Assembly (NCBI RefSeq): GCF_000802385.1
Contig: NZ_JTDN01000001.1
Location: forward strand, 937,501 to 1,001,500
Direction of reading: 5' to 3'
Source of the DNA: Croceibacterium mercuriale
GTDB taxonomy: Bacteria; Pseudomonadota; Alphaproteobacteria; Sphingomonadales; Sphingomonadaceae
Length of the DNA stretch: 64,000 nt
Shown: positions 1-64,000 of the stretch, one piece after another
Numbering within the stretch: position 1 is the stretch's first letter
How the letters are laid out: each line of letters opens with the position of its first letter
Position numbers and translations under genes: made by a program
The notes under the pieces: model-generated
The model's input: the letters and a program-made list of their open reading frames with translations, nothing else
Database searches by the model: none
Told to the model about the DNA's origin: nothing

Positions 1-1
1 T

Positions 2-100
2 GTCGTCGGAGACGGCTGGTACTGGGTCAACAAGCGCGGCGAACGGTCTGGCAGTCAGGGCCATGCAATCACTTTCGACCGGCTGGACGTGCGCCAGTAG
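2..100 (+). CDS. C-terminal end of an unidentified protein (partial)
   Basis: An open frame enters from the left edge and ends at the TAG at 98-100. The 32 visible residues are rich in Gly, Trp and charged residues and finish LDVRQ. This is too short to assign to a family. The frame has no stop before the window edge, and the next gene lies on the opposite strand with its stop only 14 bases away, so the two genes converge. Confidence 0.45.
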   Translation, partial: VVGDGWYWVNKRGERSGSQGHAITFDRLDVRQ

Positions 101-114
101 CACTACGTCCGCCG

Positions 115-1008
115 TCACGCAGCGGGCACCTGCAATGCGTCGATCAGCGCGCGCAGGGCCGGCGTGACCTGCCGGCTGGGGTAATACAGGTAGCATCCCG
201 CGAAGCTGGGGCACCATTCGTCCAGCACCTGGATCAGCCGCCCATCGGCGATCTCGTCAGCGACATCTGCCTCCAGCATGTAGCCGAGCCCGGCGCCGCC
301 CCGCACCGCCGCCGCCGACAGTATCTCGTCATTGACGATCAGCTGCCCTTCCGGCCGGACCCGTACCTCGCGGCCGTCATGCTCGAACTCCCACGGCAGC
401 AGGCCGCCGCCGCCGAGCAGCCGGTAATTGACGCAGCGATGCTGCGCCAGGTCGGCCGGCGTTGCCGGTCGCGGATTTCGTTCGAAGTAAGCGGGGGTGC
501 CCACCACCACCGTACGGAGGTCCGGTCCGACGCGGACGGCCACCATGTCCCGCTCGACCGACTCGCCGAAGCGGATGCCGGCATCGAACCCGTTTGCGAC
601 CAGATCGATCAGGCGATCGTCCACGATCACCTCCAGCAGGATATCGGGATGATCTTGCAGGAACCGGGGCATGGCGGGTGCCAGCACCATTCGTGCGGCC
701 GAACAGAAGGTCGTGACCCGCAGCGTGCCCGATGGCGCCCCGCGCCAGTCGGCCAAGGCCGACAGGCCGCGTGCGACCTCCGCCAGCGCGGGATCGAGCG
801 AGCGCAGCAGACGCTCCCCCGCCGGCGTCGGCGCAACGCTGCGGGTGGTGCGGGCAAGCAGACGGACCCCCAGCCGCTGCTCCAGCCCACGCATCGCGTG
901 GCTGAGTGCCGAGGGTGACAGGCGCAGCTCGGCTGCGGCCCGGGTGAAGCTGCGGGCTCGTGCCACCGCGGCGAAGGCTGCCAGATCATCCAGTTCACCG
1001 CGCTTCAT
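115..1008 (-). CDS. LysR-family transcriptional regulator
   Basis: This is a 297-residue DNA-binding regulator. The N-terminal winged helix-turn-helix spans about residues 5-62 (FAAVARARSFTRAAAEL, then the recognition helix LSPSALSHAMRGLE). It is followed by a linker helix and the periplasmic-binding-protein-like effector domain from about residue 88. I chose the ATG at 1008 rather than one 12 codons upstream because AAGGA lies 9 bases before it and the usual LysR N-terminus begins just after it. The gene is divergent from an aldo/keto reductase, the classical layout for a LysR protein controlling its neighbour. The effector is not evident from sequence. Confidence 0.93.
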   Translation of the reverse strand: MKRGELDDLAAFAAVARARSFTRAAAELRLSPSALSHAMRGLEQRLGVRLLARTTRSVAPTPAGERLLRSLDPALAEVARGLSALADWRGAPSGTLRVTTFCSAARMVLAPAMPRFLQDHPDILLEVIVDDRLIDLVANGFDAGIRFGESVERDMVAVRVGPDLRTVVVGTPAYFERNPRPATPADLAQHRCVNYRLLGGGGLLPWEFEHDGREVRVRPEGQLIVNDEILSAAAVRGGAGLGYMLEADVADEIADGRLIQVLDEWCPSFAGCYLYYPSRQVTPALRALIDALQVPAA

Positions 1009-1078
1009 TGCTGCATGTCCTTCACAAGGCCTTGCCGGTTGCACCCTCTAATCGCGGGGCACGTCACCCGCTACCTTC

Positions 1079-1094
1079 CCGTTATTGAAAACGG
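1079..1094. promoter_or_regulatory. Inverted repeat in the LysR/aldo-keto reductase intergenic region
   Basis: CCGTT at 1079-1083 and AACGG at 1090-1094 form a perfect 5-bp inverted repeat with a 6-bp spacer, ending 10 bases before the reductase ATG. It could be an operator for the divergent LysR protein or a small hairpin over the ribosome-binding site. It is short, so chance is possible. Confidence 0.3.
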
Positions 1095-1104
1095 AGATTC
1101 AACA

Positions 1105-2202
1105 ATGGACCTGACACACTATCGCACCCTGGGCCGGTCGGGTCTGGCGGTCAGCCCTTTTGCACTGGGTACCATGACCTTTGGCACCGGCCGCTGGGGT
1201 ACGGACGAGGCAACATCGCGCGCGATCTTCGAAGCCTATGTCGATGCGGGCGGCAATTTCGTCGATACTGCCGATGTGTATTCCGGCGGCGCGGGCGAAC
1301 AGATGCTCGGCCGCCTCGTCGCCGAGCGCGGCCTGCGAGACCGGCTGGTGATCGCCACCAAGTCCGGCTTCGCCCGGACGCAGGGCACACCCCTGGCCGG
1401 CGGCAATAGCGCCCGCAACATCCGCGACGGCATCGAAGGATCATTGCGGCGGCTCGGCACCGACTACATCGACATGTACTGGACCCATGTGTGGGACCGT
1501 ACCACCCCGCCGGAGGAAGTGCTGCGCGGGCTGACCGATGCGGTACGCCGGGGCGAGATCCTGTATTACGGCTTCTCCAATGCGCCTGCCTGGTACGTCG
1601 CGCAGATCGCGACGCTGGCCCGTGCTCACGGACTGCCGCAGCCGGTCGGCTTGCAGTACAGCTATTCCCTGATCGATCGCGGGGTCGAGCTGGAGGTGGT
1701 GCCTGCGGGGCGGTCGCTGGGGCTGGGGACGGTCGCGTGGAGCCCGCTTGGCGCAGGGCTGCTCACCGGCAAATACGGGCGGGACAAGCTGGCGAGCCAA
1801 GGCGGTGCCGGCAGCCTGCCCGATAGCGCCGGAGGGGTGCCGGAAGGTGGCAGCGACGGAAGGCTGAACGGCGACAATCCGTTCGGCGGCATGCTGTTCA
1901 CGGAGCAGAACTTCGCCGTGGTCGATGTCGTGCGCGCGGTCGCGGCGGAGCTCGGGCGTCCGATGGCGCAGGTCGCGCTGGCCTGGCTAGTGAACCGGCC
2001 GGGCGTCTCGTCAGTGCTGATCGGTGCCAGCCGGGCGGAACAGCTGCACCAGAACCTGGCCGCGCTCGATATCGTGCTGGATGCCGACCATCAGGCGCGG
2101 CTCGATGCGGCAGGCGCGCTGCCGCTGTTGAACCCGTATTTCATCTTCGACCTGCCGCGGCCCGTCATCTTCGGCGGTCAGGATGTTCAGCCCTGGCGCT
2201 AG
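1105..2202 (+). CDS. Aldo/keto reductase
   Basis: This is a 365-residue NADPH-dependent carbonyl reductase of the aldo/keto reductase superfamily, the branch usually annotated as potassium-channel-beta/YajO-like. The catalytic tetrad is visible as Asp54 and Tyr59 (DTADVYSGG), Lys86 (ATKSGF) and His128 (YWTHVWD). The cofactor region follows as WSPLGAGLLTGKYG and, near the C-terminus, SSVLIGASRAEQL. The ATG at 1105 is preferred over one 30 codons upstream, because it is preceded by GGAG and the protein then starts at the conserved MDLTHYRTLG segment. It is transcribed divergently from a LysR regulator that probably controls it. The substrate is unknown. Confidence 0.93.
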   Translation: MDLTHYRTLGRSGLAVSPFALGTMTFGTGRWGTDEATSRAIFEAYVDAGGNFVDTADVYSGGAGEQMLGRLVAERGLRDRLVIATKSGFARTQGTPLAGGNSARNIRDGIEGSLRRLGTDYIDMYWTHVWDRTTPPEEVLRGLTDAVRRGEILYYGFSNAPAWYVAQIATLARAHGLPQPVGLQYSYSLIDRGVELEVVPAGRSLGLGTVAWSPLGAGLLTGKYGRDKLASQGGAGSLPDSAGGVPEGGSDGRLNGDNPFGGMLFTEQNFAVVDVVRAVAAELGRPMAQVALAWLVNRPGVSSVLIGASRAEQLHQNLAALDIVLDADHQARLDAAGALPLLNPYFIFDLPRPVIFGGQDVQPWR

Positions 2203-2271
2203 AAGCAGGTGCGCCGGAAGCTATCGCGGATCTCCTCCATGGAAGTTTCCGGCCGCGCCCGCACTCTGCCG

Positions 2272-2667
2272 TCAGGCCTGCGGGATCCGGGCAATCACCT
2301 TGATCTCGAAATCGAAGCCCGCCAGCCAGGTCACGCCTACTGCAGTCCAGTTGGGGAAGGGCGGTCGGGCGAAGATATCGTTCTTGACCTTCATCACCGT
2401 CGGAAACTGCTGTTCGGGATCGGTGTGGAATGTGGTGACGTCCACCAGATCGTCGAGCCCGCATCCGGCCGTCTGCAGCACGCCTTGCAGATTGGCGAAG
2501 GCGCGACGCACCTGCGCCTCGAAGTCCGGCTCGGGCGAGCCGTCCGCGCGGCTGCCGACCTGGCCGGAGACGAACAGCAGGTCGCCGGACCGGATTGCCG
2601 CCGAGTAGCCGTGCTGTTCGTACAGGGCATGGCGATCTGGCGGGAAGATGATCTGGCGGTCTGACAT
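2272..2667 (-). CDS. RidA-family protein (YjgF/YER057c/UK114)
   Basis: This 131-residue protein has the RidA fold signature (LLFVSGQVG near residue 33; FANLQGVLQTAG; VDVTTFHTD). RidA proteins are trimers, and many hydrolyse reactive enamine/imine intermediates. The Arg that binds the substrate carboxylate in true RidA, in the segment before the last strands, is not present: the corresponding stretch reads PNWTAVGVTWL. It therefore probably belongs to a Rid subfamily without classical imine deaminase activity. AAAGGA lies 6 bases before the ATG. The gene is divergent from a TetR regulator, and two near-identical operator-like palindromes lie between them. Confidence 0.92.
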   Translation of the reverse strand: MSDRQIIFPPDRHALYEQHGYSAAIRSGDLLFVSGQVGSRADGSPEPDFEAQVRRAFANLQGVLQTAGCGLDDLVDVTTFHTDPEQQFPTVMKVKNDIFARPPFPNWTAVGVTWLAGFDFEIKVIARIPQA

Positions 2668-2721
2668 CGATGTTCCTTTCTCTGTGCGACGGCGACGATC
2701 AGAAATGCTCCGCCGTCATGT

Positions 2722-2740
2722 CACATGCGTCATGTATGTG
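2722..2740. promoter_or_regulatory. Candidate TetR operator 1
   Basis: A 19-bp imperfect palindrome reading CACATGCGTCATGTATGTG. It matches the second copy at 2771-2789 at 16 of 19 positions. It lies 55 bases upstream of the rid start codon, in the divergent region with the TetR gene. Confidence 0.6.
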
Positions 2741-2770
2741 AATAGGTGTTGCGAGCAGGCCGGTCAATGC

Positions 2771-2789
2771 CACATACATCATGTATCTG
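2771..2789. promoter_or_regulatory. Candidate TetR operator 2
   Basis: A 19-bp palindrome reading CACATACATCATGTATCTG, with the core ATACAT-C-ATGTAT perfectly symmetric. It is offset from operator 1 by 49 bp and ends 14 bases before the TetR start codon. This fits autorepression and joint control of the divergent rid gene. Confidence 0.65.
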
Positions 2790-2803
2790 GTTTGGAGAGC
2801 GAG

Positions 2804-3403
2804 ATGAGTGCCGGCAGGCGCGCGCAGAGCACGCAGGAGAACCGCGCCCGGATGGTCACCGCGGCGCGCAAGGCCTTTGCCGCCAACGGCTATGTCGCGG
2901 CATCAATGGACGACCTCACCGCCGATGCCGGCCTGAGCCGCGGCGCGCTGTATCACGGCTTCGGCGGCAAGGCGGGCCTGCTTGCCGTCGTGGTCGAGCA
3001 GATCGACAGCGAGATGGCTGCACGGGCCCAGCAGGCTGGCGCTGCGCAGCCTGACAGGTGGAACGCTCTGCTGGCCGAAGCGGCGGCCTATATCGAGATG
3101 GCGCTGGAGCCGGAGATCCGCCGCATCGTGCTGCTGGACGGTCCGGCGATCCTGGGCGATCCGTCGCTCTGGCCCAGCCAGAATGCCTGCCTCGCGCTGA
3201 CGCGTTCTGCTGTCGCCGACCTGATCGCGGATGGGACCATGCAGCGGGTTGACGTGGAGGCCGCCGCGCGCCTGCTGAACGGCGCCGCGCTGAACGCGGC
3301 ATTGTGGCTGGCGTCGAGCGAGGATCCGCAGCGGCAGCTGCCCGATGCCATCGCAGCCTTCCGCATCATGGCATCGGGCTTCCTCCAGGACTCCCGCCGC
3401 TGA
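2804..3403 (+). CDS. TetR/AcrR-family transcriptional regulator
   Basis: This is a 199-residue repressor. The N-terminal TetR DNA-binding domain occupies about residues 15-65 (VTAARKAFAANGYVAASMDDL, then the recognition helix GLSRGALYHGFGGKAGLL). The all-helical C-terminal ligand domain follows. The ATG at 2804 has GGAGAG just upstream and lies directly after the second operator-like palindrome, so an upstream in-frame start at 2648 is unlikely. Neighbours suggest control of itself and of the RidA-like gene. The inducer is unknown. Confidence 0.92.
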   Translation: MSAGRRAQSTQENRARMVTAARKAFAANGYVAASMDDLTADAGLSRGALYHGFGGKAGLLAVVVEQIDSEMAARAQQAGAAQPDRWNALLAEAAAYIEMALEPEIRRIVLLDGPAILGDPSLWPSQNACLALTRSAVADLIADGTMQRVDVEAAARLLNGAALNAALWLASSEDPQRQLPDAIAAFRIMASGFLQDSRR

Positions 3404-3435
3404 ACCGCTGCGGTGGCGCCACGTTGCGCCACCGA

Positions 3436-4200
3436 TCAGTCGCCTCCGGTTTCCCTCGCCGGGTGGTTAAGTGCGGCCAGCGCCTGCCCGAACCGGTCTT
3501 CCTTCTCGGCATTGCGGAGGAAGTTGACCCGTTGCACCAGGATCTCGGGCGGGGTGGGTACCTGGGAGAACAGGCTCATCACCTCCGCCACGAACGCCTC
3601 CAGCGGCAGGTAGCCCTTGCGGGTCTCCTGCCCAGGCGTCAGGCCGGTCTGGACTGCGGGCGGCACCAGCTCGATCACTTCGACCTTGCCGCGCAGCGCC
3701 TCTCGCAGCGACACGGTATAGGAGTGGATGGCGGCCTTGGTCGCATTGTAGGTCGGCGTTGCCAGCATCGGCACGAACGCCAGGCCGGAGCTGACATTGA
3801 TGATCGCGGCGTCCGGCCGGGCCACCAGATGATCGACCAGCGCGTTGGTTAGCCGGATCGGGCCAAGCAGGTTCGTGGCGATCGTCGCCTCCGCATCGGC
3901 AAGGTTGCGGGTCCGGTCCAGCTGCTCGGTCCGCATGATGCCTGCATTGTTGAACAGCACGTTCACCGCGGGATGATCCGCCAGCAGGCGCCGGGTAAAA
4001 TCGGCCACTCCTGCCGCGTCCTCTACGTCAAGCTCGATCGCGTGCATGTTCGGACGGCCGGCAATGGCGCTTTCCAGCGCCTCCCGTCGTCGTCCGGCGA
4101 TGATGACCGTGTTGCCGGCATCATGGAACCGCTGCGCCAGCGCTTCGCCGATGCCTGAGCCTCCGCCGGTGACAAGGATGGTGTTGCCGCTCGTCTTCAT
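3436..4200 (-). CDS. SDR-family oxidoreductase (DltE-like)
   Basis: This is a 254-residue short-chain dehydrogenase/reductase. The nucleotide-binding motif TGGGSGIG is at residues 11-18, NNAGIM is present, and the catalytic Ser and Tyr-x3-Lys are in NVSSGLAF and YNATKAA. The motif order and length are typical of the classical SDR group resembling DltE (YP_... numbering not assignable by eye). The start at 4200 has GGAG 8 bases upstream. The gene follows a CPBP-type membrane protease after 44 bases on the same strand and is probably co-transcribed with it. The substrate cannot be inferred. Confidence 0.92.
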   Translation of the reverse strand: MKTSGNTILVTGGGSGIGEALAQRFHDAGNTVIIAGRRREALESAIAGRPNMHAIELDVEDAAGVADFTRRLLADHPAVNVLFNNAGIMRTEQLDRTRNLADAEATIATNLLGPIRLTNALVDHLVARPDAAIINVSSGLAFVPMLATPTYNATKAAIHSYTVSLREALRGKVEVIELVPPAVQTGLTPGQETRKGYLPLEAFVAEVMSLFSQVPTPPEILVQRVNFLRNAEKEDRFGQALAALNHPARETGGD

Positions 4201-4244
4201 GCTGTGCTCTCCATGTGTGTATGCCGTGACAGGATCAGCCGAGG

Positions 4245-4955
4245 TCAGGCCGCTTGCGCCATGACCATGACCGGGATGGTCGGCAGGTTGTAGACGATGT
4301 GCGCCATCGTGCCGGGCCAGACCGAACGGGTACGCCGGAACAGGTCGCCGGCAACCAGCCCCAGCAGCAGGGCAACCGGCAGGACGATGTTGATGCCATG
4401 CATCAGGGCGAAGATCACCGCCCCGCCAACCACCCCGACCAGCGCGCCGAACCGCAGCAGCCCGTTCGTCACAACGCCGCGGAACAGGAACTCCTCCCCT
4501 ACCGGCGTCAGGATGCCCAGCAGGATCGTTGCCGTGACCAGTTGCGCGGTTCCTCCGCTGCCGCCGGTGGCGTAGATCTCCTGCGGGCTGGCCGGCAGTC
4601 CGATCGCGGACCCCCCCAGCAGGACCAGCAATCCCTTCGCCAGGAAGGCGACGATCCCGGCGCCTGCACCGATCAGCAGCCAACGCCGGGCAACCGGACG
4701 GACGCCGTAGAATGCCGGGGCCCGGCGGCGCAGCACCCAGGCCGCGCCGAAGCCGGCAAAGCCGGCGAGCGCGGACCATCCGGTCAGCAGCAGGCCCGGC
4801 ATCGCAGGCGGCAGCCCTGTCCGGAGCAGCAGGATGGCGCCGCCAAACCCGACCAGTGCCATGCCGGCGAGGCCTGCCGCGATCTCCGCCAGCGACGGAT
4901 GCATGGTTGCGCGGCCGTCATCCATCATGTCGGATTTGGCAGCTATCAAGATCAT
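4245..4955 (-). CDS. CPBP-family intramembrane glutamic protease
   Basis: This is a 236-residue polytopic membrane protein. The CPBP (Abi/Rce1-type) motifs are visible: GEEFLFRG (the EExxxR motif), then FALMHGIN (His), and AHIVYN near the C-terminus (HxxxN). Several hydrophobic helices surround these motifs, as the family requires, so the active site lies within the membrane. AGGAG is close to the ATG at 4955. It is the first gene of an apparent two-gene unit with the SDR oxidoreductase and is divergent from pncB. Known family members process prenylated or peptide substrates or take part in bacteriocin self-immunity; the substrate here is unknown. Confidence 0.9.
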   Translation of the reverse strand: MILIAAKSDMMDDGRATMHPSLAEIAAGLAGMALVGFGGAILLLRTGLPPAMPGLLLTGWSALAGFAGFGAAWVLRRRAPAFYGVRPVARRWLLIGAGAGIVAFLAKGLLVLLGGSAIGLPASPQEIYATGGSGGTAQLVTATILLGILTPVGEEFLFRGVVTNGLLRFGALVGVVGGAVIFALMHGINIVLPVALLLGLVAGDLFRRTRSVWPGTMAHIVYNLPTIPVMVMAQAA

Positions 4956-5176
4956 CGACTCCTACGGGCGTGCATGGCTCGCATCGTAAACTCGGAAGGC
5001 GGCGAATGGTTCGTCGCCGGGCTGTTCGGCGTGCGAAGACGGCCGGGCACGCCGGCCGGTAGCACGACCAGCTTGCAGAAGACCCGGCCCTTTGCTGCGG
5101 TCGTGGCGTTGTCATGCCGGGGGATTGCCGGCGACGGCAGTGCCCGCCTTTTCCCTGTTACCGTCGAGGATCGATC
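4956..5176 (+). other. pncB leader with consecutive hairpins
   Basis: This 221-base region separates the divergent CPBP and pncB genes. It has three GC-rich inverted repeats. GGCGGCGAA (4998-5006) pairs with TTCGTCGCC (5010-5018) across a 3-base loop with one G-T pair. GGCCGG (5041-5046) pairs with CCGGCC (5052-5057). GCCGG/CCGGC lies near 5118-5134. No known riboswitch was recognised, and no open frame is convincing. It may be a structured 5' UTR or spacer palindromes. Confidence 0.4.
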
Positions 5177-6481
5177 GTGCCCGTCACCGACATCGCCACC
5201 CGCGTCTATGACCATGGCTGGCGCCTCGACCCTGTCGTGCGCAGCCTGCTGGACACCGACTTCTACAAGCTGCCGATGCTGCAGATGATCCGGCACCTGC
5301 ATCCGGAGGTGCAGGCGACCTTCTCGCTGATCAACCGCACCACATCCGTCAGGCTGGCGGAGACGGTCGATGAAGCGGAGCTGCGCGAGCAGCTCGACCA
5401 TGCCCGGACGTTGCGGTTCTCCAAGAAGGAGCTGATCTGGCTGGCGGGCAACAACTTCTACGGCAAGCGGCGCATGTTCGCGCCCGAGTTCATCGACTGG
5501 CTCGCGACCTTTCAGCTGTCCGATTACGAACTCCGGACAGTGGATGGACAGTTCGAGCTGACCTTCAGTGGTCCCTGGACCCATACTACCATGTGGGAGA
5601 TCCCGGCACTCACGATCCTCAACGAACTGCGGTCCCGCATGGCGCTGAAGGGCAAGGGCCGCTTCGAGCTCGATGTGCTCTATGCCCGCGCCAAGGCGAA
5701 GCTGTGGAGCAAGGTCGAGCAGTTGCGCACGCTTCCCGACCTCGTCCTCTCCGACTTCGGCACCCGCCGCCGACACAGCTTCCTGTGGCAGCGATGGTGT
5801 GTGGAGGCGTTGCGGGAAGGGCTGGGCTCCCGCTTCGTCGGCAGCTCGAACGTCCTGCTGGCGATGGACAACGATCTGGAGGCGATCGGGACCAATGCGC
5901 ATGAACTGCCCATGGTTCTGGCGGCTCTGGCGCAAGACGATGCCGGTGTCGCAGCAGCGCCGTACCGGGTGCTGGAGGAGTGGCAGGCGCATTATGACGG
6001 CAATCTGCTGGTCGTGCTGCCCGATGCGTTCGGCACCACCGCCTTTCTGCGCGATGCGCCAAAATGGCTGGCGGACTGGACCGGGTTCCGCCCGGACTCG
6101 ATGCCGCCGATCGAAGGGGGCGAGCAGATCATGGCCTGGTGGCAGGCGCACGGCCGTGATCCCGCCACCAAGCTGCTCATCTTCTCCGACGCCATGGACG
6201 TCGACAGCATCCAGGCGACCTACCGCCATTTTCAAGGCCGGGTACGGATGAGCTTCGGCTGGGGTACCAATCTCACCAATGATTTTCGTGGCTGCGATCC
6301 TGCGGGCGGTACCGGTCTGGAGCCGATCTCACTGGTGGCCAAGGTAACCAGCGCCAATGGCCGCCCGGTGGTGAAGCTGTCCGACAATCCGGCCAAGGCG
6401 ACCGGTGATCCGGCCGAGATTGCGCGATACCTGCGGATCTTCGGGCGGGACGGGCGCGTGGAGCAGATGCCGGTGGTCTGA
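5177..6481 (+). CDS. pncB: Nicotinate phosphoribosyltransferase
   Basis: This enzyme joins nicotinate and PRPP to give nicotinate mononucleotide, the committed step of the Preiss-Handler NAD salvage route. The 434-residue protein has the family N-terminus [11 protein letters not shown] and the segment [11 protein letters not shown], carrying the His that is transiently phosphorylated. SSNVLLAM and [10 protein letters not shown] further on belong to the phosphate-binding part. The GTG at 5177 is chosen because GAGGA lies 7 bases upstream and the conserved N-terminus follows; frames upstream are not conserved-looking. Downstream lie a histidine phosphatase and the NAD(P)HX dehydratase gene, giving an NAD-themed cluster. 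Confidence 0.95.
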
Positions 6482-6511
6482 TCGGCGACCCTCCGATTGC
6501 TGGCCGCAACC

Positions 6512-7300
6512 ATGGCCGGCCTGCGTCGTTGGACATGGATGATCGCATCCTGGCCATCCCGATTGTGGATCATCCGCCACGGCGAAAGTGCCGGCAATGT
6601 CGCGCGCGCCGCCGCCTATGCCGCCGGGGCCGAGCGGATCGACGTGACGCTGCGTGACATGGACGTGCCGCTGTCGCCGAACGGATGCGAGCAGGCGGCG
6701 GCACTCGGCCGGTGGTTCGCGCGCCGGCCGGTCGAGGAACGTCCGGAAGTGCTGCTCGCCTCGCCCTACCTGCGTGCGCGGGACACGGCACGCCTGTTCC
6801 AGGAGGCGGGTGGCTGCGATGCTGCCGAGCCGATCTGCCTGGACGAGCGGCTGCGCGAAAAGGAGTTCGGCATCCTCGACGGGCTTACCACCGCCGGGAT
6901 CGCGCGGCACGAGCCGCAGCAGGCGGAAGCGCGCCGCAGCCTGGGGAAGTTCTACCATCGCCCACCCGGCGGGGAGAGCTGGTGCGACGTGATCCTGCGG
7001 TTGCGATCGCTGATGGACACGGTTGCGCTGCATCATGCCGGACGTCCGGTGATGATCTTCGCGCACCAGGTGGTCGTGCTCTGCCTGCGCTACGTGCTGG
7101 AGGGCATGGACGAGGAACAGATCCTGGCGATCGACCGCACGGGCAACATCGGCAATTGCGCGATCACCGAATATCGCTTCGACGCGGCGGGGGGCAAGGA
7201 TGGCGGCATGGTGCTGACCCGCTTCAACGCCACCGCCGCGCTGGACGGCGAGGAGGCGCTGCCCACTGCCGAGCCGCGCCACCGGCTGCCTCCGGCATGA
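6512..7300 (+). CDS. Histidine phosphatase family protein
   Basis: This is a phosphoglycerate-mutase-like phosphatase of about 262 residues. The signature RHGESAGN places the catalytic His near residue 22. The later features SPYLRARDTA, the acid region EKEFG and the second His in IFAHQVV match branch 1 of the superfamily. The start is uncertain: ATG codons at 6512 and 6539 and a TTG at 6497 are in frame, and none has a strong ribosome site. The gene follows pncB by about 30 bases and its stop overlaps the NAD(P)HX dehydratase start as ATGA, so the three are probably translated together. The substrate is unknown; context hints at a link to NAD or nucleotide metabolism. Confidence 0.88.
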   Translation: MAGLRRWTWMIASWPSRLWIIRHGESAGNVARAAAYAAGAERIDVTLRDMDVPLSPNGCEQAAALGRWFARRPVEERPEVLLASPYLRARDTARLFQEAGGCDAAEPICLDERLREKEFGILDGLTTAGIARHEPQQAEARRSLGKFYHRPPGGESWCDVILRLRSLMDTVALHHAGRPVMIFAHQVVVLCLRYVLEGMDEEQILAIDRTGNIGNCAITEYRFDAAGGKDGGMVLTRFNATAALDGEEALPTAEPRHRLPPA

Positions 7301-8166
7301 CCTCGCTCGATGCAGTCTGGCGCGGCGATCACCCGCTGCCGCCAGTTGCGGCAGACAGCACGAAGAAGAGCCGTGGCCGGGTGCTGGTCATCGGCGGGGC
7401 GCAGCGCCTGCCCGGCGCCATCCGCCTGACCGGCGAGGCAGCCCTGCGGGTCGGTGCCGGCCGGGTACGCATCGCCACCCTGCAGTCCCACGCCGCCATG
7501 CTGGGCATGTTCTTCCCGGAGGCCGGCATTATCGGACTGCCGGAACAGGACGGTGAACTGATGCCGGGTCCGCCGGAGCTGCTGGCCGGGCAGGTGGTGG
7601 CGCACAACGCGGTAGTTCTAGGGCCGGGCATGGCCGACAAAGGGGCGGCCGCGCGGCTGATTACGGCACTGGGCCTCGTGTCGGCCCCCGACACGGCCCT
7701 GCTGCTGGACGCGGCGGCCGTGGCATGCGCCGCGCCGCTGCGTGACCAGTTGCGAGGCTATGCCGAACGGCTGGTGCTGACACCGCACGCCGGCGAGATG
7801 GCCGCGCTTTCCGGTCTGGGCGAGGCGGAGGTCACCGCCAACCCGGCTTCGGTCGCGCAGAAGATGGCCGAGCGGTTCGACGCGATCGTGGCGCTGAAGG
7901 GACCGGAAACGGTGATCGCCGAGCCGGATGGTGCGCTGCTGCACTTCCGTAGCGAGTGTGCCGGGCTGGCCACCGCCGGTTCCGGCGATGTGCTGGCGGG
8001 GATCATCGGCGGGCTGCTGGCGCGCGGGGCCGATCCGCTGGCGGCAACCGCCTGGGGCGTCTGGCTGCATGCCGAAGCCGGCCATGCCTGTGCTGTCAGG
8101 ATCGGCCCGGTCGGCTTCCTGGCACGCGACCTGCTGGGCGAGGTGCCCGGCCTGCTGCCCCGGTGA
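7297..8166 (+). CDS. nnrD: ADP-dependent NAD(P)H-hydrate dehydratase
   Basis: This 289-residue repair enzyme dehydrates damaged NAD(P)HX back to NAD(P)H using ADP. The YjeF C-terminal/ribokinase-like fold is seen from KSRGRVLVIGG, the glycine-rich ALRVGAGRVRIA, LTPHAGEMAAL and the catalytic GSGDVLAGIIGGLLARG near the end. There is no N-terminal epimerase domain, so the NnrE partner must be encoded elsewhere. The start ATG overlaps the upstream phosphatase stop by 4 bases (ATGA). It is convergent with the Gre-family gene, whose stop is directly adjacent. Confidence 0.92.
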   Translation: MTSLDAVWRGDHPLPPVAADSTKKSRGRVLVIGGAQRLPGAIRLTGEAALRVGAGRVRIATLQSHAAMLGMFFPEAGIIGLPEQDGELMPGPPELLAGQVVAHNAVVLGPGMADKGAAARLITALGLVSAPDTALLLDAAAVACAAPLRDQLRGYAERLVLTPHAGEMAALSGLGEAEVTANPASVAQKMAERFDAIVALKGPETVIAEPDGALLHFRSECAGLATAGSGDVLAGIIGGLLARGADPLAATAWGVWLHAEAGHACAVRIGPVGFLARDLLGEVPGLLPR

Positions 8167-8634
8167 TCAGTCCGCAGCCACAGCCACGCTCAGGATCTCG
8201 ATCGCATCCTCGATCCCGCCGAACGGCAGCAGGTCGCCTGCCTCGGCGCCCAGCATCGCCCGGCTCAACGGCGCGTTGAAGGAGATCAGGCCCGCAGCAG
8301 GCGCCGCCTCGTCATCGCCCACGATCCGCAGGGTGCGGGGATTGTCGTTGAGGCTGAAACGCACCTCCGTACCGAACTCCACCTTCTCGCCCGCGGGCAC
8401 CGGCGCCAGTTCGGCAGACACCTGCCGCGCACGCCAGTATCGCAGGTCGCGCTGCAGGCTGGTGACGGCCGCCGGATCGTCCGCCTTTGCCGCATCAGCT
8501 TCCAGTTCGGCGATGCGCGCTTCAATCAGTCGCAGCCCGCGCGCGGTCACGAGGTTGGGCCCGGCCGGGATCGGCAGCTCGAACTTCGGCTCCAGATGCT
8601 CCTCGTCGCTTTCGCGGCGGAAGGCGACGCTCAT
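8167..8634 (-). CDS. GreA/GreB-family elongation factor
   Basis: This is a 155-residue protein with the Gre layout: an N-terminal coiled-coil segment (about residues 28-70, beginning TARGLRLIEARIAEL) and a C-terminal FKBP-like domain (about 80-155, KVEFGTEVRFSL ... FNAPLSRAMLGAEAGD). Gre proteins enter the RNA polymerase secondary channel and stimulate cleavage of backtracked RNA. Related Gre-fold proteins can instead inhibit polymerase, so the exact role is open. Its ATG overlaps the stop of an HNH nuclease gene by one base (TGATG), indicating translational coupling. Confidence 0.85.
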   Translation of the reverse strand: MSVAFRRESDEEHLEPKFELPIPAGPNLVTARGLRLIEARIAELEADAAKADDPAAVTSLQRDLRYWRARQVSAELAPVPAGEKVEFGTEVRFSLNDNPRTLRIVGDDEAAPAAGLISFNAPLSRAMLGAEAGDLLPFGGIEDAIEILSVAVAAD

Positions 8635-8969
8635 CAGCGCTTCTTCTTCGTGATGGTGGCGGTGAAGTCCGGATCCTTGTTCGCCACCCAGTCCACGAAC
8701 TTGCGCACGGCCGGGTTGAGCAGCAGGCCATCCACATCCATCCCGTGACGCTGCAGTTCGGAATTGGTGAAGTTGGCGGTCAGCGTCTGCTGGCAGATCG
8801 GGTGCATCGGCACCGTGTCGCGCCCCCCGCGGCTCTTGGGCACAGGATGGTGCCACACGATCGTCTCGCCCGTTGGCCGGCCGCACAGCCAGCACGGCAC
8901 GGCGGGCGCAGGTGCCTCGTCCTCGGCGGGGTCTTCATAAGGTCCATGCTTGGGATGCTTGCGGGCCAA
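8634..8969 (-). CDS. Small HNH endonuclease
   Basis: This is a protein of about 111 residues with an HNH nuclease motif: CWLCG (zinc-binding Cys pair), WHHPVPKSRGG, and PICQQTLTANFTNSEL carrying the final Asn and a second Cys region. No ATG precedes the conserved part in frame outside the neighbouring receptor's region, so I propose the TTG at 8969, which has AAGG 8 bases upstream. Proteins of this size and layout are usually annotated only as HNH endonuclease; the DNA target is unknown. It is coupled to a Gre-family elongation factor by a 1-base overlap. Confidence 0.75.
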   Translation of the reverse strand: MARKHPKHGPYEDPAEDEAPAPAVPCWLCGRPTGETIVWHHPVPKSRGGRDTVPMHPICQQTLTANFTNSELQRHGMDVDGLLLNPAVRKFVDWVANKDPDFTATITKKKR

Positions 8970-9097
8970 CGTGTCTGCCTTGAACGAATTGCTTTCCGAA
9001 GACGCTTTATAGGGCGTGCCGCCGGCATTGCCACGGGGACGGCTCGTCGCCTGCCTGGCCGCAGTACCCTGCGATTGTTGCTGCAGTGCACAAGTTT

Positions 9098-9114
9098 CGT
9101 AACGTGGAGGTAAC
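9098..9114. promoter_or_regulatory. 11-bp-spaced direct repeat upstream of the phosphatase operon
   Basis: CGTAAC at 9098-9103 and GGTAAC at 9109-9114 are spaced exactly 11 bp, the helical repeat used by PhoB/OmpR-type regulators. Read on the minus strand the halves are GTTACC and GTTACG, a loose match to the GTCAC/GTCAT halves of Pho boxes. It is suggestive only because a phosphatase lies in the operon downstream. Confidence 0.25.
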
Positions 9115-9204
9115 AAACCGGTCCCACCGGCCGTGGCGCAACACGGGGTCGAGCGACCGCCCGGCGACGGGGCGGTCCAAGAACAAGGCAGGGATACGCA
9201 AGCC

Positions 9205-11988
9205 ATGACATCTTCGAACAGAAGCGGCGCGATCGCGCGCCTGCTGGCTGGCAGCGCATTGCTCGTCGCCACCACGCTGCCGGCCTTCGCGCAGCAGGAT
9301 GTCTCCGCTCCGGCAGCCAACCAGGTGGAAGCCGACGGCGAAGACGGGTCGGCCGACGACAACGTCATCATGGTTACGGGCTACCAGGGCAGCCTGCTCG
9401 AAGCGATCGACATCAAGCGCAACACGATCGGCTTCTCGGACAGCATCGTCGCCACCGACATCTCGGACTTCCCGGAACAGAACCTTTCCGAAGCGTTGCA
9501 GCGCCTGCCAGGCGTTACCATCGAACGGGATCGCGGCCTGGGCACGCGCGTCAACGTGCGCGGTCTGCCATCCGAATACACCTTCGTGTCCATCAACAAG
9601 CTGGCGACCGCGTCCGGCAGCGGCGGTCGCGATGTCGAGTTCGACATCTTTGCGTCCGAACTGATCCAGACCGTCACCGTGCACAAGTCGCCCGTCGCGT
9701 CGGACGAGGAGGGCGGCATCGCCGGCTCGGTCGCGATCAGCACCGCCCGGCCGTTCGACAATCCGGGCCTGCGGGTGGTCGGCACGCTGGAGGGCGCCTA
9801 CAACACCATTTCCGAAAAGGTCGACCCGCTGTTCAGCGTGCTGGCCAGTGACACGTTCGGCGATTTCGGCGTGCTGGTATCGTTCGCCAGCCAGCAGCGC
9901 ACCAACCGGACCGACAGCAATTCCGGCATCAACTTCCGCCCGATCTCCCGCTGGACCGACCGCAACAATGCGCAGACGCGGCAGGCGCTGGCCGTTCTGC
10001 AGCGTGACGCCGGCATCGTGTTCGACAATGTCCGCAATCCGGACGGGGTCAACCGGGTCGTGTTCCTGGACAAGGTGGGTGATCGCGTGTTCCTGGACGA
10101 TCAGGAACGCTACGGCCTGTCGGGCTCCATCCAGTACAAGCCAGGTGACGATTTCAGCCTCAGCTTCGATGGATTCGTCGGCGCCTACGACACCGATGTC
10201 GATGAATATGACGTCGCCGGCTATTCCGCTTCCAGCACCTCCACTCTGGGCATCATCCATGATTACGACGACACGACGCTGGCCAATGACGGCATCGTGG
10301 TGCTGCGCGACGTGTCCTACACCCGCACGCAGCACGAATTCCTCAGCAAGGAGTACCTCAACCGCACCGATTACAGGCAGTTCGGCGGAGAGCTGAACTG
10401 GACGCCGGGGCGCTGGGCCATCAACGTGCTGGGCGGCTATTCCGGGGCGGAGAAGTCGGTCGATTTCTCCAACCTCAAGCATGTCGCCTATGCGCCGTCG
10501 CGCACCCGCTACACCGCCACAGGGGGCGAGACGATCCCCAGCGACGATCCGAACACGATCGACATGTACAACGCGCCCGGCAGCTACCTGTTCGAAGCGT
10601 ACGAGACCACGCGGGAGCAGATCCAGGACGACAAGTACGCCGCGCAGGCGGATGTGTCGCACTTCTTTGACGGCGTGCTGGAGCGGGTCAATCTGGGCGT
10701 GCGCTTCACGTCCAAGACCAATGAACGCCAGTATGGCGAGGAGAAGATCCAGGGCCCGACCCGCGGCAGCACCGCCTATCTGAACCGGCGTACGCTGGCC
10801 GACAGCCCGCTGGAGGACGTCACCGCGATCACCGGCGGCAAGGCCTATCAGGCGCGCGACCTGAACTGGGCGCAGGTGTCCAACAGCTATGCCCGCGACT
10901 TCTTCCGGCCGGACGGGTTCGAGACACCTTTCGGAGATGGCAATTACTACAAGGTGCAGGAAGAAACCTGGGCCGCCTGGGCGCAGGCGAACCTGGAATG
11001 GGATCTCGGCAGCGTGCCGGTGCTCGTCAATGGTGGCGTCCGCTACGTCAACACCAAGGTTGAGTCCGAAGGGTTCCAGCAGGTCCAGAACACCGACGGT
11101 TCGACAGGCTACACCGATGCCCCCGTGGCGAGCGACGGCCGCTACGACAAGTTCCTGCCATCGATGAACGTACAGGCCGAACCGCTGCCCGACCTGCTGC
11201 TGCGCGCTGCTGCCTCGCAGACGCTGATCCGCCCCGCGCTGACCGATCTCGCCTACAAGCGCACCGCCAACTTCAACAGCTTTCGCTTCAATGATGGCAA
11301 TCCCGGCCTGCGGCCGACCTTCGCCGACCAGTGGGAAGCGGGGCTGGAGTACTACCTGCCGGGCGGCGGGCTGCTGTCCGCGTCCTATTTCTGGAAGAAG
11401 ATCAAGGGCGTCATCAACAACCAGCTGACCGGGACCGTGCCCGGCGTCACCAAGTACAATGCCAACGGCACGATCGACGGCGTGTACGATTTCGAAGTTT
11501 ACCAGCCGGTCAATGCCGATGGTTCCTTCACGGTGAAGGGCGTGGAACTGGCGGCGGTGCTGCCCTTCGGCATGTTCGTGCCGGCGCTGGACGGACTGGG
11601 CCTCAACGCCAACTACACGGTGCTCGACAGCTCGCTGACAGGACAGTCCGATCTCGGCATCGACACATCGCCGATCGGCCTGGCCGACAATACCTACAAC
11701 GTGACGCTGTACTGGGACAACGGGCCACTGGCGGCGCGCGCCTCCTACAACCGCAAGAGCGAGTATGTGGAATACATCCAGAACAACAACTACCCGGTCT
11801 ATCGCGACGGATACGGGCAGGTTGACGTTGCGGTCAGTTACCAGCTGACGCCCAACTTCCGCCTGGAGGCGCAGGGCATCAACGTCACGGAGGAGGCGAC
11901 CACCGGCTACACCATGGATCCTTCCTTCCCCACGATGTACGAATTCTCCGGCGCCCGGTACAGCCTGGGCGTACGGGCGCAGTTCTGA
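9205..11988 (+). CDS. TonB-dependent receptor (phosphatase-linked)
   Basis: This is a 927-residue outer-membrane transporter. It has an N-terminal signal peptide ending in PAFAQQ (about residues 1-30), then a plug domain starting at [15 protein letters not shown] and containing [19 protein letters not shown]. The long beta-barrel ends in the aromatic C-terminus GVRAQF. The plug features [10 protein letters not shown] and LPGVTI match the Xanthomonas/Caulobacter-type TonB receptors. The ATG at 9205 gives the canonical signal peptide. Its stop overlaps a PhoA-type alkaline phosphatase start (TGATG), suggesting it imports a phosphorylated compound or a product released by the phosphatase. The ligand is not deducible from sequence alone. 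Confidence 0.92.
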
Positions 11989-12002
11989 TGAGGACGCCAG
12001 CC

Positions 12003-13418
12003 ATGCTTTTCCGCACATTCCTTCTCGCTACGGCCCTCCTGACCGCGCCCGCTCTGGCGCAGGAGGCCGCGCCGGATCTGTCGCGTGCCGCGCACGGTGA
12101 CCTGACGCAGCCGGGCGGTGCCCGCCGGATCGAAGGCGACCGGACGGAGCAGTTCCGGCAGCTGATCGACGGCGCGCGCCCCCGCAACGTGATCCTGCTG
12201 ATCGGCGACGGCATGGGCGATTCCGAGATCACCGTGGCGCGCAACTATGCGGTGGGGGCCGGCGGCTACTTCGCAGGGATCGACGCGCTGCCCGTCACCG
12301 GGGCCTACACGCATTATTCGCTCAACAAGGACGATCACAAGCCCAACTACGTGACGGACTCCGCCGCCAGCGCGACCGCCTGGGCGATCGGGGTCAAGAG
12401 CTACAACGGCGCGATCGGCGTCGACGTCAACGGCGCCCCGCATTCCAGCATCCTCGAACTGGCGAAGGCGGCAGGCCTTGCCACCGGCGACGTGACCACG
12501 GCCGAGATCCAGGACGCGACGCCAGCGGCGCTGGTCGCGCATGTCACCAGTCGTAGCTGCTACGGACCTGTGGCAACCAGCGCGACCTGTCCCGGCAACG
12601 CGCTGGAGAATGGCGGCGCGGGTTCCATCACGGAACAGTTGCTGGCACTGCGGCCGGACCTGGTGCTGGGCGGCGGCGCACGCAGCTTCGACGAGACGGC
12701 GACCGCCGGCGAATGGCAAGGCAAGACCCTGTTCCAGCAGGCGGCTGATCGGGGATACCACGTCGTGCGCAATGCGGCCGGGCTGGCGGCGGTGGATGCG
12801 GCCGATGCGACCCGCCCGCTGCTGGGCCTGTTCTCTGTCGGGACCATGCCGGTCCGCTGGACGGGACCGGTGGCGGCCCGCCGCGGCAATCTGGACGAAG
12901 CGCCGATCCGCTGCGAAGTCAACGCCCAGCGCACGGCCGACATCCCGACCCTGGCCGACATGACCACCAAGGCGATCGCGCTGCTGCGCGACCGGCCGGC
13001 CGGCTTCTTCCTGCAGGTGGAGGGCGCCTCCATCGACAAGCAGGACCATGCCGCCAATCCGTGCGGCCAGATTGGCGAGACGGTCGACCTGGACGAGGCG
13101 GTGCAGGTGGCGCTGCAATTCGCGCGGGAGCAGGGCGACACGCTGGTGATCGTCACCGCCGATCATGCGCATACCAGCCAGATCGTCGGCAACGACACCC
13201 GCTCGCCCGGCCTCACCCGGTCGCTGATCACGCATGACGATGCGGTGATGACGGTGAACTACGCCACGGCGGAGGAAGGGTCGCAGGCGCATACCGGCAC
13301 CCAGCTGCGTATCGCCGCCTACGGCCCCCAGGCGGCGAACGTGGCCGGCCTGATCGACCAGACCGATCTGTTCTACATCATGCGTGACGCGCTCGGACTG
13401 GAGTCACCTGCCCGCTAG
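12003..13418 (+). CDS. phoA: Alkaline phosphatase, PhoA type
   Basis: This secreted metallo-phosphomonoesterase releases phosphate from organic phosphates in the periplasm. It has a signal peptide at residues 1-19 (ending PALA). Metal ligand Asp69 is in IGDGMGDSE, the nucleophile Ser120 in [10 protein letters not shown], and metal ligands in TADHAHTS and QAHTGTQ. An in-frame ATG at 11988 overlaps the receptor stop, but the ATG at 12003 has GAGGA 8 bases upstream and starts the signal peptide directly. At about 471 residues it fits the family. It is translationally coupled to the upstream TonB receptor, and a strong hairpin after the stop separates it from the convergent gene. Confidence 0.92.
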
Positions 13419-13431
13419 TCCTGCAGGCGAG

Positions 13432-13454
13432 GCGGCCGGGTCGAGCCCGGCCGC
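13432..13454. terminator. Hairpin between convergent genes
   Basis: GCGGCCGGG (13432-13440) pairs perfectly with CCCGGCCGC (13446-13454) around a TCGAG loop. It sits between the convergent stops at 13418 and 13472 and can serve both strands, although no T run follows. Confidence 0.6.
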
Positions 13455-13469
13455 TGCTGGATCAGGCGA

Positions 13470-16400
13470 TCACAGGCGCCCGCGGATGCCGACCAGGAAG
13501 GTCGTACCCGGCTTGTACTCGTTGAAGGTTGCGTTCGGGAACTGGAAGTAGCTCGAGATCGGCTCGTTGGTGATGTTGATCACGTTCACCGTCACCGTCG
13601 GCAACTGCTCCCGCCCGAAGATCTCCGCCAGATCCACATTGCCGGAGAAGTCCAGCTGGCCGAAGTCACGGCCGAAGATGGCTGCTTCGGTAATGCCGTT
13701 CTGGTTCGGGTTCGATCCCTGCGACCCTTCATTGAAGACATAGGTCAGCCGGGCGGATAGCCCGTTGCCTTCGTAATAGCCCGTCGCGGTGTAGGTGGTC
13801 GGCGCCACGCCCAAGGCTACGGCGGGCGCACCCTGGCCCTGACCCTTCTGGTCGATGATCGTCAGGTTGCCCTGGAAGCCGAAGCCGGTGATGCCGGCCC
13901 ATTCGGTCGCGAAATCCAGCGGCTGGGTCAGCTGGAACTCCAGCCCGTTCACGATCAGCTTGCCGTCCGAATTGACCTGCTGGGTAATCACGACCGGGAT
14001 GTTCTCCGGCGCCACGCCCGGTGCACGATCCGTCAGCGCCAGCTGCTGCTGCTGGGTCAGGGTGGCGAAGGTGATGCCGTACGGCGCCAGGAAGGACAGC
14101 GGCACCGTGGAGTTCTGGTTCACGGTGAAGCCGGTGATCGACTTGCGGAACGCCGCCACGGCGATCACGCCCTCTCCGCCGGTGTAATATTCGAACCCGA
14201 GGTCAATATTGTCGGAGATGTACGGATCAAGTGACTGATTACCAACGGTCCCGATGTCGGCCGATGGTGACGTGAACGACGCGCCGGGCAACAGCGAGTT
14301 CGGGTCCGGCCGGGTCAGGGTCTGCGAAACGGACGCGCGCAGCACCGCCTCCTGCCCGAAGCTGAGCGCCGCGCTCAGCGATGGCAGGAAGTTGTCGTAA
14401 CGCTGCTGGTCATCCACGAAGCTGACCACGGCGGGGTAGCACGATCCATCGAGCGTGAAGCCGGGCGATGCGCCCGGGCAAACCAGCGGGCCACGCACGT
14501 TGCGCGGGTCCACGCCGGTAACCCGCCCGATGATCTGTTGCCGCGTGCGGATCCAGCGCGCGCCGCCATTCAGCCGGAGCGTCTTGTCGTCGCCGAACTC
14601 CACAATGCCGTTGCCTTCCACGAACAGCCCCAGCACCTTTTCACGGATCCGGCCGCCATTGGCGCCGCTGCTGCCCGAACCGGTCTCCGTCGCGCCGGCC
14701 AGCAGCTCGTCGTAATTGGTGGCTTCACGGAACTTGTCCCAGTCGACGGTGACGAAGCCGCTGTCCCCCGGCCGCAGATAGCTGGGCACGGCCGCCGTGG
14801 GGACCACCGATCCGCCCCAGCTCAGCGGCGGGACGCCCGCGGTACCCACCGTGCCATAGGCAGGGTAGGTCGGATAACCGGGCGCGATCGCCACACCGGG
14901 CACCTGCGGTCCGGGCGCATTGGCGCCATCGCATGGTGGCTGTCGGTTGGGGCCGGGCAGGGTGACACTGGGATTGTTGCCGCAGATCAGGTTCTGCCAC
15001 GGATTGGTGTTGTCGAACGGCCGGATCTGGCGCTGCACGTCATCATAGGCGCCGCCCACCCGCACGCTGAAGCGTGTCTCGTCGCCGAACAGCAGGCTGC
15101 CACGCACGCCCTTTGTCTCGGTCCGGCGCTCCTCGCCGTTCAGGTTGACGCGGCCACCGCCGGCCCAGCCGAACAGGCTGGGGTCGTTCAGGTCGACATT
15201 GCTGTCCACCTGCGGGATCGTGCCGTCGTTGGCGTAATCCACCACGATGCCGCTGTTCGCCGGCGTGATGACCAGCACGGTCGGGCTTTCCCGGCGGAAG
15301 TTGCTGCGCGACCAGTTGACCTGCAAATCGCCCTTCAGCAGATCGTTGACGATGAAGTCGATACCCGGATTGACGCCCCAGAAATCCACCTCGTCCAGAT
15401 AGGGGCGGTATTCCAGGAAGAACTGCGAATTTGCGTAGGTGCCGGCGGTCACCACGCACCCCGTCGCGCAATTCTGCTGGTCGTAGGTCGTATTGAGCGG
15501 GATGGCGGCACCGTTGCGGCCGACCCAGTTCATCGAACTGCGCTCGAACTCCGTCTTGCGTTCGCCATACAGGCCATCGATGTAGAAATGCAGCGCGTCG
15601 CTCGGCCGCCACTCTAAGGAGGCGATCGCGTTGTAACGCTGGCGGTATCCGTCTTCGACCCGCGGGCGGCTGAGCCGCGGGATCAGGCCGTTGTCGATCT
15701 GCTCGATGGTCGCGCCGGGATTGTTGGCCAGCAGGAAGCCCTGGTCGATCGTCGCACCGGGGGTCAGGCCGGCGCCCGGGCGCGTGGGCACAGTCGCGGG
15801 AATGGTCCAGTTGCCGCCACCGGTCGTGTTGCGGGTGGTGCCGGGCCGCTGTGCGGCGCTGAGATTGGGGTTGGTCCACCCGATCGTCTCGTAGCCCTGC
15901 ACGTTGAACTGGTTGCGCACTGCGGTGCCGCCGACCAGGACGCCGAAGTCGCCGAACGTGCTGCTGGCAAGCGCATAGGCGCGATAGCCGTACTTGTCGG
16001 ACTGGCTGACCTTGGAACCCTGCAGGCCATAGCTGAGATAGGCCTCCGGATTGTCGAACGGCCGCGCGGAACGCAGGTTCACGGTACCGGCCGCGCCACC
16101 TTCCACCTGGCTTGGAACCGGCGACTTGCTGACCGTCAGCTGCGTGAACAGTTCGGTCGGCAGCAAATCCAGATCGACCTCGCGATTGGTGCTCTGCGCG
16201 TCGAACCGCACCGATGCTACCGCTACCGGCGCGCCGTTCAGCAGTACGCGGGTGAAGTTGGTGCCCAGGCCGCGAATGGCGACGCTGGTGCCCTCGCCGG
16301 TGACCTCGCGCGCGATGGTGACGCCGGGGATGCGGTTCACGGACTCGGCGATGTTGGTGTCGGGAAACTTGCCGATATCCTCGGCAAAGATGCTGTCGTT

Positions 16401-16721
16401 GAAGCCGATCGAATCACGCTTGGCCGCGGTCTGGCTCTGCAGCGAGGCGCGGAAGCCGGTAACCACGATCTCGCTGTTGCCCGTGGCAGACGGGTCGGCA
16501 GGAGCGGGCGAGTCGTCGTCGATCGCGGTGGGCGCAGTCTGGCCGGCGCCGTCGGTCTGCTGTGGATCGGCACTCTGCTGCGTGCTGCTGGTGGAGGAGG
16601 CGGTGGGTGCCGGCGGGCCCTGGCTCGGGCTCGTCTGCGCGAGGGCGGGCCAGGCGGTGCTGGCCAGCAACACGGCCGTCAGGGTGGCAGCCCGATGAAG
16701 GGCAATGGCGGTGGATCGCAT
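13470..16721 (-). CDS. TonB-dependent receptor (LacI-linked, probably carbohydrate)
   Basis: This is a 1083-residue outer-membrane receptor. A signal peptide ends in PALA (residues 1-29). A Pro/Ser/Thr/Gln-rich linker follows to about residue 85, then the plug beginning EIVVTGFRASLQSQ with IGFNDSIFAEDIGKFPD and IPGVTI. The large barrel ends in LVGIRGRL. This plug type is typical of Xanthomonas/Caulobacter carbohydrate receptors. The ATG at 16721 has GAGAGGA a few bases upstream and is preferred over one six codons earlier. A LacI-type regulator is divergent, with a near-perfect palindrome between them, so expression is probably induced by a sugar. It is too long for a siderophore receptor of the FhuA class. 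Confidence 0.92.
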   Translation of the reverse strand: MRSTAIALHRAATLTAVLLASTAWPALAQTSPSQGPPAPTASSTSSTQQSADPQQTDGAGQTAPTAIDDDSPAPADPSATGNSEIVVTGFRASLQSQTAAKRDSIGFNDSIFAEDIGKFPDTNIAESVNRIPGVTIAREVTGEGTSVAIRGLGTNFTRVLLNGAPVAVASVRFDAQSTNREVDLDLLPTELFTQLTVSKSPVPSQVEGGAAGTVNLRSARPFDNPEAYLSYGLQGSKVSQSDKYGYRAYALASSTFGDFGVLVGGTAVRNQFNVQGYETIGWTNPNLSAAQRPGTTRNTTGGGNWTIPATVPTRPGAGLTPGATIDQGFLLANNPGATIEQIDNGLIPRLSRPRVEDGYRQRYNAIASLEWRPSDALHFYIDGLYGERKTEFERSSMNWVGRNGAAIPLNTTYDQQNCATGCVVTAGTYANSQFFLEYRPYLDEVDFWGVNPGIDFIVNDLLKGDLQVNWSRSNFRRESPTVLVITPANSGIVVDYANDGTIPQVDSNVDLNDPSLFGWAGGGRVNLNGEERRTETKGVRGSLLFGDETRFSVRVGGAYDDVQRQIRPFDNTNPWQNLICGNNPSVTLPGPNRQPPCDGANAPGPQVPGVAIAPGYPTYPAYGTVGTAGVPPLSWGGSVVPTAAVPSYLRPGDSGFVTVDWDKFREATNYDELLAGATETGSGSSGANGGRIREKVLGLFVEGNGIVEFGDDKTLRLNGGARWIRTRQQIIGRVTGVDPRNVRGPLVCPGASPGFTLDGSCYPAVVSFVDDQQRYDNFLPSLSAALSFGQEAVLRASVSQTLTRPDPNSLLPGASFTSPSADIGTVGNQSLDPYISDNIDLGFEYYTGGEGVIAVAAFRKSITGFTVNQNSTVPLSFLAPYGITFATLTQQQQLALTDRAPGVAPENIPVVITQQVNSDGKLIVNGLEFQLTQPLDFATEWAGITGFGFQGNLTIIDQKGQGQGAPAVALGVAPTTYTATGYYEGNGLSARLTYVFNEGSQGSNPNQNGITEAAIFGRDFGQLDFSGNVDLAEIFGREQLPTVTVNVINITNEPISSYFQFPNATFNEYKPGTTFLVGIRGRL

Positions 16722-16766
16722 CTTATCCTCTCCTGTCACTCGACCTCTATGTGTCGATCTGTCACG

Positions 16767-16782
16767 ATGTTAACGTGAACAT
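16767..16782. promoter_or_regulatory. Candidate LacI-family operator
   Basis: The 16-bp sequence ATGTTAACGTGAACAT is a palindrome with only one mismatched pair and a central CG, the usual form of LacI/GalR-family operators. It lies 46 bp from the receptor start and 56 bp from the proposed regulator start, in their shared divergent region. Confidence 0.7.
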
Positions 16783-16837
16783 GCAGGCGTGGCAATTCGC
16801 AAATGCCGTGCGGCGGGAAAGGATGTACGGCGCCACG

Positions 16838-17923
16838 ATGGACGGGAGGAAAGCGGCGCGGGTCGCCACCATGCAGGATGTCGCACGAGCGGCGGGCGTT
16901 TCGCACATGACCGTGTCACGCGTGGTGAACGGCCACGGCGCCGTGCGCCCGGAAACACGCCGGCTGGTGGAAGCGGCAATCACAGCTCTCAACTTCGCGC
17001 CCAATCCGCTGGCCAGGGCGCTGAACATGGGCGCGCCGCAGCGGATCGCCCTGCTGCACCGCTTCCCGAACCCGGGCACGCTGGGCGTGTTTCTGCTGCA
17101 CCTGCTGGACCGCGCGGCGAAGGCTCACGCGAACCTGGAGGTACGAGAGGTCCATGCCACGGACCAGGATGCTCAGGTGGTGGCCGACCTGGTCGAACGA
17201 CGGGTCACCGGCGTGATCCTGGCGCCGCCACTGGCCGACGATCCGGTGCTGGTCACGCTGTTGCGGGCAGGGGGGCTGGGTATCGTGGCTTCCGGATCGG
17301 TGCGGCCGGATGCCAAAGTCGTATCCGTCGGCATAGACGATCAGGCGGCGGCTCATGCCATGACGCAGCACCTCCTCCACCTGGGGCACCGGAGCATCGG
17401 CTTCATCACCGGCCATCCCGATCATGCTTCCAGCACGCTGCGGCTGGCCGGGTACCATCAGGCCATGCGCGACGCGGACATCCCTGTTCCGCCGGGGCTG
17501 GTGGGTGAGGGACTTTACACATACCAGTCCGGCCTGGCCGCGGCGGAGGCGTTGCTGGGGGCCGCTCACCGCCCCAGTGCCATTTTCGCCAGCAATGACG
17601 ACATGGCCGCCGCGACGCTTGCGGTGGCGCATCGCCGCGGGCTGGCGGTGCCGGGCGACCTTTCGATCGCCGGCTTCGACGACAGCGTGCTGGCGACCAC
17701 CGTCTGGCCTACCCTGACCACCGTCCGCGCGCCTGCGCGCATGATCACGCGCACCGCCTTCGATCTCGTGCTGCAGGCGGTGTCCGGCGGTCAGCCCCCC
17801 GGCGACGCCCCGCATCGCGTCTGCCTGCCGTTCGAGCTGGTGACGCGGGAATCGACCGCGCCGCTCGACAGCGGGCTCATGACAGCGGTAGAGCAGCCGG
17901 GTGGCGCGCCTGATCCTGTTTAA
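16838..17923 (+). CDS. LacI-family transcriptional regulator
   Basis: This is a 361-residue repressor or activator. The LacI helix-turn-helix and hinge helix are at about residues 11-62: [21 protein letters not shown], with the hinge NPLARALN. The periplasmic-binding-protein-like core has the family segments SDD-like [12 protein letters not shown] and IAGFDDS. Starts at 16823, 16838 and 16871 are all in frame and the choice is uncertain; 16838 leaves a short N-terminal tail before the helix-turn-helix. It is divergent from a large TonB receptor with an operator-like palindrome in between, so it probably senses the transported sugar or a derivative. Its last codons overlap the next gene. Confidence 0.92.
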
Positions 17924-18461
17924 CAAGCCCTTCGGGGTGTTGTCGCAGTTCACCGACGGCAGCGGAACCGCGCGATCCACGCTGTCGGACTTCATCGACA
18001 TTCCCGGTGTCTACCCGGCCGGGCGGCTGGATCGTGACAGCGAAGGATTGCTGCTGCTGTGCGATGATGGGCGGCTGCAGGCGCGCATCGCCGATCCCCG
18101 CTTCAAGATGGGCAAGACTTACTGGGTCCAGGTCGAAGGGGAGCCGGACCCCGCCGCCCTGCAGCACCTCGCCCGTGGCGTGCAGCTTAAGGACGGGCCG
18201 ACCCGCCCGGCAGAGATCCATCGTCTGGCCGATCCCGCCCTCTGGCCACGCGACCCGCCGATCCGCGTGCGCAAGAGCGTGCCCGACAGCTGGCTGGCGA
18301 TGACCATCCACGAAGGTCGCAACCGGCAGGTCCGGCGCATGACCGCGGCGATCGGCCATCCGACCCTGCGGCTGGTCCGCTGGTCGGTCGGCGACTGGAC
18401 GCTGGATGGCATCGCGCCGGGTCAATGGCGCGAGATCGCAGTACCGGGCGGACGCCTCTGA
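17901..18461 (+). CDS. rluE: 23S rRNA pseudouridine synthase, RluE-like
   Basis: This is a 186-residue RsuA-family pseudouridine synthase. It lacks the N-terminal S4 domain, as RluE does. The conserved [14 protein letters not shown] opens the protein, the catalytic Asp44 lies in [13 protein letters not shown], and the family motif [11 protein letters not shown] is near residue 140. RluE modifies U2457 of E. coli 23S rRNA; orthology here is inferred from size and motifs. The GTG at 17901 begins inside the end of the LacI-type gene (23-base overlap), and no better start exists. It converges with the roxA-like gene, with stops two bases apart. Confidence 0.88.
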
Positions 18462-18462
18462 G

Positions 18463-19611
18463 CTACCCGTCGAAGGCGACGGCGCCTTCGTTGACCAGCG
18501 CCAGCAGCAGCTCTGCCGCGGCCGGATCGGCAATGGCGGCCGGCTCTACCAGCAGGTGATCCTCGCCACAGATCCGCTCCGCCAAGGTCGCAGCGGCGCC
18601 TTCGCACGGGATGCACCGGCCGTTCACGAACAGCAGCACGTCCGTTTCCCCCTGCCGCACGAAGGCGAAGCGCGCGGCCGGGTTGCGCTCCAGTGCGCCG
18701 GCGGGAAGCATCTCCGCCAGATCGCTCTGGTCCATGCGCTGCTCGGGCTGCCAGTCGATCTCCGGATATTTCGGTCTGGTGCTGTGCTGGCCGAACCAGC
18801 GGGCGAACCCGTCCATGTCCAGCAGGCCGGCGGTCGCCATCGCATGCAGCTGCGCCAGCGCGGCGGGGGTGATCTCGCCCGGATTGTCCTGCAACGGCAA
18901 GGCCGGGTCGGCGTACCGGTCATCATCGGTCAGCCCGTCCAGCAGGCTTTCCGACCAGCCATCCATCAGTTCCGCCCGCGATGGCGCGCGAAAGCCGATG
19001 GAGTAGGTCATGCAATCATCGCCCACCGCAATCCCGTCATGCGCGATACCGGGCGGCACATAGACGATGTCGCCAGGCTCCAGCACCCATTCCTCCTGCA
19101 CCTCGAACCCGGCCAGCAGGCGCAGGTCGGCATGGGGCAGCAGCGGAGACGTGTCGTCATGGCGGCCGCCGATCCGCCAGCGCCGGCGTCCGGCACCCTG
19201 GATCAGGAACACGTCATACTGGTCGAAATGCGGACCCACGCCGCCGCCATCCGTGGCGTAGCTGACCATCACGTCATCCACCCGCCAGTTGGGGACGAAG
19301 CGGAATGCCTCCAGCAGCGCGGCCACAGCCGGTACGTGGTAGTCGACAGCCTGTACCAGAAGGGTCCAGGGCGCCGATCCCAAGGTGGCGAACCGCTCCT
19401 CCTGCAAGGGGCCCTGTTCCATCTGCCACGCGCCCGTGCCGCCGGTCACCAGGCGGGACTCCACCTCGCTCTCGCAGGCGAGCCCGGCCAGTTCGTCCGG
19501 CTCCAGCGGGTTGGCCCAGCCGCGCCACGGATTGCGGATCAGCAACGGGCGCTGCTGCCAGGTATCACGCAGGAAGGCCGCGTGGTCGAACCGGGTCGGG
19601 TCCAGCTGCAT
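18463..19611 (-). CDS. roxA: JmjC-type 2-oxoglutarate oxygenase, RoxA/YcfD-like ribosomal oxygenase
   Basis: This is a 382-residue Fe(II)/2-oxoglutarate oxygenase. The metal-binding facial triad is visible as His128, Asp130 (GPHFDQYDVF) and His191 (PPGIAHDG). GAGRRRWRIG follows as the typical JmjC core strand and there is a C-terminal winged-helix-like region, as in YcfD. YcfD hydroxylates an Arg of ribosomal protein L16; that substrate is inferred by family. The ATG at 19611 overlaps the stop of an 88-residue gene (TGATG). A TTG one codon earlier is also in frame. Confidence 0.88.
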   Translation of the reverse strand: MQLDPTRFDHAAFLRDTWQQRPLLIRNPWRGWANPLEPDELAGLACESEVESRLVTGGTGAWQMEQGPLQEERFATLGSAPWTLLVQAVDYHVPAVAALLEAFRFVPNWRVDDVMVSYATDGGGVGPHFDQYDVFLIQGAGRRRWRIGGRHDDTSPLLPHADLRLLAGFEVQEEWVLEPGDIVYVPPGIAHDGIAVGDDCMTYSIGFRAPSRAELMDGWSESLLDGLTDDDRYADPALPLQDNPGEITPAALAQLHAMATAGLLDMDGFARWFGQHSTRPKYPEIDWQPEQRMDQSDLAEMLPAGALERNPAARFAFVRQGETDVLLFVNGRCIPCEGAAATLAERICGEDHLLVEPAAIADPAAAELLLALVNEGAVAFDG

Positions 19612-19877
19612 CAATCCTGCTCCTGCCCGGTCGCCGCTACCAGATCCATGAAGTTGCGGGCGGCATCGCGGTCAGCCGCATCCTTGAAGGCCACGTCCAG
19701 GTCGGGCGCGGCATCCAGCAGATGCAGCACGCACCACAGGGCGAACCGCTTTGCCCGGTCCTGCTCCAGGCCGAGGTCCACCTGCATCTTCTCGATCCCC
19801 GCGACCTGTGCCCCGGGTGGCACGGACGCAAGGTCGGCGGAGCCGAAGTAGCGCAGTAGCAGATCGTCGAAGTCCAT
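19611..19877 (-). CDS. Conserved-looking 88-residue protein coupled to roxA
   Basis: This small acidic protein begins MDFDDLLLRYFG and has the segment RAKRFALWCVLHLLDAAPDLD. Helix content looks high and there is no signal peptide or membrane segment. I do not recognise the family. Its stop codon overlaps the roxA start by one base, so the two are translationally coupled and may act together, for example as an accessory to the ribosomal oxygenase. No strong ribosome site precedes the ATG at 19877. It could instead be a short unrelated protein. Confidence 0.7.
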   Translation of the reverse strand: MDFDDLLLRYFGSADLASVPPGAQVAGIEKMQVDLGLEQDRAKRFALWCVLHLLDAAPDLDVAFKDAADRDAARNFMDLVAATGQEQD

Positions 19878-19883
19878 CGCCGC

Positions 19884-19929
19884 GGCCTAGACTGTTGCGG
19901 CGCCGACGCAAGGTCGCGGGTGCTAGGCC
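19884..19929. repeat. Nested inverted repeat overlapping the ABC-F stop codon
   Basis: Outer arms GGCCTAG (19884-19890) and CTAGGCC (19923-19929) enclose inner arms TTGCG (19895-19899) and CGCAA (19907-19911). The outer right arm contains the stop codon of the minus-strand ABC-F gene. It has no T run, so it is not a clear terminator. Confidence 0.45.
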
Positions 19930-21764
19930 GCCTGCGTCTCCAGCCGCTCGCTCGCCTCCAGCCAGCCGGCCTCGATGTCGGCCAGTTCGCGCGCCAGCGT
20001 CGCCCGCTCCTTGCCCAGCTCGCCCGCCTTGGCGCCGGCGGTCAGCAGCCGCTCGTCCAGGCTGGCGATCTGCTTCTGCAGGCGGTCCATCCGCTTCTCC
20101 TGCTCCGCCATCTGCTGCTTGGCCTCCTTGGCCTGCTCGCGGATGCGGGCCTGATCGGCCTTGCTCTTCTTGGCGGGCTTGGCGCCACCCTCGGCCTTCG
20201 GCTGGTTGCGGCCCAGCACGAAGTCGATGTAGTCGGTCATGCTGCCGGCATATTCCTGCGCGGTACCATTATCCACCAGCACCAGCCGGTCGGCCGTCAG
20301 CTCCACCATGTGGCGGTCATGGCTGATGAGGATGACCGCACCTTCGTAGGCGTTCAGCGCCTGCACCAGTGCCTCGCGTGCGTCGACGTCGAGGTGGTTG
20401 GTCGGCTCGTCCAGGATCAGCATGTGCGGCGCGTCGCGCGTGATCAGTGCCAGCGCCAGCCGCGCCCGCTCCCCGCCCGACAGCTTCGCCACCTGCTGCG
20501 TCGCCCGATGACCGGAGAAGCCGAACCGCCCCAACTGCGCCCGCACCGCGCCCGCGGTCTTGCCGGTCATCGCCCGGGTCATATGGTCCAGCGGCGTGTC
20601 GTCGGATGCCAGCTCCTCCACCTGATACTGCGTGAAGTACCCGACCTGCATCTTGCCCGATGCGTTCATCGCGCCTTCCAGCGGCGGCAGTTGCGCCGCC
20701 AGCAGGCGCGCCAGCGTGGTCTTGCCGTTGCCGTTGCGGCCCAGCAGCGCGACCCGCTCGGCAGGATCGATCCGCAGGTTCAGCCGCCGCAGCACCGGCG
20801 TCTCGCCATAGCCGACCGCCGCCAAGTCCAGCGTGATCAGCGGCGGCCGCAGCTCGCTGGGATCGGGGAAGTCGAAGCTCAGGCTGGGATCGTCGGCCAG
20901 CTCGGCGATCGGCTGCATCTTGGCCAGCATCTTGGCGCGGGACTGCGCCTGCTTGGCGGTCGAAGCACGCGCACTGTTGCGGGCCACGTAGTCCTGCAGC
21001 CGGGCACGCTGCGCATCCTGCGATGCCGCAGCCGCCGCCAGATGCGCCGAACGCTCGGCCCGCTGCCGCTCGAAATCGTCATAGCCGCCGGGGTACAGCG
21101 TGATCTTGCCGCCCTGCAGGTGCAGGATCGTGTCGACCACATTGTTCAGCAGGTCACGTTCGTGGCTGATGATGATCAGCGTGGCGGGGTAGGACTTCAG
21201 GAAGTTCTCCAGCCACAGGGTCGCTTCCAGATCCAGGTGGTTCGAAGGCTCGTCCAGCAGCAGGATGTCGGGCGCGGAGAACAGCAGGGCGGCCAGCGCG
21301 GCGCGCATCTTCCACCCGCCGGAAAAGCTGCTCAGCGGCTGCGCCTGCATGTCCTCGTCGAAACCCAGACCCTGCAGGATGCGGCCGGCGCGGGCCGGGG
21401 CGGTGTAGGCGTCGATCGCCAGCAGCCGGTCATACAGGTCGCCCAGCCGGTCGGAATCCTCGCAGGTCTCGGCCTCTTCCAGCAGGGTGGTGCGCTCGAC
21501 ATCGGCGGCCAGCACGGTGTCGAACGGCGTGGCTGCGCCATCGGGCGCCTCCTGCGCGATGTAGCCCAGCCGGGCGCGCCGCGGCACGTTGATCGATCCC
21601 GCATCGGGATCGAGCTCGCCGATCAGCACCTTCATCAAGGTCGACTTTCCAGCGCCGTTGCGCCCGACGATGCCGGCCCGCGCACCGGGCGGGATGGAGG
21701 CACTGGCGCCATCCAGGATCGTGTTGCCGCCAAGCCGCACGGTGAGGTCGTTGATCGTGATCAT
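19923..21764 (-). CDS. ABC-F family ATPase
   Basis: This is a 613-residue soluble protein with two ABC nucleotide-binding domains and no membrane segment. Domain 1 has Walker A GRNGAGKST (residues 34-42), signature FSGGW and Walker B LLLDEPSNH. Domain 2 has GRNGNGKTT, signature LSGGERARL and LILDEPTNH. The inter-domain linker is charged and helical, and a Lys-rich C-terminal coiled coil (about 530-605) follows. This matches the Uup/YheS group of ABC-F proteins that act on the ribosome, resolving stalled translation. No antibiotic-resistance type extension is obvious. It is divergent from alkB. Confidence 0.92.
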   Translation of the reverse strand: MITINDLTVRLGGNTILDGASASIPPGARAGIVGRNGAGKSTLMKVLIGELDPDAGSINVPRRARLGYIAQEAPDGAATPFDTVLAADVERTTLLEEAETCEDSDRLGDLYDRLLAIDAYTAPARAGRILQGLGFDEDMQAQPLSSFSGGWKMRAALAALLFSAPDILLLDEPSNHLDLEATLWLENFLKSYPATLIIISHERDLLNNVVDTILHLQGGKITLYPGGYDDFERQRAERSAHLAAAAASQDAQRARLQDYVARNSARASTAKQAQSRAKMLAKMQPIAELADDPSLSFDFPDPSELRPPLITLDLAAVGYGETPVLRRLNLRIDPAERVALLGRNGNGKTTLARLLAAQLPPLEGAMNASGKMQVGYFTQYQVEELASDDTPLDHMTRAMTGKTAGAVRAQLGRFGFSGHRATQQVAKLSGGERARLALALITRDAPHMLILDEPTNHLDVDAREALVQALNAYEGAVILISHDRHMVELTADRLVLVDNGTAQEYAGSMTDYIDFVLGRNQPKAEGGAKPAKKSKADQARIREQAKEAKQQMAEQEKRMDRLQKQIASLDERLLTAGAKAGELGKERATLARELADIEAGWLEASERLETQAA

Positions 21765-21854
21765 GCGCGCCCCCTATCAGGGCTGGGCCTGCTGCCAAAG
21801 TGCACCGCAGCATTTTCTCGCATTCCGACCGGCCCGATGGCTGGAAACGCGGCC

Positions 21855-22457
21855 ATGCCACACGATCTTGGCCGCATGATGGACCTGTTCGGCGCACCCT
21901 TGCTTCCCGGCCTGCATACGGTGGCGGACCTCGTGACGGTCGGGGAAGAGGCCATGCTCATCGCCGGCATCGATGGCACCGATCTGGCACCCTTCAGGTT
22001 CCAGGGCTGGGAGGGCAAGCGGCTGACCGTCTCGTTCGGCTGGAACTATGATTTCGACACGCAGCAGGTGGCCCGTGCCGAACCGATCCCGGACTGGTTG
22101 CTGCCGGTCCGTGCACGCATGGCCGCATTCGCCGGCCTCGATCCGGCAACCCTGATCCAGGCATTGCTGATCCGCTACGATCCGGGGGCCGGCATCGGCT
22201 GGCACCGCGACCGGCCGATCTACGAGCATGTGGTCGGCCTGTCGCTCGGCGCTCACGCGGACATGCGGTTCCGGAGACGCAGGGACGGTGGCGGGTTCGA
22301 GCGGGTGTCCGTTCCGCTGGTGCCACGCGCCGCCTATCATCTCAGCGGAGAAGCGCGCCACGCGTGGGAGCACAGCATCGTTGAGCTGGACCGGCCCCGC
22401 TGGTCGGTCACGTTTCGCACGCCGTCATCGCGGTGGAACCTGCCACGCGATCCATAG
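21855..22457 (+). CDS. alkB: AlkB-family 2-oxoglutarate Fe(II) dioxygenase
   Basis: This is a DNA/RNA alkylation repair enzyme of about 200 residues. The HxD motif is in WHRDRPIYEHV. The distal His and the 2-oxoglutarate-binding Arg pair are expected in HAWEHSI and PRWSVTFR. LLIRYDPGAGIGW and LSLGAHADMRFRRR are characteristic of AlkB homologues. The start could be 21837, 21855, 21876 or 21879; GGAAA about 9 bases before 21855 favours it. It oxidatively removes methyl adducts such as 1-methyladenine by family precedent. It is divergent from the ABC-F gene. Confidence 0.88.
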   Translation: MPHDLGRMMDLFGAPLLPGLHTVADLVTVGEEAMLIAGIDGTDLAPFRFQGWEGKRLTVSFGWNYDFDTQQVARAEPIPDWLLPVRARMAAFAGLDPATLIQALLIRYDPGAGIGWHRDRPIYEHVVGLSLGAHADMRFRRRRDGGGFERVSVPLVPRAAYHLSGEARHAWEHSIVELDRPRWSVTFRTPSSRWNLPRDP

Positions 22458-22526
22458 GTGCGATCCTCTTGGCAGGCGCACGCTGGCTGATAGAGCCCGA
22501 CCTGCAACAGCCGGGAGAGAACAGCC

Positions 22527-23813
22527 ATGTTAGACCGTCGTCAGGTGCTGGGTGGTGCCGCGGGTGGTGCGGCCATGATCGGCGCCGCCGGCGTGGCGGC
22601 CGGGGCCGAAATCAACCCGCCCGATGCGCCGCTGCATGCTGGCGCAGCCGACCGGGCCTTCTCGCTCGACCTGCTGCAGCGGATGGCGCAGCCCGTGCTC
22701 GACAGGATGGCACGCGGACGTTTGCGGCAGGAGTGGACACCGGAGGTCAGCCCGACCTGGGACGGGCGCAATCTCGGCGTCAGCTACCTGGAGGCGTTCG
22801 GCCGCCTGCTGGATGGGATCGCCCCCTGGCTCGCCTTGCCGGATGATGGCTCGCCCGAAGGCCGCCTGCGTGCAAGACTGCGCGATCAGGCGCTGAGCAG
22901 CCTGGATCATGCGGTCGATCCCGCCAGCCCGGATTACCTGACGTGGCAGGGGGAAGGGCAGGTGCTGGTGGACTCTGCCTATCTGACCAGCGCACTGCTG
23001 CGTGCGCCCGATGCCTTGTGGCAGCCGCTATCCGCCACCACGAAACAACGCCTTGTTGCCGAGATGAAGGCGCTGCGCCAGATCGATCCTCCATACACCA
23101 ACTGGCTGCTGTTCGCCGCCATGAACGAGGCGTTCCTGTTCTCGATCGGGGAGGACTGGGATCCGATGCGGGTCACCCTGTCGATCCGCAAGTTCCTGGA
23201 ATGGTATGTCGGTGATGGCTGGTACGGCGATGGCAGCCGGTTCCACTTCGACTACTACAACAGCTACGTGATCCAGCCGATGCTGGTGCAGATCCTGTCC
23301 GCGCTCGCGACGCTGGGCAGCGGCAAGGCACGGCTGAACGGCCTGAACCTGGCGGAGCAGCATGAACTCACGATCCGTCGGGCGCAGCGATATTGCGAGC
23401 ACCTGGAACGGATGATCGGGCCGGATGGCGCATATCCTGCCATCGGGCGCTCACTGACCTATCGCACCGCCGTGCACCAGCCGCTCGGCCAACTGGCCTG
23501 GCTCGGCAAGCTGCCGGACAGCCTGCCGGCGGGTCAGGTGCGCGCGGCGACGATGGCGGCGCAGCGGCGGATCTTCGCCGATCCGAGCAATTTCAATGCC
23601 GACGGCTTTCTGACGATCGGCTTCGCACGGCATCAGCCGGCGCTGGGCGACATCTATTCCAATGCCGGCAGCATGTATGTCGCGTCCGAAAGCCTGCTGG
23701 CGATGGGTCTGCCGGCCAGTGCCGCGTACTGGACGGACCAGCCGCTGCCCTGGACGATGCGCCGGGCCTATGGCGGCGGCGACTTCCGCAAGGATTATTA
23801 CGTCGATTACTGA
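22527..23813 (+). CDS. DUF2264 domain protein with twin-arginine-like signal
   Basis: This is a 428-residue protein. The N-terminus MLDRRQVLGGAAGG resembles a Tat signal, with a hydrophobic stretch to about residue 27, so export is likely. The body is helical and rich in Trp and Tyr (TNWLLFAAMNEAFL, WYVGDGWYGDGS, FHFDYYNSYV), which matches the DUF2264 family of predicted alpha/alpha-toroid, glycoside-hydrolase-like proteins. The reaction is not established. GGGAGAG precedes the ATG at 22527. Such proteins often sit near carbohydrate-use genes; here none is directly adjacent, the nearest being the LacI/TonB pair 5 kb away. Confidence 0.85.
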   Translation: MLDRRQVLGGAAGGAAMIGAAGVAAGAEINPPDAPLHAGAADRAFSLDLLQRMAQPVLDRMARGRLRQEWTPEVSPTWDGRNLGVSYLEAFGRLLDGIAPWLALPDDGSPEGRLRARLRDQALSSLDHAVDPASPDYLTWQGEGQVLVDSAYLTSALLRAPDALWQPLSATTKQRLVAEMKALRQIDPPYTNWLLFAAMNEAFLFSIGEDWDPMRVTLSIRKFLEWYVGDGWYGDGSRFHFDYYNSYVIQPMLVQILSALATLGSGKARLNGLNLAEQHELTIRRAQRYCEHLERMIGPDGAYPAIGRSLTYRTAVHQPLGQLAWLGKLPDSLPAGQVRAATMAAQRRIFADPSNFNADGFLTIGFARHQPALGDIYSNAGSMYVASESLLAMGLPASAAYWTDQPLPWTMRRAYGGGDFRKDYYVDY

Positions 23814-23849
23814 TCAGAGCGGGCCCGGCATCTGCCGGACCCGTGATCA
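23811..23849. terminator. Symmetric hairpin between convergent genes
   Basis: A long, nearly symmetric stem starts and ends with TGATCA and contains CGGG-C-CCGGCA, a TC loop and TGCCGG-A-CCCG. It lies between the DUF2264 stop and the peroxiredoxin stop and probably terminates both transcripts. Confidence 0.65.
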
Positions 23850-23857
23850 GGCTGCGG

Positions 23858-24337
23858 TCAGAGCTGCCCCAGCATGTACTCCGCGGTGCTGACCTGGAAG
23901 TCGCCCGGCTGTTCCACGTTCAGCTCAGTCACCACGCCATCGTCCACGATCATGGAGAAGCGCTGCCCGCGCTTGCCCATGCCGAACTTGCTGCCATCCA
24001 TGACCAGACCCAGCGCCTCGGCAAACTCGCCATTGCCGTCAGCCAGCATGGTGATGTCGGACGATCCCGCACTTTCGTTCCATGCGCCCATCACGAACGC
24101 ATCGTTCACCGCGGTGCAGGCGATCTCTTCCACGCCCTTCGCCTTCAGCTCGGCCGCCCTCTCCACGAAGCCGGGCAGGTGCCGGGCGGAGCAGGTGGGG
24201 GTGTACGCGCCGGGGACGGAGAACAGCGCGACCTTGCGGCCGGCGAAGTAATCGGCGGATTGGATGGCGTCCGGCCCGTCCGGCGTAACCTTGGTCAGCT
24301 TCACGTCTGGCAGGCGATCGCCCTTGGCAATGGTCAT
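23858..24337 (-). CDS. Peroxiredoxin, Prx5/AhpE-like (redoxin family)
   Basis: This is a 159-residue thiol peroxidase. The peroxidatic Cys49 lies in VPGAYTPTCSARHLPGF, the exact Prx5-group signature, with the Thr two residues earlier and the conserved Arg expected downstream (GMGKRGQRFSMIVDDG). It reduces H2O2 or alkyl hydroperoxides, and the electron donor is probably thioredoxin or glutaredoxin. The ATG at 24337, preceded by AAGGAG, is favoured over one 12 codons upstream. The gene is divergent from ahcY. Confidence 0.92.
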   Translation of the reverse strand: MTIAKGDRLPDVKLTKVTPDGPDAIQSADYFAGRKVALFSVPGAYTPTCSARHLPGFVERAAELKAKGVEEIACTAVNDAFVMGAWNESAGSSDITMLADGNGEFAEALGLVMDGSKFGMGKRGQRFSMIVDDGVVTELNVEQPGDFQVSTAEYMLGQL

Positions 24338-24424
24338 TACGATTGTAACTCCTTTGATGTTGCGACCGCACATAATGGGTGACGCCCGCCAGACAACCGG
24401 CGGTTTGCAAGGGTGTGCTCACCG

Positions 24425-24471
24425 CGCTAAGGGGCTCCGCACCACGGCGCCGCGTGGAGCCCCGGCAGCGC
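24425..24471 (+). promoter_or_regulatory. Structured 5' leader of ahcY
   Basis: GCGCT (24425-24429) and GGGGCTCC (24431-24438) pair with GGAGCCCC (24456-24463) and AGCGC (24467-24471), giving a long two-part stem. An alternative inner pairing CCACG/CGTGG exists in the loop. Two smaller hairpins precede it. It ends 30 bases before the GTG start. It does not match the SAH or SAM riboswitch consensus as I know them. Confidence 0.45.
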
Positions 24472-24501
24472 CCCCAGCCATTTCAGCAGGAGTTCGTCCA
24501 C

Positions 24502-25920
24502 GTGGCCACCATTGCGCCTACCCAGGATTACGTCATCAAGGATATCAGCCTCGCCGATTACGGCCGGGCGGAGATCGAGATCGCCGAGACCGAGATGCCC
24601 GGCCTGATGGCCGTGCGCGAGGAATATGGCGCGGAGCAGCCGCTGAAGGGCGCCCGTATCACCGGCTCGCTGCACATGACCATCCAGACCGCCGTGCTGA
24701 TCGAGACGCTGACGGCGCTGGGTGCGGAGGTCCGCTGGGCCACCTGCAACATCTATTCGACGCAGGACCACGCCGCTGCCGCGATCGCCGCGGGCGGCAC
24801 GCCGATCTTCGCCATCAAGGGCGAGAGCCTGGCCGATTACTGGGACTATGTCGGCCGCATCTTCGACTGGTCGAGCGAGGCGGACGAGGACCTGACCTGC
24901 AACCTGATCCTGGACGATGGCGGCGATGCCACCATGTTTGCGCTGTGGGGCGCCCGGGTCGAAGCGGGCGAGACCCTGTTCGAGCCGAGCAATGCCGAAG
25001 AGATCGAGTTCGTCCGCGCGCTCAACGCCTTCCTGAAGGCCAGGCCCGGCTACCTGACCCGCACGGTGCAGGCGATCAAGGGCGTCAGCGAGGAGACCAC
25101 CACCGGTGTCCACCGCCTGTATTCGCTGGCCAAGCAGGGGCGCCTGCCGTTCCCCGCGATCAACGTGAACGACAGCGTCACGAAGTCGAAGTTCGACAAC
25201 CTGTACGGCTGCAAGGAATCGCTGGTCGACGCGATCCGCCGCGCGACGGACGTGATGCTGGCCGGCAAGGTCGCGTGCGTCGCCGGCTTCGGTGATGTCG
25301 GCAAGGGCAGCGCCGATTCGCTGCGCAATGGCGGCGCCCGCGTGATGGTGACGGAGATCGATCCGATCTGCGCGCTCCAGGCTGCCATGGAAGGCTACGA
25401 GGTCGTGACTATGGAAGAAGCGGTGACCCGCTGCGACATCTTCGTCACCACCACCGGCAACGAGGACGTGATCACCGCCGAGCACATGAAGGCGATGAAG
25501 CCGATGGCGATCGTCTGCAACATCGGCCACTTCGACAGTGAGATCCAGATCAGCGCGCTGGACAATTACGACTGGCAGGAAGTGAAGCCCGGCACCGACG
25601 TCGTCACCTTCCCCGACGGCAAGAAGATCATCGTGCTGGCCAAGGGCCGCCTGGTGAACCTGGGCTGCGCCACCGGCCACCCCAGCTTCGTGATGAGCTG
25701 CTCCTTCACCAACCAGGTGCTGGCCCAGATCGAGCTGTTCCAGAAGGCGGAGCAGTACAAGAACGACGTCTACGTCCTGCCCAAGCACCTGGACGAGAAG
25801 GTCGCCGCCCTGCATCTGGAAAAGCTCGGCGTGAAGCTGACCACGCTCAGCCAGAAGCAGGCCGATTACATCGGCGTGCCGGTCAGCGGTCCCTTCAAGT
25901 CGGACCATTACCGCTACTAG
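24502..25920 (+). CDS. ahcY: Adenosylhomocysteinase
   Basis: This enzyme hydrolyses S-adenosylhomocysteine to homocysteine and adenosine, removing the product that inhibits methyltransferases. The 472-residue protein has the family landmarks [16 protein letters not shown], the NAD-binding motif [13 protein letters not shown] and the C-terminus FKSDHYRY. The bacterial-type insertion is present, consistent with the length. The GTG at 24502 is chosen because CAGGAG lies 9 bases upstream and the protein then begins near the conserved [13 protein letters not shown]. The upstream reading frame contains a strong RNA hairpin, not protein. It stands before the PAS kinase-like gene. Confidence 0.96.
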
Positions 25921-25969
25921 GTCCGTGACGCTTGCATCGCGCCGCCTGCGCCCATAGCGCTGGCGGCCG

Positions 25970-28135
25970 ATGCAATTGTCGCCGCTCGCGCTGGTCCTCG
26001 TCGGCCTGCTGCTCTCCGCCTGGAGCGTGGGGGCGGCGTGGATTGCGCTGGGGGCCCGCTCGCGCGAACGGCAGGCACGCAGCGCACGCGCCAATGTGCG
26101 GCGCCTGACGCGCATGATCGACACCGCGCCGGCGCTGCCGCTGCTTGTCCGGTCGGACGGCCGGATCGAAGGGCCGGAACGCCTGGCCTCCTGGCTGGGC
26201 CTCGACCGGCTGCCGGAGTATCTGCCGGAATTCGGCCGCCACGCGACCGGCCTCAATCCGGCGGATGTGGACAGCCTGGCCGAACAGGTCCGCCGCACGC
26301 AGAAGAGCGCCGCTTCCTTCTCCCTCGTGCTGCAGGCCCGCGGTGGCACCTTGCGCAGCCTGTCCGTGCAGGGGCAGCTGGCCGACCCGGCCGTCGCACC
26401 GGAAGGAACGGCGCTGCTGTGGTGGTTCGACGTGTCCGACAGCGACGCCGAACTGGTCGCCGCCCGCCGGCAGGCGGCCGAAGCCTCGGCCGACTTCGCC
26501 GCCCTGGTCGGCCTGGTGGAGCATGCTCCCCTGCCGATGTGGGTGCGCGGCGGCGATGGCGCCTTGCGCTTTGTCAACCAGCCCTATGCCGATGCGGTGG
26601 GTGCGCCCGACGCCGGCACCGCGATCGAACGCGGGCTGGAACTGGTCGAGCCGGTCGACGGCATGAACGCCCGCGCATCCGCCGCCCGTGCCGCGGAGAA
26701 GGGCGCGCCGCTTTCACGCCGGGTGCAGGCGACCATCGCCGGTGATCGGCGCGCGTTGAAGGTGACCGACCTGCCTATCGGCACCACCGGCAACGTCGCC
26801 GGCTACGCGCTGGATGTGGAGGACCGCGAACTGCTGGCGCGCGAGCTTGCTGCCTTCCAGTCCAGCCAGCGCGCGTTGCTGGATCATCTGCCGCTGGGCG
26901 TGGCGCAGTTCTCCGCCGCCCGCCGCGTCGACTTCATCAATGAGCCCTTCGCCCGCGTCTTCGGGCTGGATGTCGCCGCCGTGCAGGACAGCCTGCCGCT
27001 GGATCGCGTGCTGGACAGGATGCGCGACGCCGGCCGTCTGCCGGAGATGCGCGACTTCCCTGCGTTCCGCCGCGAACTGGCCGGCTGGTTCCAGGCGGGC
27101 GAGCCGATGCGCGCGGACTGGGCGGTGAAGGGCGGCATGCATCTGAAGGTGCTCGGCCTGCCGCTGCCCGATGGCGGACTGGTGCTGGTGGCGGAGGACC
27201 GGTCGGAACAGCTGGCGGTGCTGGCCGCGCGCGACACGCTGCTGCGTGTGCGCACCGCCATGGTCGACAACCTGTTTGAAGCGGTCGCGGTGGTCGCGCC
27301 CGATGGCCGGCTGCAATTGTGGAACCGGCGGTTCGGCCTGCTGTGGGATCTGCCCGAAGACCTGCTGCCTGCCGGGATCGGCCCCGATCCCTCGGCGCCG
27401 CGCTTCGACAGCGTGCTGCAGGCGATCGCCGACCGTCTGGCCCGCCCGGCGCAGGTCGCTGCGATCGCCGATGTGGTGCGCGCGGCCACGCTGGACCGGC
27501 GGATGCGGGCCGGGCAGGTGCTGCTGGCGGATGGCCGTACCCTGGCCTTTGCCGGGATCCCGCTGCCGGATGGCAACGGCCTGCTGACCGCGATCGATGT
27601 CACCGGGCAGAAGCTGCGCGAGGATGTGCTGCGCGAACGGGCCGATCTGGTGGAACAGGCCGACCGTGCCGTTCAGGTGGAGACCGGCCCGGTCATGTCC
27701 GGCGCCCGCGAGACTATCGAATTGCTGCCATTCGTGACCGGGGGCGTCCGCGCACAGGAACAGGCGATCGTCGCCCGCGGGTTGAAGCTGGACCTGCGCG
27801 GCGACCGCAGCGCGGGCGAGGTGCAGGCCGATCCCCAGCAGCTGGCCGATGCGCTGGCGATCCTGCTGGCGCGCGCGATCACCGACTGCCGGGACGGCGG
27901 CCGAATCCAGGTGACCCTGGCCGGATCGCGCAAGCCGGAGCGTATCGTGCTGGCGCATGACGGTGTGCCGCTATCCCCGGGCGTGATGGAAGAAGCACTG
28001 GGCAGCGCGCCTGCGCGTAGCGAAGCCGGCCGGGCGCTGTCCCGCGCGCGCCTGCTGGTGGAGGCGCAGGACGGCCAGTTGCGCCTGCGATCGGATGGCG
28101 TGCGCGGTACGATCGCCAGCATCGTACTGCCATGA
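25970..28135 (+). CDS. Membrane PAS protein resembling a sensor histidine kinase, degenerate
   Basis: This is a 721-residue protein with one N-terminal membrane helix (about 5-27). It has several PAS-like regions (about 45-135, 175-270, 295-400 and 430-545) and a C-terminal region with the outline of a HATPase domain (about 590-721). The usual kinase residues are missing. No His occurs in the stretch where the H-box should be (550-585). The N-box region reads ILLARAITDCRDGG without its Asn pair. The G-box is replaced by GRALSRARLLVEA. It is therefore probably not an active kinase and may be a signalling scaffold. Its stop overlaps the tsaE start (ATGA). No response regulator is adjacent. Confidence 0.85.
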   Translation: MQLSPLALVLVGLLLSAWSVGAAWIALGARSRERQARSARANVRRLTRMIDTAPALPLLVRSDGRIEGPERLASWLGLDRLPEYLPEFGRHATGLNPADVDSLAEQVRRTQKSAASFSLVLQARGGTLRSLSVQGQLADPAVAPEGTALLWWFDVSDSDAELVAARRQAAEASADFAALVGLVEHAPLPMWVRGGDGALRFVNQPYADAVGAPDAGTAIERGLELVEPVDGMNARASAARAAEKGAPLSRRVQATIAGDRRALKVTDLPIGTTGNVAGYALDVEDRELLARELAAFQSSQRALLDHLPLGVAQFSAARRVDFINEPFARVFGLDVAAVQDSLPLDRVLDRMRDAGRLPEMRDFPAFRRELAGWFQAGEPMRADWAVKGGMHLKVLGLPLPDGGLVLVAEDRSEQLAVLAARDTLLRVRTAMVDNLFEAVAVVAPDGRLQLWNRRFGLLWDLPEDLLPAGIGPDPSAPRFDSVLQAIADRLARPAQVAAIADVVRAATLDRRMRAGQVLLADGRTLAFAGIPLPDGNGLLTAIDVTGQKLREDVLRERADLVEQADRAVQVETGPVMSGARETIELLPFVTGGVRAQEQAIVARGLKLDLRGDRSAGEVQADPQQLADALAILLARAITDCRDGGRIQVTLAGSRKPERIVLAHDGVPLSPGVMEEALGSAPARSEAGRALSRARLLVEAQDGQLRLRSDGVRGTIASIVLP

Positions 28136-28581
28136 CCCGCACGATCGACCTGCCGGACGAAGCCGCCACCCGCGCGCTCGGCCAGCGGATCGCGGCGGTG
28201 TTGCGGGCGGATGACGTGGTGGCGCTGACAGGTGGGCTGGGCGCCGGCAAGACCACGCTGGCGCGCGCGATCATCGCGGCCGCCGGCCATCTGGGGGAGG
28301 TGCCGTCACCGACCTTCACCATCGTCGAGACATACGATCCGCCGAATGTCCGGCTGCCGCTGGTGCACGCCGACTTCTATCGCCTGCGCTCGCCCGACGA
28401 GGCGGCGGAGATCGGGCTGGACGATTACCGCACCGGCGCGGCGCTGATCGCCGAATGGCCCGACCATGCCGGCGGCTTCACGCATGAACCTGCGTGCCTG
28501 TCCATCCGGCTCGAAACAGTGGGTGAGGCAAGAAGGGCGATTGTGGAACCGGGCGCGGATTGGCATGGCCGTGCCCCATGA
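28132..28581 (+). CDS. tsaE: tRNA threonylcarbamoyladenosine biosynthesis ATPase TsaE
   Basis: This is the 149-residue ATPase of the TsaBDE complex that makes t6A37 in ANN-decoding tRNAs. Walker A is GGLGAGKTTLARA (about residues 34-46). The family segments PSPTFTIVETYD and HADFYRL, and the later DY and EWPDH, are all visible. Start and stop overlap both neighbours by 4 bases (ATGA), placing it firmly in the operon between the PAS protein and amgK. Confidence 0.94.
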   Translation: MTRTIDLPDEAATRALGQRIAAVLRADDVVALTGGLGAGKTTLARAIIAAAGHLGEVPSPTFTIVETYDPPNVRLPLVHADFYRLRSPDEAAEIGLDDYRTGAALIAEWPDHAGGFTHEPACLSIRLETVGEARRAIVEPGADWHGRAP

Positions 28582-29558
28582 ATGATGCTCTGCCTGCGGG
28601 CCTCGACGATTTTCTTGCTGACGCCGGCTGGTCCGGCGCGGCGGTGGAGCCGCTGGCCGGCGATGCCAGTTTCCGCCGCTACTTCCGCATTCGTGCCGGT
28701 GACGGCCGCACCGCCATGCTGATGGACGCGCCGCCGCCGCACGAGGACCCGGGCCCGTTCCTGCATGTCGCCGGGTGGCTGACGGAACACGGGCAGCGCG
28801 CGCCCCGCATCCTGGCCGCCCGGGCGGAGCAGGGGCTGGTGCTGCTGGAGGATTTCGGCGAGGCGCGGATGCGCGACTGGCTGGACGATCACGTGCAGGA
28901 CGAAAGCGATGTCTATGCCGCGGCGATCGACACGCTGGTGGCCTTGCACCGGCAGCCGGCCGGCCCGTTCTCGCCATACGACCTGACCGTCTACCAGCGG
29001 GAGGCGGCGCTGTTCGTGGAATGGTACTGCCCGGCGATGGGCCTGACCGTAGATACCGAAGGCTGGCACGCCGCCTGGGAGCAGGTGCTGGAGCCGCTGC
29101 TGGCCCGGCAGGCGCCCGGCGTCACCGTGCTGCGCGACTATCACGCCGAAAACATCATGCTGCTGGACGGCGGCGCGCAGGGGCTGATCGACTTCCAGGA
29201 CGCGCTGGTCGGCCATCGTGCCTACGACCTGGTATCGCTGCTGCAGGATGCCCGCCGCGATGTCCCGCCCGCGCTGGAGGCGGCGATGCTGGATCGCTAC
29301 TGCGCCGCGGCCAACGCAGATGACGCCTTCCGTGCCGACTATGCCCGGCTGGGTGCGCAGCGGAATGCCAAGATCGTGGGCATCTTCGCCCGCCTGTGGA
29401 AGCGTGACGGCAAGGCGCGATACCTCGCCTTCATCCCGCGGGTCTGGGCCGCGCTGGAGCGTGATCTGGACCATCCCGCGCTGGCGCCGGTCGCCGCCTG
29501 GTTCGCGGCCAACATACCGCAGGAAATACGCGACACCGAAGGCGGGGAACTGCAATGA
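28578..29558 (+). CDS. amgK: N-acetylmuramate/N-acetylglucosamine anomeric kinase
   Basis: This is a 326-residue aminoglycoside-phosphotransferase-fold kinase. In the AmgK pathway it phosphorylates MurNAc or GlcNAc at C1 during cell-wall recycling. Visible motifs are GDASFRRYFR at the N-terminus, the catalytic loop LRDYHAENIMLL and the metal-binding LIDFQDALVGHRAYDL. The ATG at 28578 overlaps the tsaE stop (ATGA), favoured over one six codons upstream. The next gene is murU, the uridylyltransferase of the same route, which supports the assignment. Confidence 0.9.
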   Translation: MNDALPAGLDDFLADAGWSGAAVEPLAGDASFRRYFRIRAGDGRTAMLMDAPPPHEDPGPFLHVAGWLTEHGQRAPRILAARAEQGLVLLEDFGEARMRDWLDDHVQDESDVYAAAIDTLVALHRQPAGPFSPYDLTVYQREAALFVEWYCPAMGLTVDTEGWHAAWEQVLEPLLARQAPGVTVLRDYHAENIMLLDGGAQGLIDFQDALVGHRAYDLVSLLQDARRDVPPALEAAMLDRYCAAANADDAFRADYARLGAQRNAKIVGIFARLWKRDGKARYLAFIPRVWAALERDLDHPALAPVAAWFAANIPQEIRDTEGGELQ

Positions 29559-30295
29559 ATGCGCCGGTAACGGGACTGCTGCCGACCTTGGCATCCGACA
29601 CCTGCATGGTGCTGGCCGCCGGGCTGGGCAAGCGGATGCGGCCGCTGACGATCAGCCAGCCCAAGCCGATGGTGCGTGTGGCCGGCAAGCCGCTGCTGGA
29701 TCATGCGCTGGACCGGCTCACCGCCGCGGGCATCGCGCGCGCCGTGGTGAACGTGCACTATCTGGCCGACGCGATCGAGGCCCATGTGAAGTCTCGCACC
29801 GCACCGCAGGTGGTGATCTCCGACGAGCGGGCCGAACTGCTGGAAACCGGCGGCGGGCTGGCCCATGCGGCCGGGCTGCTGCCCGATCCGTTCTTCTGCA
29901 TGAACAGCGATAACATCTGGCTGGACGGGCCGTATGACGCCTTCCACGAACTGTCGCGCGCCTGGGATCCGGAACGGATGGATGCGCTGCTGCTGGTGAC
30001 CGGCCACGCCCGCACGCACAATTTCGTTGGCACCGGGGATTTCCACATGGACGGGCTTGGCCGGCTCAGCCGTCGCCGGGCCGCGCGGGTTGCCCCCTTC
30101 GTGTTCACCGGCGTGCAGCTGGTGTCCAAGCGCCTGCTGCGCGACGCGCCCGGCGGGGCGTTTTCCACGAACCTGCTGTGGGATCGCGCCATCAAGGACG
30201 GGCGCCTGTTCGGCATGGCCTTCGCCGGCGAGTGGTTCGAGGTCGGCACACCGCAGGCGATCGCGCCGACCGAAGCGATCCTGGCGGGCGGCTGA
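29555..30295 (+). CDS. murU: N-acetylmuramate alpha-1-phosphate uridylyltransferase
   Basis: This 246-residue nucleotidyltransferase makes UDP-MurNAc from MurNAc-1-phosphate, bypassing de novo synthesis of this peptidoglycan precursor. The signature LAAGLGKRMRPLT is followed by QPKPMVRVAGKPLLDH, and the Mg-binding Asp is in MNSDNIW. The start overlaps the amgK stop by 4 bases. AmgK and MurU act consecutively in the fosfomycin-insensitive recycling route described in Pseudomonas putida and found in many proteobacteria without MurQ. Confidence 0.92.
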   Translation: MNAPVTGLLPTLASDTCMVLAAGLGKRMRPLTISQPKPMVRVAGKPLLDHALDRLTAAGIARAVVNVHYLADAIEAHVKSRTAPQVVISDERAELLETGGGLAHAAGLLPDPFFCMNSDNIWLDGPYDAFHELSRAWDPERMDALLLVTGHARTHNFVGTGDFHMDGLGRLSRRRAARVAPFVFTGVQLVSKRLLRDAPGGAFSTNLLWDRAIKDGRLFGMAFAGEWFEVGTPQAIAPTEAILAGG

Positions 30296-30300
30296 CCGCC

Positions 30301-33300
30301 TTGGACCAGGCCAGCCCGGGTGGTGCGCCCAGCCGCACTGCGCCGCGCGTCCATGCCATTGCCGCCCACCGCGGCTTTGCCGATGCGCTGGTGGCCGGCC
30401 TGGTGCCGCGCTACGCCGATGCGGAGCTGGGCCTGGCCCGGCTGACCCTGCTGCTGCCCAGCACCCGCGCCATCCGCACCGTGACGGAGGCGTTCATCCG
30501 TCATTTTGGCGAACATGGCGGCCGCAAGGGGCCTGACGGACAACGCCGCGCCGGGCTGCTGCTGCCACGCATGGTGGTGGTCGGCGATCTCGATCTGGAC
30601 GAGGCGCTCGGGCCATTGCTCGATCCGCTGGCGGCGGATGCGGACATCCCGCCGGCCGCCGATCCCACGTTCCGCTGGCTGCGCATTGCCGAACTGATCG
30701 CGGGCGAGCGGCCTGGCCTGCCCGGCGCCGCGCTGTTGCGGCTGGCGCATGAAACCGCGCGCACGATGGACCGCCTGCTGGTAGAGGAGATCGCGCCGGA
30801 GGAGCTGCTGGGTGACCTGGTGCTCGATACGCTGGGCGACCTGGCGGAGCATTGGCGCAAGAGCCTGGCGCTGTTCGCCCGCGTGCAGCAGATGTGGCGG
30901 TTCGAGCTGGACGAGCGCGGCCAGGTGGATGCCGCCACCCGCCGCAACCTGCTGTTCCGCCACGCCGCGCACAGCTGGCGCAGCAATCCGCCGGTAACGC
31001 CGATCGTGGCGGCGGGCGTGACCAGCGCGGCGCCGGCGCTGGCGCGGCTGCTGCGCGTGGTGAGCGAATTGCCGCAGGGCAGCGTGGTGCTGCCCGACTT
31101 CGATCTCGCACTCGCGGACCATGTGTGGGACGAGCTGGGACATGCCGGTGCACCCGACGTTCAGCCGCCGATGGCGCGGGGTGACGCGGTGACGCACCCG
31201 CAATATCACCTGAAGCTGCTGCTGAATCGCATGGGCGTGGGCCGGGAAGAGGTGCAGCCCTGGCACCGCGCCGGCCTGGGCGCGGCACCTCCGGCGCGCA
31301 GCCAGGCGCTCAGCAGCCTGTTCCTGCCGCCGTCGGCCAGCCGGGGCTGGATCGACCTGCTGCCGGAAAAGCGCCGCATGGCCGGCGTGCGGCTGATGCA
31401 GACCGCGCATCCGGAAGAGGAGGCGCAGGCCATCGCCCTGCTGGTGCGCGAGGCGCTGGAGGTACCGGCCCGGCGCGTGGCGGTGGTCACGCCCGATCGC
31501 GGACTGGCCGGGCGGGTGGTGGATCATCTGCGCCGCTGGGACATCCAAGCCGACGATTCCGCGGGCCGGCCGCTGCCGCAGACCGCCGCCGGCCGATTGT
31601 TCCTGCTGCTGGCGCAGGTCGGCGCGGAGAGTGCCGCGCCCGTGCCGCTGATCGGGCTGCTGCAGCATCCGCTGGTCCGGGCCGGTGATCCCGCGACACG
31701 GGCGAAATGGCTGGAGCGGGTACGCCGGCTGGATTTGGCACTGCGGGGTCCGCGCCGTGCGCCGGGGCTGGATGCCATCGGAGCCGTAGCCGAAGAGGCA
31801 CGGCTCGACCGCTGGTGGGCGGAACTGGAGCCAATGCTGACACCATTGGTGCAGCCGGGGTCGGCACCGCTGGCGGACCTGCTCGACCGCCTGATCGGCG
31901 CAGGCGAGACGCTGGCCGGTGAGACGCTGTGGGGCCGGGAGGACGGGCGCGCACTGGCGGCATTCGTGGAGGATCTGCGCGGGCAGGCCCGCGTGGTCGG
32001 CACGGTGCTGGATGCCGCCGAACTGCCTGCCGTGCTGCGGGAGGCGATGGAGCGGGTGGCGGTGCGGCCAGCCTATGGCGGGCACCCGCGTGTCACCATC
32101 TACGGCCTGCTGGAATCACGCATGGGCCGGGCGGACCTGGTCATCTGCGCCGGGCTGAACGAAGGTGTCTGGCCGGCCACGCCCTCCACCGACCCGCTGC
32201 TGGCACCCGCCGTGCTGCGTGCGCTGGGTGTGCCGGGCGCGGACTTCCGCATCGGTCTGGCCGCGCATGATCTTGCCGGGGCACTGGGCGCGCCCGAGGT
32301 GGTACTGAGCCGCGCGGAACGGGATGCCGGCGGGCCGGCCATCGCCAGCCGCTTCTGGCTGCGCGTGCAGGCGCTGCTGGGTGAGGACCTGCTGCCCCGG
32401 CATCACGAGCTGCGCATCCCCGAACTGGCCCGAAAGCTGGACCAGACCGGCCAGAAGCCGCCGCATCCGCGTCCCCAGCCCCGGCCATCACCCGAACAGC
32501 GGCAGGTGCGGATCAGCGTGACCGCGCTGGATCGCCTGCGGTCCGACCCATACCAGTTCTACGCCTCCTCCATCCTGCGGCTGAAGGAGCTGCAACCGCT
32601 GGATGCCGAACCCGACGCCGCCTGGCGTGGCACGGCGGCTCACGCGATCCTGGAGGCATGGCACAGGAGCGGCAATCCGTTGCCGCAGGTGGCGGAGGCG
32701 GAACTGGCGCGCATGGGTCAGCACCCGCTGATGCTGGCGTTATGGCGGCCCCGGCTGCTGAAGGCGCTGGAATGGGCCGGGGCCGAGATCGCCCGCCACC
32801 CGGAACGCGCGCCGATCCTGTTCGAGGAGTGGGGCGAAATGGCGGTGCGCGGCGTCACCATCTTCGGCAAGGTCGACCGGATCGACCGCCTCCCCGGCGG
32901 GGAGCTGGCGATCATCGACTACAAGACCGGCCAGCCGCCCAGCGGCAGGGAGGTCGAGGCCGGCTATGCCCTGCAGCTGGGCACGCTGGGGCTGATGGCA
33001 CGGGCCGGCGGCTTTCCGGATCTGCAGGGTGAGCCGACCGCGTTCGAATACTGGACGATGGCCAAGGCCCGGACCAGCGAGACAGGCTTCGGTGCGGTGG
33101 TCACGCCCTTGCTGGTCGGGTCCAAGCGCAGCGGCATCCCGCCGGACGACTTCCTGCCCGAAGCGGAACGCTACCTACACGAGGCGCTGAGCCGCTGGAT
33201 CCTGGGCGACGAACCTTTCACGGCGCGGCTCAACCCCGATGCGCCGGGCTATGCCACCTATGACCAGCTGATGCGGCTGGACGAATGGATGGGAGAGCTG

Positions 33301-33303
33301 TGA
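30301..33303 (+). CDS. addB: AddB subunit of the double-strand break repair helicase-nuclease
   Basis: This protein of about 1000 residues pairs with AddA to process double-strand breaks for RecA-dependent repair. The C-terminal PD-(D/E)xK nuclease is seen around LAIIDYKTGQPPS, preceded by the Glu-containing ILFEEW and the His of TAAHAILEAWH. The N-terminus VHAIAAHRGFADALVAG has no GxxGxGKT Walker A motif, and no C-terminal cysteine cluster for the Fe-S fold was seen, as expected for the alphaproteobacterial form. The TTG at 30301 is inferred: no ATG lies near the conserved N-terminus. It follows murU after 5 bases and overlaps addA (GTGA). Confidence 0.92.
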   Translation: MDQASPGGAPSRTAPRVHAIAAHRGFADALVAGLVPRYADAELGLARLTLLLPSTRAIRTVTEAFIRHFGEHGGRKGPDGQRRAGLLLPRMVVVGDLDLDEALGPLLDPLAADADIPPAADPTFRWLRIAELIAGERPGLPGAALLRLAHETARTMDRLLVEEIAPEELLGDLVLDTLGDLAEHWRKSLALFARVQQMWRFELDERGQVDAATRRNLLFRHAAHSWRSNPPVTPIVAAGVTSAAPALARLLRVVSELPQGSVVLPDFDLALADHVWDELGHAGAPDVQPPMARGDAVTHPQYHLKLLLNRMGVGREEVQPWHRAGLGAAPPARSQALSSLFLPPSASRGWIDLLPEKRRMAGVRLMQTAHPEEEAQAIALLVREALEVPARRVAVVTPDRGLAGRVVDHLRRWDIQADDSAGRPLPQTAAGRLFLLLAQVGAESAAPVPLIGLLQHPLVRAGDPATRAKWLERVRRLDLALRGPRRAPGLDAIGAVAEEARLDRWWAELEPMLTPLVQPGSAPLADLLDRLIGAGETLAGETLWGREDGRALAAFVEDLRGQARVVGTVLDAAELPAVLREAMERVAVRPAYGGHPRVTIYGLLESRMGRADLVICAGLNEGVWPATPSTDPLLAPAVLRALGVPGADFRIGLAAHDLAGALGAPEVVLSRAERDAGGPAIASRFWLRVQALLGEDLLPRHHELRIPELARKLDQTGQKPPHPRPQPRPSPEQRQVRISVTALDRLRSDPYQFYASSILRLKELQPLDAEPDAAWRGTAAHAILEAWHRSGNPLPQVAEAELARMGQHPLMLALWRPRLLKALEWAGAEIARHPERAPILFEEWGEMAVRGVTIFGKVDRIDRLPGGELAIIDYKTGQPPSGREVEAGYALQLGTLGLMARAGGFPDLQGEPTAFEYWTMAKARTSETGFGAVVTPLLVGSKRSGIPPDDFLPEAERYLHEALSRWILGDEPFTARLNPDAPGYATYDQLMRLDEWMGEL

Positions 33304-36300
33304 GCAAGGTCCATCCCCTGCGCGGCGAACAGGCGCGCGCGGTCAACCCGGCGGACAGCGTGTGGCTGAGCGCCAGTGCCGGCACGGGCAAGACGCAGGT
33401 CCTGTCCGCCCGCGTGCTGCGGCTGCTGCTGCAGCCCGATGTCAGCCCCGAACAGATCCTGTGCCTCACCTTCACCAAGGCCGGGGCGGCCGAAATGGCG
33501 GAGCGGGTCAATGCCGTGCTCGCCCGCTGGGTGCGGCTGGAGGAGACGGTGCTGTTCGGCGACCTGGAGGCGATCGGCGCCCCGACGGACGATGCCACCC
33601 GCGACCGCGCCCGCACCCGCTTCGCGGCGGTACTGGACTCGCCGGGCGGTGGCCTCCGCATCGATACGATCCACGCCTTTTCACAGTGGCTGCTGGGTGC
33701 CTTTCCGGAAGAGGCGGAGATGGCCCCTGGCACGCAGCCGATGGAGGATCGCGATCGCGACCTGCTGGGCCGGCAGGTGCTGGCCGACCTGCTGGGTCAA
33801 TGGCAGGCGTCTGGCGATGCCGAGCCGGTTGGCGCGCTGGAGGCCCTGTCGCTGCGGCTGGGGCCGGACAAGGCCCGCAGCTGGCTGATGCGCTGCGCCG
33901 CCGCGCGTGACCTGTGGTGGGGACCGGGCGCCTGGCAGGAGCCGTTGCGTACGCGGATCGATCAGGCGCTGGGTCTGCCGGCCGGTGCCGGACCGGAAAG
34001 CGTGGCCGAACTGTGCGCGGATGGACTGTTCGATTGCGCTGCCCTGCAGCGCTGCCTGGAGGTAAATCGCAGCTGGGGCGCAGCGACCGGGCTGAAATGC
34101 GTCGACGCCATCACCTTGTGGCAGGGCGGCGATGGCGCGGCGCGGGCAGAGGGCTTCGAGGCGCTGAAAGCCGCGCTGTTCACCAAGGATGGCAAGCCTC
34201 GTTCCCTGAAGTCGCTGGAGAGGCTCGACGCGAATTACGAAGCCACCGCAGCGCGCGTGCTGGCGAGCATCGAGCGGGTGCAGGAACGCGCCGCGCTGCT
34301 GCAACTGGCGGACATGCTGGTGCCGGCACTGTCGCTCGGCCGCCGGTTTGCGCTCGCGTGGGATGCCGCCAAGATGCGGGAAGGGCTGATCGAGTTCGAC
34401 GACCTGATCCGCCGCGCCGCCGCGCTGCTGACGGTGGAGAGCATGGGCGAATGGATCCGCTACAAGCTCGATCGCCGGTTCGATCACATCCTGGTGGACG
34501 AGGCGCAGGATACCAACAGCAGCCAGTGGTCCATCATCGGCGCGCTGACGGAAGATTTCTTCGCGGGGCAGGGGCAGCATGACAACAAGCTGCGCACCAT
34601 CTTCGTCGTCGGGGACTACAAGCAGGCGATCTTCCGCTTCCAGGGCACCAGTCCCGAGAACTTCCGGGAGGCGAAGAACCGCTTTGCCCGGGCCATGCTC
34701 GACCGGGTCGACAATGTCCGCCTGCTGCCCGAACGGATCGACGCGCGCGAACTGGTCGAACTCGGGCTCGGCCGGTCCTATCGCACCGCGCAGCCGGTGC
34801 TGGACTTCGTGGATGCCGCGATCGGCCTGATCGGGCACGAGAGCATGGGCCTCGATCGTCCGCCGACGCCGCATGTGGGGGACGAGCGCGCCGGCATGGT
34901 GACGCTGTGGCGTCCGGTGATCGCGCAACCCGGCGAGGACGAGGAGCCGGACGAGGAAGGCGAGGGCGGCGAAGGCTGGCTCTCCGCGCCGGAGCGCCGC
35001 ATGGCCGACCGGATCGCCGCGCAGATCAAGGCGATGATCGGCCTCTACCCGCTGGTGAAGGGCACGCCGCGCATGGCCGGGCCGGGCGACTTCATGGTGC
35101 TGGTGCGCAAGCGGCGCGAGCTGGCGGGGCTGATCGTGGCGCGCCTGCATGCGGCCGGCGTCCCGGTCGCGGGCGTGGACCGGCTGCGGCTGGGCGCGCC
35201 GCTGGCGGTGAAGGACCTGCTGGCCGCCTTGCGCTTTGCCACGCAGCCGCTGGACGATCTCAGCCTCGCCTGCCTGCTGGTCAGCCCGCTGGTGGGCTGG
35301 AGCCAGGAACAGCTGCTGCAGCATGGCTGGCGGGGCGACAGCAAGGGCTCGCTGTGGGACCATCTGCGTCGGTCCGACCATCCCGATGTGCTGGCCTTGC
35401 GCGTGCAGCTGGAGGCGCTCCTTGCGCGCGCCGATTTCGAACCGCCGCATGTCCTGCTGCACTGGCTGCTGCTGGGTCCGTGGCAGGGCCGGGCGCGGCT
35501 GGTCGCCCGGCTGGGGCAGGAGGCGAACGATCCGATCGACGAGCTGCTGAATGCCGCGCTGGCCTTTTCCGCCACGCAGGTGCCGGGTCTCACCGCGTTC
35601 CTGCGCTGGTTCGATGCGGGCGAGGGGGAGCTGAAGCGCGATCAGGCCGGTTCCGGCGGGCTGGTGCGGGTGATGACGGTGCACGGGTCCAAGGGGCTGC
35701 AGGCACCGATCGTGATCCTGGCCGATGCGACGGGCAACCCGGATGCCAGCCCGATGCGGGACCTGGTCCTGCCAGAGCAGGTACCCGGTGGTGGGTTGAC
35801 ACGGGCCATCCCGCTGCCCGATCCGCCGAAAGAGCTGAAGGTCGGCCGCATCGCCGCCGCCGAGGCGCAGGCCCGCGCCGAGGAGCGGGAGGAGCACTGG
35901 CGCCTGCTCTATGTCGCGATGACCCGTGCGGAAGAGGCGCTGTTCATCGGTGGCGCTCTGGGCAAGCGGGAGACGGAGCCGGCGGCGGACAGCTGGTATG
36001 CCCGCCTGTCGCCGCTGATGTTCGGCGACGAGACGGCGGATCCGGTCTGGGGTGGCCGGCGTGACTGGGGCGATCCGCCCGAGGCGCCGCGCAGCCTGCA
36101 ACGTCGGCAGGCCGAGCTGCCGATGCCCTTCATGCCGCCGCAATGGGCACTGCGCGCCGTCGGTACGGAGCCGCGTCCGCCCCGTCCGCTGGCACCCTCT
36201 GCCGCCGGCAGCGAGGAAGGTGCCGACCCGCCCTTGCCGCCCGGCCAGCCCAGCTTCGCCGCCCGGCGCGGCGTGGTGATCCATCGCCTGCTGGAACGTC

Positions 36301-36770
36301 TGCCGGCGGTGCCGGTCGCCATGCGGGCAGAGCAGGGCGCCCGGTGGCTGGCGCGCCATGCCGCCGATCTGCCGGCGGAGATGCAGCACGAGATGCTGGC
36401 CACGACCTTGGCCGTGCTGGCGGAACCCGCCTGGGCGGAGCTGTTCGGCCCCGATGCGCTGGCGGAGGTGCCATTGGCGGCGACGGTGGATGGCCAGGTG
36501 ATCGCCGGCACCGCCGATCGCCTGCTGGTCACGCCGACCCGGGTGCTGGTGGCCGACTTCAAGACCGCCCGCCGCCCGCCTGCCAGCGCCGCCGCGATCC
36601 CCGCGGCAACGCGGCGTCAGATGGCGGCCTATGTGGCCGCGCTGGCGGAGATCTACCCGGGTCGCCGGGTCGAGGCGGCCGTCCTCTACACCCAGGTGCC
36701 CGTGCTCTACGCGCTGGACCCGGTCGCGTCGGCGGGAACATTGCCTGCAACGAAGGAAAGCTTGGCCTGA
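33300..36770 (+). CDS. addA: AddA helicase-nuclease subunit
   Basis: This is a 1156-residue UvrD-type ATP-dependent 3'-5' DNA helicase with a C-terminal nuclease. Walker A is SASAGTGKTQ (residues 24-33), followed by CLTFTKAGAAEMAERV. Walker B/II is HILVDEAQDTNSSQW, and motifs V/VI lie near MTVHGSKGLQAP and LLYVAMTRAEEAL. The nuclease motif is VLVADFKTARRP near the end. The GTG at 33300 overlaps the addB stop (GTGA) and has GGGAG upstream. It forms the AddAB complex with the preceding gene product. trxA follows after 66 bases. Confidence 0.95.
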   Translation: MSKVHPLRGEQARAVNPADSVWLSASAGTGKTQVLSARVLRLLLQPDVSPEQILCLTFTKAGAAEMAERVNAVLARWVRLEETVLFGDLEAIGAPTDDATRDRARTRFAAVLDSPGGGLRIDTIHAFSQWLLGAFPEEAEMAPGTQPMEDRDRDLLGRQVLADLLGQWQASGDAEPVGALEALSLRLGPDKARSWLMRCAAARDLWWGPGAWQEPLRTRIDQALGLPAGAGPESVAELCADGLFDCAALQRCLEVNRSWGAATGLKCVDAITLWQGGDGAARAEGFEALKAALFTKDGKPRSLKSLERLDANYEATAARVLASIERVQERAALLQLADMLVPALSLGRRFALAWDAAKMREGLIEFDDLIRRAAALLTVESMGEWIRYKLDRRFDHILVDEAQDTNSSQWSIIGALTEDFFAGQGQHDNKLRTIFVVGDYKQAIFRFQGTSPENFREAKNRFARAMLDRVDNVRLLPERIDARELVELGLGRSYRTAQPVLDFVDAAIGLIGHESMGLDRPPTPHVGDERAGMVTLWRPVIAQPGEDEEPDEEGEGGEGWLSAPERRMADRIAAQIKAMIGLYPLVKGTPRMAGPGDFMVLVRKRRELAGLIVARLHAAGVPVAGVDRLRLGAPLAVKDLLAALRFATQPLDDLSLACLLVSPLVGWSQEQLLQHGWRGDSKGSLWDHLRRSDHPDVLALRVQLEALLARADFEPPHVLLHWLLLGPWQGRARLVARLGQEANDPIDELLNAALAFSATQVPGLTAFLRWFDAGEGELKRDQAGSGGLVRVMTVHGSKGLQAPIVILADATGNPDASPMRDLVLPEQVPGGGLTRAIPLPDPPKELKVGRIAAAEAQARAEEREEHWRLLYVAMTRAEEALFIGGALGKRETEPAADSWYARLSPLMFGDETADPVWGGRRDWGDPPEAPRSLQRRQAELPMPFMPPQWALRAVGTEPRPPRPLAPSAAGSEEGADPPLPPGQPSFAARRGVVIHRLLERLPAVPVAMRAEQGARWLARHAADLPAEMQHEMLATTLAVLAEPAWAELFGPDALAEVPLAATVDGQVIAGTADRLLVTPTRVLVADFKTARRPPASAAAIPAATRRQMAAYVAALAEIYPGRRVEAAVLYTQVPVLYALDPVASAGTLPATKESLA

Positions 36771-36836
36771 TGGCCGCTTGCCTGCCGCCCATGCGCGCCT
36801 ACATCACCTTCCAACGATAGACAGGAGCATCCTTTC

Positions 36837-37157
36837 ATGGCCACCAAGACCGTTACCGACACCAGCTTCCAGACCGACGTCCTCGATTCCGATGTGCCGG
36901 TGCTGGTGGATTTCTGGGCCGATTGGTGTGGACCCTGCAAGATGATCGCTCCTGCGCTGGAAGAGATCAGCGACGAACTGGACGGCCGCGTGACCATCGC
37001 CAAGATGGACATCATGGACAATCCGGAGGTCGCCGGCCGCATGGGCGTGCAGTCGATCCCGCTGATGATCCTGTTCAAGGATGGCGAGCCGGTCGCCCAG
37101 AAGCTGGGCGCGGCGCCCAAGAGTCAGCTGAAGAGCTGGATCGAAAGCGAGATCTGA
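36837..37157 (+). CDS. trxA: Thioredoxin
   Basis: This is a 106-residue general disulfide reductase. The active site WCGPC covers residues 30-34 (WADWCGPCKM), and the cis-Pro is in SIPLMILF near residue 75. Size and sequence match TrxA. AGGAG lies upstream of the ATG. It supplies electrons to peroxiredoxins, ribonucleotide reductase and methionine sulfoxide reductases. It closes the run of genes from ahcY and is followed by a clear terminator. Confidence 0.96.
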   Translation: MATKTVTDTSFQTDVLDSDVPVLVDFWADWCGPCKMIAPALEEISDELDGRVTIAKMDIMDNPEVAGRMGVQSIPLMILFKDGEPVAQKLGAAPKSQLKSWIESEI

Positions 37158-37165
37158 GAGCAAGA

Positions 37166-37189
37166 GGGGAGCCAGCCGGCTCCCCTTTT
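37166..37189 (+). terminator. Rho-independent terminator after trxA
   Basis: GGGGAGCC (37166-37173) and GGCTCCCC (37178-37185) form a perfect 8-bp stem with an AGCC loop, followed by TTTT. It begins 9 bases after the trxA stop. Confidence 0.85.
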
Positions 37190-37225
37190 CACATCTGTGA
37201 ACATTTCACGACTGTAAAACACGCC

Positions 37226-37705
37226 TCAGAGTTGTGGCGCAGGTTCTTCGATCGACCCTTCGGCCGCATACGGACAGGCAAGCAGAACCCGCAGTTCCGG
37301 CTGGTCGTCCGTGCTCACATCTACCCACCGCAGCACCGCAAAGGCAGCCCATTGCAGTGCGCCGGGCAGGCCGTGCGGTAGAGCCAGACTGGGTCCGATC
37401 GCTTCGAGCACCGGCATCTGCCTCAATGTGACCAGGAGCGCGCGCTCGTCGACCGAGCCTGCCGCATCGATGCCGGGCTGCAGCGGGCGGTCGAGACACG
37501 CCTCCGTCAGGGCCAGAAAGCTGTCGCAGGCAACTGCCAGCTGGACGCTGCCATCCGCCGGCATGCCATGCAGCGTAGCCAGTGCGGCCATCGCCGGCAG
37601 CGGATTGACGCCATCGCCCCGGTGCCGCTGCCACAGGCGAAACAGCGCAACCAGCGTCTGTTCGCCGCAGCCGGGCTGCCCGTCAGCGATGGCGCCGGCA
37701 TCCAT
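37226..37705 (-). CDS. Uncharacterised 159-residue protein downstream of fpr
   Basis: It starts at ATG 37705, five bases after the fpr stop, so the two are one transcript. It is predicted to be soluble and mainly helical, with segments TLVALFRLWQRH, ACDSFLALTEAC and SVDERALLVTLRQM. By eye it shares its layout with the 142-residue protein on the other side of fpr (38702-39130), especially the L-F...W start and the E-x-A-(I/L)-L segment, so the two may be distant paralogues. No family was recognised. The link to ferredoxin-NADP reductase suggests a redox-related role, but this is only context. Confidence 0.65.
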   Translation of the reverse strand: MDAGAIADGQPGCGEQTLVALFRLWQRHRGDGVNPLPAMAALATLHGMPADGSVQLAVACDSFLALTEACLDRPLQPGIDAAGSVDERALLVTLRQMPVLEAIGPSLALPHGLPGALQWAAFAVLRWVDVSTDDQPELRVLLACPYAAEGSIEEPAPQL

Positions 37706-37710
37706 GCATG

Positions 37711-38523
37711 TTACCCCACAAAGGCCCGTTCGATCACGTAGTCGCCGGGCTTGTTGTTCGCACCTTCGACCAGGCCGAAGGTCTCCAGCTTGGCCGCCAG
37801 ATCCTTGATCATCGCCATGGAACCGCACAGCATGATGCGGTCGCTTTCCGGGTCGAAGGTCGCCGGCCCGGACAGGCCCTTGAACAGGGTACCATCGTCG
37901 ATGAGCGCGTCGATCCGGCCGGTCGTGTGGAACTCCTCCCGCGTGACGGTGGGCACGTAGTGGAACTGGCGCGCGGCCTCGTCTTCCACCAGCGGATCGC
38001 CCGTCAGCTTGCTTTCCAGGAATTCGCGATAGGCCAGGTCGCCGACCTTGCGCACCGAATGGACGACCACGATTTCCTCGAACATGTCGTACACGTCCGG
38101 GTCGCGGGCCAGGCTCATGAACGGGGCCAGGCCAGTGCCGGTGGAGAGCATGAACAGCCGCTTGCCCGGCTTCAGCGCGTCGGTCACCAGCGTGCCCGTC
38201 GGCTTCTTGCCGACATAGACCTGATCGCCCGCTTGGATGTGCTGCAGGCGCGACGTCAACGGCCCTTCCTGGACGGCGATCGACAGGAATTCGATCTCTT
38301 CGTCATAGGAGGCGCTGGCGACGGAGTAGGCGCGCAGCAGCGGCTTCTTGTCGGATGGCAGGCCGATCATGACGAACTCGCCCGAACGGAAGCGGAAGCT
38401 CGCATCGCGCGTCAGGCGGAAGCTGAACAGCCCGTCGGACCAGTGATGGACCCAGGTGACCGTCTCCACGCTCAGCGCTGCGGTAGGCTCCAGCACCATG
38501 CCATTGCTAACCAGATCGTTCAT
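37711..38523 (-). CDS. fpr: Ferredoxin-NADP reductase
   Basis: This is a 270-residue flavoprotein of the bacterial FPR subclass. The FAD motif RAYSVASASYDEEIEF is near residue 66. The NADP-binding region has MLSTGTGLAPFMSLARD and, later, RIMLCGSMAMIKD. The C-terminus GDYVIERAFVG fits the subfamily that ends in an extension after the aromatic residue. It transfers electrons between NADPH and ferredoxin or flavodoxin and is often linked to oxidative-stress defence and Fe-S assembly. An uncharacterised gene follows 5 bases downstream. Confidence 0.94.
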   Translation of the reverse strand: MNDLVSNGMVLEPTAALSVETVTWVHHWSDGLFSFRLTRDASFRFRSGEFVMIGLPSDKKPLLRAYSVASASYDEEIEFLSIAVQEGPLTSRLQHIQAGDQVYVGKKPTGTLVTDALKPGKRLFMLSTGTGLAPFMSLARDPDVYDMFEEIVVVHSVRKVGDLAYREFLESKLTGDPLVEDEAARQFHYVPTVTREEFHTTGRIDALIDDGTLFKGLSGPATFDPESDRIMLCGSMAMIKDLAAKLETFGLVEGANNKPGDYVIERAFVG

Positions 38524-38701
38524 GCATTCCCCATATCATTCACGCCGTCACGGCCACGCGGCTGTCCGCCGGACCGATCATCCGGCGCCGCGCATCACAG
38601 GTCCCGCGCAAATAGCCGCAATGCAGGCTGGCGCAAGGCATCGGCTAGGTGGGGAGCGGCCGGCGGATGCACAATCCTGACTGCGATGTGGCAGGCGCGG
38701 C

Positions 38702-39130
38702 TCAGCCATTCACGGTCGCGAAGCCGAGTTCCGCATCGGCAAAGGCGCCGGACAGCGCCTGCAGGCTCGCCGACAGCACGGGTGCCGCCTCTGACGTCAC
38801 CAGCGCCGTGCAGATCGTGTCGAGCGTGCGATGCTGTCCATTGCCGGCGGCAATCAGCGCGGAAAGCAGGATCGCCTCATGTTCCGTGATGGCGGAACGC
38901 TGCACCGCGCCGAAGCGCATCGAGGTATGACCGTGATGGCATAACGCGTGCATCGCCTGGTGCAGCGGCTCGACCGCGTCCTTCAGTTCCGCGGAGCGAA
39001 AGGCGCAGGACACCAACCGGCAGACGCAACGCCCGTCCAGCGCGGCACTGGCCCATTGCCGCATGGACCAGACAAACAGCTGCACGTTGCGATCCTGTCG
39101 CACCAGCGGGCGATCGATGAAGTCATACAT
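38702..39130 (-). CDS. Uncharacterised 142-residue protein upstream of fpr
   Basis: It begins MYDFIDRPLVRQDRNVQLF; AGG lies 9 bases before the ATG at 39130. Later segments include CVCRLVSC, AMHALCHHGH and ITEHEAILLSALIAAG. It has several Cys and His residues and is probably soluble and helical. A frame extending upstream to 39646 overlaps nadE and looks spurious. Similar in size and arrangement to the protein encoded at 37226-37705, it may be a paralogue. No known family was recognised. It lies 178 bases upstream of fpr on the same strand. Confidence 0.65.
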   Translation of the reverse strand: MYDFIDRPLVRQDRNVQLFVWSMRQWASAALDGRCVCRLVSCAFRSAELKDAVEPLHQAMHALCHHGHTSMRFGAVQRSAITEHEAILLSALIAAGNGQHRTLDTICTALVTSEAAPVLSASLQALSGAFADAELGFATVNG

Positions 39131-39301
39131 CAGCCCGCACCTGCCGTCTGCCGGTCCGGGTTCCTCGATCCCGCAGCGCCTGCGCCAGCACGGCGCAGGG
39201 TGGGCGCGCCTGCCAGGCGAGTGCGTCGGGCTGGGTATGCGATTGCAGACACCCGCCTGCATGATGATGGCCGAACCGCGCTTCCATCGCCTGCCTCCGC
39301 T

Positions 39302-39375
39302 ATTGCAACTGAATTGCAGGCAAGGGTGCAGCGCTTGCATCAAGCCGTCAACCCGCCTGTTGCAATTTATTCGCA
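39302..39375. promoter_or_regulatory. Paired 11-bp direct repeats of TTGCA
   Basis: ATTGCA occurs at 39302-39307 and 39313-39318, exactly 11 bp apart. A second pair, TTGCA at 39360-39364 and TCGCA at 39371-39375, has the same spacing. This region is upstream of the 142-residue gene. The spacing resembles OmpR/PhoB-type binding sites. Confidence 0.35.
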
Positions 39376-39386
39376 GATAAGCGGCA

Positions 39387-41453
39387 TCACTCCGGGGGTA
39401 GCTGCGCCTCAAGCTCAGCGAGCCACACCGCGGCGCTCGCATCAGACGGCGCCCGCCAGTCGCCGCGAGGGCTGAGTGCCCCGCCGGAGCTGACCTTGGG
39501 CCCGTTGGGGATGGCACTGCGCTTGAACTGGCTGGTGGCGAAGAAGCGGTGCAGGAACTTCTCCAGCCAGTGCCGGATGGTGGCGAGATCGTACGCGTTC
39601 CGCCCGTCCTGCGGAAAAGCGGGCGGCCACAGGCCAGCCGAGGCATCGCGCCAGGCGTGCCAGGCCAGGAAGGCCACCTTTGACGGTCGTTGTCCGAAGC
39701 GCATGATATGATGGAGGAAGAAGTCGTTCAGCTCGTACGGGCCGACGGTCCCCTCGGTGCTTTGCAGTTCCTCGTCTTCGCCCTGCGGGATCAGTTCGGG
39801 GCTGATCTCCTGACCCAGGATCGCCTCCAGCACGGCGTCCGTCGTCGAGTCGAACTGGTCGGTGCGGGTGGCCCACCGGATCAGGTACTGGATCAGCGTC
39901 TTGGGCACGCCAGCATTGACGGCGTAATGGCTCATCTGGTCGCCGACGCCATAGGTGCACCAGCCCAGCGCCAGTTCGGACAGGTCGCCGGTGCCGATCA
40001 CGAACCCGCGATGCTGCCCGGCCAGCCGGAACAGGTAATCCGTGCGCAAGCCCGCCTGCACATTCTCGAACGTCAGGTCATAGACCTTCTCGCCCCGCGC
40101 ATAAGGATGCCCGATATCGGCCAGCATCCGTTCGGCGGCCGGCCGGATGTCGATCTCCGCCGACTGGATGCCCAGCGCGTCCATCAGCTTCCAAGCGTTC
40201 GATTTCGTGCCAGCGGAGGTGCCGAACCCGGGCATGGTAAAGCCCTTGATCGTGGTGCGCGGCAGGTCCAGCCGGTCACACACCTTGGCCGCGACGATCA
40301 GCGCATGGGTGGAATCAAGCCCGCCCGACACGCCGATCACCATGCTCTCGCCACGGGTGGATTCGAAGCGGCGCATCAGGCCATCGACCTGGATGTTGAA
40401 CGCCTCGAAACAATCCTCGTCCAGCTTCTGCGGACGGTTGGGCACGAATGGGAAGCGGCGGATCGGGCGGATCAGCGCGGCTTCTGCCGGTGCCGCCGAC
40501 GGCGAATGGTCGAAGGTGATGGTGGTGAAATGATCCTCCGGGCGGCCGGCCTCCTCCGCATTGTCGTTGAAGGTCTGCAGGCGCAGCCGGTCACCCAGAA
40601 TGCGTTGCGTATCCACGTCGGCGATGCACAGTTGCGGCTTGCGCTCGAACCGCGCGCTTTCGGCCAGCAGGTCACCCAGTTCGTAGATCATGCCCTGACC
40701 ATCCCAAGCGAGATCGGTCGTGCTCTCCCCGTGGCCAGCGGCCGAATAGACGTAGGCGCTGGCGGTGCGGGAAGAGTGCGCACGGCATAGCAGGTGGCGC
40801 TCGTCCGCCTTGCCGATGACGATGTTGCTGGCCGACAGGTTGGTCAGGATCGTCGCCCCGGCAAGCGCGCCGTAGCTGGAGGGCGGGATCGGCGCCCACA
40901 CATCCTCGCAGATCTCCACATGCACGATGAAGCCGGGCAGCCGGGCGGAGGCGAACAGCAGGTCGCAGCCGAAGGGCACGTCCTGCCCGGCGACCCGGAT
41001 CGACATGCCGCCGCGGATGTCGCGCCCATGGGCGAACCAGCGTTTTTCGTAGAACTCGCGGTAATTGGGCAGGTAGCTCTTGGGCACGACCCCCAGCAGC
41101 CGCCCGTCGGCGATCGCCAGCGCGCAATTGTACAACCGTCCGCGGTGGCGCAGCGGTGCGCCGACCAGCAGGACGGGGGCGAGCCCGGCGCTGGCCTCTA
41201 CCAGCACGTCGACCGATTGCTCCACCGCGTCCAGCAGCGCGTCCTGCATCAGCAGGTCGTCCAGCGCATAGGAGGACAGTGACAGCTCGGGATAGACCAG
41301 CAGGTCCACTCCGCATTCGTGCGCCCGCCGCGCCTCGGTCAGGATGGCATCGCGGTTGAACGCGACATCGGACGTGCGGACCGCGGGGGTAGAGGTCGCC
41401 ACCCGGACGAACCCGTGGGTATGGCGATCGTAGAAAGGATGATCCGCGCTCAC
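39387..41453 (-). CDS. nadE: Glutamine-dependent NAD(+) synthetase
   Basis: This 688-residue enzyme amidates NaAD to NAD, the last step of synthesis. The N-terminal nitrilase-type glutaminase carries the Glu56 (VYPELSLS), Lys125 (VPKSYLPN) and Cys182 (VEICEDVW) triad. The C-terminal synthetase has the P-loop SGGLDST at residues 376-382. The two-domain architecture and length are those of glutamine-using NadE, so free ammonia is not required. Its ATG overlaps the pncC stop by 4 bases, tying it to recycling of nicotinamide mononucleotide. Confidence 0.95.
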   Translation of the reverse strand: MSADHPFYDRHTHGFVRVATSTPAVRTSDVAFNRDAILTEARRAHECGVDLLVYPELSLSSYALDDLLMQDALLDAVEQSVDVLVEASAGLAPVLLVGAPLRHRGRLYNCALAIADGRLLGVVPKSYLPNYREFYEKRWFAHGRDIRGGMSIRVAGQDVPFGCDLLFASARLPGFIVHVEICEDVWAPIPPSSYGALAGATILTNLSASNIVIGKADERHLLCRAHSSRTASAYVYSAAGHGESTTDLAWDGQGMIYELGDLLAESARFERKPQLCIADVDTQRILGDRLRLQTFNDNAEEAGRPEDHFTTITFDHSPSAAPAEAALIRPIRRFPFVPNRPQKLDEDCFEAFNIQVDGLMRRFESTRGESMVIGVSGGLDSTHALIVAAKVCDRLDLPRTTIKGFTMPGFGTSAGTKSNAWKLMDALGIQSAEIDIRPAAERMLADIGHPYARGEKVYDLTFENVQAGLRTDYLFRLAGQHRGFVIGTGDLSELALGWCTYGVGDQMSHYAVNAGVPKTLIQYLIRWATRTDQFDSTTDAVLEAILGQEISPELIPQGEDEELQSTEGTVGPYELNDFFLHHIMRFGQRPSKVAFLAWHAWRDASAGLWPPAFPQDGRNAYDLATIRHWLEKFLHRFFATSQFKRSAIPNGPKVSSGGALSPRGDWRAPSDASAAVWLAELEAQLPPE

Positions 41454-41965
41454 TGGCTCAAGGCCTCCTCCAGCATGTCCAGCGCAGTGCGCAGGCAGGC
41501 GATGCGCACACCATCCCGCCCGATCTCACCGAACCGCTCCTCCCGGTGGAAGGCGTCGCCGTTCTTGCGGGCGCAGCCGAAATGGACAAGCCCTTCCTCG
41601 CCATCCTCGCCCCTGCCCGGGGGACCGGCATAGCCGGTGATCGACAATGCGATGTCAGCCTTGGAGGCCGCGAGCGCGCCTGTCGCCATGTCCAGCGCGA
41701 TCTCGCGGCTGACTGCGCCGCAGCTGTCGACGCGCTTGCGCTCGATCGCCAGCAGGTCGCACTTGGCCTGCTTCGCATAGACGACGAAGCCACGTTCGAA
41801 CACGTGGCTGCGACCCGGCACATCCGTCAGCAACGCCGCCAGCAGGCCACCCGTGCAGCTTTCGGCCGTAGCCAGCATCAGGTCGCGATCGCATGCCGCA
41901 TCCAGCACGCGTTCCACCGCCTGCGTGATGTCCGCCGGCAGTACCGGATCAAGCGTTTCGGTCAT
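41450..41965 (-). CDS. pncC: Nicotinamide-nucleotide amidohydrolase (CinA C-terminal family)
   Basis: This 171-residue PncC-type enzyme deamidates NMN to nicotinate mononucleotide, returning it to the NadD/NadE branch. The catalytic Ser is in TAESCTGGLLAA, followed by VFERGFVVYA and SITGYAGPPG, all typical of the CinA C-terminal domain. The N-terminal COG1058 domain of full CinA is absent. It is the first gene of a pncC-nadE pair with an ATGA overlap. The Shine-Dalgarno-like GAGAGG upstream lies in the arm of a hairpin. Confidence 0.92.
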   Translation of the reverse strand: MTETLDPVLPADITQAVERVLDAACDRDLMLATAESCTGGLLAALLTDVPGRSHVFERGFVVYAKQAKCDLLAIERKRVDSCGAVSREIALDMATGALAASKADIALSITGYAGPPGRGEDGEEGLVHFGCARKNGDAFHREERFGEIGRDGVRIACLRTALDMLEEALSQ

Positions 41966-41973
41966 CCTTGTTC

Positions 41974-42005
41974 CCTCTCAGGCGCCTGTTGTTGCAGGTG
42001 AGAGG
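41974..42005 (-). promoter_or_regulatory. Hairpin enclosing the pncC ribosome-binding region
   Basis: On the minus strand CCTCTCA and CCTG pair with CAGG and TGAGAGG around a CAACAA loop, with a 4-base bulge. The 3' arm contains GAGAGG, 8 bases before the pncC ATG, so folding would hide the likely ribosome site. Confidence 0.5.
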
Positions 42006-42052
42006 TCTAACCATACGCGTCCGACAGGCGTTCCCGATTGCACATTTGGCAG

Positions 42053-42715
42053 TCAGAACCCGGCAGCCAGGCGCCCCTGCCGTGCCGCGCCACGCACGAT
42101 GGCGGGTGCCTGGCGATCCTGCGTGTCGCGATGGTCGCGCAGCAGCCGGTCCAGCAGTTCCTGGCCGAACACCCAGTCGCCCAGGCCCGAATCGGCATTG
42201 ATGTGCCCGATCGTGCCCGCGAACACGAAGCGCGAGCCCCAGTCCTGCGCCAGCATTCGCGAGGTGCGCAGCTGGCAGTAATCGTCATTGTCGCTCGCCA
42301 CCAGGAAGGACGGGAAGGGCAGCGCCTTGCGCGGGCAGGCACCGAAGCGGGCGAGGCGCGGATCCGTGCCCGGGCGGTCCACATCGGGCGGTGCCACCAG
42401 CAGGGCGGAGACGACCGGATTGCCCCGGCTGGGCTGCTCGTATTCGGCCCACCACGCCACCGCCAGGCAGCCCAGGCTATGCGCCACCAGAACGACCGGC
42501 CGCTGCGCGCGGGCGATCGCCAGGTTCAGCTTGTTCACCCAGGTGTTGCGATGCGGATCATCCCACATGCCCAGGTCCACCCGGGCACAATCGGCCCGCT
42601 GGCGTTCCCAGCGTGATTGCCAATGTCGCGGATTGGAATTGTTGATGCCCGGTACGATCAGGATCAGCGGGTCATCCGCCATCTTCCGCGGGGCGAGATC
42701 AAGATAATGGGCCAT
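42053..42715 (-). CDS. RBBP9/YdeN-type serine hydrolase
   Basis: This 220-residue alpha/beta hydrolase opens its core with ILIVPGINNSNPRHWQS, the hallmark of the RBBP9/YdeN family. The catalytic triad is readable as Ser80 (VAHSLGC), an Asp near 142-145 (SDNDDY) and His171 (IGHINADSGLGDW). It may start at residue 12 instead. The family has weak esterase activity, and physiological substrates are not established. It lies upstream of pncC on the same strand but is separated by 87 bases and a hairpin. Confidence 0.9.
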   Translation of the reverse strand: MAHYLDLAPRKMADDPLILIVPGINNSNPRHWQSRWERQRADCARVDLGMWDDPHRNTWVNKLNLAIARAQRPVVLVAHSLGCLAVAWWAEYEQPSRGNPVVSALLVAPPDVDRPGTDPRLARFGACPRKALPFPSFLVASDNDDYCQLRTSRMLAQDWGSRFVFAGTIGHINADSGLGDWVFGQELLDRLLRDHRDTQDRQAPAIVRGAARQGRLAAGF

Positions 42716-42845
42716 GCCTGCTCTCCTGCAAGGGTCAGTTTCGCGGCCGTCCGACTCGAGTAGGTCCGACAGCCACCACCTAACTCAACCAGCTGAGTAG
42801 ACAAAGGGCTTGGCGACGGATTGCGGTTCTCGCGCGCCGAGCCGA

Positions 42846-42873
42846 CTGTTCGTGTCACAGTCAATGCGAACAG
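42846..42873. promoter_or_regulatory. Inverted repeat upstream of the fusion gene
   Basis: CTGTTCG (42846-42852) and CGAACAG (42867-42873) form a perfect 7-bp inverted repeat separated by 14 bases, ending 38 bases before the start of the methyltransferase fusion gene. It could be an operator or a leader hairpin. Confidence 0.35.
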
Positions 42874-42911
42874 CATTGGCAAGGCTGCCGGGTTGCAGCA
42901 AAGGAACGGCA

Positions 42912-44195
42912 ATGACCTCTCGCGAACTGACCAGCCTGCGATCCCTTGCTCCGGTCCCGGGCGACGATGCACCCGCAACGCAGCTGAGCGATCGGCTGCA
43001 TCGCCTGTTCTACGGCGCAATCGGCTGGCCGTTCCTCGCGTTCAGCCTGTGGGGCGGGACGCGGGCCAGCAAGCGGCACCTGCTGGCGCGGATCGGCCTG
43101 AAGGAAGATGCGCTGCCGCATCTGGGCAGCTGGAAGGCGGATACGGGATTCCTGCACCGGATCGTGGACGCAGTCGAATTGCTGCGGCCGACCACCGTGG
43201 TGGAGCTGGGCTGCGGTGCATCCAGCCTCGTCACGGCGCGCGCCTTGGAGCTGAACGGCGGCGGGCGACTGGTCAGTTACGACCAGCATGGCGATTTCGT
43301 CGCCGCGACGCAGAGCTGGCTGCAGGAGGAAGGCGTCGCTGCCAGCATCCGCCACGCGCCGTTGCAGCCGGAGGCAAGCGGCGACTGGCCCGGCAGCTGG
43401 TATGCCCTGCACGATGTTCCCGAAAGCATCGATCTGCTGATCATCGACGGTCCGCCCTGGACCGTGCATCCCTTCGTGCGTGGCGCGGCCGACCAGCTGT
43501 TCGGCCGGCTGCGGCCCGGCGGCATGGTGCTGCTGGATGATGCGGCCCGCCCGGGCGAACGCGTCGTAGCGCGGCGCTGGCGACGGCGCTGGCCCGAAAT
43601 CCGGTTCGAACGCGTCGGCGGCAGCACCGCAGGCACGCTGGCCGGTCGCAAGAGCGCGGATGTGATCCCGCTGCCCCGGCGGGAGATCGCCATGGTCGCA
43701 GGCGCCCGGCGCATCGGCTTTGCCGCGGCGCTGCTGCTGGGCGGATGGCTGCTGCATGACGCGGCGGAAAGCGTGGCGCCGGCGGCGCAGGCTGCGACCT
43801 TCGTTGACGATGCAGCCGCGTCCTATCGCGCCAGCCTGGCCCGGCATGCGATGGCCTCGCAACCGGAAAGCACGCAGCTGGACCGGGCCGAACTGGGCCG
43901 CGTCACCGGGCTGAACCTGCCGGTCATCCCGGCCGGCTGGCAGGTGCTGGACGTGCAGGTCTATCCGGCAAAAAGCGGCATGGCCGTCGCCACGGTGCTG
44001 CGGACGGACCAGGCGGAGACGGTGGCGCTGTTCGCGGCCCGTGCGGAAACACCTGCGGAGCAGCTGCCGATGCTCGACCAGCGGGACGCGCAGTCGGTGG
44101 CATATTGGGAGAAAGGCCCGGTCGCCTTCGCGCTGACGGGCGAACTGCCCGCCGCCCGGATCCGCAACCTGTCCGCACGCCTGGCCGGCAGCTGA
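42912..44195 (+). CDS. Methyltransferase fused to an anti-sigma-factor-like membrane/periplasmic domain
   Basis: This is a 427-residue protein of two unrelated parts. Residues about 60-245 are a class I SAM methyltransferase: motif I VVELGCGASS (96-105), acidic VSYDQHGD, and IDLLIIDGPPW. A hydrophobic segment (32-48) precedes it. A single membrane helix lies at about 267-281. Residues 296-424 resemble the periplasmic part of sphingomonad anti-sigma factors: DRAELGRVTGLNLPVIP, GWQVLDVQVYPA, then AYWEKGPVAFALTG. The zinc-binding anti-sigma N-terminus normally found there is missing. AAGGA lies 6 bases before the ATG. No sigma factor gene is adjacent. A methyltransferase replacing the sigma-binding domain would be a new architecture; function is unknown. 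Confidence 0.8.
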   Translation: MTSRELTSLRSLAPVPGDDAPATQLSDRLHRLFYGAIGWPFLAFSLWGGTRASKRHLLARIGLKEDALPHLGSWKADTGFLHRIVDAVELLRPTTVVELGCGASSLVTARALELNGGGRLVSYDQHGDFVAATQSWLQEEGVAASIRHAPLQPEASGDWPGSWYALHDVPESIDLLIIDGPPWTVHPFVRGAADQLFGRLRPGGMVLLDDAARPGERVVARRWRRRWPEIRFERVGGSTAGTLAGRKSADVIPLPRREIAMVAGARRIGFAAALLLGGWLLHDAAESVAPAAQAATFVDDAAASYRASLARHAMASQPESTQLDRAELGRVTGLNLPVIPAGWQVLDVQVYPAKSGMAVATVLRTDQAETVALFAARAETPAEQLPMLDQRDAQSVAYWEKGPVAFALTGELPAARIRNLSARLAGS

Positions 44196-44205
44196 CGTCA
44201 CCGGA

Positions 44206-44233
44206 GCGCCGCCGGAGCATGGCGGGCGCTTTG
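44206..44233 (+). terminator. Weak hairpin terminator after the fusion gene
   Basis: GCGCCGCC pairs with GGCGGGCGC, one G bulged, around a 7-base loop and is followed by TTTG. It lies 11 bases after the stop codon. Confidence 0.45.
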
Positions 44234-44270
44234 TCCGAACGCTCTTCGCAGACAGCAATGTCTCGACTAT

Positions 44271-44284
44271 ATAGCCGTGGCTAA
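44271..44284. promoter_or_regulatory. MntR-like operator at the start of the metal ABC operon
   Basis: ATAGC-CGTG-GCTAA is an inverted repeat with 5-base arms and a 4-base spacer. It resembles the ATAGC/GCTAT boxes reported for the enterobacterial manganese regulator MntR. It touches the AAGGAGG ribosome site of the binding-protein gene, so bound repressor would block the operon. Confidence 0.45.
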
Positions 44285-44295
44285 GGAGGCGGCAC

Positions 44296-45210
44296 GTGCG
44301 AACAGGCGACAGGACAGATCGGCGCGGCGCATTGCGGTTGGGTGCAGGGGCGGTAGCCCTGGGGGCGCTCGCCGGTTGCGGGCAGGCGCAGGATGCCGGC
44401 TTCACGGTGGTCACCACCTTCACCATCATTGCTGACATGGCCCGCAACGTGGCCGGCAATGCCGCAACGGTGTTGTCGATCACCAAGCCAGGGGCCGAGA
44501 TCCACAATTACCAGCCGACCCCCGGCGACATGGTCAGCGCACGCGGCGCCGACCTGATCCTGTGGAACGGGCTGGGGCTGGAACAATGGTTCGAACGGTT
44601 CCTGGACAATATGGGCGATGTACCCTCCGCCGTGGTGTCGGACGGCGTGACGCCGATCGGCGTCGGCTCCGGGCCCTACAGCGGACGGCCCAATCCGCAT
44701 GCCTGGATGTCGCCAACAGCCGCGCAGGTCTATGTCGGCAATATCGCCGCCGCGCTTGCCCGGCATGATCCGGTCAATGCCGCCACCTATGCCGCCAATG
44801 CGACCGCCTACAAGCAGCAGATCGAGCAGACGATCGCCCCGATCCGCGAGCGGCTGTCCGCGATCCCGCCGCAACGGCGCTGGCTGGTCAGCAGCGAGGG
44901 CGCATTCAGCTATCTGGCGCGCGATTTCGGCCTGCGGGAGCTGTATCTGTGGCCGATCAACGCCGACCAGCAGGGCACGCCGCAGCAGGTGCGCAGCGTG
45001 ATCGATCAGGTGCGCCAGCACCGCATCCCGGCCGTGTTCAGCGAGAGCACGATCTCGCCAGATCCGGCGCAGCAGGTCGCGCGGGAGACCGGCGCCCGCT
45101 ATGGCGGGGTGCTGTTCGTCGACTCCCTGAGCGAAGCGGATGGCCCGGTGCCGACCTATCTGGAACTGCTGCGCATCACGACGGGCCGCATCGCGGAGGG
45201 CCTGGCCTGA
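44296..45210 (+). CDS. Mn/Fe ABC transporter substrate-binding lipoprotein
   Basis: This 304-residue cluster-A-I binding protein captures divalent metal for the ABC permease. The N-terminus carries Arg-Arg and a lipobox ALAGC (Cys28). The four metal ligands align with PsaA/SitA: His70 (EIHNYQP), His135 (NPHAWMSP), Glu201 (SSEGAFSYL) and Asp276 (FVDSLS). Glu at the third site, instead of His, favours manganese or iron over zinc. The GTG at 44296 has the perfect ribosome site AAGGAGG. It is the first gene of a four-gene operon and may be controlled by the MntR-like box just upstream. Confidence 0.92.
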   Translation: MRTGDRTDRRGALRLGAGAVALGALAGCGQAQDAGFTVVTTFTIIADMARNVAGNAATVLSITKPGAEIHNYQPTPGDMVSARGADLILWNGLGLEQWFERFLDNMGDVPSAVVSDGVTPIGVGSGPYSGRPNPHAWMSPTAAQVYVGNIAAALARHDPVNAATYAANATAYKQQIEQTIAPIRERLSAIPPQRRWLVSSEGAFSYLARDFGLRELYLWPINADQQGTPQQVRSVIDQVRQHRIPAVFSESTISPDPAQQVARETGARYGGVLFVDSLSEADGPVPTYLELLRITTGRIAEGLA

Positions 45211-46046
45211 TGGACGGAGCGGAGGGCGGTTCCGGCCTGGACATCCGCCATGCCACGGTCACCTACCGCAACGGCCACACGGCGTTGTCCGACGCATCCT
45301 TCTCCATTCCCACCGGCACCATCGCCGCGTTGGTCGGCATCAATGGCAGCGGCAAGTCGACCCTGTTCAAGGCGATCATGGGCTTCGTGCCGGTGCGCGG
45401 CGGCTCCGTGTCCGTGCTAGGCCGGCCCGTGCGGCAGGCTTTGCGCGAGCAGCTGGTCGCCTATGTGCCGCAGAGCGAGGACGTCGACTGGAACTTCCCC
45501 GTGCTGGTGCGCGATGTGGCGATGATGGGGCGCTATGGCCGCATGGGGTTCCTGCGCCGGCCCCGCGCCACCGATCGGGCGGCGGTGGCGGACGCGCTGG
45601 AACGGGTCGGCATGACCGCCTTTGCCGACCGGCAGATCGGTGAACTGTCCGGCGGCCAGAAGAAGCGCGTGTTCCTGGCCCGCGCGCTGGCGCAGAACGG
45701 GCGCGTCATCCTGCTGGACGAGCCGTTCACCGGGGTCGACGTGACCACGGAAGAGTCCATCATCGCCCTGCTGCGCACCTTGCGGGACGAGGGGCGGGTG
45801 ATGCTGGTGTCCACCCACAATCTCGGCAGCGTGCCGCTGTTCTGCGACCGCACGGTGCTGCTGGACCGGACGGTGCTGGCCGCCGGGCCGACGGCGGAGG
45901 TGTTCACCGAAGCCAATCTGCGCCGCGCCTTCGGCGGCGGGCTGCGCAGCCACGCGCTGCCGACCGAGGCGGGGCAGGGCACCACGACCCTGCTGTTCGA
46001 CGACGAGCATCCGTTCATTCTCCACGACCGGAACGGCGACGCATGA
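45210..46046 (+). CDS. Metal ABC transporter ATP-binding protein
   Basis: This 278-residue ATPase powers the Mn/Fe importer. Walker A is GINGSGKST (residues 43-51), the signature is ELSGGQKKRVFLARAL and Walker B is VILLDEPFTGVD. The Q-loop YVPQSEDVDWNFPV resembles that of SitB/YfeB. Its ATG overlaps the binding-protein stop (TGATG) and its stop overlaps the first permease gene (ATGA). Confidence 0.93.
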   Translation: MDGAEGGSGLDIRHATVTYRNGHTALSDASFSIPTGTIAALVGINGSGKSTLFKAIMGFVPVRGGSVSVLGRPVRQALREQLVAYVPQSEDVDWNFPVLVRDVAMMGRYGRMGFLRRPRATDRAAVADALERVGMTAFADRQIGELSGGQKKRVFLARALAQNGRVILLDEPFTGVDVTTEESIIALLRTLRDEGRVMLVSTHNLGSVPLFCDRTVLLDRTVLAAGPTAEVFTEANLRRAFGGGLRSHALPTEAGQGTTTLLFDDEHPFILHDRNGDA

Positions 46047-46915
46047 ACCTGGGCGCGCTGCTGGGCGAGCCGTTCGGCTATGGCTACATGGTCAACGCCA
46101 TCTGGGTCAGCGCCCTGGTTGGCGCGGTCTGCGCCTTCCTGTCGGCCTATCTGATGCTGAAGGGCTGGTCGCTGATCGGCGATGCGCTGTCGCACTCGAT
46201 CGTGCCGGGGGTGGCGGGCGCCTACATGCTGGGCCTGCCGTTCGCCTTCGGTGCATTCCTGTCCGGCGGACTGGCGGCGGCGGCCATGCTGGTGCTGAAC
46301 CGGCGTACCCGGCTGCGCGAAGATGCGATCATCGGGCTGATCTTCACCTCCTTCTTCGGTCTGGGCCTGTTCATGGTGTCGATCTCGCCCACGTCCGTGA
46401 ACGTGCAGACCATCGTGCTGGGCAACATCCTGGCGGTAACCGCCGCCGACACGCTGCAGCTGGCGATCATCGCTGGCGTGTCGCTGGCCATCCTGCTGGC
46501 CAAGTGGAAGGACCTGATGCTCGCCTTCTTCGACGAGAACCATGCCCGTGCGGTGGGGTTGAACCCTGCCGCGCTGAAGATCCTGTTCTTTGCCCTGCTG
46601 GCTGCCTGCACCGTGGCGGCGCTGCAGACCGTCGGCGCACTGCTGGTGATCGCGCTGGTGGTGACGCCAGGGGCTACTGCCTACCTGCTGTCGGACAACT
46701 TCCCGCGCCTGATCGCCATCAGCACCGCGATCGGCACCTGCACCAGCGCTGCCGGCGCCTATCTCAGCTATTTCCTGGATGGCGCCACCGGCGGGGTCAT
46801 CGTGCTGTTGCAGACCGCGGTGTTCCTCCTGGCATTCGTGTTCGCGCCCAAGCACGGTGTGCTGGCGGCGCGGCGACGGGCGCGACCGGTCGTCACGGCG
46901 GCGGCGGAGCGGTGA
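46043..46915 (+). CDS. Metal ABC transporter permease 1
   Basis: This 290-residue inner-membrane protein has about eight hydrophobic segments of the ABC-3 family (YLMLKGWSLIGDALSHSIVPG is the hallmark region near residue 40). It forms the channel together with the second permease. The start overlaps the ATPase stop and the stop overlaps the next gene. It resembles SitC. Confidence 0.92.
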   Translation: MNLGALLGEPFGYGYMVNAIWVSALVGAVCAFLSAYLMLKGWSLIGDALSHSIVPGVAGAYMLGLPFAFGAFLSGGLAAAAMLVLNRRTRLREDAIIGLIFTSFFGLGLFMVSISPTSVNVQTIVLGNILAVTAADTLQLAIIAGVSLAILLAKWKDLMLAFFDENHARAVGLNPAALKILFFALLAACTVAALQTVGALLVIALVVTPGATAYLLSDNFPRLIAISTAIGTCTSAAGAYLSYFLDGATGGVIVLLQTAVFLLAFVFAPKHGVLAARRRARPVVTAAAER

Positions 46916-47757
46916 TGGACCTGCTCGCCCCCTTCGCCTTCCCTTTCATGCAGCAGGCCTTCCTGGTCGGGGCGCTGATCGCGATCCCGGCGGCGCTGCT
47001 ATCCTGCTTCGTGGTGCTGAAGGGCTGGTCGCTGATGGGGGATGCGGTCAGCCATGCCGTGCTGCCGGGCATTGTGCTGGCCTATGTCGCCGGCCTGCCG
47101 CTGCTCCTCGGCGCCTTCGTGGCGGGCCTGGGCTGCGCGCTGGCCACCGGCGTGCTGAAGGATCATTGCCGGGTGAAGGAGGACACGCTGCTGGGCGTCG
47201 TCTTCTCCGGCATGTTCGCGCTGGGCATCGTGCTGTTCACCAAGGTGCCGACGAACGTCCACCTGGACCATATCCTGTTCGGCGACATGCTGGGGGTGAG
47301 TGGCAGCGAGATCGTGGAGACGGCGATCATTGCGCTGATTGCCGGCACCCTGCTGCTGCTGAAATGGCGCGACCTGCTGCTGCATGCCTTCGACCCGCAG
47401 CAGGCGCGTGCGATCGGCCTGCCTGTGCGGGTGCTGCATTATGGATTGCTGTGCGTGCTGACGCTGGTGGTGATCGGCGCACTGCGCGCGACGGGCATCA
47501 TCCTGGCCGTTGCGTTGCTGATCGCACCGGGGGCTATCGCCTTCCTGCTGACCAATCGCTTTCAACGGATGCTGGCGGTGTCGGTCGGTGTTGCGGTCGG
47601 TGCCAGCCTGCTCGGCGTCTATCTCAGCTTCTTCCTGGACAGCGCGCCGGCACCGACGATCGTGCTGATCCTGACGCTGATCTTCATCGCCGCCCTGTTC
47701 CGGTCCGGCCCAGTGCCGACGACGCACACACACGAAGGCGCAACGCCCGGACGATGA
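46915..47757 (+). CDS. Metal ABC transporter permease 2
   Basis: This second ABC-3 permease of 280 residues, similar to SitD, has the same hallmark VVLKGWSLMGDAVSHAVLPG. A run of eight or so membrane helices ends with a His-containing tail (TTHTHEG). Sequence similarity to the preceding permease shows they arose by duplication. Two different permeases fit a heterodimeric Sit/Yfe-type importer. The stop is convergent with the DUF1266 gene, 14 bases away. Confidence 0.92.
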   Translation: MDLLAPFAFPFMQQAFLVGALIAIPAALLSCFVVLKGWSLMGDAVSHAVLPGIVLAYVAGLPLLLGAFVAGLGCALATGVLKDHCRVKEDTLLGVVFSGMFALGIVLFTKVPTNVHLDHILFGDMLGVSGSEIVETAIIALIAGTLLLLKWRDLLLHAFDPQQARAIGLPVRVLHYGLLCVLTLVVIGALRATGIILAVALLIAPGAIAFLLTNRFQRMLAVSVGVAVGASLLGVYLSFFLDSAPAPTIVLILTLIFIAALFRSGPVPTTHTHEGATPGR

Positions 47758-47771
47758 TGACGACAGCCCGG

Positions 47772-48536
47772 TCAGCCACCATCCTGCTCGAGCGTCCAGT
47801 ACGGAGTATCGCCGTCGAACTGGCGGACGGCCCGCGGGGTGGTCAGCTCCGGTCGTGACCAGGCCAGGCGGACCCAGGGGCTTGCCGCATCGGTGCGCAG
47901 GCCGGCAATGACGCTGTCGAAGATGTCCGTCGATCCGTCGCCCGCCCACATGTTGCGGGCCAGGACGAAGTCGGCCGCGTATTCGGACCAGGAGGGATAG
48001 GTGCGCTGCACGTCGCGCCCGACATCCAGCATGTAGGCCCAGGCTTCATCCTCGGAGAGCCAGCCGAGCATCAGGCCGGCGCGCGCCAGCATGATCCCGC
48101 GTGCCGCATCGAATGCCAGCAGCGAGGACGAGCGGATATCACCGACATTCGCCTGCACGGCATCCAGCCGCCACAGCGCGGTTCTTGCATCCTCCGCCGC
48201 CTCGCCGCCTTCGCGAAGGGCGGATCGATACTCCTCCCGCCGGGCCGCGACCGCCGGCCGCCAGAGCATGCAATAATAGCGGACGAGCCGCACATGATCC
48301 TTCCGGTGCCCGTCATTCCCGAGGTCGGTCATCCGCCCGACCAGTTCGGCCCGGTTCGTCGCTCCCCAGCTGTCGGCAAGGATATGCGCGTTCAGCCCGT
48401 CCTCCGGTTCGCCGGTCGGGGCATCGGCATGGAAGCCCTGCGCGACATGGTACATCGCGCCCAGCGCGTAGGCCCAGGCGCGCGTCTCGTCGGCGATCGG
48501 GTGATCGGACAGGATGATGGCGGGAGCGACGGTCAT
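47772..48536 (-). CDS. DUF1266 protein, last gene of the HscC operon
   Basis: This 254-residue protein has the DUF1266 features: an N-terminal stretch with WAYALGAMYHV, many Trp residues and the repeated SW-type motif SWSEYAADFVLARNMW. E. coli YbeU and YbeR are DUF1266 proteins encoded beside HscC and its J partners, and the same association is seen here. No catalytic residues are known for the family. The ATG at 48536 overlaps the J-like gene stop (ATGA); a long upstream extension is spurious. Confidence 0.85.
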   Translation of the reverse strand: MTVAPAIILSDHPIADETRAWAYALGAMYHVAQGFHADAPTGEPEDGLNAHILADSWGATNRAELVGRMTDLGNDGHRKDHVRLVRYYCMLWRPAVAARREEYRSALREGGEAAEDARTALWRLDAVQANVGDIRSSSLLAFDAARGIMLARAGLMLGWLSEDEAWAYMLDVGRDVQRTYPSWSEYAADFVLARNMWAGDGSTDIFDSVIAGLRTDAASPWVRLAWSRPELTTPRAVRQFDGDTPYWTLEQDGG

Positions 48537-49804
48537 GGCGCTGCTTTCGTCAGGGAATAACGACGGATCTCGGACCATGCGCCGTCGCGGGTCTGGACGC
48601 GCATGGTCATGTAGGTCAGCGATGGCGGTGCGACGAAGCCCAGCTGCATCGGCATGGTCGGCACCGGCATGGCCGTGGTCGGCTGCGGGGTTTCCGCGCC
48701 GATGCGGATCTCCGCCAGGCCGTTGCGCAACGTGACCATGGGCGACCAGTCCACATAGATGCCGTCCGGCTCCTGCCGCGTCACCAGCCATGGTGTGGCG
48801 GGATCCTTGATGGCGCGGATCGCATCGGCCTCGGCCGGGGCATCGTCCGTCGTGGTGGCGGCATCGGGTGCGGAACGGAAGTGATCGATCCCCATCTTGA
48901 TCGCACCCATGGCGATGATCGCCACAATGATCACCAGCAGCGTCAGCTTGCGATTGGCCGGCGGCATCCCTGTATCTGCCGGCATGGCGCGCGCCGGCGC
49001 GGCGACCCTGGACGGGGCGACTGCCAAGGGCGGGGTGGCTGTCGCGGCGATCGCATCCCCAAGCAGGGGCGGGCCTTCGACCGCCTCGCGCAGAACCGCA
49101 AGCGCCTCCCCGTCGAAGCGGGGCAGCAGATATCCGCCATGCTCCAGCAGTTCGTCGAACAGCGTGCGGACCCGCTGCCGTTCCTCTTCCGACAGCGCCC
49201 GGTCCGACAATGCGGACAACACCTCGCGGCCGTTCAGCAGCAGCAGTTGCTCGACCCGGCCGGTGGCATCGCTGCCCGTGACCCGCAACCGGCGGAACCA
49301 GTCCTCGGCGGCGATCCGGTCCAGCAGCGCGGCGTGGCGCTCGGGATCGCTCCTGGCGGCATGACCGCCCATGTCGCGCCAGTCGAACCGGTCCGCGAGA
49401 TGCCGGAACAAGCCGGGCGCGAGCGGCTCCGAGAAAGCCACGACGTGGAGCACGGCATCTTCCAGCGCGACCAGTGTCGCCGATCCCGGAGGATGCCGCG
49501 CGATCGTCGCATCGATCAGCGTGATCGCCCCGGCCGCATCGCCCGCGGCGCGGTGCGCCGCCAGTTCGTCCAGAAACGCGATCACCTCCGCGGATGGGGC
49601 ACCGTCGCCTGCCTCGTCGCCGTCCGTTTCCAGTGACGCCAGCACCGCCTCGTAGGCCTGGCGCAAGGTCTGGAAGCCTTCGGGATCCTTGTCCGGCCCC
49701 ATGTCGCGCAGCCGGGTCCGGTATGCCGCGCGCACCGCGTCACGGTCGCCGGTCGGCGCCAGGCCCAGCACGGTCCAGTCGGTCGGGGAAGGTGCCTGCA
49801 TCAT
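48533..49804 (-). CDS. J-domain-like membrane-anchored protein without HPD histidine
   Basis: This 423-residue protein has an N-terminal J-domain-like segment (about 8-55: DWTVLGLAPTGDRDAVRAAY ... DPEGFQTLRQAYEAVL). The usual HPD tripeptide reads GPD (Gly36), so stimulation of an Hsp70 ATPase would be weakened. One membrane helix lies at about 284-305 (KLTLLVIIVAIIAMGAI), followed by a C-terminal domain. It resembles DjlB/DjlC, the partners of HscC in E. coli. Both ends overlap neighbours: its start overlaps hscC and its stop the DUF1266 gene. Confidence 0.8.
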   Translation of the reverse strand: MMQAPSPTDWTVLGLAPTGDRDAVRAAYRTRLRDMGPDKDPEGFQTLRQAYEAVLASLETDGDEAGDGAPSAEVIAFLDELAAHRAAGDAAGAITLIDATIARHPPGSATLVALEDAVLHVVAFSEPLAPGLFRHLADRFDWRDMGGHAARSDPERHAALLDRIAAEDWFRRLRVTGSDATGRVEQLLLLNGREVLSALSDRALSEEERQRVRTLFDELLEHGGYLLPRFDGEALAVLREAVEGPPLLGDAIAATATPPLAVAPSRVAAPARAMPADTGMPPANRKLTLLVIIVAIIAMGAIKMGIDHFRSAPDAATTTDDAPAEADAIRAIKDPATPWLVTRQEPDGIYVDWSPMVTLRNGLAEIRIGAETPQPTTAMPVPTMPMQLGFVAPPSLTYMTMRVQTRDGAWSEIRRYSLTKAAP

Positions 49805-51522
49805 TGTTCCGATCCGGATTTCGCGTGCGACAGGGCGTGCCGCAGATGATCGGCGGCTTCCTCAATGCCCGCCGGATCCTGCGCCGACAAGGCTGCTTCG
49901 AACATGCCGATCGCCGCGCCGAGCATTTCGCGCTCCATGCCCAGCACTTCCTCGAACATGCGTTCGGCCCGCGCCAGCAGCAGCCGGTTGGCGGCCGCCT
50001 CGCGCGGGGCAGTCTTGATCCCGGCAAGCGCCTGCAACCTTTCCTCCGCCTCCTCCATCGTGGGCGCGTCGGGTCCGTGGCGGATGACGATCCGTTCGCT
50101 GGCACCCGTCGCCTGGGCGACGGCGGCAACTTCCAGGATGCCGTTCACATCATAGGTGAAGCGGACCTCGATCGGCTGTTCGCCGGCGCGGCGTGGCGAC
50201 AGTGCAAGATCGAACTCGCCGAGCAGGATGTTGTCGCTCACCAGCCGCGCCTCGCCCTGGAAGATGCGGACGCCGACCTGCTTCTGGAAATCGCGTGCGG
50301 GCGACACATCGCGGGTGCGACTGACCGGCACCACGCTGTTGCGCTCGATGACGGACAGCATCCGGCCGGTCGCACGCCCGGTGGGGGTCGGCTCCGACAC
50401 CTCGATGCCCAGCGTGTATGGCGCAACATCCGTCAGCACGACGTCGGCCAGCGCGGCAGAGCGCATCTTCAGGCCCGCCTGCACCGCCGCGCCGCGGGCG
50501 ACCACCTCGTCCGGGTCGATCGATTGCAGGGGCAGCCGCCCGAACAGCCGCGCCACCTCCCGCCGGACAACCGGCATCCGCGTCGCGCCGCCTGCCAGCA
50601 CCACTTGCGACAGCGTCTCCGGACGGATCCTGCTGTCGGCCAGTGCGCGGGCGATCGGCCGCCGCAGCCGCTCCAGCAGCGGCTCGCACAGTCCCGCAAA
50701 CACGTCTTCGCGCAGGGACGCCCCCGCCATGGCACCACTGGGCAGGGTAACAGTCATCCTTGCTTCCCGACCTGCGGACAGCGTGCGCCGCGCCGCTTCG
50801 GCCGCCCGGCGCAGGCGTGCGGCCAGCCGCTGCCCGTCCGGCTGGGGGGAGAACGGATCAGGCGCCGTGATACCGGCAGCGTCCACGAACCAGGCGACGA
50901 CGGCGTCGTCGAAATCCTCGCCACCCAGGAAGTTGTCGCCGGCGGTGGCGCGAACCTCGACGATCCCGTCCTCCATCTCCAGCACGGAGACATCGAACGT
51001 GCCGCCACCCAGATCGAACACCAGCACCGGACCGTCGCGCCCGGCATCACGGTCGGCCAGCCCGTAGGCTAGGGCAGCAGCGGTCGGTTCGTTGAGCACG
51101 CGTTCGACCCGCAGCCCGGCCAGCTCGCCTGCGCGACGGGTGGCGCGGCGCTGGGCATCGCTGAAATAGGCAGGGACCGTGATCACGGCTTCCTCGACCA
51201 TATGCCCGAGCAGTGCCGCAGCATCGGCGCACAATGCGCGGATGACGAAGGATGACAGCTCTTCCGCCAGGAAGCTGCGCGTGCCGAGCGGGATCCGCCG
51301 GGACGTACCCATGTAGCGCTTGAACGCGGCGGCGGTCAGGTCGGGATGGCTCGCCAGCCGTTCGCGCGCGGCGGCGCCGACGATCACCTCGCCCGTACGA
51401 TCAAGGCTGACGACCGATGGCGTGAGGAGGTGACCGAGCGGGTTGGGAACCAGTGCGGCCCCGTCTTCGTGCCATAGCCCGATCAGGGAATTGGTGGTTC
51501 CCAGGTCGATGCCGACGATCAT
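49801..51522 (-). CDS. hscC: Hsp70-type chaperone HscC
   Basis: This 573-residue Hsp70 is shorter than DnaK. The ATPase domain has VGIDLGTTNS (residues 3-12), VPAYFSDAQRRATRRAG, NEPTAAALAYGL, VFDLGGGTFDVS and GGATRMP. The substrate-binding part begins VAPYTLGIEVS. Its length fits HscC, a specialised Hsp70 in E. coli. It uses J partners encoded in the same cluster. It overlaps the upstream DUF1266 gene and the downstream J-like gene by 4 bases each. Confidence 0.92.
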   Translation of the reverse strand: MIVGIDLGTTNSLIGLWHEDGAALVPNPLGHLLTPSVVSLDRTGEVIVGAAARERLASHPDLTAAAFKRYMGTSRRIPLGTRSFLAEELSSFVIRALCADAAALLGHMVEEAVITVPAYFSDAQRRATRRAGELAGLRVERVLNEPTAAALAYGLADRDAGRDGPVLVFDLGGGTFDVSVLEMEDGIVEVRATAGDNFLGGEDFDDAVVAWFVDAAGITAPDPFSPQPDGQRLAARLRRAAEAARRTLSAGREARMTVTLPSGAMAGASLREDVFAGLCEPLLERLRRPIARALADSRIRPETLSQVVLAGGATRMPVVRREVARLFGRLPLQSIDPDEVVARGAAVQAGLKMRSAALADVVLTDVAPYTLGIEVSEPTPTGRATGRMLSVIERNSVVPVSRTRDVSPARDFQKQVGVRIFQGEARLVSDNILLGEFDLALSPRRAGEQPIEVRFTYDVNGILEVAAVAQATGASERIVIRHGPDAPTMEEAEERLQALAGIKTAPREAAANRLLLARAERMFEEVLGMEREMLGAAIGMFEAALSAQDPAGIEEAADHLRHALSHAKSGSEQ

Positions 51523-52226
51523 CGTGGCACGGCACCAGTCGCCGGCCAGTCGAGCTTCACCCACGGGCTGCGCGCGTCCTCGTTCAGCCGCTTGACGGCA
51601 CGGGCGAGGAACGTGCGACCGAGCATGTTGCTGCCGGGTGCCGATTTCTCGCCTTCCAGGAACGCCGCCCCCATATCGGACCAGCTCGTGAAATGATCTG
51701 CGGCGATCGGTATCAGTGCGGCAGCCCAGTCCATCACGCGCCCGGGTTCGACATGGCCGGCGCCGACCGCACCGGTGGCGACATGCGCCGCGCGAACCAG
51801 CCACACCGCTGCCTCGGGCCTCGTCGCCTCGCCCTCGCCGATGGTGTCCATGAAGGCGTTCACGAAGGCTGCCGCATCATCGCCATCCTCGATGTCGAAA
51901 TCGCGGTTGAGCAGTGCCTTCCAGCTGTCGACCTCCTTGTCGGGCAGGCCGGCGCAGAACAGGTAGACTGGCGGGCGCTCCTCGTCCCTGGCCGTACCCA
52001 GTTCGCTCATGAACACCTCCCGGTACGGTGCGGCAATCGCGGTGAGCAGGCGCTCGGCGGTGGGCGTGGCTGCCAGCCGGCGTTCGAACACGGCCACCCG
52101 CTGGCGTTGCTCCGCAGCCGTGGCCTCCTTGTCGATGGCGATCTCCCGATCGGCCTCCTCGCTGCCTTCCGCCGCGCCTTCCTTGATGGCTTGCGCCATC
52201 TCCCGCAAAAACTTGAACACGCGCAT
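51519..52226 (-). CDS. DUF1266 protein, first gene of the HscC operon
   Basis: This 235-residue protein has an N-terminal helix rich in charged residues (MRVFKFLREMAQAIKEG), a following coiled-coil-like region (about 20-50), and the DUF1266-type C-terminal half with SWSDMGAAFLEGEKSA. It pairs with the second DUF1266 gene at the other end of the operon. GGGGGAG sits just upstream of the ATG at 52226. No function is established for the family; context points to a client or cofactor of HscC. Confidence 0.8.
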   Translation of the reverse strand: MRVFKFLREMAQAIKEGAAEGSEEADREIAIDKEATAAEQRQRVAVFERRLAATPTAERLLTAIAAPYREVFMSELGTARDEERPPVYLFCAGLPDKEVDSWKALLNRDFDIEDGDDAAAFVNAFMDTIGEGEATRPEAAVWLVRAAHVATGAVGAGHVEPGRVMDWAAALIPIAADHFTSWSDMGAAFLEGEKSAPGSNMLGRTFLARAVKRLNEDARSPWVKLDWPATGAVPR

Positions 52227-52535
52227 GCTCCCCCGTTCCGCACCAGTGCAACAACTTGCGACGAGGGATCCTGTTTCTGACGGGCAGCATCGATGATCGA
52301 CCGCGCGAAACGCCGTTCGGAGAACAGCCGGGGCAGATGCGGCAACGACAGTCAGGCTGGCAGTCTTTGACGGAAAACCATGGACCTGAAACAGATGCTC
52401 GATCCGCGATCCGGGGCCGGCGTGCAAAATTTCGCGGGAAAGTCCGCGTTGCCGGCCAATCTGGAATCTGGGGCGTTGTGCATGGCGGAGGGGGTTGATC
52501 CGTTCGACCTCCCGAACCCATAGGCGGAAAGCATC
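52227..52535. other. 309-base intergenic region between divergent genes
   Basis: This holds the promoters of the HscC operon (minus) and the stress flavoprotein gene (plus). Open frames here have no convincing start or composition. I looked for a sigma-32 site and for an EcfG-type GGAAC-CGTT pair and did not find a good match. Confidence 0.6.
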
Positions 52536-53042
52536 ATGAGCAACGCACAGCAGGATCCCCCCGCCACCCATGACGACGAGGTCGCCAAGCTCGCCGATCT
52601 GATCGCCGACACCCGGATCTGCATGTTCACGACGGTGGACAGCGATGGCCGCCTGATGAGCCGTCCGATGGCGGTGCAGGAGGTCGAGTTCGACGGTGAC
52701 CTGTGGTTCTTCACCAGGCAGGGCAGTCGCAAGGTGGAACAGATCGGCCAGCAGTCGCGGGTCAACGTCGCGCTTGCGTCGCGGAGCTCATGGGTGTCCG
52801 TGACCGGCATTGCCGAAGTCTTGCGCGACGTCGCCAAGGCCAGGGAGCTGTGGAATGCGAGCATATCGGCCTGGTTTCCGGACGGGCCGGAAGATCCTGA
52901 CATCGTCCTGGTAAAGGTACATGCGGATGGCGCCGAGTACTGGGACAGCCCCGGCGCCGGGGTCGTATCGGTGCTGTCCTTCATCAAGGCGCGGGTAACG
53001 GGCAAGCCGTACCATATCGAAGATACCAAGGTTGATCTTTGA
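52536..53042 (+). CDS. Pyridoxamine 5'-phosphate oxidase-like general stress protein
   Basis: This 168-residue protein has the split-barrel flavin-binding fold of the general stress protein 26 family (MFTTVDSDGRLMSRPM near residue 29, LWFFTRQGSRKVEQI, then WVSVTGIAEVL). Members bind FMN, FAD or F420 and are often upregulated by stress; the reaction is unclear. It is divergent from the HscC operon and followed by a hairpin. Confidence 0.88.
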   Translation: MSNAQQDPPATHDDEVAKLADLIADTRICMFTTVDSDGRLMSRPMAVQEVEFDGDLWFFTRQGSRKVEQIGQQSRVNVALASRSSWVSVTGIAEVLRDVAKARELWNASISAWFPDGPEDPDIVLVKVHADGAEYWDSPGAGVVSVLSFIKARVTGKPYHIEDTKVDL

Positions 53043-53044
53043 GG

Positions 53045-53069
53045 CGGCAGGATCCGGCCCGGCCTGCCG
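53045..53069 (+). terminator. Hairpin after the stress flavoprotein gene
   Basis: CGGCAGG (53045-53051) and CCTGCCG (53063-53069) form a perfect stem with an 11-base loop, starting 2 bases after the stop. There is no T run. Confidence 0.45.
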
Positions 53070-53161
53070 TTGCGAGACCGCGTCGATGCGGCGATCCGCA
53101 ACGGCCGCCTTTACCCGCGCCGTACCCGTGCTAGCTTTCTCCTGAACAGGGGAGGCGCACG

Positions 53162-54490
53162 ATGAAGCAGCACTGGGGCAACGGATTTCTGGCGGGTCTG
53201 TTCATGGCAGCGGCCATGCCCGCCACCGCGCAGGGGCGTGATCCGGCCGCCGAGCCGGAGAGCGTCTATATCCATGCGGGCCGCCTGCTGGCAGAACCGG
53301 GCCAGGCTCCCCGTGGACCAGCCACGATCGTGGTGCGGGGAGGGCAGGTTGCCGAACTGCGTGACGGGTTCGCCGCGCCCGAGGCCGGCGCCACGCTGGT
53401 CGACCTGTCAGACAGCTTCGTGCTGCCGGGGCTCATCGACCTGCACGTTCACCTGCTCGGCCCCGGCGGCGATCCGCTGGCGGACCGGCTGACCGCCATC
53501 AATCGCGACGTGCAGGACGACCTGCTGCAAGGCGTGGCCAACGCCCGTGCCACGCTTCGCGCCGGCTTCACGACGGTGCGCGATCTGGGCGGCGCCGAAC
53601 GCTCGATCCGGGCCTTGCGCGATGCGGCACGGGCCGGATCGGTGGAGGCGCCCACCATCGTCAATGCCGGCTACATGCTCTCGGTCACCGGTGGCCATGG
53701 TGACGGGCGCAATGGCCTGGGCGACCGCTATGCCGACGCGCAGGGGCATCAGGAACATGTATGCGACGGCGTGGAGGACTGCGCCCGCGCGGTACGCCGG
53801 CAGGTTGGCCTGGGCGCCGAGGTGATCAAGTTCGCGGCCACCGGCGGGGTCCTCTCCAACGTCAGCGGCGGCCTGGGTCAGGCGATGACCTCGGCCGAGA
53901 TGGCTTCCATCATCGACACCGCCCACGGGCTCGGTCGCCGGGTCGCCGCGCACAGCCACGCCGATGCGGGGACTAGGGCGGCGGTGGAAGCCGGCGTGGA
54001 CACGATCGAGCACGGCTCCTTCCTCGAGCCGGAGACCATTGCACTGATGAAGCAACGCGGCACCTGGCTGGTACCCACCATGCTTGCTCCGCGCGCCGCG
54101 GTCGCCCAGGCGGAAGCCGGCGCCCTGCCGCCCGCCGTGGTGCCCAAGGCGCGCGCGGCCGTGGCCGCCGCGACGGACAGCCATGCCCGCGCCATCGCAG
54201 CCGGCGTGAAGATCGCCTTCGGCACCGATACCGGGGTCAGCACCCACGGCCGCAATGCCGAGGAGTTCGCCCTGATGGTGGCCGCCGGGATGACCCCCGC
54301 CGCCGCCATTCGCGCGGCCACCAGCGATGCCGCCGAGGTGCTCGGTCGCGCCGACAGTCTCGGCCGCATCGCCCCGGGCATGGCAGCCGACATCATCGCG
54401 GTGGACGGCGACCCGCTAGCCGATGTGCGCCAGCTTGAAGACGTGGATTTCGTCATGAAGGCGGGACGGGTCGTCTTGCAGGAGGACTGA
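53162..54490 (+). CDS. Secreted metal-dependent amidohydrolase
   Basis: This 442-residue exported hydrolase has a signal peptide ending ATAQ (residue about 24). The TIM-barrel metal site has HVH (His95, His97 in IDLHVHLLG), a likely carboxylated Lys in EVIKFAATGG, then AAHSHADAG and DTIEHGS, and FGTDTGVS with the final Asp. The family includes Xaa-Arg dipeptidases and prolidase-like Cc2672/Sgx9260 enzymes; the substrate is not certain. AGG precedes the start. A serine hydrolase gene follows 82 bases later on the same strand. Confidence 0.9.
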   Translation: MKQHWGNGFLAGLFMAAAMPATAQGRDPAAEPESVYIHAGRLLAEPGQAPRGPATIVVRGGQVAELRDGFAAPEAGATLVDLSDSFVLPGLIDLHVHLLGPGGDPLADRLTAINRDVQDDLLQGVANARATLRAGFTTVRDLGGAERSIRALRDAARAGSVEAPTIVNAGYMLSVTGGHGDGRNGLGDRYADAQGHQEHVCDGVEDCARAVRRQVGLGAEVIKFAATGGVLSNVSGGLGQAMTSAEMASIIDTAHGLGRRVAAHSHADAGTRAAVEAGVDTIEHGSFLEPETIALMKQRGTWLVPTMLAPRAAVAQAEAGALPPAVVPKARAAVAAATDSHARAIAAGVKIAFGTDTGVSTHGRNAEEFALMVAAGMTPAAAIRAATSDAAEVLGRADSLGRIAPGMAADIIAVDGDPLADVRQLEDVDFVMKAGRVVLQED

Positions 54491-54572
54491 GGGAAAGACG
54501 CTGCCCATAGCGGCATGACGTTCTCAGCGGGCTACAACCCTGCTAATCTTGTGGCGAATGGGAGAGCCGGTC

Positions 54573-55859
54573 ATGAAGTCACTGCTTGCGAGCACCGCCG
54601 CGCTTGTTCTGCTGTTTTCTCCCGTTGCGTACGCGGATGCCCCGGACACCGCATCCGCAGTGTCCGGCACGGTTCAGATCGACAAGGCGCGGATCGACCG
54701 GACGCTTGCCGACATGGTGGCGAGCGGCCGCGCCGTCGGCGTCTCGGCCCTGGTCTGGCAGGACGGTCACGAAGTCTATTTCGGAACAGCCGGGCAGGCG
54801 GATCGCGAAGCCGAACGCCCAATGGGGCGCGACACCCTCGCGCAGATCTATTCCATGACCAAGCCGGTGACCGGCGTGGCGCTGATGAAGCTGTGGGAGG
54901 AGGGAAGGTTCGGGCTGGACGATCCGCTAGCGCGCTATCTGCCCGAATTCGGACAGACACAGGTGTTTGCCGGTCTCGACGCGGCGGGTCAGCCGGTCTT
55001 GCGGGCGCCGGACCGTCCTGTCCTCGTCCGCGACATTCTCCGCCATACCGCGGGTTTCGGCTACGGCGCAGGGGAAGACTTCCCCGGATCGGAATGGTCG
55101 CGCCTGGATCCCCTGAACCCGTCTCACGATCTGGCCGAGTTCGGCCGGCGCCTCGCCGAAGTACCGTTGCTTCTCGACCCCGGACGGGAGTGGCGCTACA
55201 GTGCCGCAGTCGATGTGCAGGCGCTGCTGGTGGAGAAGCTTACCGGCGTTCCGTTCGAGACGTATGTGCGCCAGCAGATCTTCGAACCGCTCGGCATGTC
55301 GCAAAGCGGCTGGAGCCAGCCGGAGAACCGTTTCGCCCGGCTTGCCGCGATGTATCAGAAAGGGCCGGACGGACAGCTGGAACGTGCCTCTGAACGGGAG
55401 CAGCGCGGGCTGAACTTCGATCCTGACCGCAGGCTCACGATGGGCGGGGCCGGTATCGCCTCGACCGTGGACGACTACATGCGCTTTGCCCGCATGCTGC
55501 TGAACAACGGCAGCCTCGACGGGGTGACCATCCTCAGGCCGTCCACGGTGAAGCTGATGGCGACCGACCAGCTCGACCCGCGCGTCACCGAACGCTCCTG
55601 GCTGTCCAGCAAGGGCACGGGCGGCTTCGGCATCGACCTCTTCGTCCGCACGGCCCGCCCGCAGGATGCTGCCGAGAACCGGGGCGCTGTCGGCGAGTAC
55701 TTCTGGGATGGCCGGGCCTCGACGCTGTTCTGGGTGGACCCGGTGAACAGGCTGACCGCCGTGTTCTTTGTACAGGTCGTGCCGTTCGACGGCACGCTCC
55801 ATCGGGATCTGCGGCGGGCGATCTACGGGGATGCCTACCAGGGACCTGCCGGCGACTGA
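54573..55859 (+). CDS. Secreted serine hydrolase of the beta-lactamase/class C family
   Basis: This 428-residue exported protein has a signal peptide at residues 1-22 (ending AYADA). The SxxK catalytic motif is SMTK at 94-97 in QIYSMTKPVTG. The second element is a Tyr-Ser-Ala (WRYSAAVDV), and a later Gly-rich DGRAST takes the position of the third motif. It is a member of the EstB/beta-lactamase-like esterase group. The start at 54573 has GGGAG 10 bases upstream. It converges with a methyltransferase. Confidence 0.9.
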   Translation: MKSLLASTAALVLLFSPVAYADAPDTASAVSGTVQIDKARIDRTLADMVASGRAVGVSALVWQDGHEVYFGTAGQADREAERPMGRDTLAQIYSMTKPVTGVALMKLWEEGRFGLDDPLARYLPEFGQTQVFAGLDAAGQPVLRAPDRPVLVRDILRHTAGFGYGAGEDFPGSEWSRLDPLNPSHDLAEFGRRLAEVPLLLDPGREWRYSAAVDVQALLVEKLTGVPFETYVRQQIFEPLGMSQSGWSQPENRFARLAAMYQKGPDGQLERASEREQRGLNFDPDRRLTMGGAGIASTVDDYMRFARMLLNNGSLDGVTILRPSTVKLMATDQLDPRVTERSWLSSKGTGGFGIDLFVRTARPQDAAENRGAVGEYFWDGRASTLFWVDPVNRLTAVFFVQVVPFDGTLHRDLRRAIYGDAYQGPAGD

Positions 55860-55866
55860 TCAGCCC

Positions 55867-56493
55867 TCAGGCGCGGCCGGTCACCGCGACGAGCGGATCG
55901 CTGGTACGTCCGTCGGCCAGTAGCTCCGTCGTGACGTCGGCGAAACCCGCACGCTCCAGATAGAGCCGCACCAGCGCCGCGTGGCCCGCGGTGTCGAGCG
56001 CGCGCCAGATCGCCACCGCCTTGGTCGGGAAGCAGCGATTGGAGAAGCTGACGATAAACGGTGCATCGGCAACGAGGGCACGGCGCACCTCGGCAAAGAC
56101 GGCCACGGGATGCTGCAGATATTGCGCGCCGACGCAGCACATCGCCGCGTCAAAGGCGCCATCCTCCATTGGCAGCGCCGCATCCGCGTTCAGATCCTGC
56201 ACGAACCAGCGGTCGAGCCGCGGATTGGCGCCGAGTTCCTGTGCGTTCATGCCGTGGCCCACGACCTCGCCGAAGCGCCGATCATCTGGCAGGTGGCTGA
56301 CCCAGCTCGACATGAGATCGAGCAGGCGCCCACCTTCTGGCAGCAGGGTCCGGTAGAAGGCCGTCAGCGAAGCGGTCGCGCACTCGTCGATATGCGTGAC
56401 GAGCCGCGGCGGCGCGTAGAAGGCCAGGTCATCGCCCCCGTCCTGCCTGGCAAAAGCGCCGGCCGGCAGCTCGGGAAGAGGATCGTCCGTCAT
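55867..56493 (-). CDS. Class I SAM-dependent methyltransferase
   Basis: This 208-residue protein has a Rossmann-type core: LLDLMSSWVSHLP (motif I variant), QDLNADAALPMEDGAFDAAMC (motif II-III) and EVRRALVADAPFIVSFSN. The glycine-rich motif I is atypical, with LMSSW where most have GxGxG. Proteins of this kind are usually annotated only as methyltransferase domain proteins. The substrate is unknown. It converges with the serine hydrolase. Confidence 0.85.
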   Translation of the reverse strand: MTDDPLPELPAGAFARQDGGDDLAFYAPPRLVTHIDECATASLTAFYRTLLPEGGRLLDLMSSWVSHLPDDRRFGEVVGHGMNAQELGANPRLDRWFVQDLNADAALPMEDGAFDAAMCCVGAQYLQHPVAVFAEVRRALVADAPFIVSFSNRCFPTKAVAIWRALDTAGHAALVRLYLERAGFADVTTELLADGRTSDPLVAVTGRA

Positions 56494-56667
56494 TGGTCAT
56501 CCTTTCGACCGGGCCCCTGCGCGGGGACGGGCCCGCGGCGCCGGCGATCTCGCCTGGCAGTGAGCCAGCGTTCACGAACCCATCGGCCATCATCGCGGTC
56601 AGAAGGCGTTTGTTCCCCCTCATTCCCGCCCGTTAGCGGAGCGCCGTTAGGGCGATCGGCGCCTGGC

Positions 56668-56904
56668 TCAATCCTCGTCGGGATGGCCGATCCTGTACGG
56701 ACCCGATCGGGTTGCCAGCCTCTGTCCCTTCCAGCTCAGCCGTACAAGCCCGTCACGGACCAGTCCGTCGATCGCGAAATGGACCGCCGGCATTGCACCG
56801 CGCCAGTCCGGCGAGATCGCGCGCGCCACCTCGCTCGGGCAGATCGTCGCTTCCGGCGCGCGGTGCGCGAGCAGGGACAGCGTTGCGGCCCGTGGATCGG
56901 TCAT
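56668..56904 (-). CDS. DUF3253 protein
   Basis: This 78-residue protein fits DUF3253: LLAHRAPEATICPSEVARAI followed by a short winged-helix-like region (AMPAVHFAIDGLVRDGLVRL) and GPYRIG at the end. The start at 56904 is nearer the usual length than an upstream one. Function is unknown; the fold suggests nucleic-acid or protein binding. The methyltransferase gene lies 174 bases downstream on the same strand. Confidence 0.8.
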   Translation of the reverse strand: MTDPRAATLSLLAHRAPEATICPSEVARAISPDWRGAMPAVHFAIDGLVRDGLVRLSWKGQRLATRSGPYRIGHPDED

Positions 56905-56961
56905 CGGGCTCAACTCACCACCGCACGCCACCCGGTCAAGCCGCGAGAGGAGCCGGCCGGC

Positions 56962-57544
56962 TCAGGTGAGCGCACCGGCGACATCTGCTGCGAAGCGAGC
57001 GATGTCGAACCGCGCCGAGCCGGGATCCTCGCCACGCCGGATCACCACCAGGTGCCGGGACGGAATGACCATGACATACTGGCCCCGGCTGCCTTGCGCG
57101 GCGTAGCTGCCCTCGGGCAGGCCTTGCTCCGGACCGAACAGCCACATCGTCGCGCCATAGCCCGGCCCGCTGTCCGGCTGCGGCCCGCTTGCCGTGGTCA
57201 TGGTGCGCATCCAGCCGTAGCAGGTCGTCCAGCTTGATGGTCTGTCGGGGGTCGCCAGGTCTCCATTCGAGCACGGACGCGGGCGCATGCAGCGCGTCGT
57301 CATTGGCGAGACCGATTAGCGCCGGCACGATCCTGTCATACTCAGGGTAGATGCCGGTCAACTCGTCGGTGTCGATCTGAACAGTGGTGCATCCGGCGTT
57401 GAAGATGCCGGAGCAGTAGAACGCCGCCTTGTAACCCGCTGCCATCGGGCGCTGATATGTCCCTGTCGAGGACTGCGCGGCGCTCTGCGTGCCGATGCGG
57501 GCAGACAGGAACAGGAGGGGGCCGGCTGCCTTGAGGATCCGCAT
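56962..57544 (-). pseudogene. Decayed serine hydrolase (beta-lactamase-like)
   Basis: The N-terminal part (start 57544, signal peptide MRILKAAGPLLFLSA) reads YKAAFYCSGIF ... EYDRIVPALI ... GDPRQTIKLDDLLRLD in one frame. The C-terminal part reads SGPQPDSGPGYGATMW ... RGQYVMVIPSRHLVV in another, so there is a frameshift near 57200. The SxxK catalytic serine region and much of the middle domain are absent: only about 190 residues remain from an expected 400 or more. It is a broken relative of the intact hydrolase at 54573. Confidence 0.75.
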
Positions 57545-57664
57545 GAGTGCATCTTCCCACACGCCAGGCTGGCGCGTCAAACCCGGGTGCGGGAGCGCAA
57601 CGCTTGAGCAGCTGGCCGCCCGGTGTCGGAAAGGAAGCGACCGCATCCTTATATCTGGAAAGGG

Positions 57665-57740
<76 letters not shown>

Positions 57741-57760
57741 ATCCCGGCATTGCCGTGAAG

Positions 57761-57787
57761 CCCGCGAGGGCGGTCTGCCGCCGCGGG
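57761..57787. other. GC-rich hairpin upstream of tRNA-Lys
   Basis: CCCGCG and CGCGGG enclose GGCGG/CCGCC around TCTG. On the minus strand it lies between the tRNA and mrdA and may be the mrdA terminator (no T run) or part of the tRNA leader. Confidence 0.45.
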
Positions 57788-57794
57788 AAGCGCC

Positions 57795-57822
57795 CCTATA
57801 CAGATCGCTTGGCGCTTGAAAA
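57795..57822 (-). promoter_or_regulatory. Possible tRNA-Lys promoter
   Basis: On the minus strand TTTTCA and TATAGG are spaced 16 bases, about 55 bases upstream of the tRNA. The match to a sigma-70-type promoter is moderate. Confidence 0.35.
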
Positions 57823-57863
57823 CCCCTGACTTGGCCTCACGCGTATTTTTCTGACGAAAGTTG

Positions 57864-59969
57864 CTACGGGACGCTCCGCCGGACCGTGGCACCGACCGGT
57901 GTGGCGGTCGCCGCTGGTACCGGACCGCTCTCGGGCTCGGGCGGGGGCGCCACGGCGTCGGTGGCGGCGGCACGGGGCTGCGGCCCGGCGCGGGCCTCCG
58001 CATCGACCTGGCGGGCCATGGCCAGCAGATCGGTCGGCGCAGGCGGCGGCACGGATTCACCGGCGGCTGCGGCATAGCGGGCATAGGTCGCCGCCAGCCG
58101 CTGCTGCGCGGTGCCGCCCCATTGCGCCTCCAGCTGGTGCAGCGCATCCAGCGCCTTTGGCGGATCGAACAGGAAGGTCATCACGTCGCGCGCGATCGGG
58201 TAGGCGGCGCCGGAACCGCCACCATGCTCGATCACCACCGCGCAGGCATATCGCGGATTGTCGAACGGCGCGAAGGAGATGAACAGGCCGTGGTCACGAT
58301 ACTTCCACGGACCGCTCTTGCCGCTGGCGACGGACAGGCTGACGACCTGCGCCGTGCCGGTCTTGCCCGCCATCAGGATGTTGTCGAGCGGCAGCCGCGC
58401 CCGGCCGGCGGTGCCGGGGCCGTTGACCACGTCGCTCATGGCCTTCTGCATGACCTGCACGTGATCGCCGTGGAAGTTCATGGACGGGAAGCTGGGCCGG
58501 TTCTTGCTCAGCAGCAGGCGCGGCATGATCTGGTTGCCGGTCGCCAGCCGCGCGGCCATGACCGCCAGCTGCAACGGATTAGCCAGCATGTATCCCTGGC
58601 CGATCGTCGCATTGACCGTGTCGAAGGGCTGCCACTTGCTCTCATACTTGCGCAGCTTCCAGGCGGGATCAGGCACCGTGCCGTAGAACTGGCTGGCGAC
58701 CGGCAGCGGGAATTCCTGTCCCATGCCCAGCCGCTTGGCCATCGGGGCGATCACGTCCATGCCGAGCTGCTGCGCGAAGTGGTAGAAATAGACGTCGCAC
58801 GACTGGTAGATGCCCTTGGCCATGTCGACGCTGCCGTGCCCTCGCCGGTTCCAGCAGTGGAACACGCGATTGCCCACCCGCAGGCCACCGCCGCAGCCGA
58901 CGCTGGCGGTGGGGGACAGGCCCGCCTCCAGGAAGGCCATGGCCACCATCGGCTTCACGGTGGAGCCCGGCGGGTAGAGGCCCTTCAGCACCTTGTTGCG
59001 CAGCGGGATGCGTTCGTTCTCCGACAGCATCTTGTACTCGACCCGCCCGATGCCGTCGGAGAAGCTGTTGGGATCGAAGGACGGCATGGAGGCCATGCAC
59101 ATGAGGTCGCCCGTCAGGCAGTCGATCACCACGACGGAGCCGCTTTCCAGCCCGATGCGGCGGGCAGCGTAATCCTGCAACGGGCCGTCGATGGTCAGCT
59201 GGATCGGCTGGCCCTGAACGTCCTCGCGCGTTTCCAGGTCGCGCACGATCCGGCCACCGGCGGTCACCTCGGCCCGGCGGGCACCGGGCGTGCCGCGCAG
59301 AACCTGTTCGAACTGCTTCTCCAGCCCGTCCTTGCCCAGCTTGAAACCGGGGGTGACCAGTAGCGGATTGCGCTCCGCCTCCTCCCATTCCTCCTTGTTC
59401 GCGGTGCCGACGAAGCCGATCAGGTGGCCGACCGACGGGCCGGTGGGATAGAAGCGCGAGAAGCCGCGCTGCGGGATCACGCCATGCAGTTCCGGCAGCC
59501 GCACGCTGATCGCGGCGAAGCGGTCGTAGTCGATCCCGCTCGCCACCTGAACCGCGGCGAAGCGGGGCGACGCCTCCACCTTGTCGAGCAGGTCGGTCTT
59601 TTCCACCGGATCGAGCGCGAGCAGCTCGCTCAGCGTCTCGATCGTCGCGGCGGGGTCGTCCAGCCGCTCGGGAATGATGTCGATCCGGAACTCGGCCTGG
59701 TTGGAGGCGAGGGGGGCGCCATTGCGGTCCAGGATCCAGCCGCGGCGCGGCGCGATCAGGGTGAGGTTCACCCGGTTGCTCTCCGCCTCCATCTTGTACC
59801 GCTCGTTCTCCGCCACCGCGATGTAGCCCATGCGGGTGGCCAGCAGCAGGCCGATCCCGCCCTGGATGCCGCCCACGAGAAAGGAGCGCCGCTCGAAGCT
59901 CTGCGCAAGGCTGGATGGGGTGAACTTGTGGCGCACGTGGCGTTGGGCAACTCGGATGGCAGGAAACAC
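57864..59969 (-). CDS. mrdA: Penicillin-binding protein 2 (peptidoglycan transpeptidase)
   Basis: This 701-residue class B PBP builds lateral wall in the elongasome. It has an N-terminal membrane anchor at about 28-50 and a dimerisation domain with the PBP2 hallmark RRGWILDRNG. Transpeptidase motifs are STVK at 336-339, SCD at 390-392 and KTG at 536-538 (MAGKTGTAQ). A Pro/Ala-rich tail follows. The GTG at 59969 is used, 2 bases after the mreD stop. It ends the mreBCD-mrdA unit; no rodA follows, the next gene being tRNA-Lys. Confidence 0.95.
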   Translation of the reverse strand: MFPAIRVAQRHVRHKFTPSSLAQSFERRSFLVGGIQGGIGLLLATRMGYIAVAENERYKMEAESNRVNLTLIAPRRGWILDRNGAPLASNQAEFRIDIIPERLDDPAATIETLSELLALDPVEKTDLLDKVEASPRFAAVQVASGIDYDRFAAISVRLPELHGVIPQRGFSRFYPTGPSVGHLIGFVGTANKEEWEEAERNPLLVTPGFKLGKDGLEKQFEQVLRGTPGARRAEVTAGGRIVRDLETREDVQGQPIQLTIDGPLQDYAARRIGLESGSVVVIDCLTGDLMCMASMPSFDPNSFSDGIGRVEYKMLSENERIPLRNKVLKGLYPPGSTVKPMVAMAFLEAGLSPTASVGCGGGLRVGNRVFHCWNRRGHGSVDMAKGIYQSCDVYFYHFAQQLGMDVIAPMAKRLGMGQEFPLPVASQFYGTVPDPAWKLRKYESKWQPFDTVNATIGQGYMLANPLQLAVMAARLATGNQIMPRLLLSKNRPSFPSMNFHGDHVQVMQKAMSDVVNGPGTAGRARLPLDNILMAGKTGTAQVVSLSVASGKSGPWKYRDHGLFISFAPFDNPRYACAVVIEHGGGSGAAYPIARDVMTFLFDPPKALDALHQLEAQWGGTAQQRLAATYARYAAAAGESVPPPAPTDLLAMARQVDAEARAGPQPRAAATDAVAPPPEPESGPVPAATATPVGATVRRSVP

Positions 59970-59971
59970 GA

Positions 59972-60529
59972 TCAGTCGATGCGGCGGACCCGTTGCAGGC
60001 GCAGGCGATCAAGCAGGGCGGCAGTCCGGGCGATAATGGGGAACAGCACGATGCAGAACAAGAGCTGAGAACCGACAAGCTGCACTTGCAGGTCGGTCAG
60101 CGGCACGCGCGCGAACAGGGTGGTGGCAGTGAGGTAGAGCAGCAGCAGCGTGCCGGCCGACAGCCAGTCCAGCCAGAACGACCGCCAGGGGAAGCGGATC
60201 TCGATCAGGTCGATCGCGATCAGCGCGAGCGAAAACAGCAGGATGCCGCTGCCCAGTGGCTGGCCGGAGAACAGGTCGTCGAACAGGCCGAGCGGGAAGC
60301 CCGCCCACAGCGGCAGCAGGTTGGGGCGGCCCAGCCGCCAGGCGATCAGCATCATGAACCCGAACGGGGGCAGGATCGGCACCGGGGCGATGATCGGCAG
60401 CCATGGGGTGAGCGAGGCCAGCATGATCGTGCCCCATGGCACGCCCAGCGCGCGGATGGGGGATTGCGTGCGATTGATGCTGCGCGACGGCCCGTCGGTG
60501 CGCACGCGCGAGACGACCGAATCAATCAC
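59972..60529 (-). CDS. mreD: Rod shape-determining protein MreD
   Basis: This 185-residue polytopic membrane protein has several hydrophobic helices (LPIIAPVPILPPFGFMMLI, GILLFSLALIAIDLI, TLLLLYLTAT) and sits between mreC and mrdA as in most proteobacteria. The GTG at 60529 overlaps the end of mreC by 8 bases, so the start is set by the context. It links MreC to the rest of the elongation complex. Confidence 0.9.
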   Translation of the reverse strand: MIDSVVSRVRTDGPSRSINRTQSPIRALGVPWGTIMLASLTPWLPIIAPVPILPPFGFMMLIAWRLGRPNLLPLWAGFPLGLFDDLFSGQPLGSGILLFSLALIAIDLIEIRFPWRSFWLDWLSAGTLLLLYLTATTLFARVPLTDLQVQLVGSQLLFCIVLFPIIARTAALLDRLRLQRVRRID

Positions 60530-61520
60530 CGCTCTGCGGCTCAACCACCGGGGTGACCTCCGGCGCGGACCTGCTGCCGGTGTCCGTCGCCGGATTGGCG
60601 GCGATGACGCTGGCAGTTTCCTCCGCATCCGCCCGTTCGGCCTCCGCTATGGAAGGGGCCTGCGATGCGGCGACGGCCTGCGGCTGCCAGATCGGTTCCA
60701 CCAGCACCACGTCGGTCGCCGCCGGATTGCTCAGCAGCTGGGCAATGGCACCATCGCGCGTCAGGGCGGTGACCAGCGCCACCGCGATACCGGGACGGAA
60801 CAGCCCGCCCGATCCGCTGGTGACGAAGACGTCGCCCTTCTTGATGGGATTGATGCCCAGATTGATCAGGCGCAGGCGCAGCAGGCCATCCGCCCGCCCT
60901 TCGGCAAAGGCGACCACGTCGTCGGTCGCGCGGCGGACCGGCACCATGCTTTCGGGGTCGGTCAGCAACAGCACCCGGCTGGACCGCTGGCCGGTCTCCA
61001 GCACGCGGCCGATCAGGCCCAGCGGGCTGCTGACGGGCATGCCCGGGCGGACGCCATCGGCCCGGCCGGCCGAAATCCAGGCGAACCGGCGGGTGCTGGC
61101 AGCGGTGGAACCGATCAGGCGCGCGGTGGCGATGGGGCGCGTTTCCCCGTCGGCCAGGCGCAGCACGGCCTTCAGCCGCAAGTTCTCCCGCCGGATTGCC
61201 TCCGCCTCCGCCAGCTTGACGCGGGCGATGCGCATCTCGTCGCGCAACTCGGCATTGCGGCTGCCGGCGCGGTAGTAGCCGGCGATCGCGTCGAACACGT
61301 TCTGCGAGGCGACGCGGCCGCCGGCGCCGGCCTCGCCGGCCGGACTGGCGAAGTCCGCCGCCATCGACCGGAGGCCGGCAAAGGCTTCAGGCCGGAACAG
61401 CGACAGGCTGAGCAGGACCGCACCCAGCAGCGCGCCGGACCCGGCCATGAGGTACCCGGCGAACAGGCCCAGCTGGGCCTTCCTGTTGCTACCCGGCCGG
61501 CGACCGGAAGGCAGCGCCAT
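60522..61520 (-). CDS. mreC: Rod shape-determining protein MreC
   Basis: This 332-residue bitopic protein has a membrane helix near 20-42 (LFAGYLMAGSGALLGAVLL), a coiled coil (about 85-120, ELRDEMRIARVKLAEAEAI) and a beta-rich periplasmic domain with DGVRPGMPVSSPLGLIGRV. A Pro/Ala-rich, acidic tail ends the protein. It activates PBP2 in the elongasome. It lies 30 bases downstream of mreB. Confidence 0.94.
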   Translation of the reverse strand: MALPSGRRPGSNRKAQLGLFAGYLMAGSGALLGAVLLSLSLFRPEAFAGLRSMAADFASPAGEAGAGGRVASQNVFDAIAGYYRAGSRNAELRDEMRIARVKLAEAEAIRRENLRLKAVLRLADGETRPIATARLIGSTAASTRRFAWISAGRADGVRPGMPVSSPLGLIGRVLETGQRSSRVLLLTDPESMVPVRRATDDVVAFAEGRADGLLRLRLINLGINPIKKGDVFVTSGSGGLFRPGIAVALVTALTRDGAIAQLLSNPAATDVVLVEPIWQPQAVAASQAPSIAEAERADAEETASVIAANPATDTGSRSAPEVTPVVEPQSGD

Positions 61521-61550
61521 GGCTGCAGACCCTTATGCGAGTGTCGTGGA

Positions 61551-62609
<1,059 letters not shown>

Positions 62610-62786
62610 TTATTGGTGCGCCGGGGGCGGTTGGTGAGGCAAGGGGCAGGGCAGGGAAACCCGCCGCTCACAGGCGGCTCCTTAGCGTGGTGATCGCGGG
62701 AAGGCCAAAATAAATATGTCCACATGTGCAACACAAATTAACCGCCTGGCTCGAATTGCCGGCAGGTTGTCGCTACCCTGCCGGCC

Positions 62787-64000
62787 ATGCCCCTGATCCG
62801 CCGCCTGCCAGAGACACTGATCAACCGCATCGCCGCCGGCGAAGTGGTTGAACGGCCGGCCAGCGCGCTGAAGGAACTGGTGGAGAATGCCGTCGACGCC
62901 GGCGCCACGCGCATCGGCGTGACGCTGCTGGAAGGCGGGCTCGACCGGATCGAGGTGGTGGACGATGGCTGCGGCATGGATCCTGATCAGATATCTCTGG
63001 CGCTGGAACGGCACGCCACCTCCAAGCTGCCGGAGACGCTGGTGGGCGAGGACGGCGCGCTGGAACAGGTCGCCACGCTGGGCTTCCGGGGGGAGGCGCT
63101 GCCGTCGATCGCCAGCGTTGCCCGGCTGGCGCTGGAAAGCCGCCCGCATGGCGCCGCGCAGGGCTGGCGTCGGGTGGTGGATCACGGCACGCTGGCCGAG
63201 GATGGCCCTTGCGCGATCCCCCCGGGCACGAAGGTGCGGGTGGAGCAACTGTTCGCCCGGGTGCCGGCCCGCCGCAAGTTCCTGCGCAGCGCCCGCAGCG
63301 AGTATGCCGCCTGCCTGGATGTGGTGCGGCGGCTTGCCATGGCCCGGCCGGACATCGCCTTCACGCTGCATCATGGCGAGCGTCGTATCCTGCAACTGCA
63401 GGGCGGCGAGGGACAGGCCGCCCGTATCGCGCAGGTGATCGACCGAGACCTGGCCGACAATGGCGTGGTGGTCGAATGGGTGCGGGAGACGGAACAGGGG
63501 CCCATGCGCCTGACCGGTCTGGCCGGCCTGCCGACCTTCAATCGCGGGATCGCCGACCATCAGTACCTGTTCGTCAACGGCAGGCCGGTACGCGATCGGC
63601 TGCTGATCGGTGCGGTGCGCGGTGCCTATGCCGAGATGCTGGCGCGTGACCGGCATGCGGTGCTGGCCCTGTTCCTGGACATGCCGGCGACCGAGCTGGA
63701 CGTGAACGTGCATCCGGCCAAGACGGAGGTGCGGTTCCGCGATGCTTCCGGCGTGCGCGGCTTCATCGTGACGGCGCTGCGGCAGTCGCTCTCCACCGGT
63801 GATCGGCGCAGCGCGCAGGCGGCCGACGCCTCCGCCATGGCGCGGTGGCAGGTGGCTCCGCCGGGAGCTCAGCCATCATGGGCATCGCACATGCCCCCGC
63901 CTGCCGCCGTGCGCGAGCAGGTGGCGGCGTGGCAGGGCTTCGAAAGCATGGTGATGACCGCGCCGCTGGGCCGGGCCGAGATGGCGGAGGCGGAGCCGGA
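62787..64000 (+). CDS. mutL: DNA mismatch repair protein MutL (partial, runs off the window)
   Basis: The first 404 residues are visible. The GHKL ATPase opens with LPETLINRIAAGEVVERP and continues with ENAVDAGAT (Mg/ATP motif), EVVDDGCGM, RHATSK and LGFRGEALPSI. The end of the N-terminal domain has VNVHPAKTEVRF. A Pro/Ala-rich linker begins near residue 350, so the C-terminal dimerisation (possibly nuclease) domain lies outside. MutL couples MutS recognition to strand repair. The start was set by the conserved N-terminus at the ATG 62787. Confidence 0.95.
   Translation, partial: MPLIRRLPETLINRIAAGEVVERPASALKELVENAVDAGATRIGVTLLEGGLDRIEVVDDGCGMDPDQISLALERHATSKLPETLVGEDGALEQVATLGFRGEALPSIASVARLALESRPHGAAQGWRRVVDHGTLAEDGPCAIPPGTKVRVEQLFARVPARRKFLRSARSEYAACLDVVRRLAMARPDIAFTLHHGERRILQLQGGEGQAARIAQVIDRDLADNGVVVEWVRETEQGPMRLTGLAGLPTFNRGIADHQYLFVNGRPVRDRLLIGAVRGAYAEMLARDRHAVLALFLDMPATELDVNVHPAKTEVRFRDASGVRGFIVTALRQSLSTGDRRSAQAADASAMARWQVAPPGAQPSWASHMPPPAAVREQVAAWQGFESMVMTAPLGRAEMAEAEP

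Follow-up and report, generated by a model that had tools for sequence, protein, structure and literature searches.

A methyltransferase joined to a membrane and periplasmic module of anti-sigma factor type in Croceibacterium mercuriale and other sphingomonads

The fusion gene, its enzyme domain and its neighbours

The window, the whole stretch of 64,000 nucleotides analysed from Croceibacterium mercuriale (contig NZ_JTDN01000001.1, positions 937,501 to 1,001,500), contains at 42912-44195 on the forward strand a single uninterrupted frame of 427 amino acids. It starts with ATG and has AAAGGA 5' of the start. The start assignment is backed by the peptide T2-S3-R4, which is invariant across 21 fusion sequences. 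Residues 1-250 (42912..43661, +) represent a class I SAM methyltransferase domain. A short basic linker follows (residues 251-267, 43662..43712, +), too small for an anti-sigma domain and without match to the anti-sigma profile. A single transmembrane helix is predicted at approx. residues 268-282 (43713..43757, +) from a hydropathy peak; basic residues lie on its N-terminal side, and R267, G278 and W279 are conserved in the fusions. The periplasmic domain (approx. residues 290-427, 43779..44192, +) is homologous to membrane-bound anti-sigma factors. The membrane helix and the periplasmic domain, together residues ~256-427, form the C-terminal module. The architecture would suit a one-component transmembrane signalling protein, with input and output on a single membrane-spanning chain and a topology predicted from hydropathy and charge. 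Met261 as internal start of a separate secreted protein was rejected, because it is not kept in the aligned relatives.

The enzyme is assigned by profile to the Methyltransf_24 family. A Pfam scan matched PF13578 over residues 97-210 (E=2e-10, 41.9 bits against a cut-off of 26.3), in agreement with a preliminary description that had read one continuous frame with a class I methyltransferase. Motif I, VVELGCGASS, occupies residues 96-105 and keeps the SAM-binding pattern E/DxGxGxS with E98, G100 and G102. These three residues, D124, D179-G180-P181-P182-W183 and D209-D210 are invariant in 21 fusions. Judged by these residues, the enzyme motifs are intact. A full-length AF2 model was reliable for part of the methyltransferase only. 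Its core (pLDDT about 50-86 over residues 51-240) matched COMT-type enzymes with an E of about 1e-6, in a moderate model from 2 sequences. The core resembles COMT-type O-methyltransferases with a Rossmann-like methyltransferase fold.

Stand-alone Methyltransf_24 proteins of sphingomonads have the whole enzyme domain in common with the fusion (about 50-66% identity, same motifs) but are without linker, helix and periplasmic module. They are widespread and frequently lie downstream of serA-hisZ-purA. A stable site after serC/serA-hisZ-purA was seen in about 12 genomes of several genera (L099-L118). Since the enzyme exists without the module, the latter is not needed for catalysis.

The fusion gene in the window is flanked by nadE, cinA and a hydrolase gene on one side and by an ABC metal-uptake operon on the other. 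This operon of three genes (44296-46915) encodes a ZnuA-type binding protein (PF01297, E=3e-83), an ATPase and a permease. A functional link between the fusion and the downstream operon was rejected, as synteny is lost outside the nearest relative. Glycan-related neighbours were found neither in the window nor in most other genera. In genus g98, exosortase-A polysaccharide genes lie no more than about 10 kb away from the methyltransferase gene in five genomes, and in four of these the fusion gene stands immediately before an MsbA-related ABC exporter. The neighbours include an exosortase-A glycosyltransferase (TIGR04063, E=1e-194) and an O-glycosylation ligase (TIGR03097, E=1e-60), families scanned in L095 only. 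G201 harbors a GT4 glycosyltransferase and a GH130 enzyme close to the fusion. The gene context supports in part a role in surface glycan modification.

The module and the parent sigma pathway

Pfam and NCBIfam scans gave no match in the C-terminal half of the fusion, and the NCBIfam scan of the fusion protein yielded nothing significant. The C-terminal half alone matched anti-sigma factors of 250-300 amino acids in the first set of relatives (E=5e-25 to 2e-16). It contains the motifs DRAELGRVTG (324-333), GWQVLDVQVYP (342-352) and AYWEKGPVAFALTG (397-410), in which the preliminary description had seen an anti-sigma pattern; that reading is now backed by a computed similarity. Anti-sigma-type proteins matched a module profile down to E=5.9e-68, with the profile partly built from those proteins. 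The same profile, built in part from sequences later scored with it, was also used to find further fusions. The matched proteins comprise an N-terminal domain 'EIxAYVDGELDxxRRxxVExHLA', one helix and the module, in this order. Their N-terminal domain is zf-HC2-like, at or under the Pfam cut-off, and showed no zinc motif in the members read. An ECF sigma gene adjoins the anti-sigma relative on the same strand at 48 of 49 loci, the exception being L146. It encodes ~175 residues; the one sigma protein scanned has Sigma70 regions 2 and 4. Independent records annotate relatives of the module as 'anti-sigma factor', and in those from Phyllobacterium, Rhizobium etli and Rhodobacter the two genes of the pair are labelled sigma-70 family sigma factor and anti-sigma factor. 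By homology, sigma-gene context and annotation, the module is identified as the membrane and periplasmic half of an anti-sigma factor. The literature yielded no wet-lab studies of these particular anti-sigma proteins. A PDB profile search with the module gave no match, and an AF2 model of residues 292-427 (pLDDT 43, from the window's sequence and one relative) was not used.

Membrane-bound class I anti-sigma factors of alphaproteobacteria, encoded beside an ECF sigma gene (NCBIfam PRK12511-like), share the helix and the whole periplasmic domain with the fusion. The methyltransferase fusions keep 22 of the 25 columns conserved in anti-sigma factors. Unlike these proteins, the fusion has a methyltransferase for the sigma-binding domain, no sigma gene and no GGAATAA-N14-16-CGTA. 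None of the fusions was significantly matched by an anti-sigma-domain profile (best E 0.023, 6 bits). A nearby sigma gene was found neither in the window nor at one of the 28 enzyme-fusion loci. Of a membrane-bound anti-sigma factor, the fusion has the helix and a periplasmic domain of the same class. It does not count as an anti-sigma factor, because the two defining features tested, the sigma-binding domain and an adjacent ECF sigma gene, are both absent. An enzyme takes the place of the sigma-binding domain ahead of the helix and the periplasmic part. The preliminary description was right about both absences; its term zinc-finger for the missing domain is a loose one. Conserved features specific to the fusions are AETPAE (378-383), a GW in the helix and E400, a position occupied mostly by R in anti-sigma factors. 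The retained columns together with these features argue for a functioning periplasmic domain with an altered surface and against a bare anchor.

The cognate sigma factor occurs in four of the 25 enzyme-fusion genomes (G201, G365, G355 and G344; 51-100% identity to the query), and a separate anti-sigma factor is present in the same four. The best sigma identity in the other fusion genomes is <=43%, mostly the 34-38% typical of other ECF factors. The window's genome contains neither the cognate sigma factor nor a separate anti-sigma factor. GGAATA-N-CGTA or CGTC was detected upstream of the sigma gene in 23 of 39 loci, compared with 2.4% in shuffled sequence. The motif is compatible with an autoregulated ECF promoter. 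The sigma-type promoter GGAATAA-N14-16-CGTA was not found before fusion genes, and ECF sigma control of these genes was rejected for this reason.

The gene after the anti-sigma pair encodes a GMC oxidoreductase in many sphingomonads and a Bax inhibitor-1/YccA protein in Rhizobium, Phyllobacterium and Rhodobacter. G201 and G365, both of a single genus, have the ECF motif before an unlinked GMC oxidoreductase gene (L165:3386, L166:221); in other genomes, this gene directly follows the anti-sigma gene. Both placements suggest the GMC oxidoreductase as a target of this sigma factor. In one clade, the gene immediately ahead of the sigma gene encodes a GT4 glycosyltransferase (L169:202-2006, L076:1411-2658), and in G355 the ECF motif precedes the GT4 gene. 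The GT4 placement would link the parent sigma system with glycan synthesis. Three genomes of a single genus also have GGAATAA-N15-CGTA upstream of pal, the gene of the peptidoglycan-associated lipoprotein (L162:241, L163:3190, L164:230). It may be there by chance plus kinship, since whole-genome pattern counts were not above the control.

The ECF26 anti-sigma factors EcfR1, EcfR3, EcfR4 and EcfR6 of S. meliloti consist of an anti-sigma domain, one helix and a periplasmic domain (PMC6180224). This is the plan of the module's anti-sigma parents, and the promoter consensus, GGAATA/GT, is related (PMC6180224). For EcfR6, a stretch of pSymA with an rpoE6-like sigma gene contained a related anti-sigma domain and no detectable copy of the module. 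The known sulfite signalling of RpoE1/RpoE4 is therefore not transferable to the fusion. Within a given anti-sigma group, the sensor domains are reportedly well conserved (PMC7406223). The class I anti-sigma survey in question took anti-sigma domains near sigma genes as its starting point (PMC7406223), an approach that would miss the fusions described here. No description of a module-enzyme fusion was found in the open-licence literature of PubMed Central.

Distribution and history of the enzyme fusions

The methyltransferase fusion was found in 21 species-level genomes of eight genera (g1, g9, g15, g54, g59, g64, g86 and g98), with 53-85% identity and no internal stops. The counts stem from evenly drawn genome samples, not from all genomes, and gene calls in the relatives were made mechanically by script. 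Five of 60 relatives carry the full-length fusion. Within the family, it was present in 19 of 398 genomes, the copy of G327 being split over contig ends; G530 and G579 are two more fusion genomes. G406 has two copies (L087, L088). A plasmid of Croceicoccus marinus also encodes the fusion (56% identity), and a contig scan with the single fusion protein detected one locus in Croceibacterium ferulae (L139). The possibility that the fusion reflects a frameshift, an assembly error or chance similarity is negligible. No evidence in its favour was found, and the same stop-free frame recurs in 20 further genomes and the plasmid record at 53-85% identity, which excludes the single-genome artefact that the preliminary description had named as a refutation. 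Purifying selection acts on both halves of the fusion, with omega values (NG86, seven methyltransferase-fusion pairs) of 0.09-0.16 in the enzyme and of 0.10-0.27 in the module.

Three other types of enzyme are attached to homologous C-terminal modules, likewise without a sigma gene. An FkbM methyltransferase was found in three genomes (L071, L077, L121; PF05050, E=2e-9 to 4e-13), and a sulfotransferase gene precedes one of these FkbM fusions. A sulfotransferase is itself fused to the module in one genome (L120; PF00685, Sulfotransfer_1, E=4e-22). A CDP-glycerol glycerophosphotransferase-like domain (Glyphos_transf-like) is fused to the module in three genomes (L059-L061). PF04464 matched one of these three with E=0.004 and 16.6 bits, which is under the cut-off, and by sequence the N-terminal domain has no solved relative that convinces; the name glycerophosphotransferase is a weak one. 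The N-terminal enzymes of these fusions differ from Methyltransf_24 in being unrelated or distantly related to it, and the FkbM fusions are of separate origin.

A tree of 73 modules groups the Methyltransf_24, glycerophosphotransferase-like and sulfotransferase fusions in one clade (96/88). A separate clade (100/98), placed on the anti-sigma side, unites the FkbM fusions. Within the first clade, the sulfotransferase fusion branches from among the methyltransferase fusions (99/87), which indicates a swap of the partner. The tree calls for a minimum of two departures from anti-sigma factors; in the simplest history there were two, with a later exchange of enzymes. The methyltransferase domains appear to agree with a single origin of the Methyltransf_24 fusion and later module loss in two lineages, with some branches weak. 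Remnants of the module were not found behind the nested stand-alone methyltransferases of G122 and G198. A module in G183 (L153:2544-3419) follows a proline-rich stretch, without recognisable anti-sigma domain, enzyme or sigma gene, and branches beside the enzyme fusions. It could represent another partner or a broken gene. L153, having neither anti-sigma domain nor sigma gene, and L158, a partial match in a peptidase, were set aside as unclear or chance cases.

Proposed function

An envelope-coupled, membrane-anchored methyltransferase is the most likely reading of the fusion, with a probability of about one half. The module most likely ties the cytosolic transferase to the membrane and connects it with the envelope, either through a signal or through docking. 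The enzyme would face the cytosol, where SAM is available and on which side basic residues flank the helix; the module would lie in the periplasm. There, it may act on the enzyme as it does on the anti-sigma domain, reporting the envelope state or binding an envelope partner, and so may switch or position the attached cytosolic domain. The substrate may be a surface glycan or lipid precursor located near the membrane, since all four partners are typical decorators of surface polymers by methyl, sulfo or glycerophosphate transfer. All four enzyme types are common in surface glycan and lipid modification. The envelope-coupled reading is favoured by the repeated recruitment of the module by four transferase types in at least two departures. 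It gains further from the anti-sigma homology with its sigma adjacency, the conservation, the purifying selection, the retained anti-sigma columns, the intact enzyme motifs and the exosortase-A, exporter and sulfotransferase neighbours at some loci. It is weakened by the lack of glycan neighbours in the window and most genera, by the existence of the stand-alone enzyme and by the apparent loss of the module in two lineages.

The main rival is a docking function, possible but with clearly smaller odds: the module would bind an envelope complex, e.g. a glycan export or assembly machine, and bring the transferase to its substrate without any switching. All partners are transferases that might act on polymers or precursors crossing the membrane, the fusions of one genus adjoin an exporter and exosortase-A polysaccharide genes, and the fusion-specific AETPAE and E400 could make a new binding face. 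However, the neighbours vary by genus, so that no common partner complex is visible, and the ancestral role of the module was the regulation of a sigma factor. Control of a cytosolic methylation by an envelope signal, as the preliminary description had proposed, may apply, and the evidence fits docking as well.

Rather unlikely, and more so than docking, is a module that merely tethers the enzyme to the membrane with a leftover periplasmic part. One helix would be enough for a tether, the stand-alone enzyme is widespread, and of the two halves the module is the faster-evolving one (omega up to 0.27). Yet a periplasmic domain of 130 residues is under purifying selection and has retained its anti-sigma-conserved columns over eight genera, and four enzymes took up the same domain although any helix would do. 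Competition or pairing of the fusion with the anti-sigma factor for a signal, tuning the sigma pathway as a decoy or by cross-talk, is very improbable. It would suit the four genomes that possess both the fusion and the cognate pair, but 21 of the 25 fusion genomes, the window's included, are without the cognate sigma or anti-sigma factor, and fusion genes lack the pathway's promoter motif in front of them.

Beyond the envelope-coupled reading of the single protein, a wider view is offered tentatively. A portable envelope-sensing module may have left sigma control repeatedly and may now directly switch surface-polymer enzymes, as a post-translational branch replacing transcriptional control of envelope stress where the sigma factor was lost. 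The history outlined above would mean that one anti-sigma sensor-type domain moved to metabolic enzymes at least twice and then changed partners at least once. The set of four enzyme fusions is informative in two directions, as traits shared by the enzymes point to the substrate and traits shared by the modules to the signal. The findings suggest that, in a group of sphingomonads, one envelope module has passed from gene regulation to the service of enzymes. Should this module still sense, it would allow a direct, transcription-free adjustment of surface chemistry to the state of the envelope.
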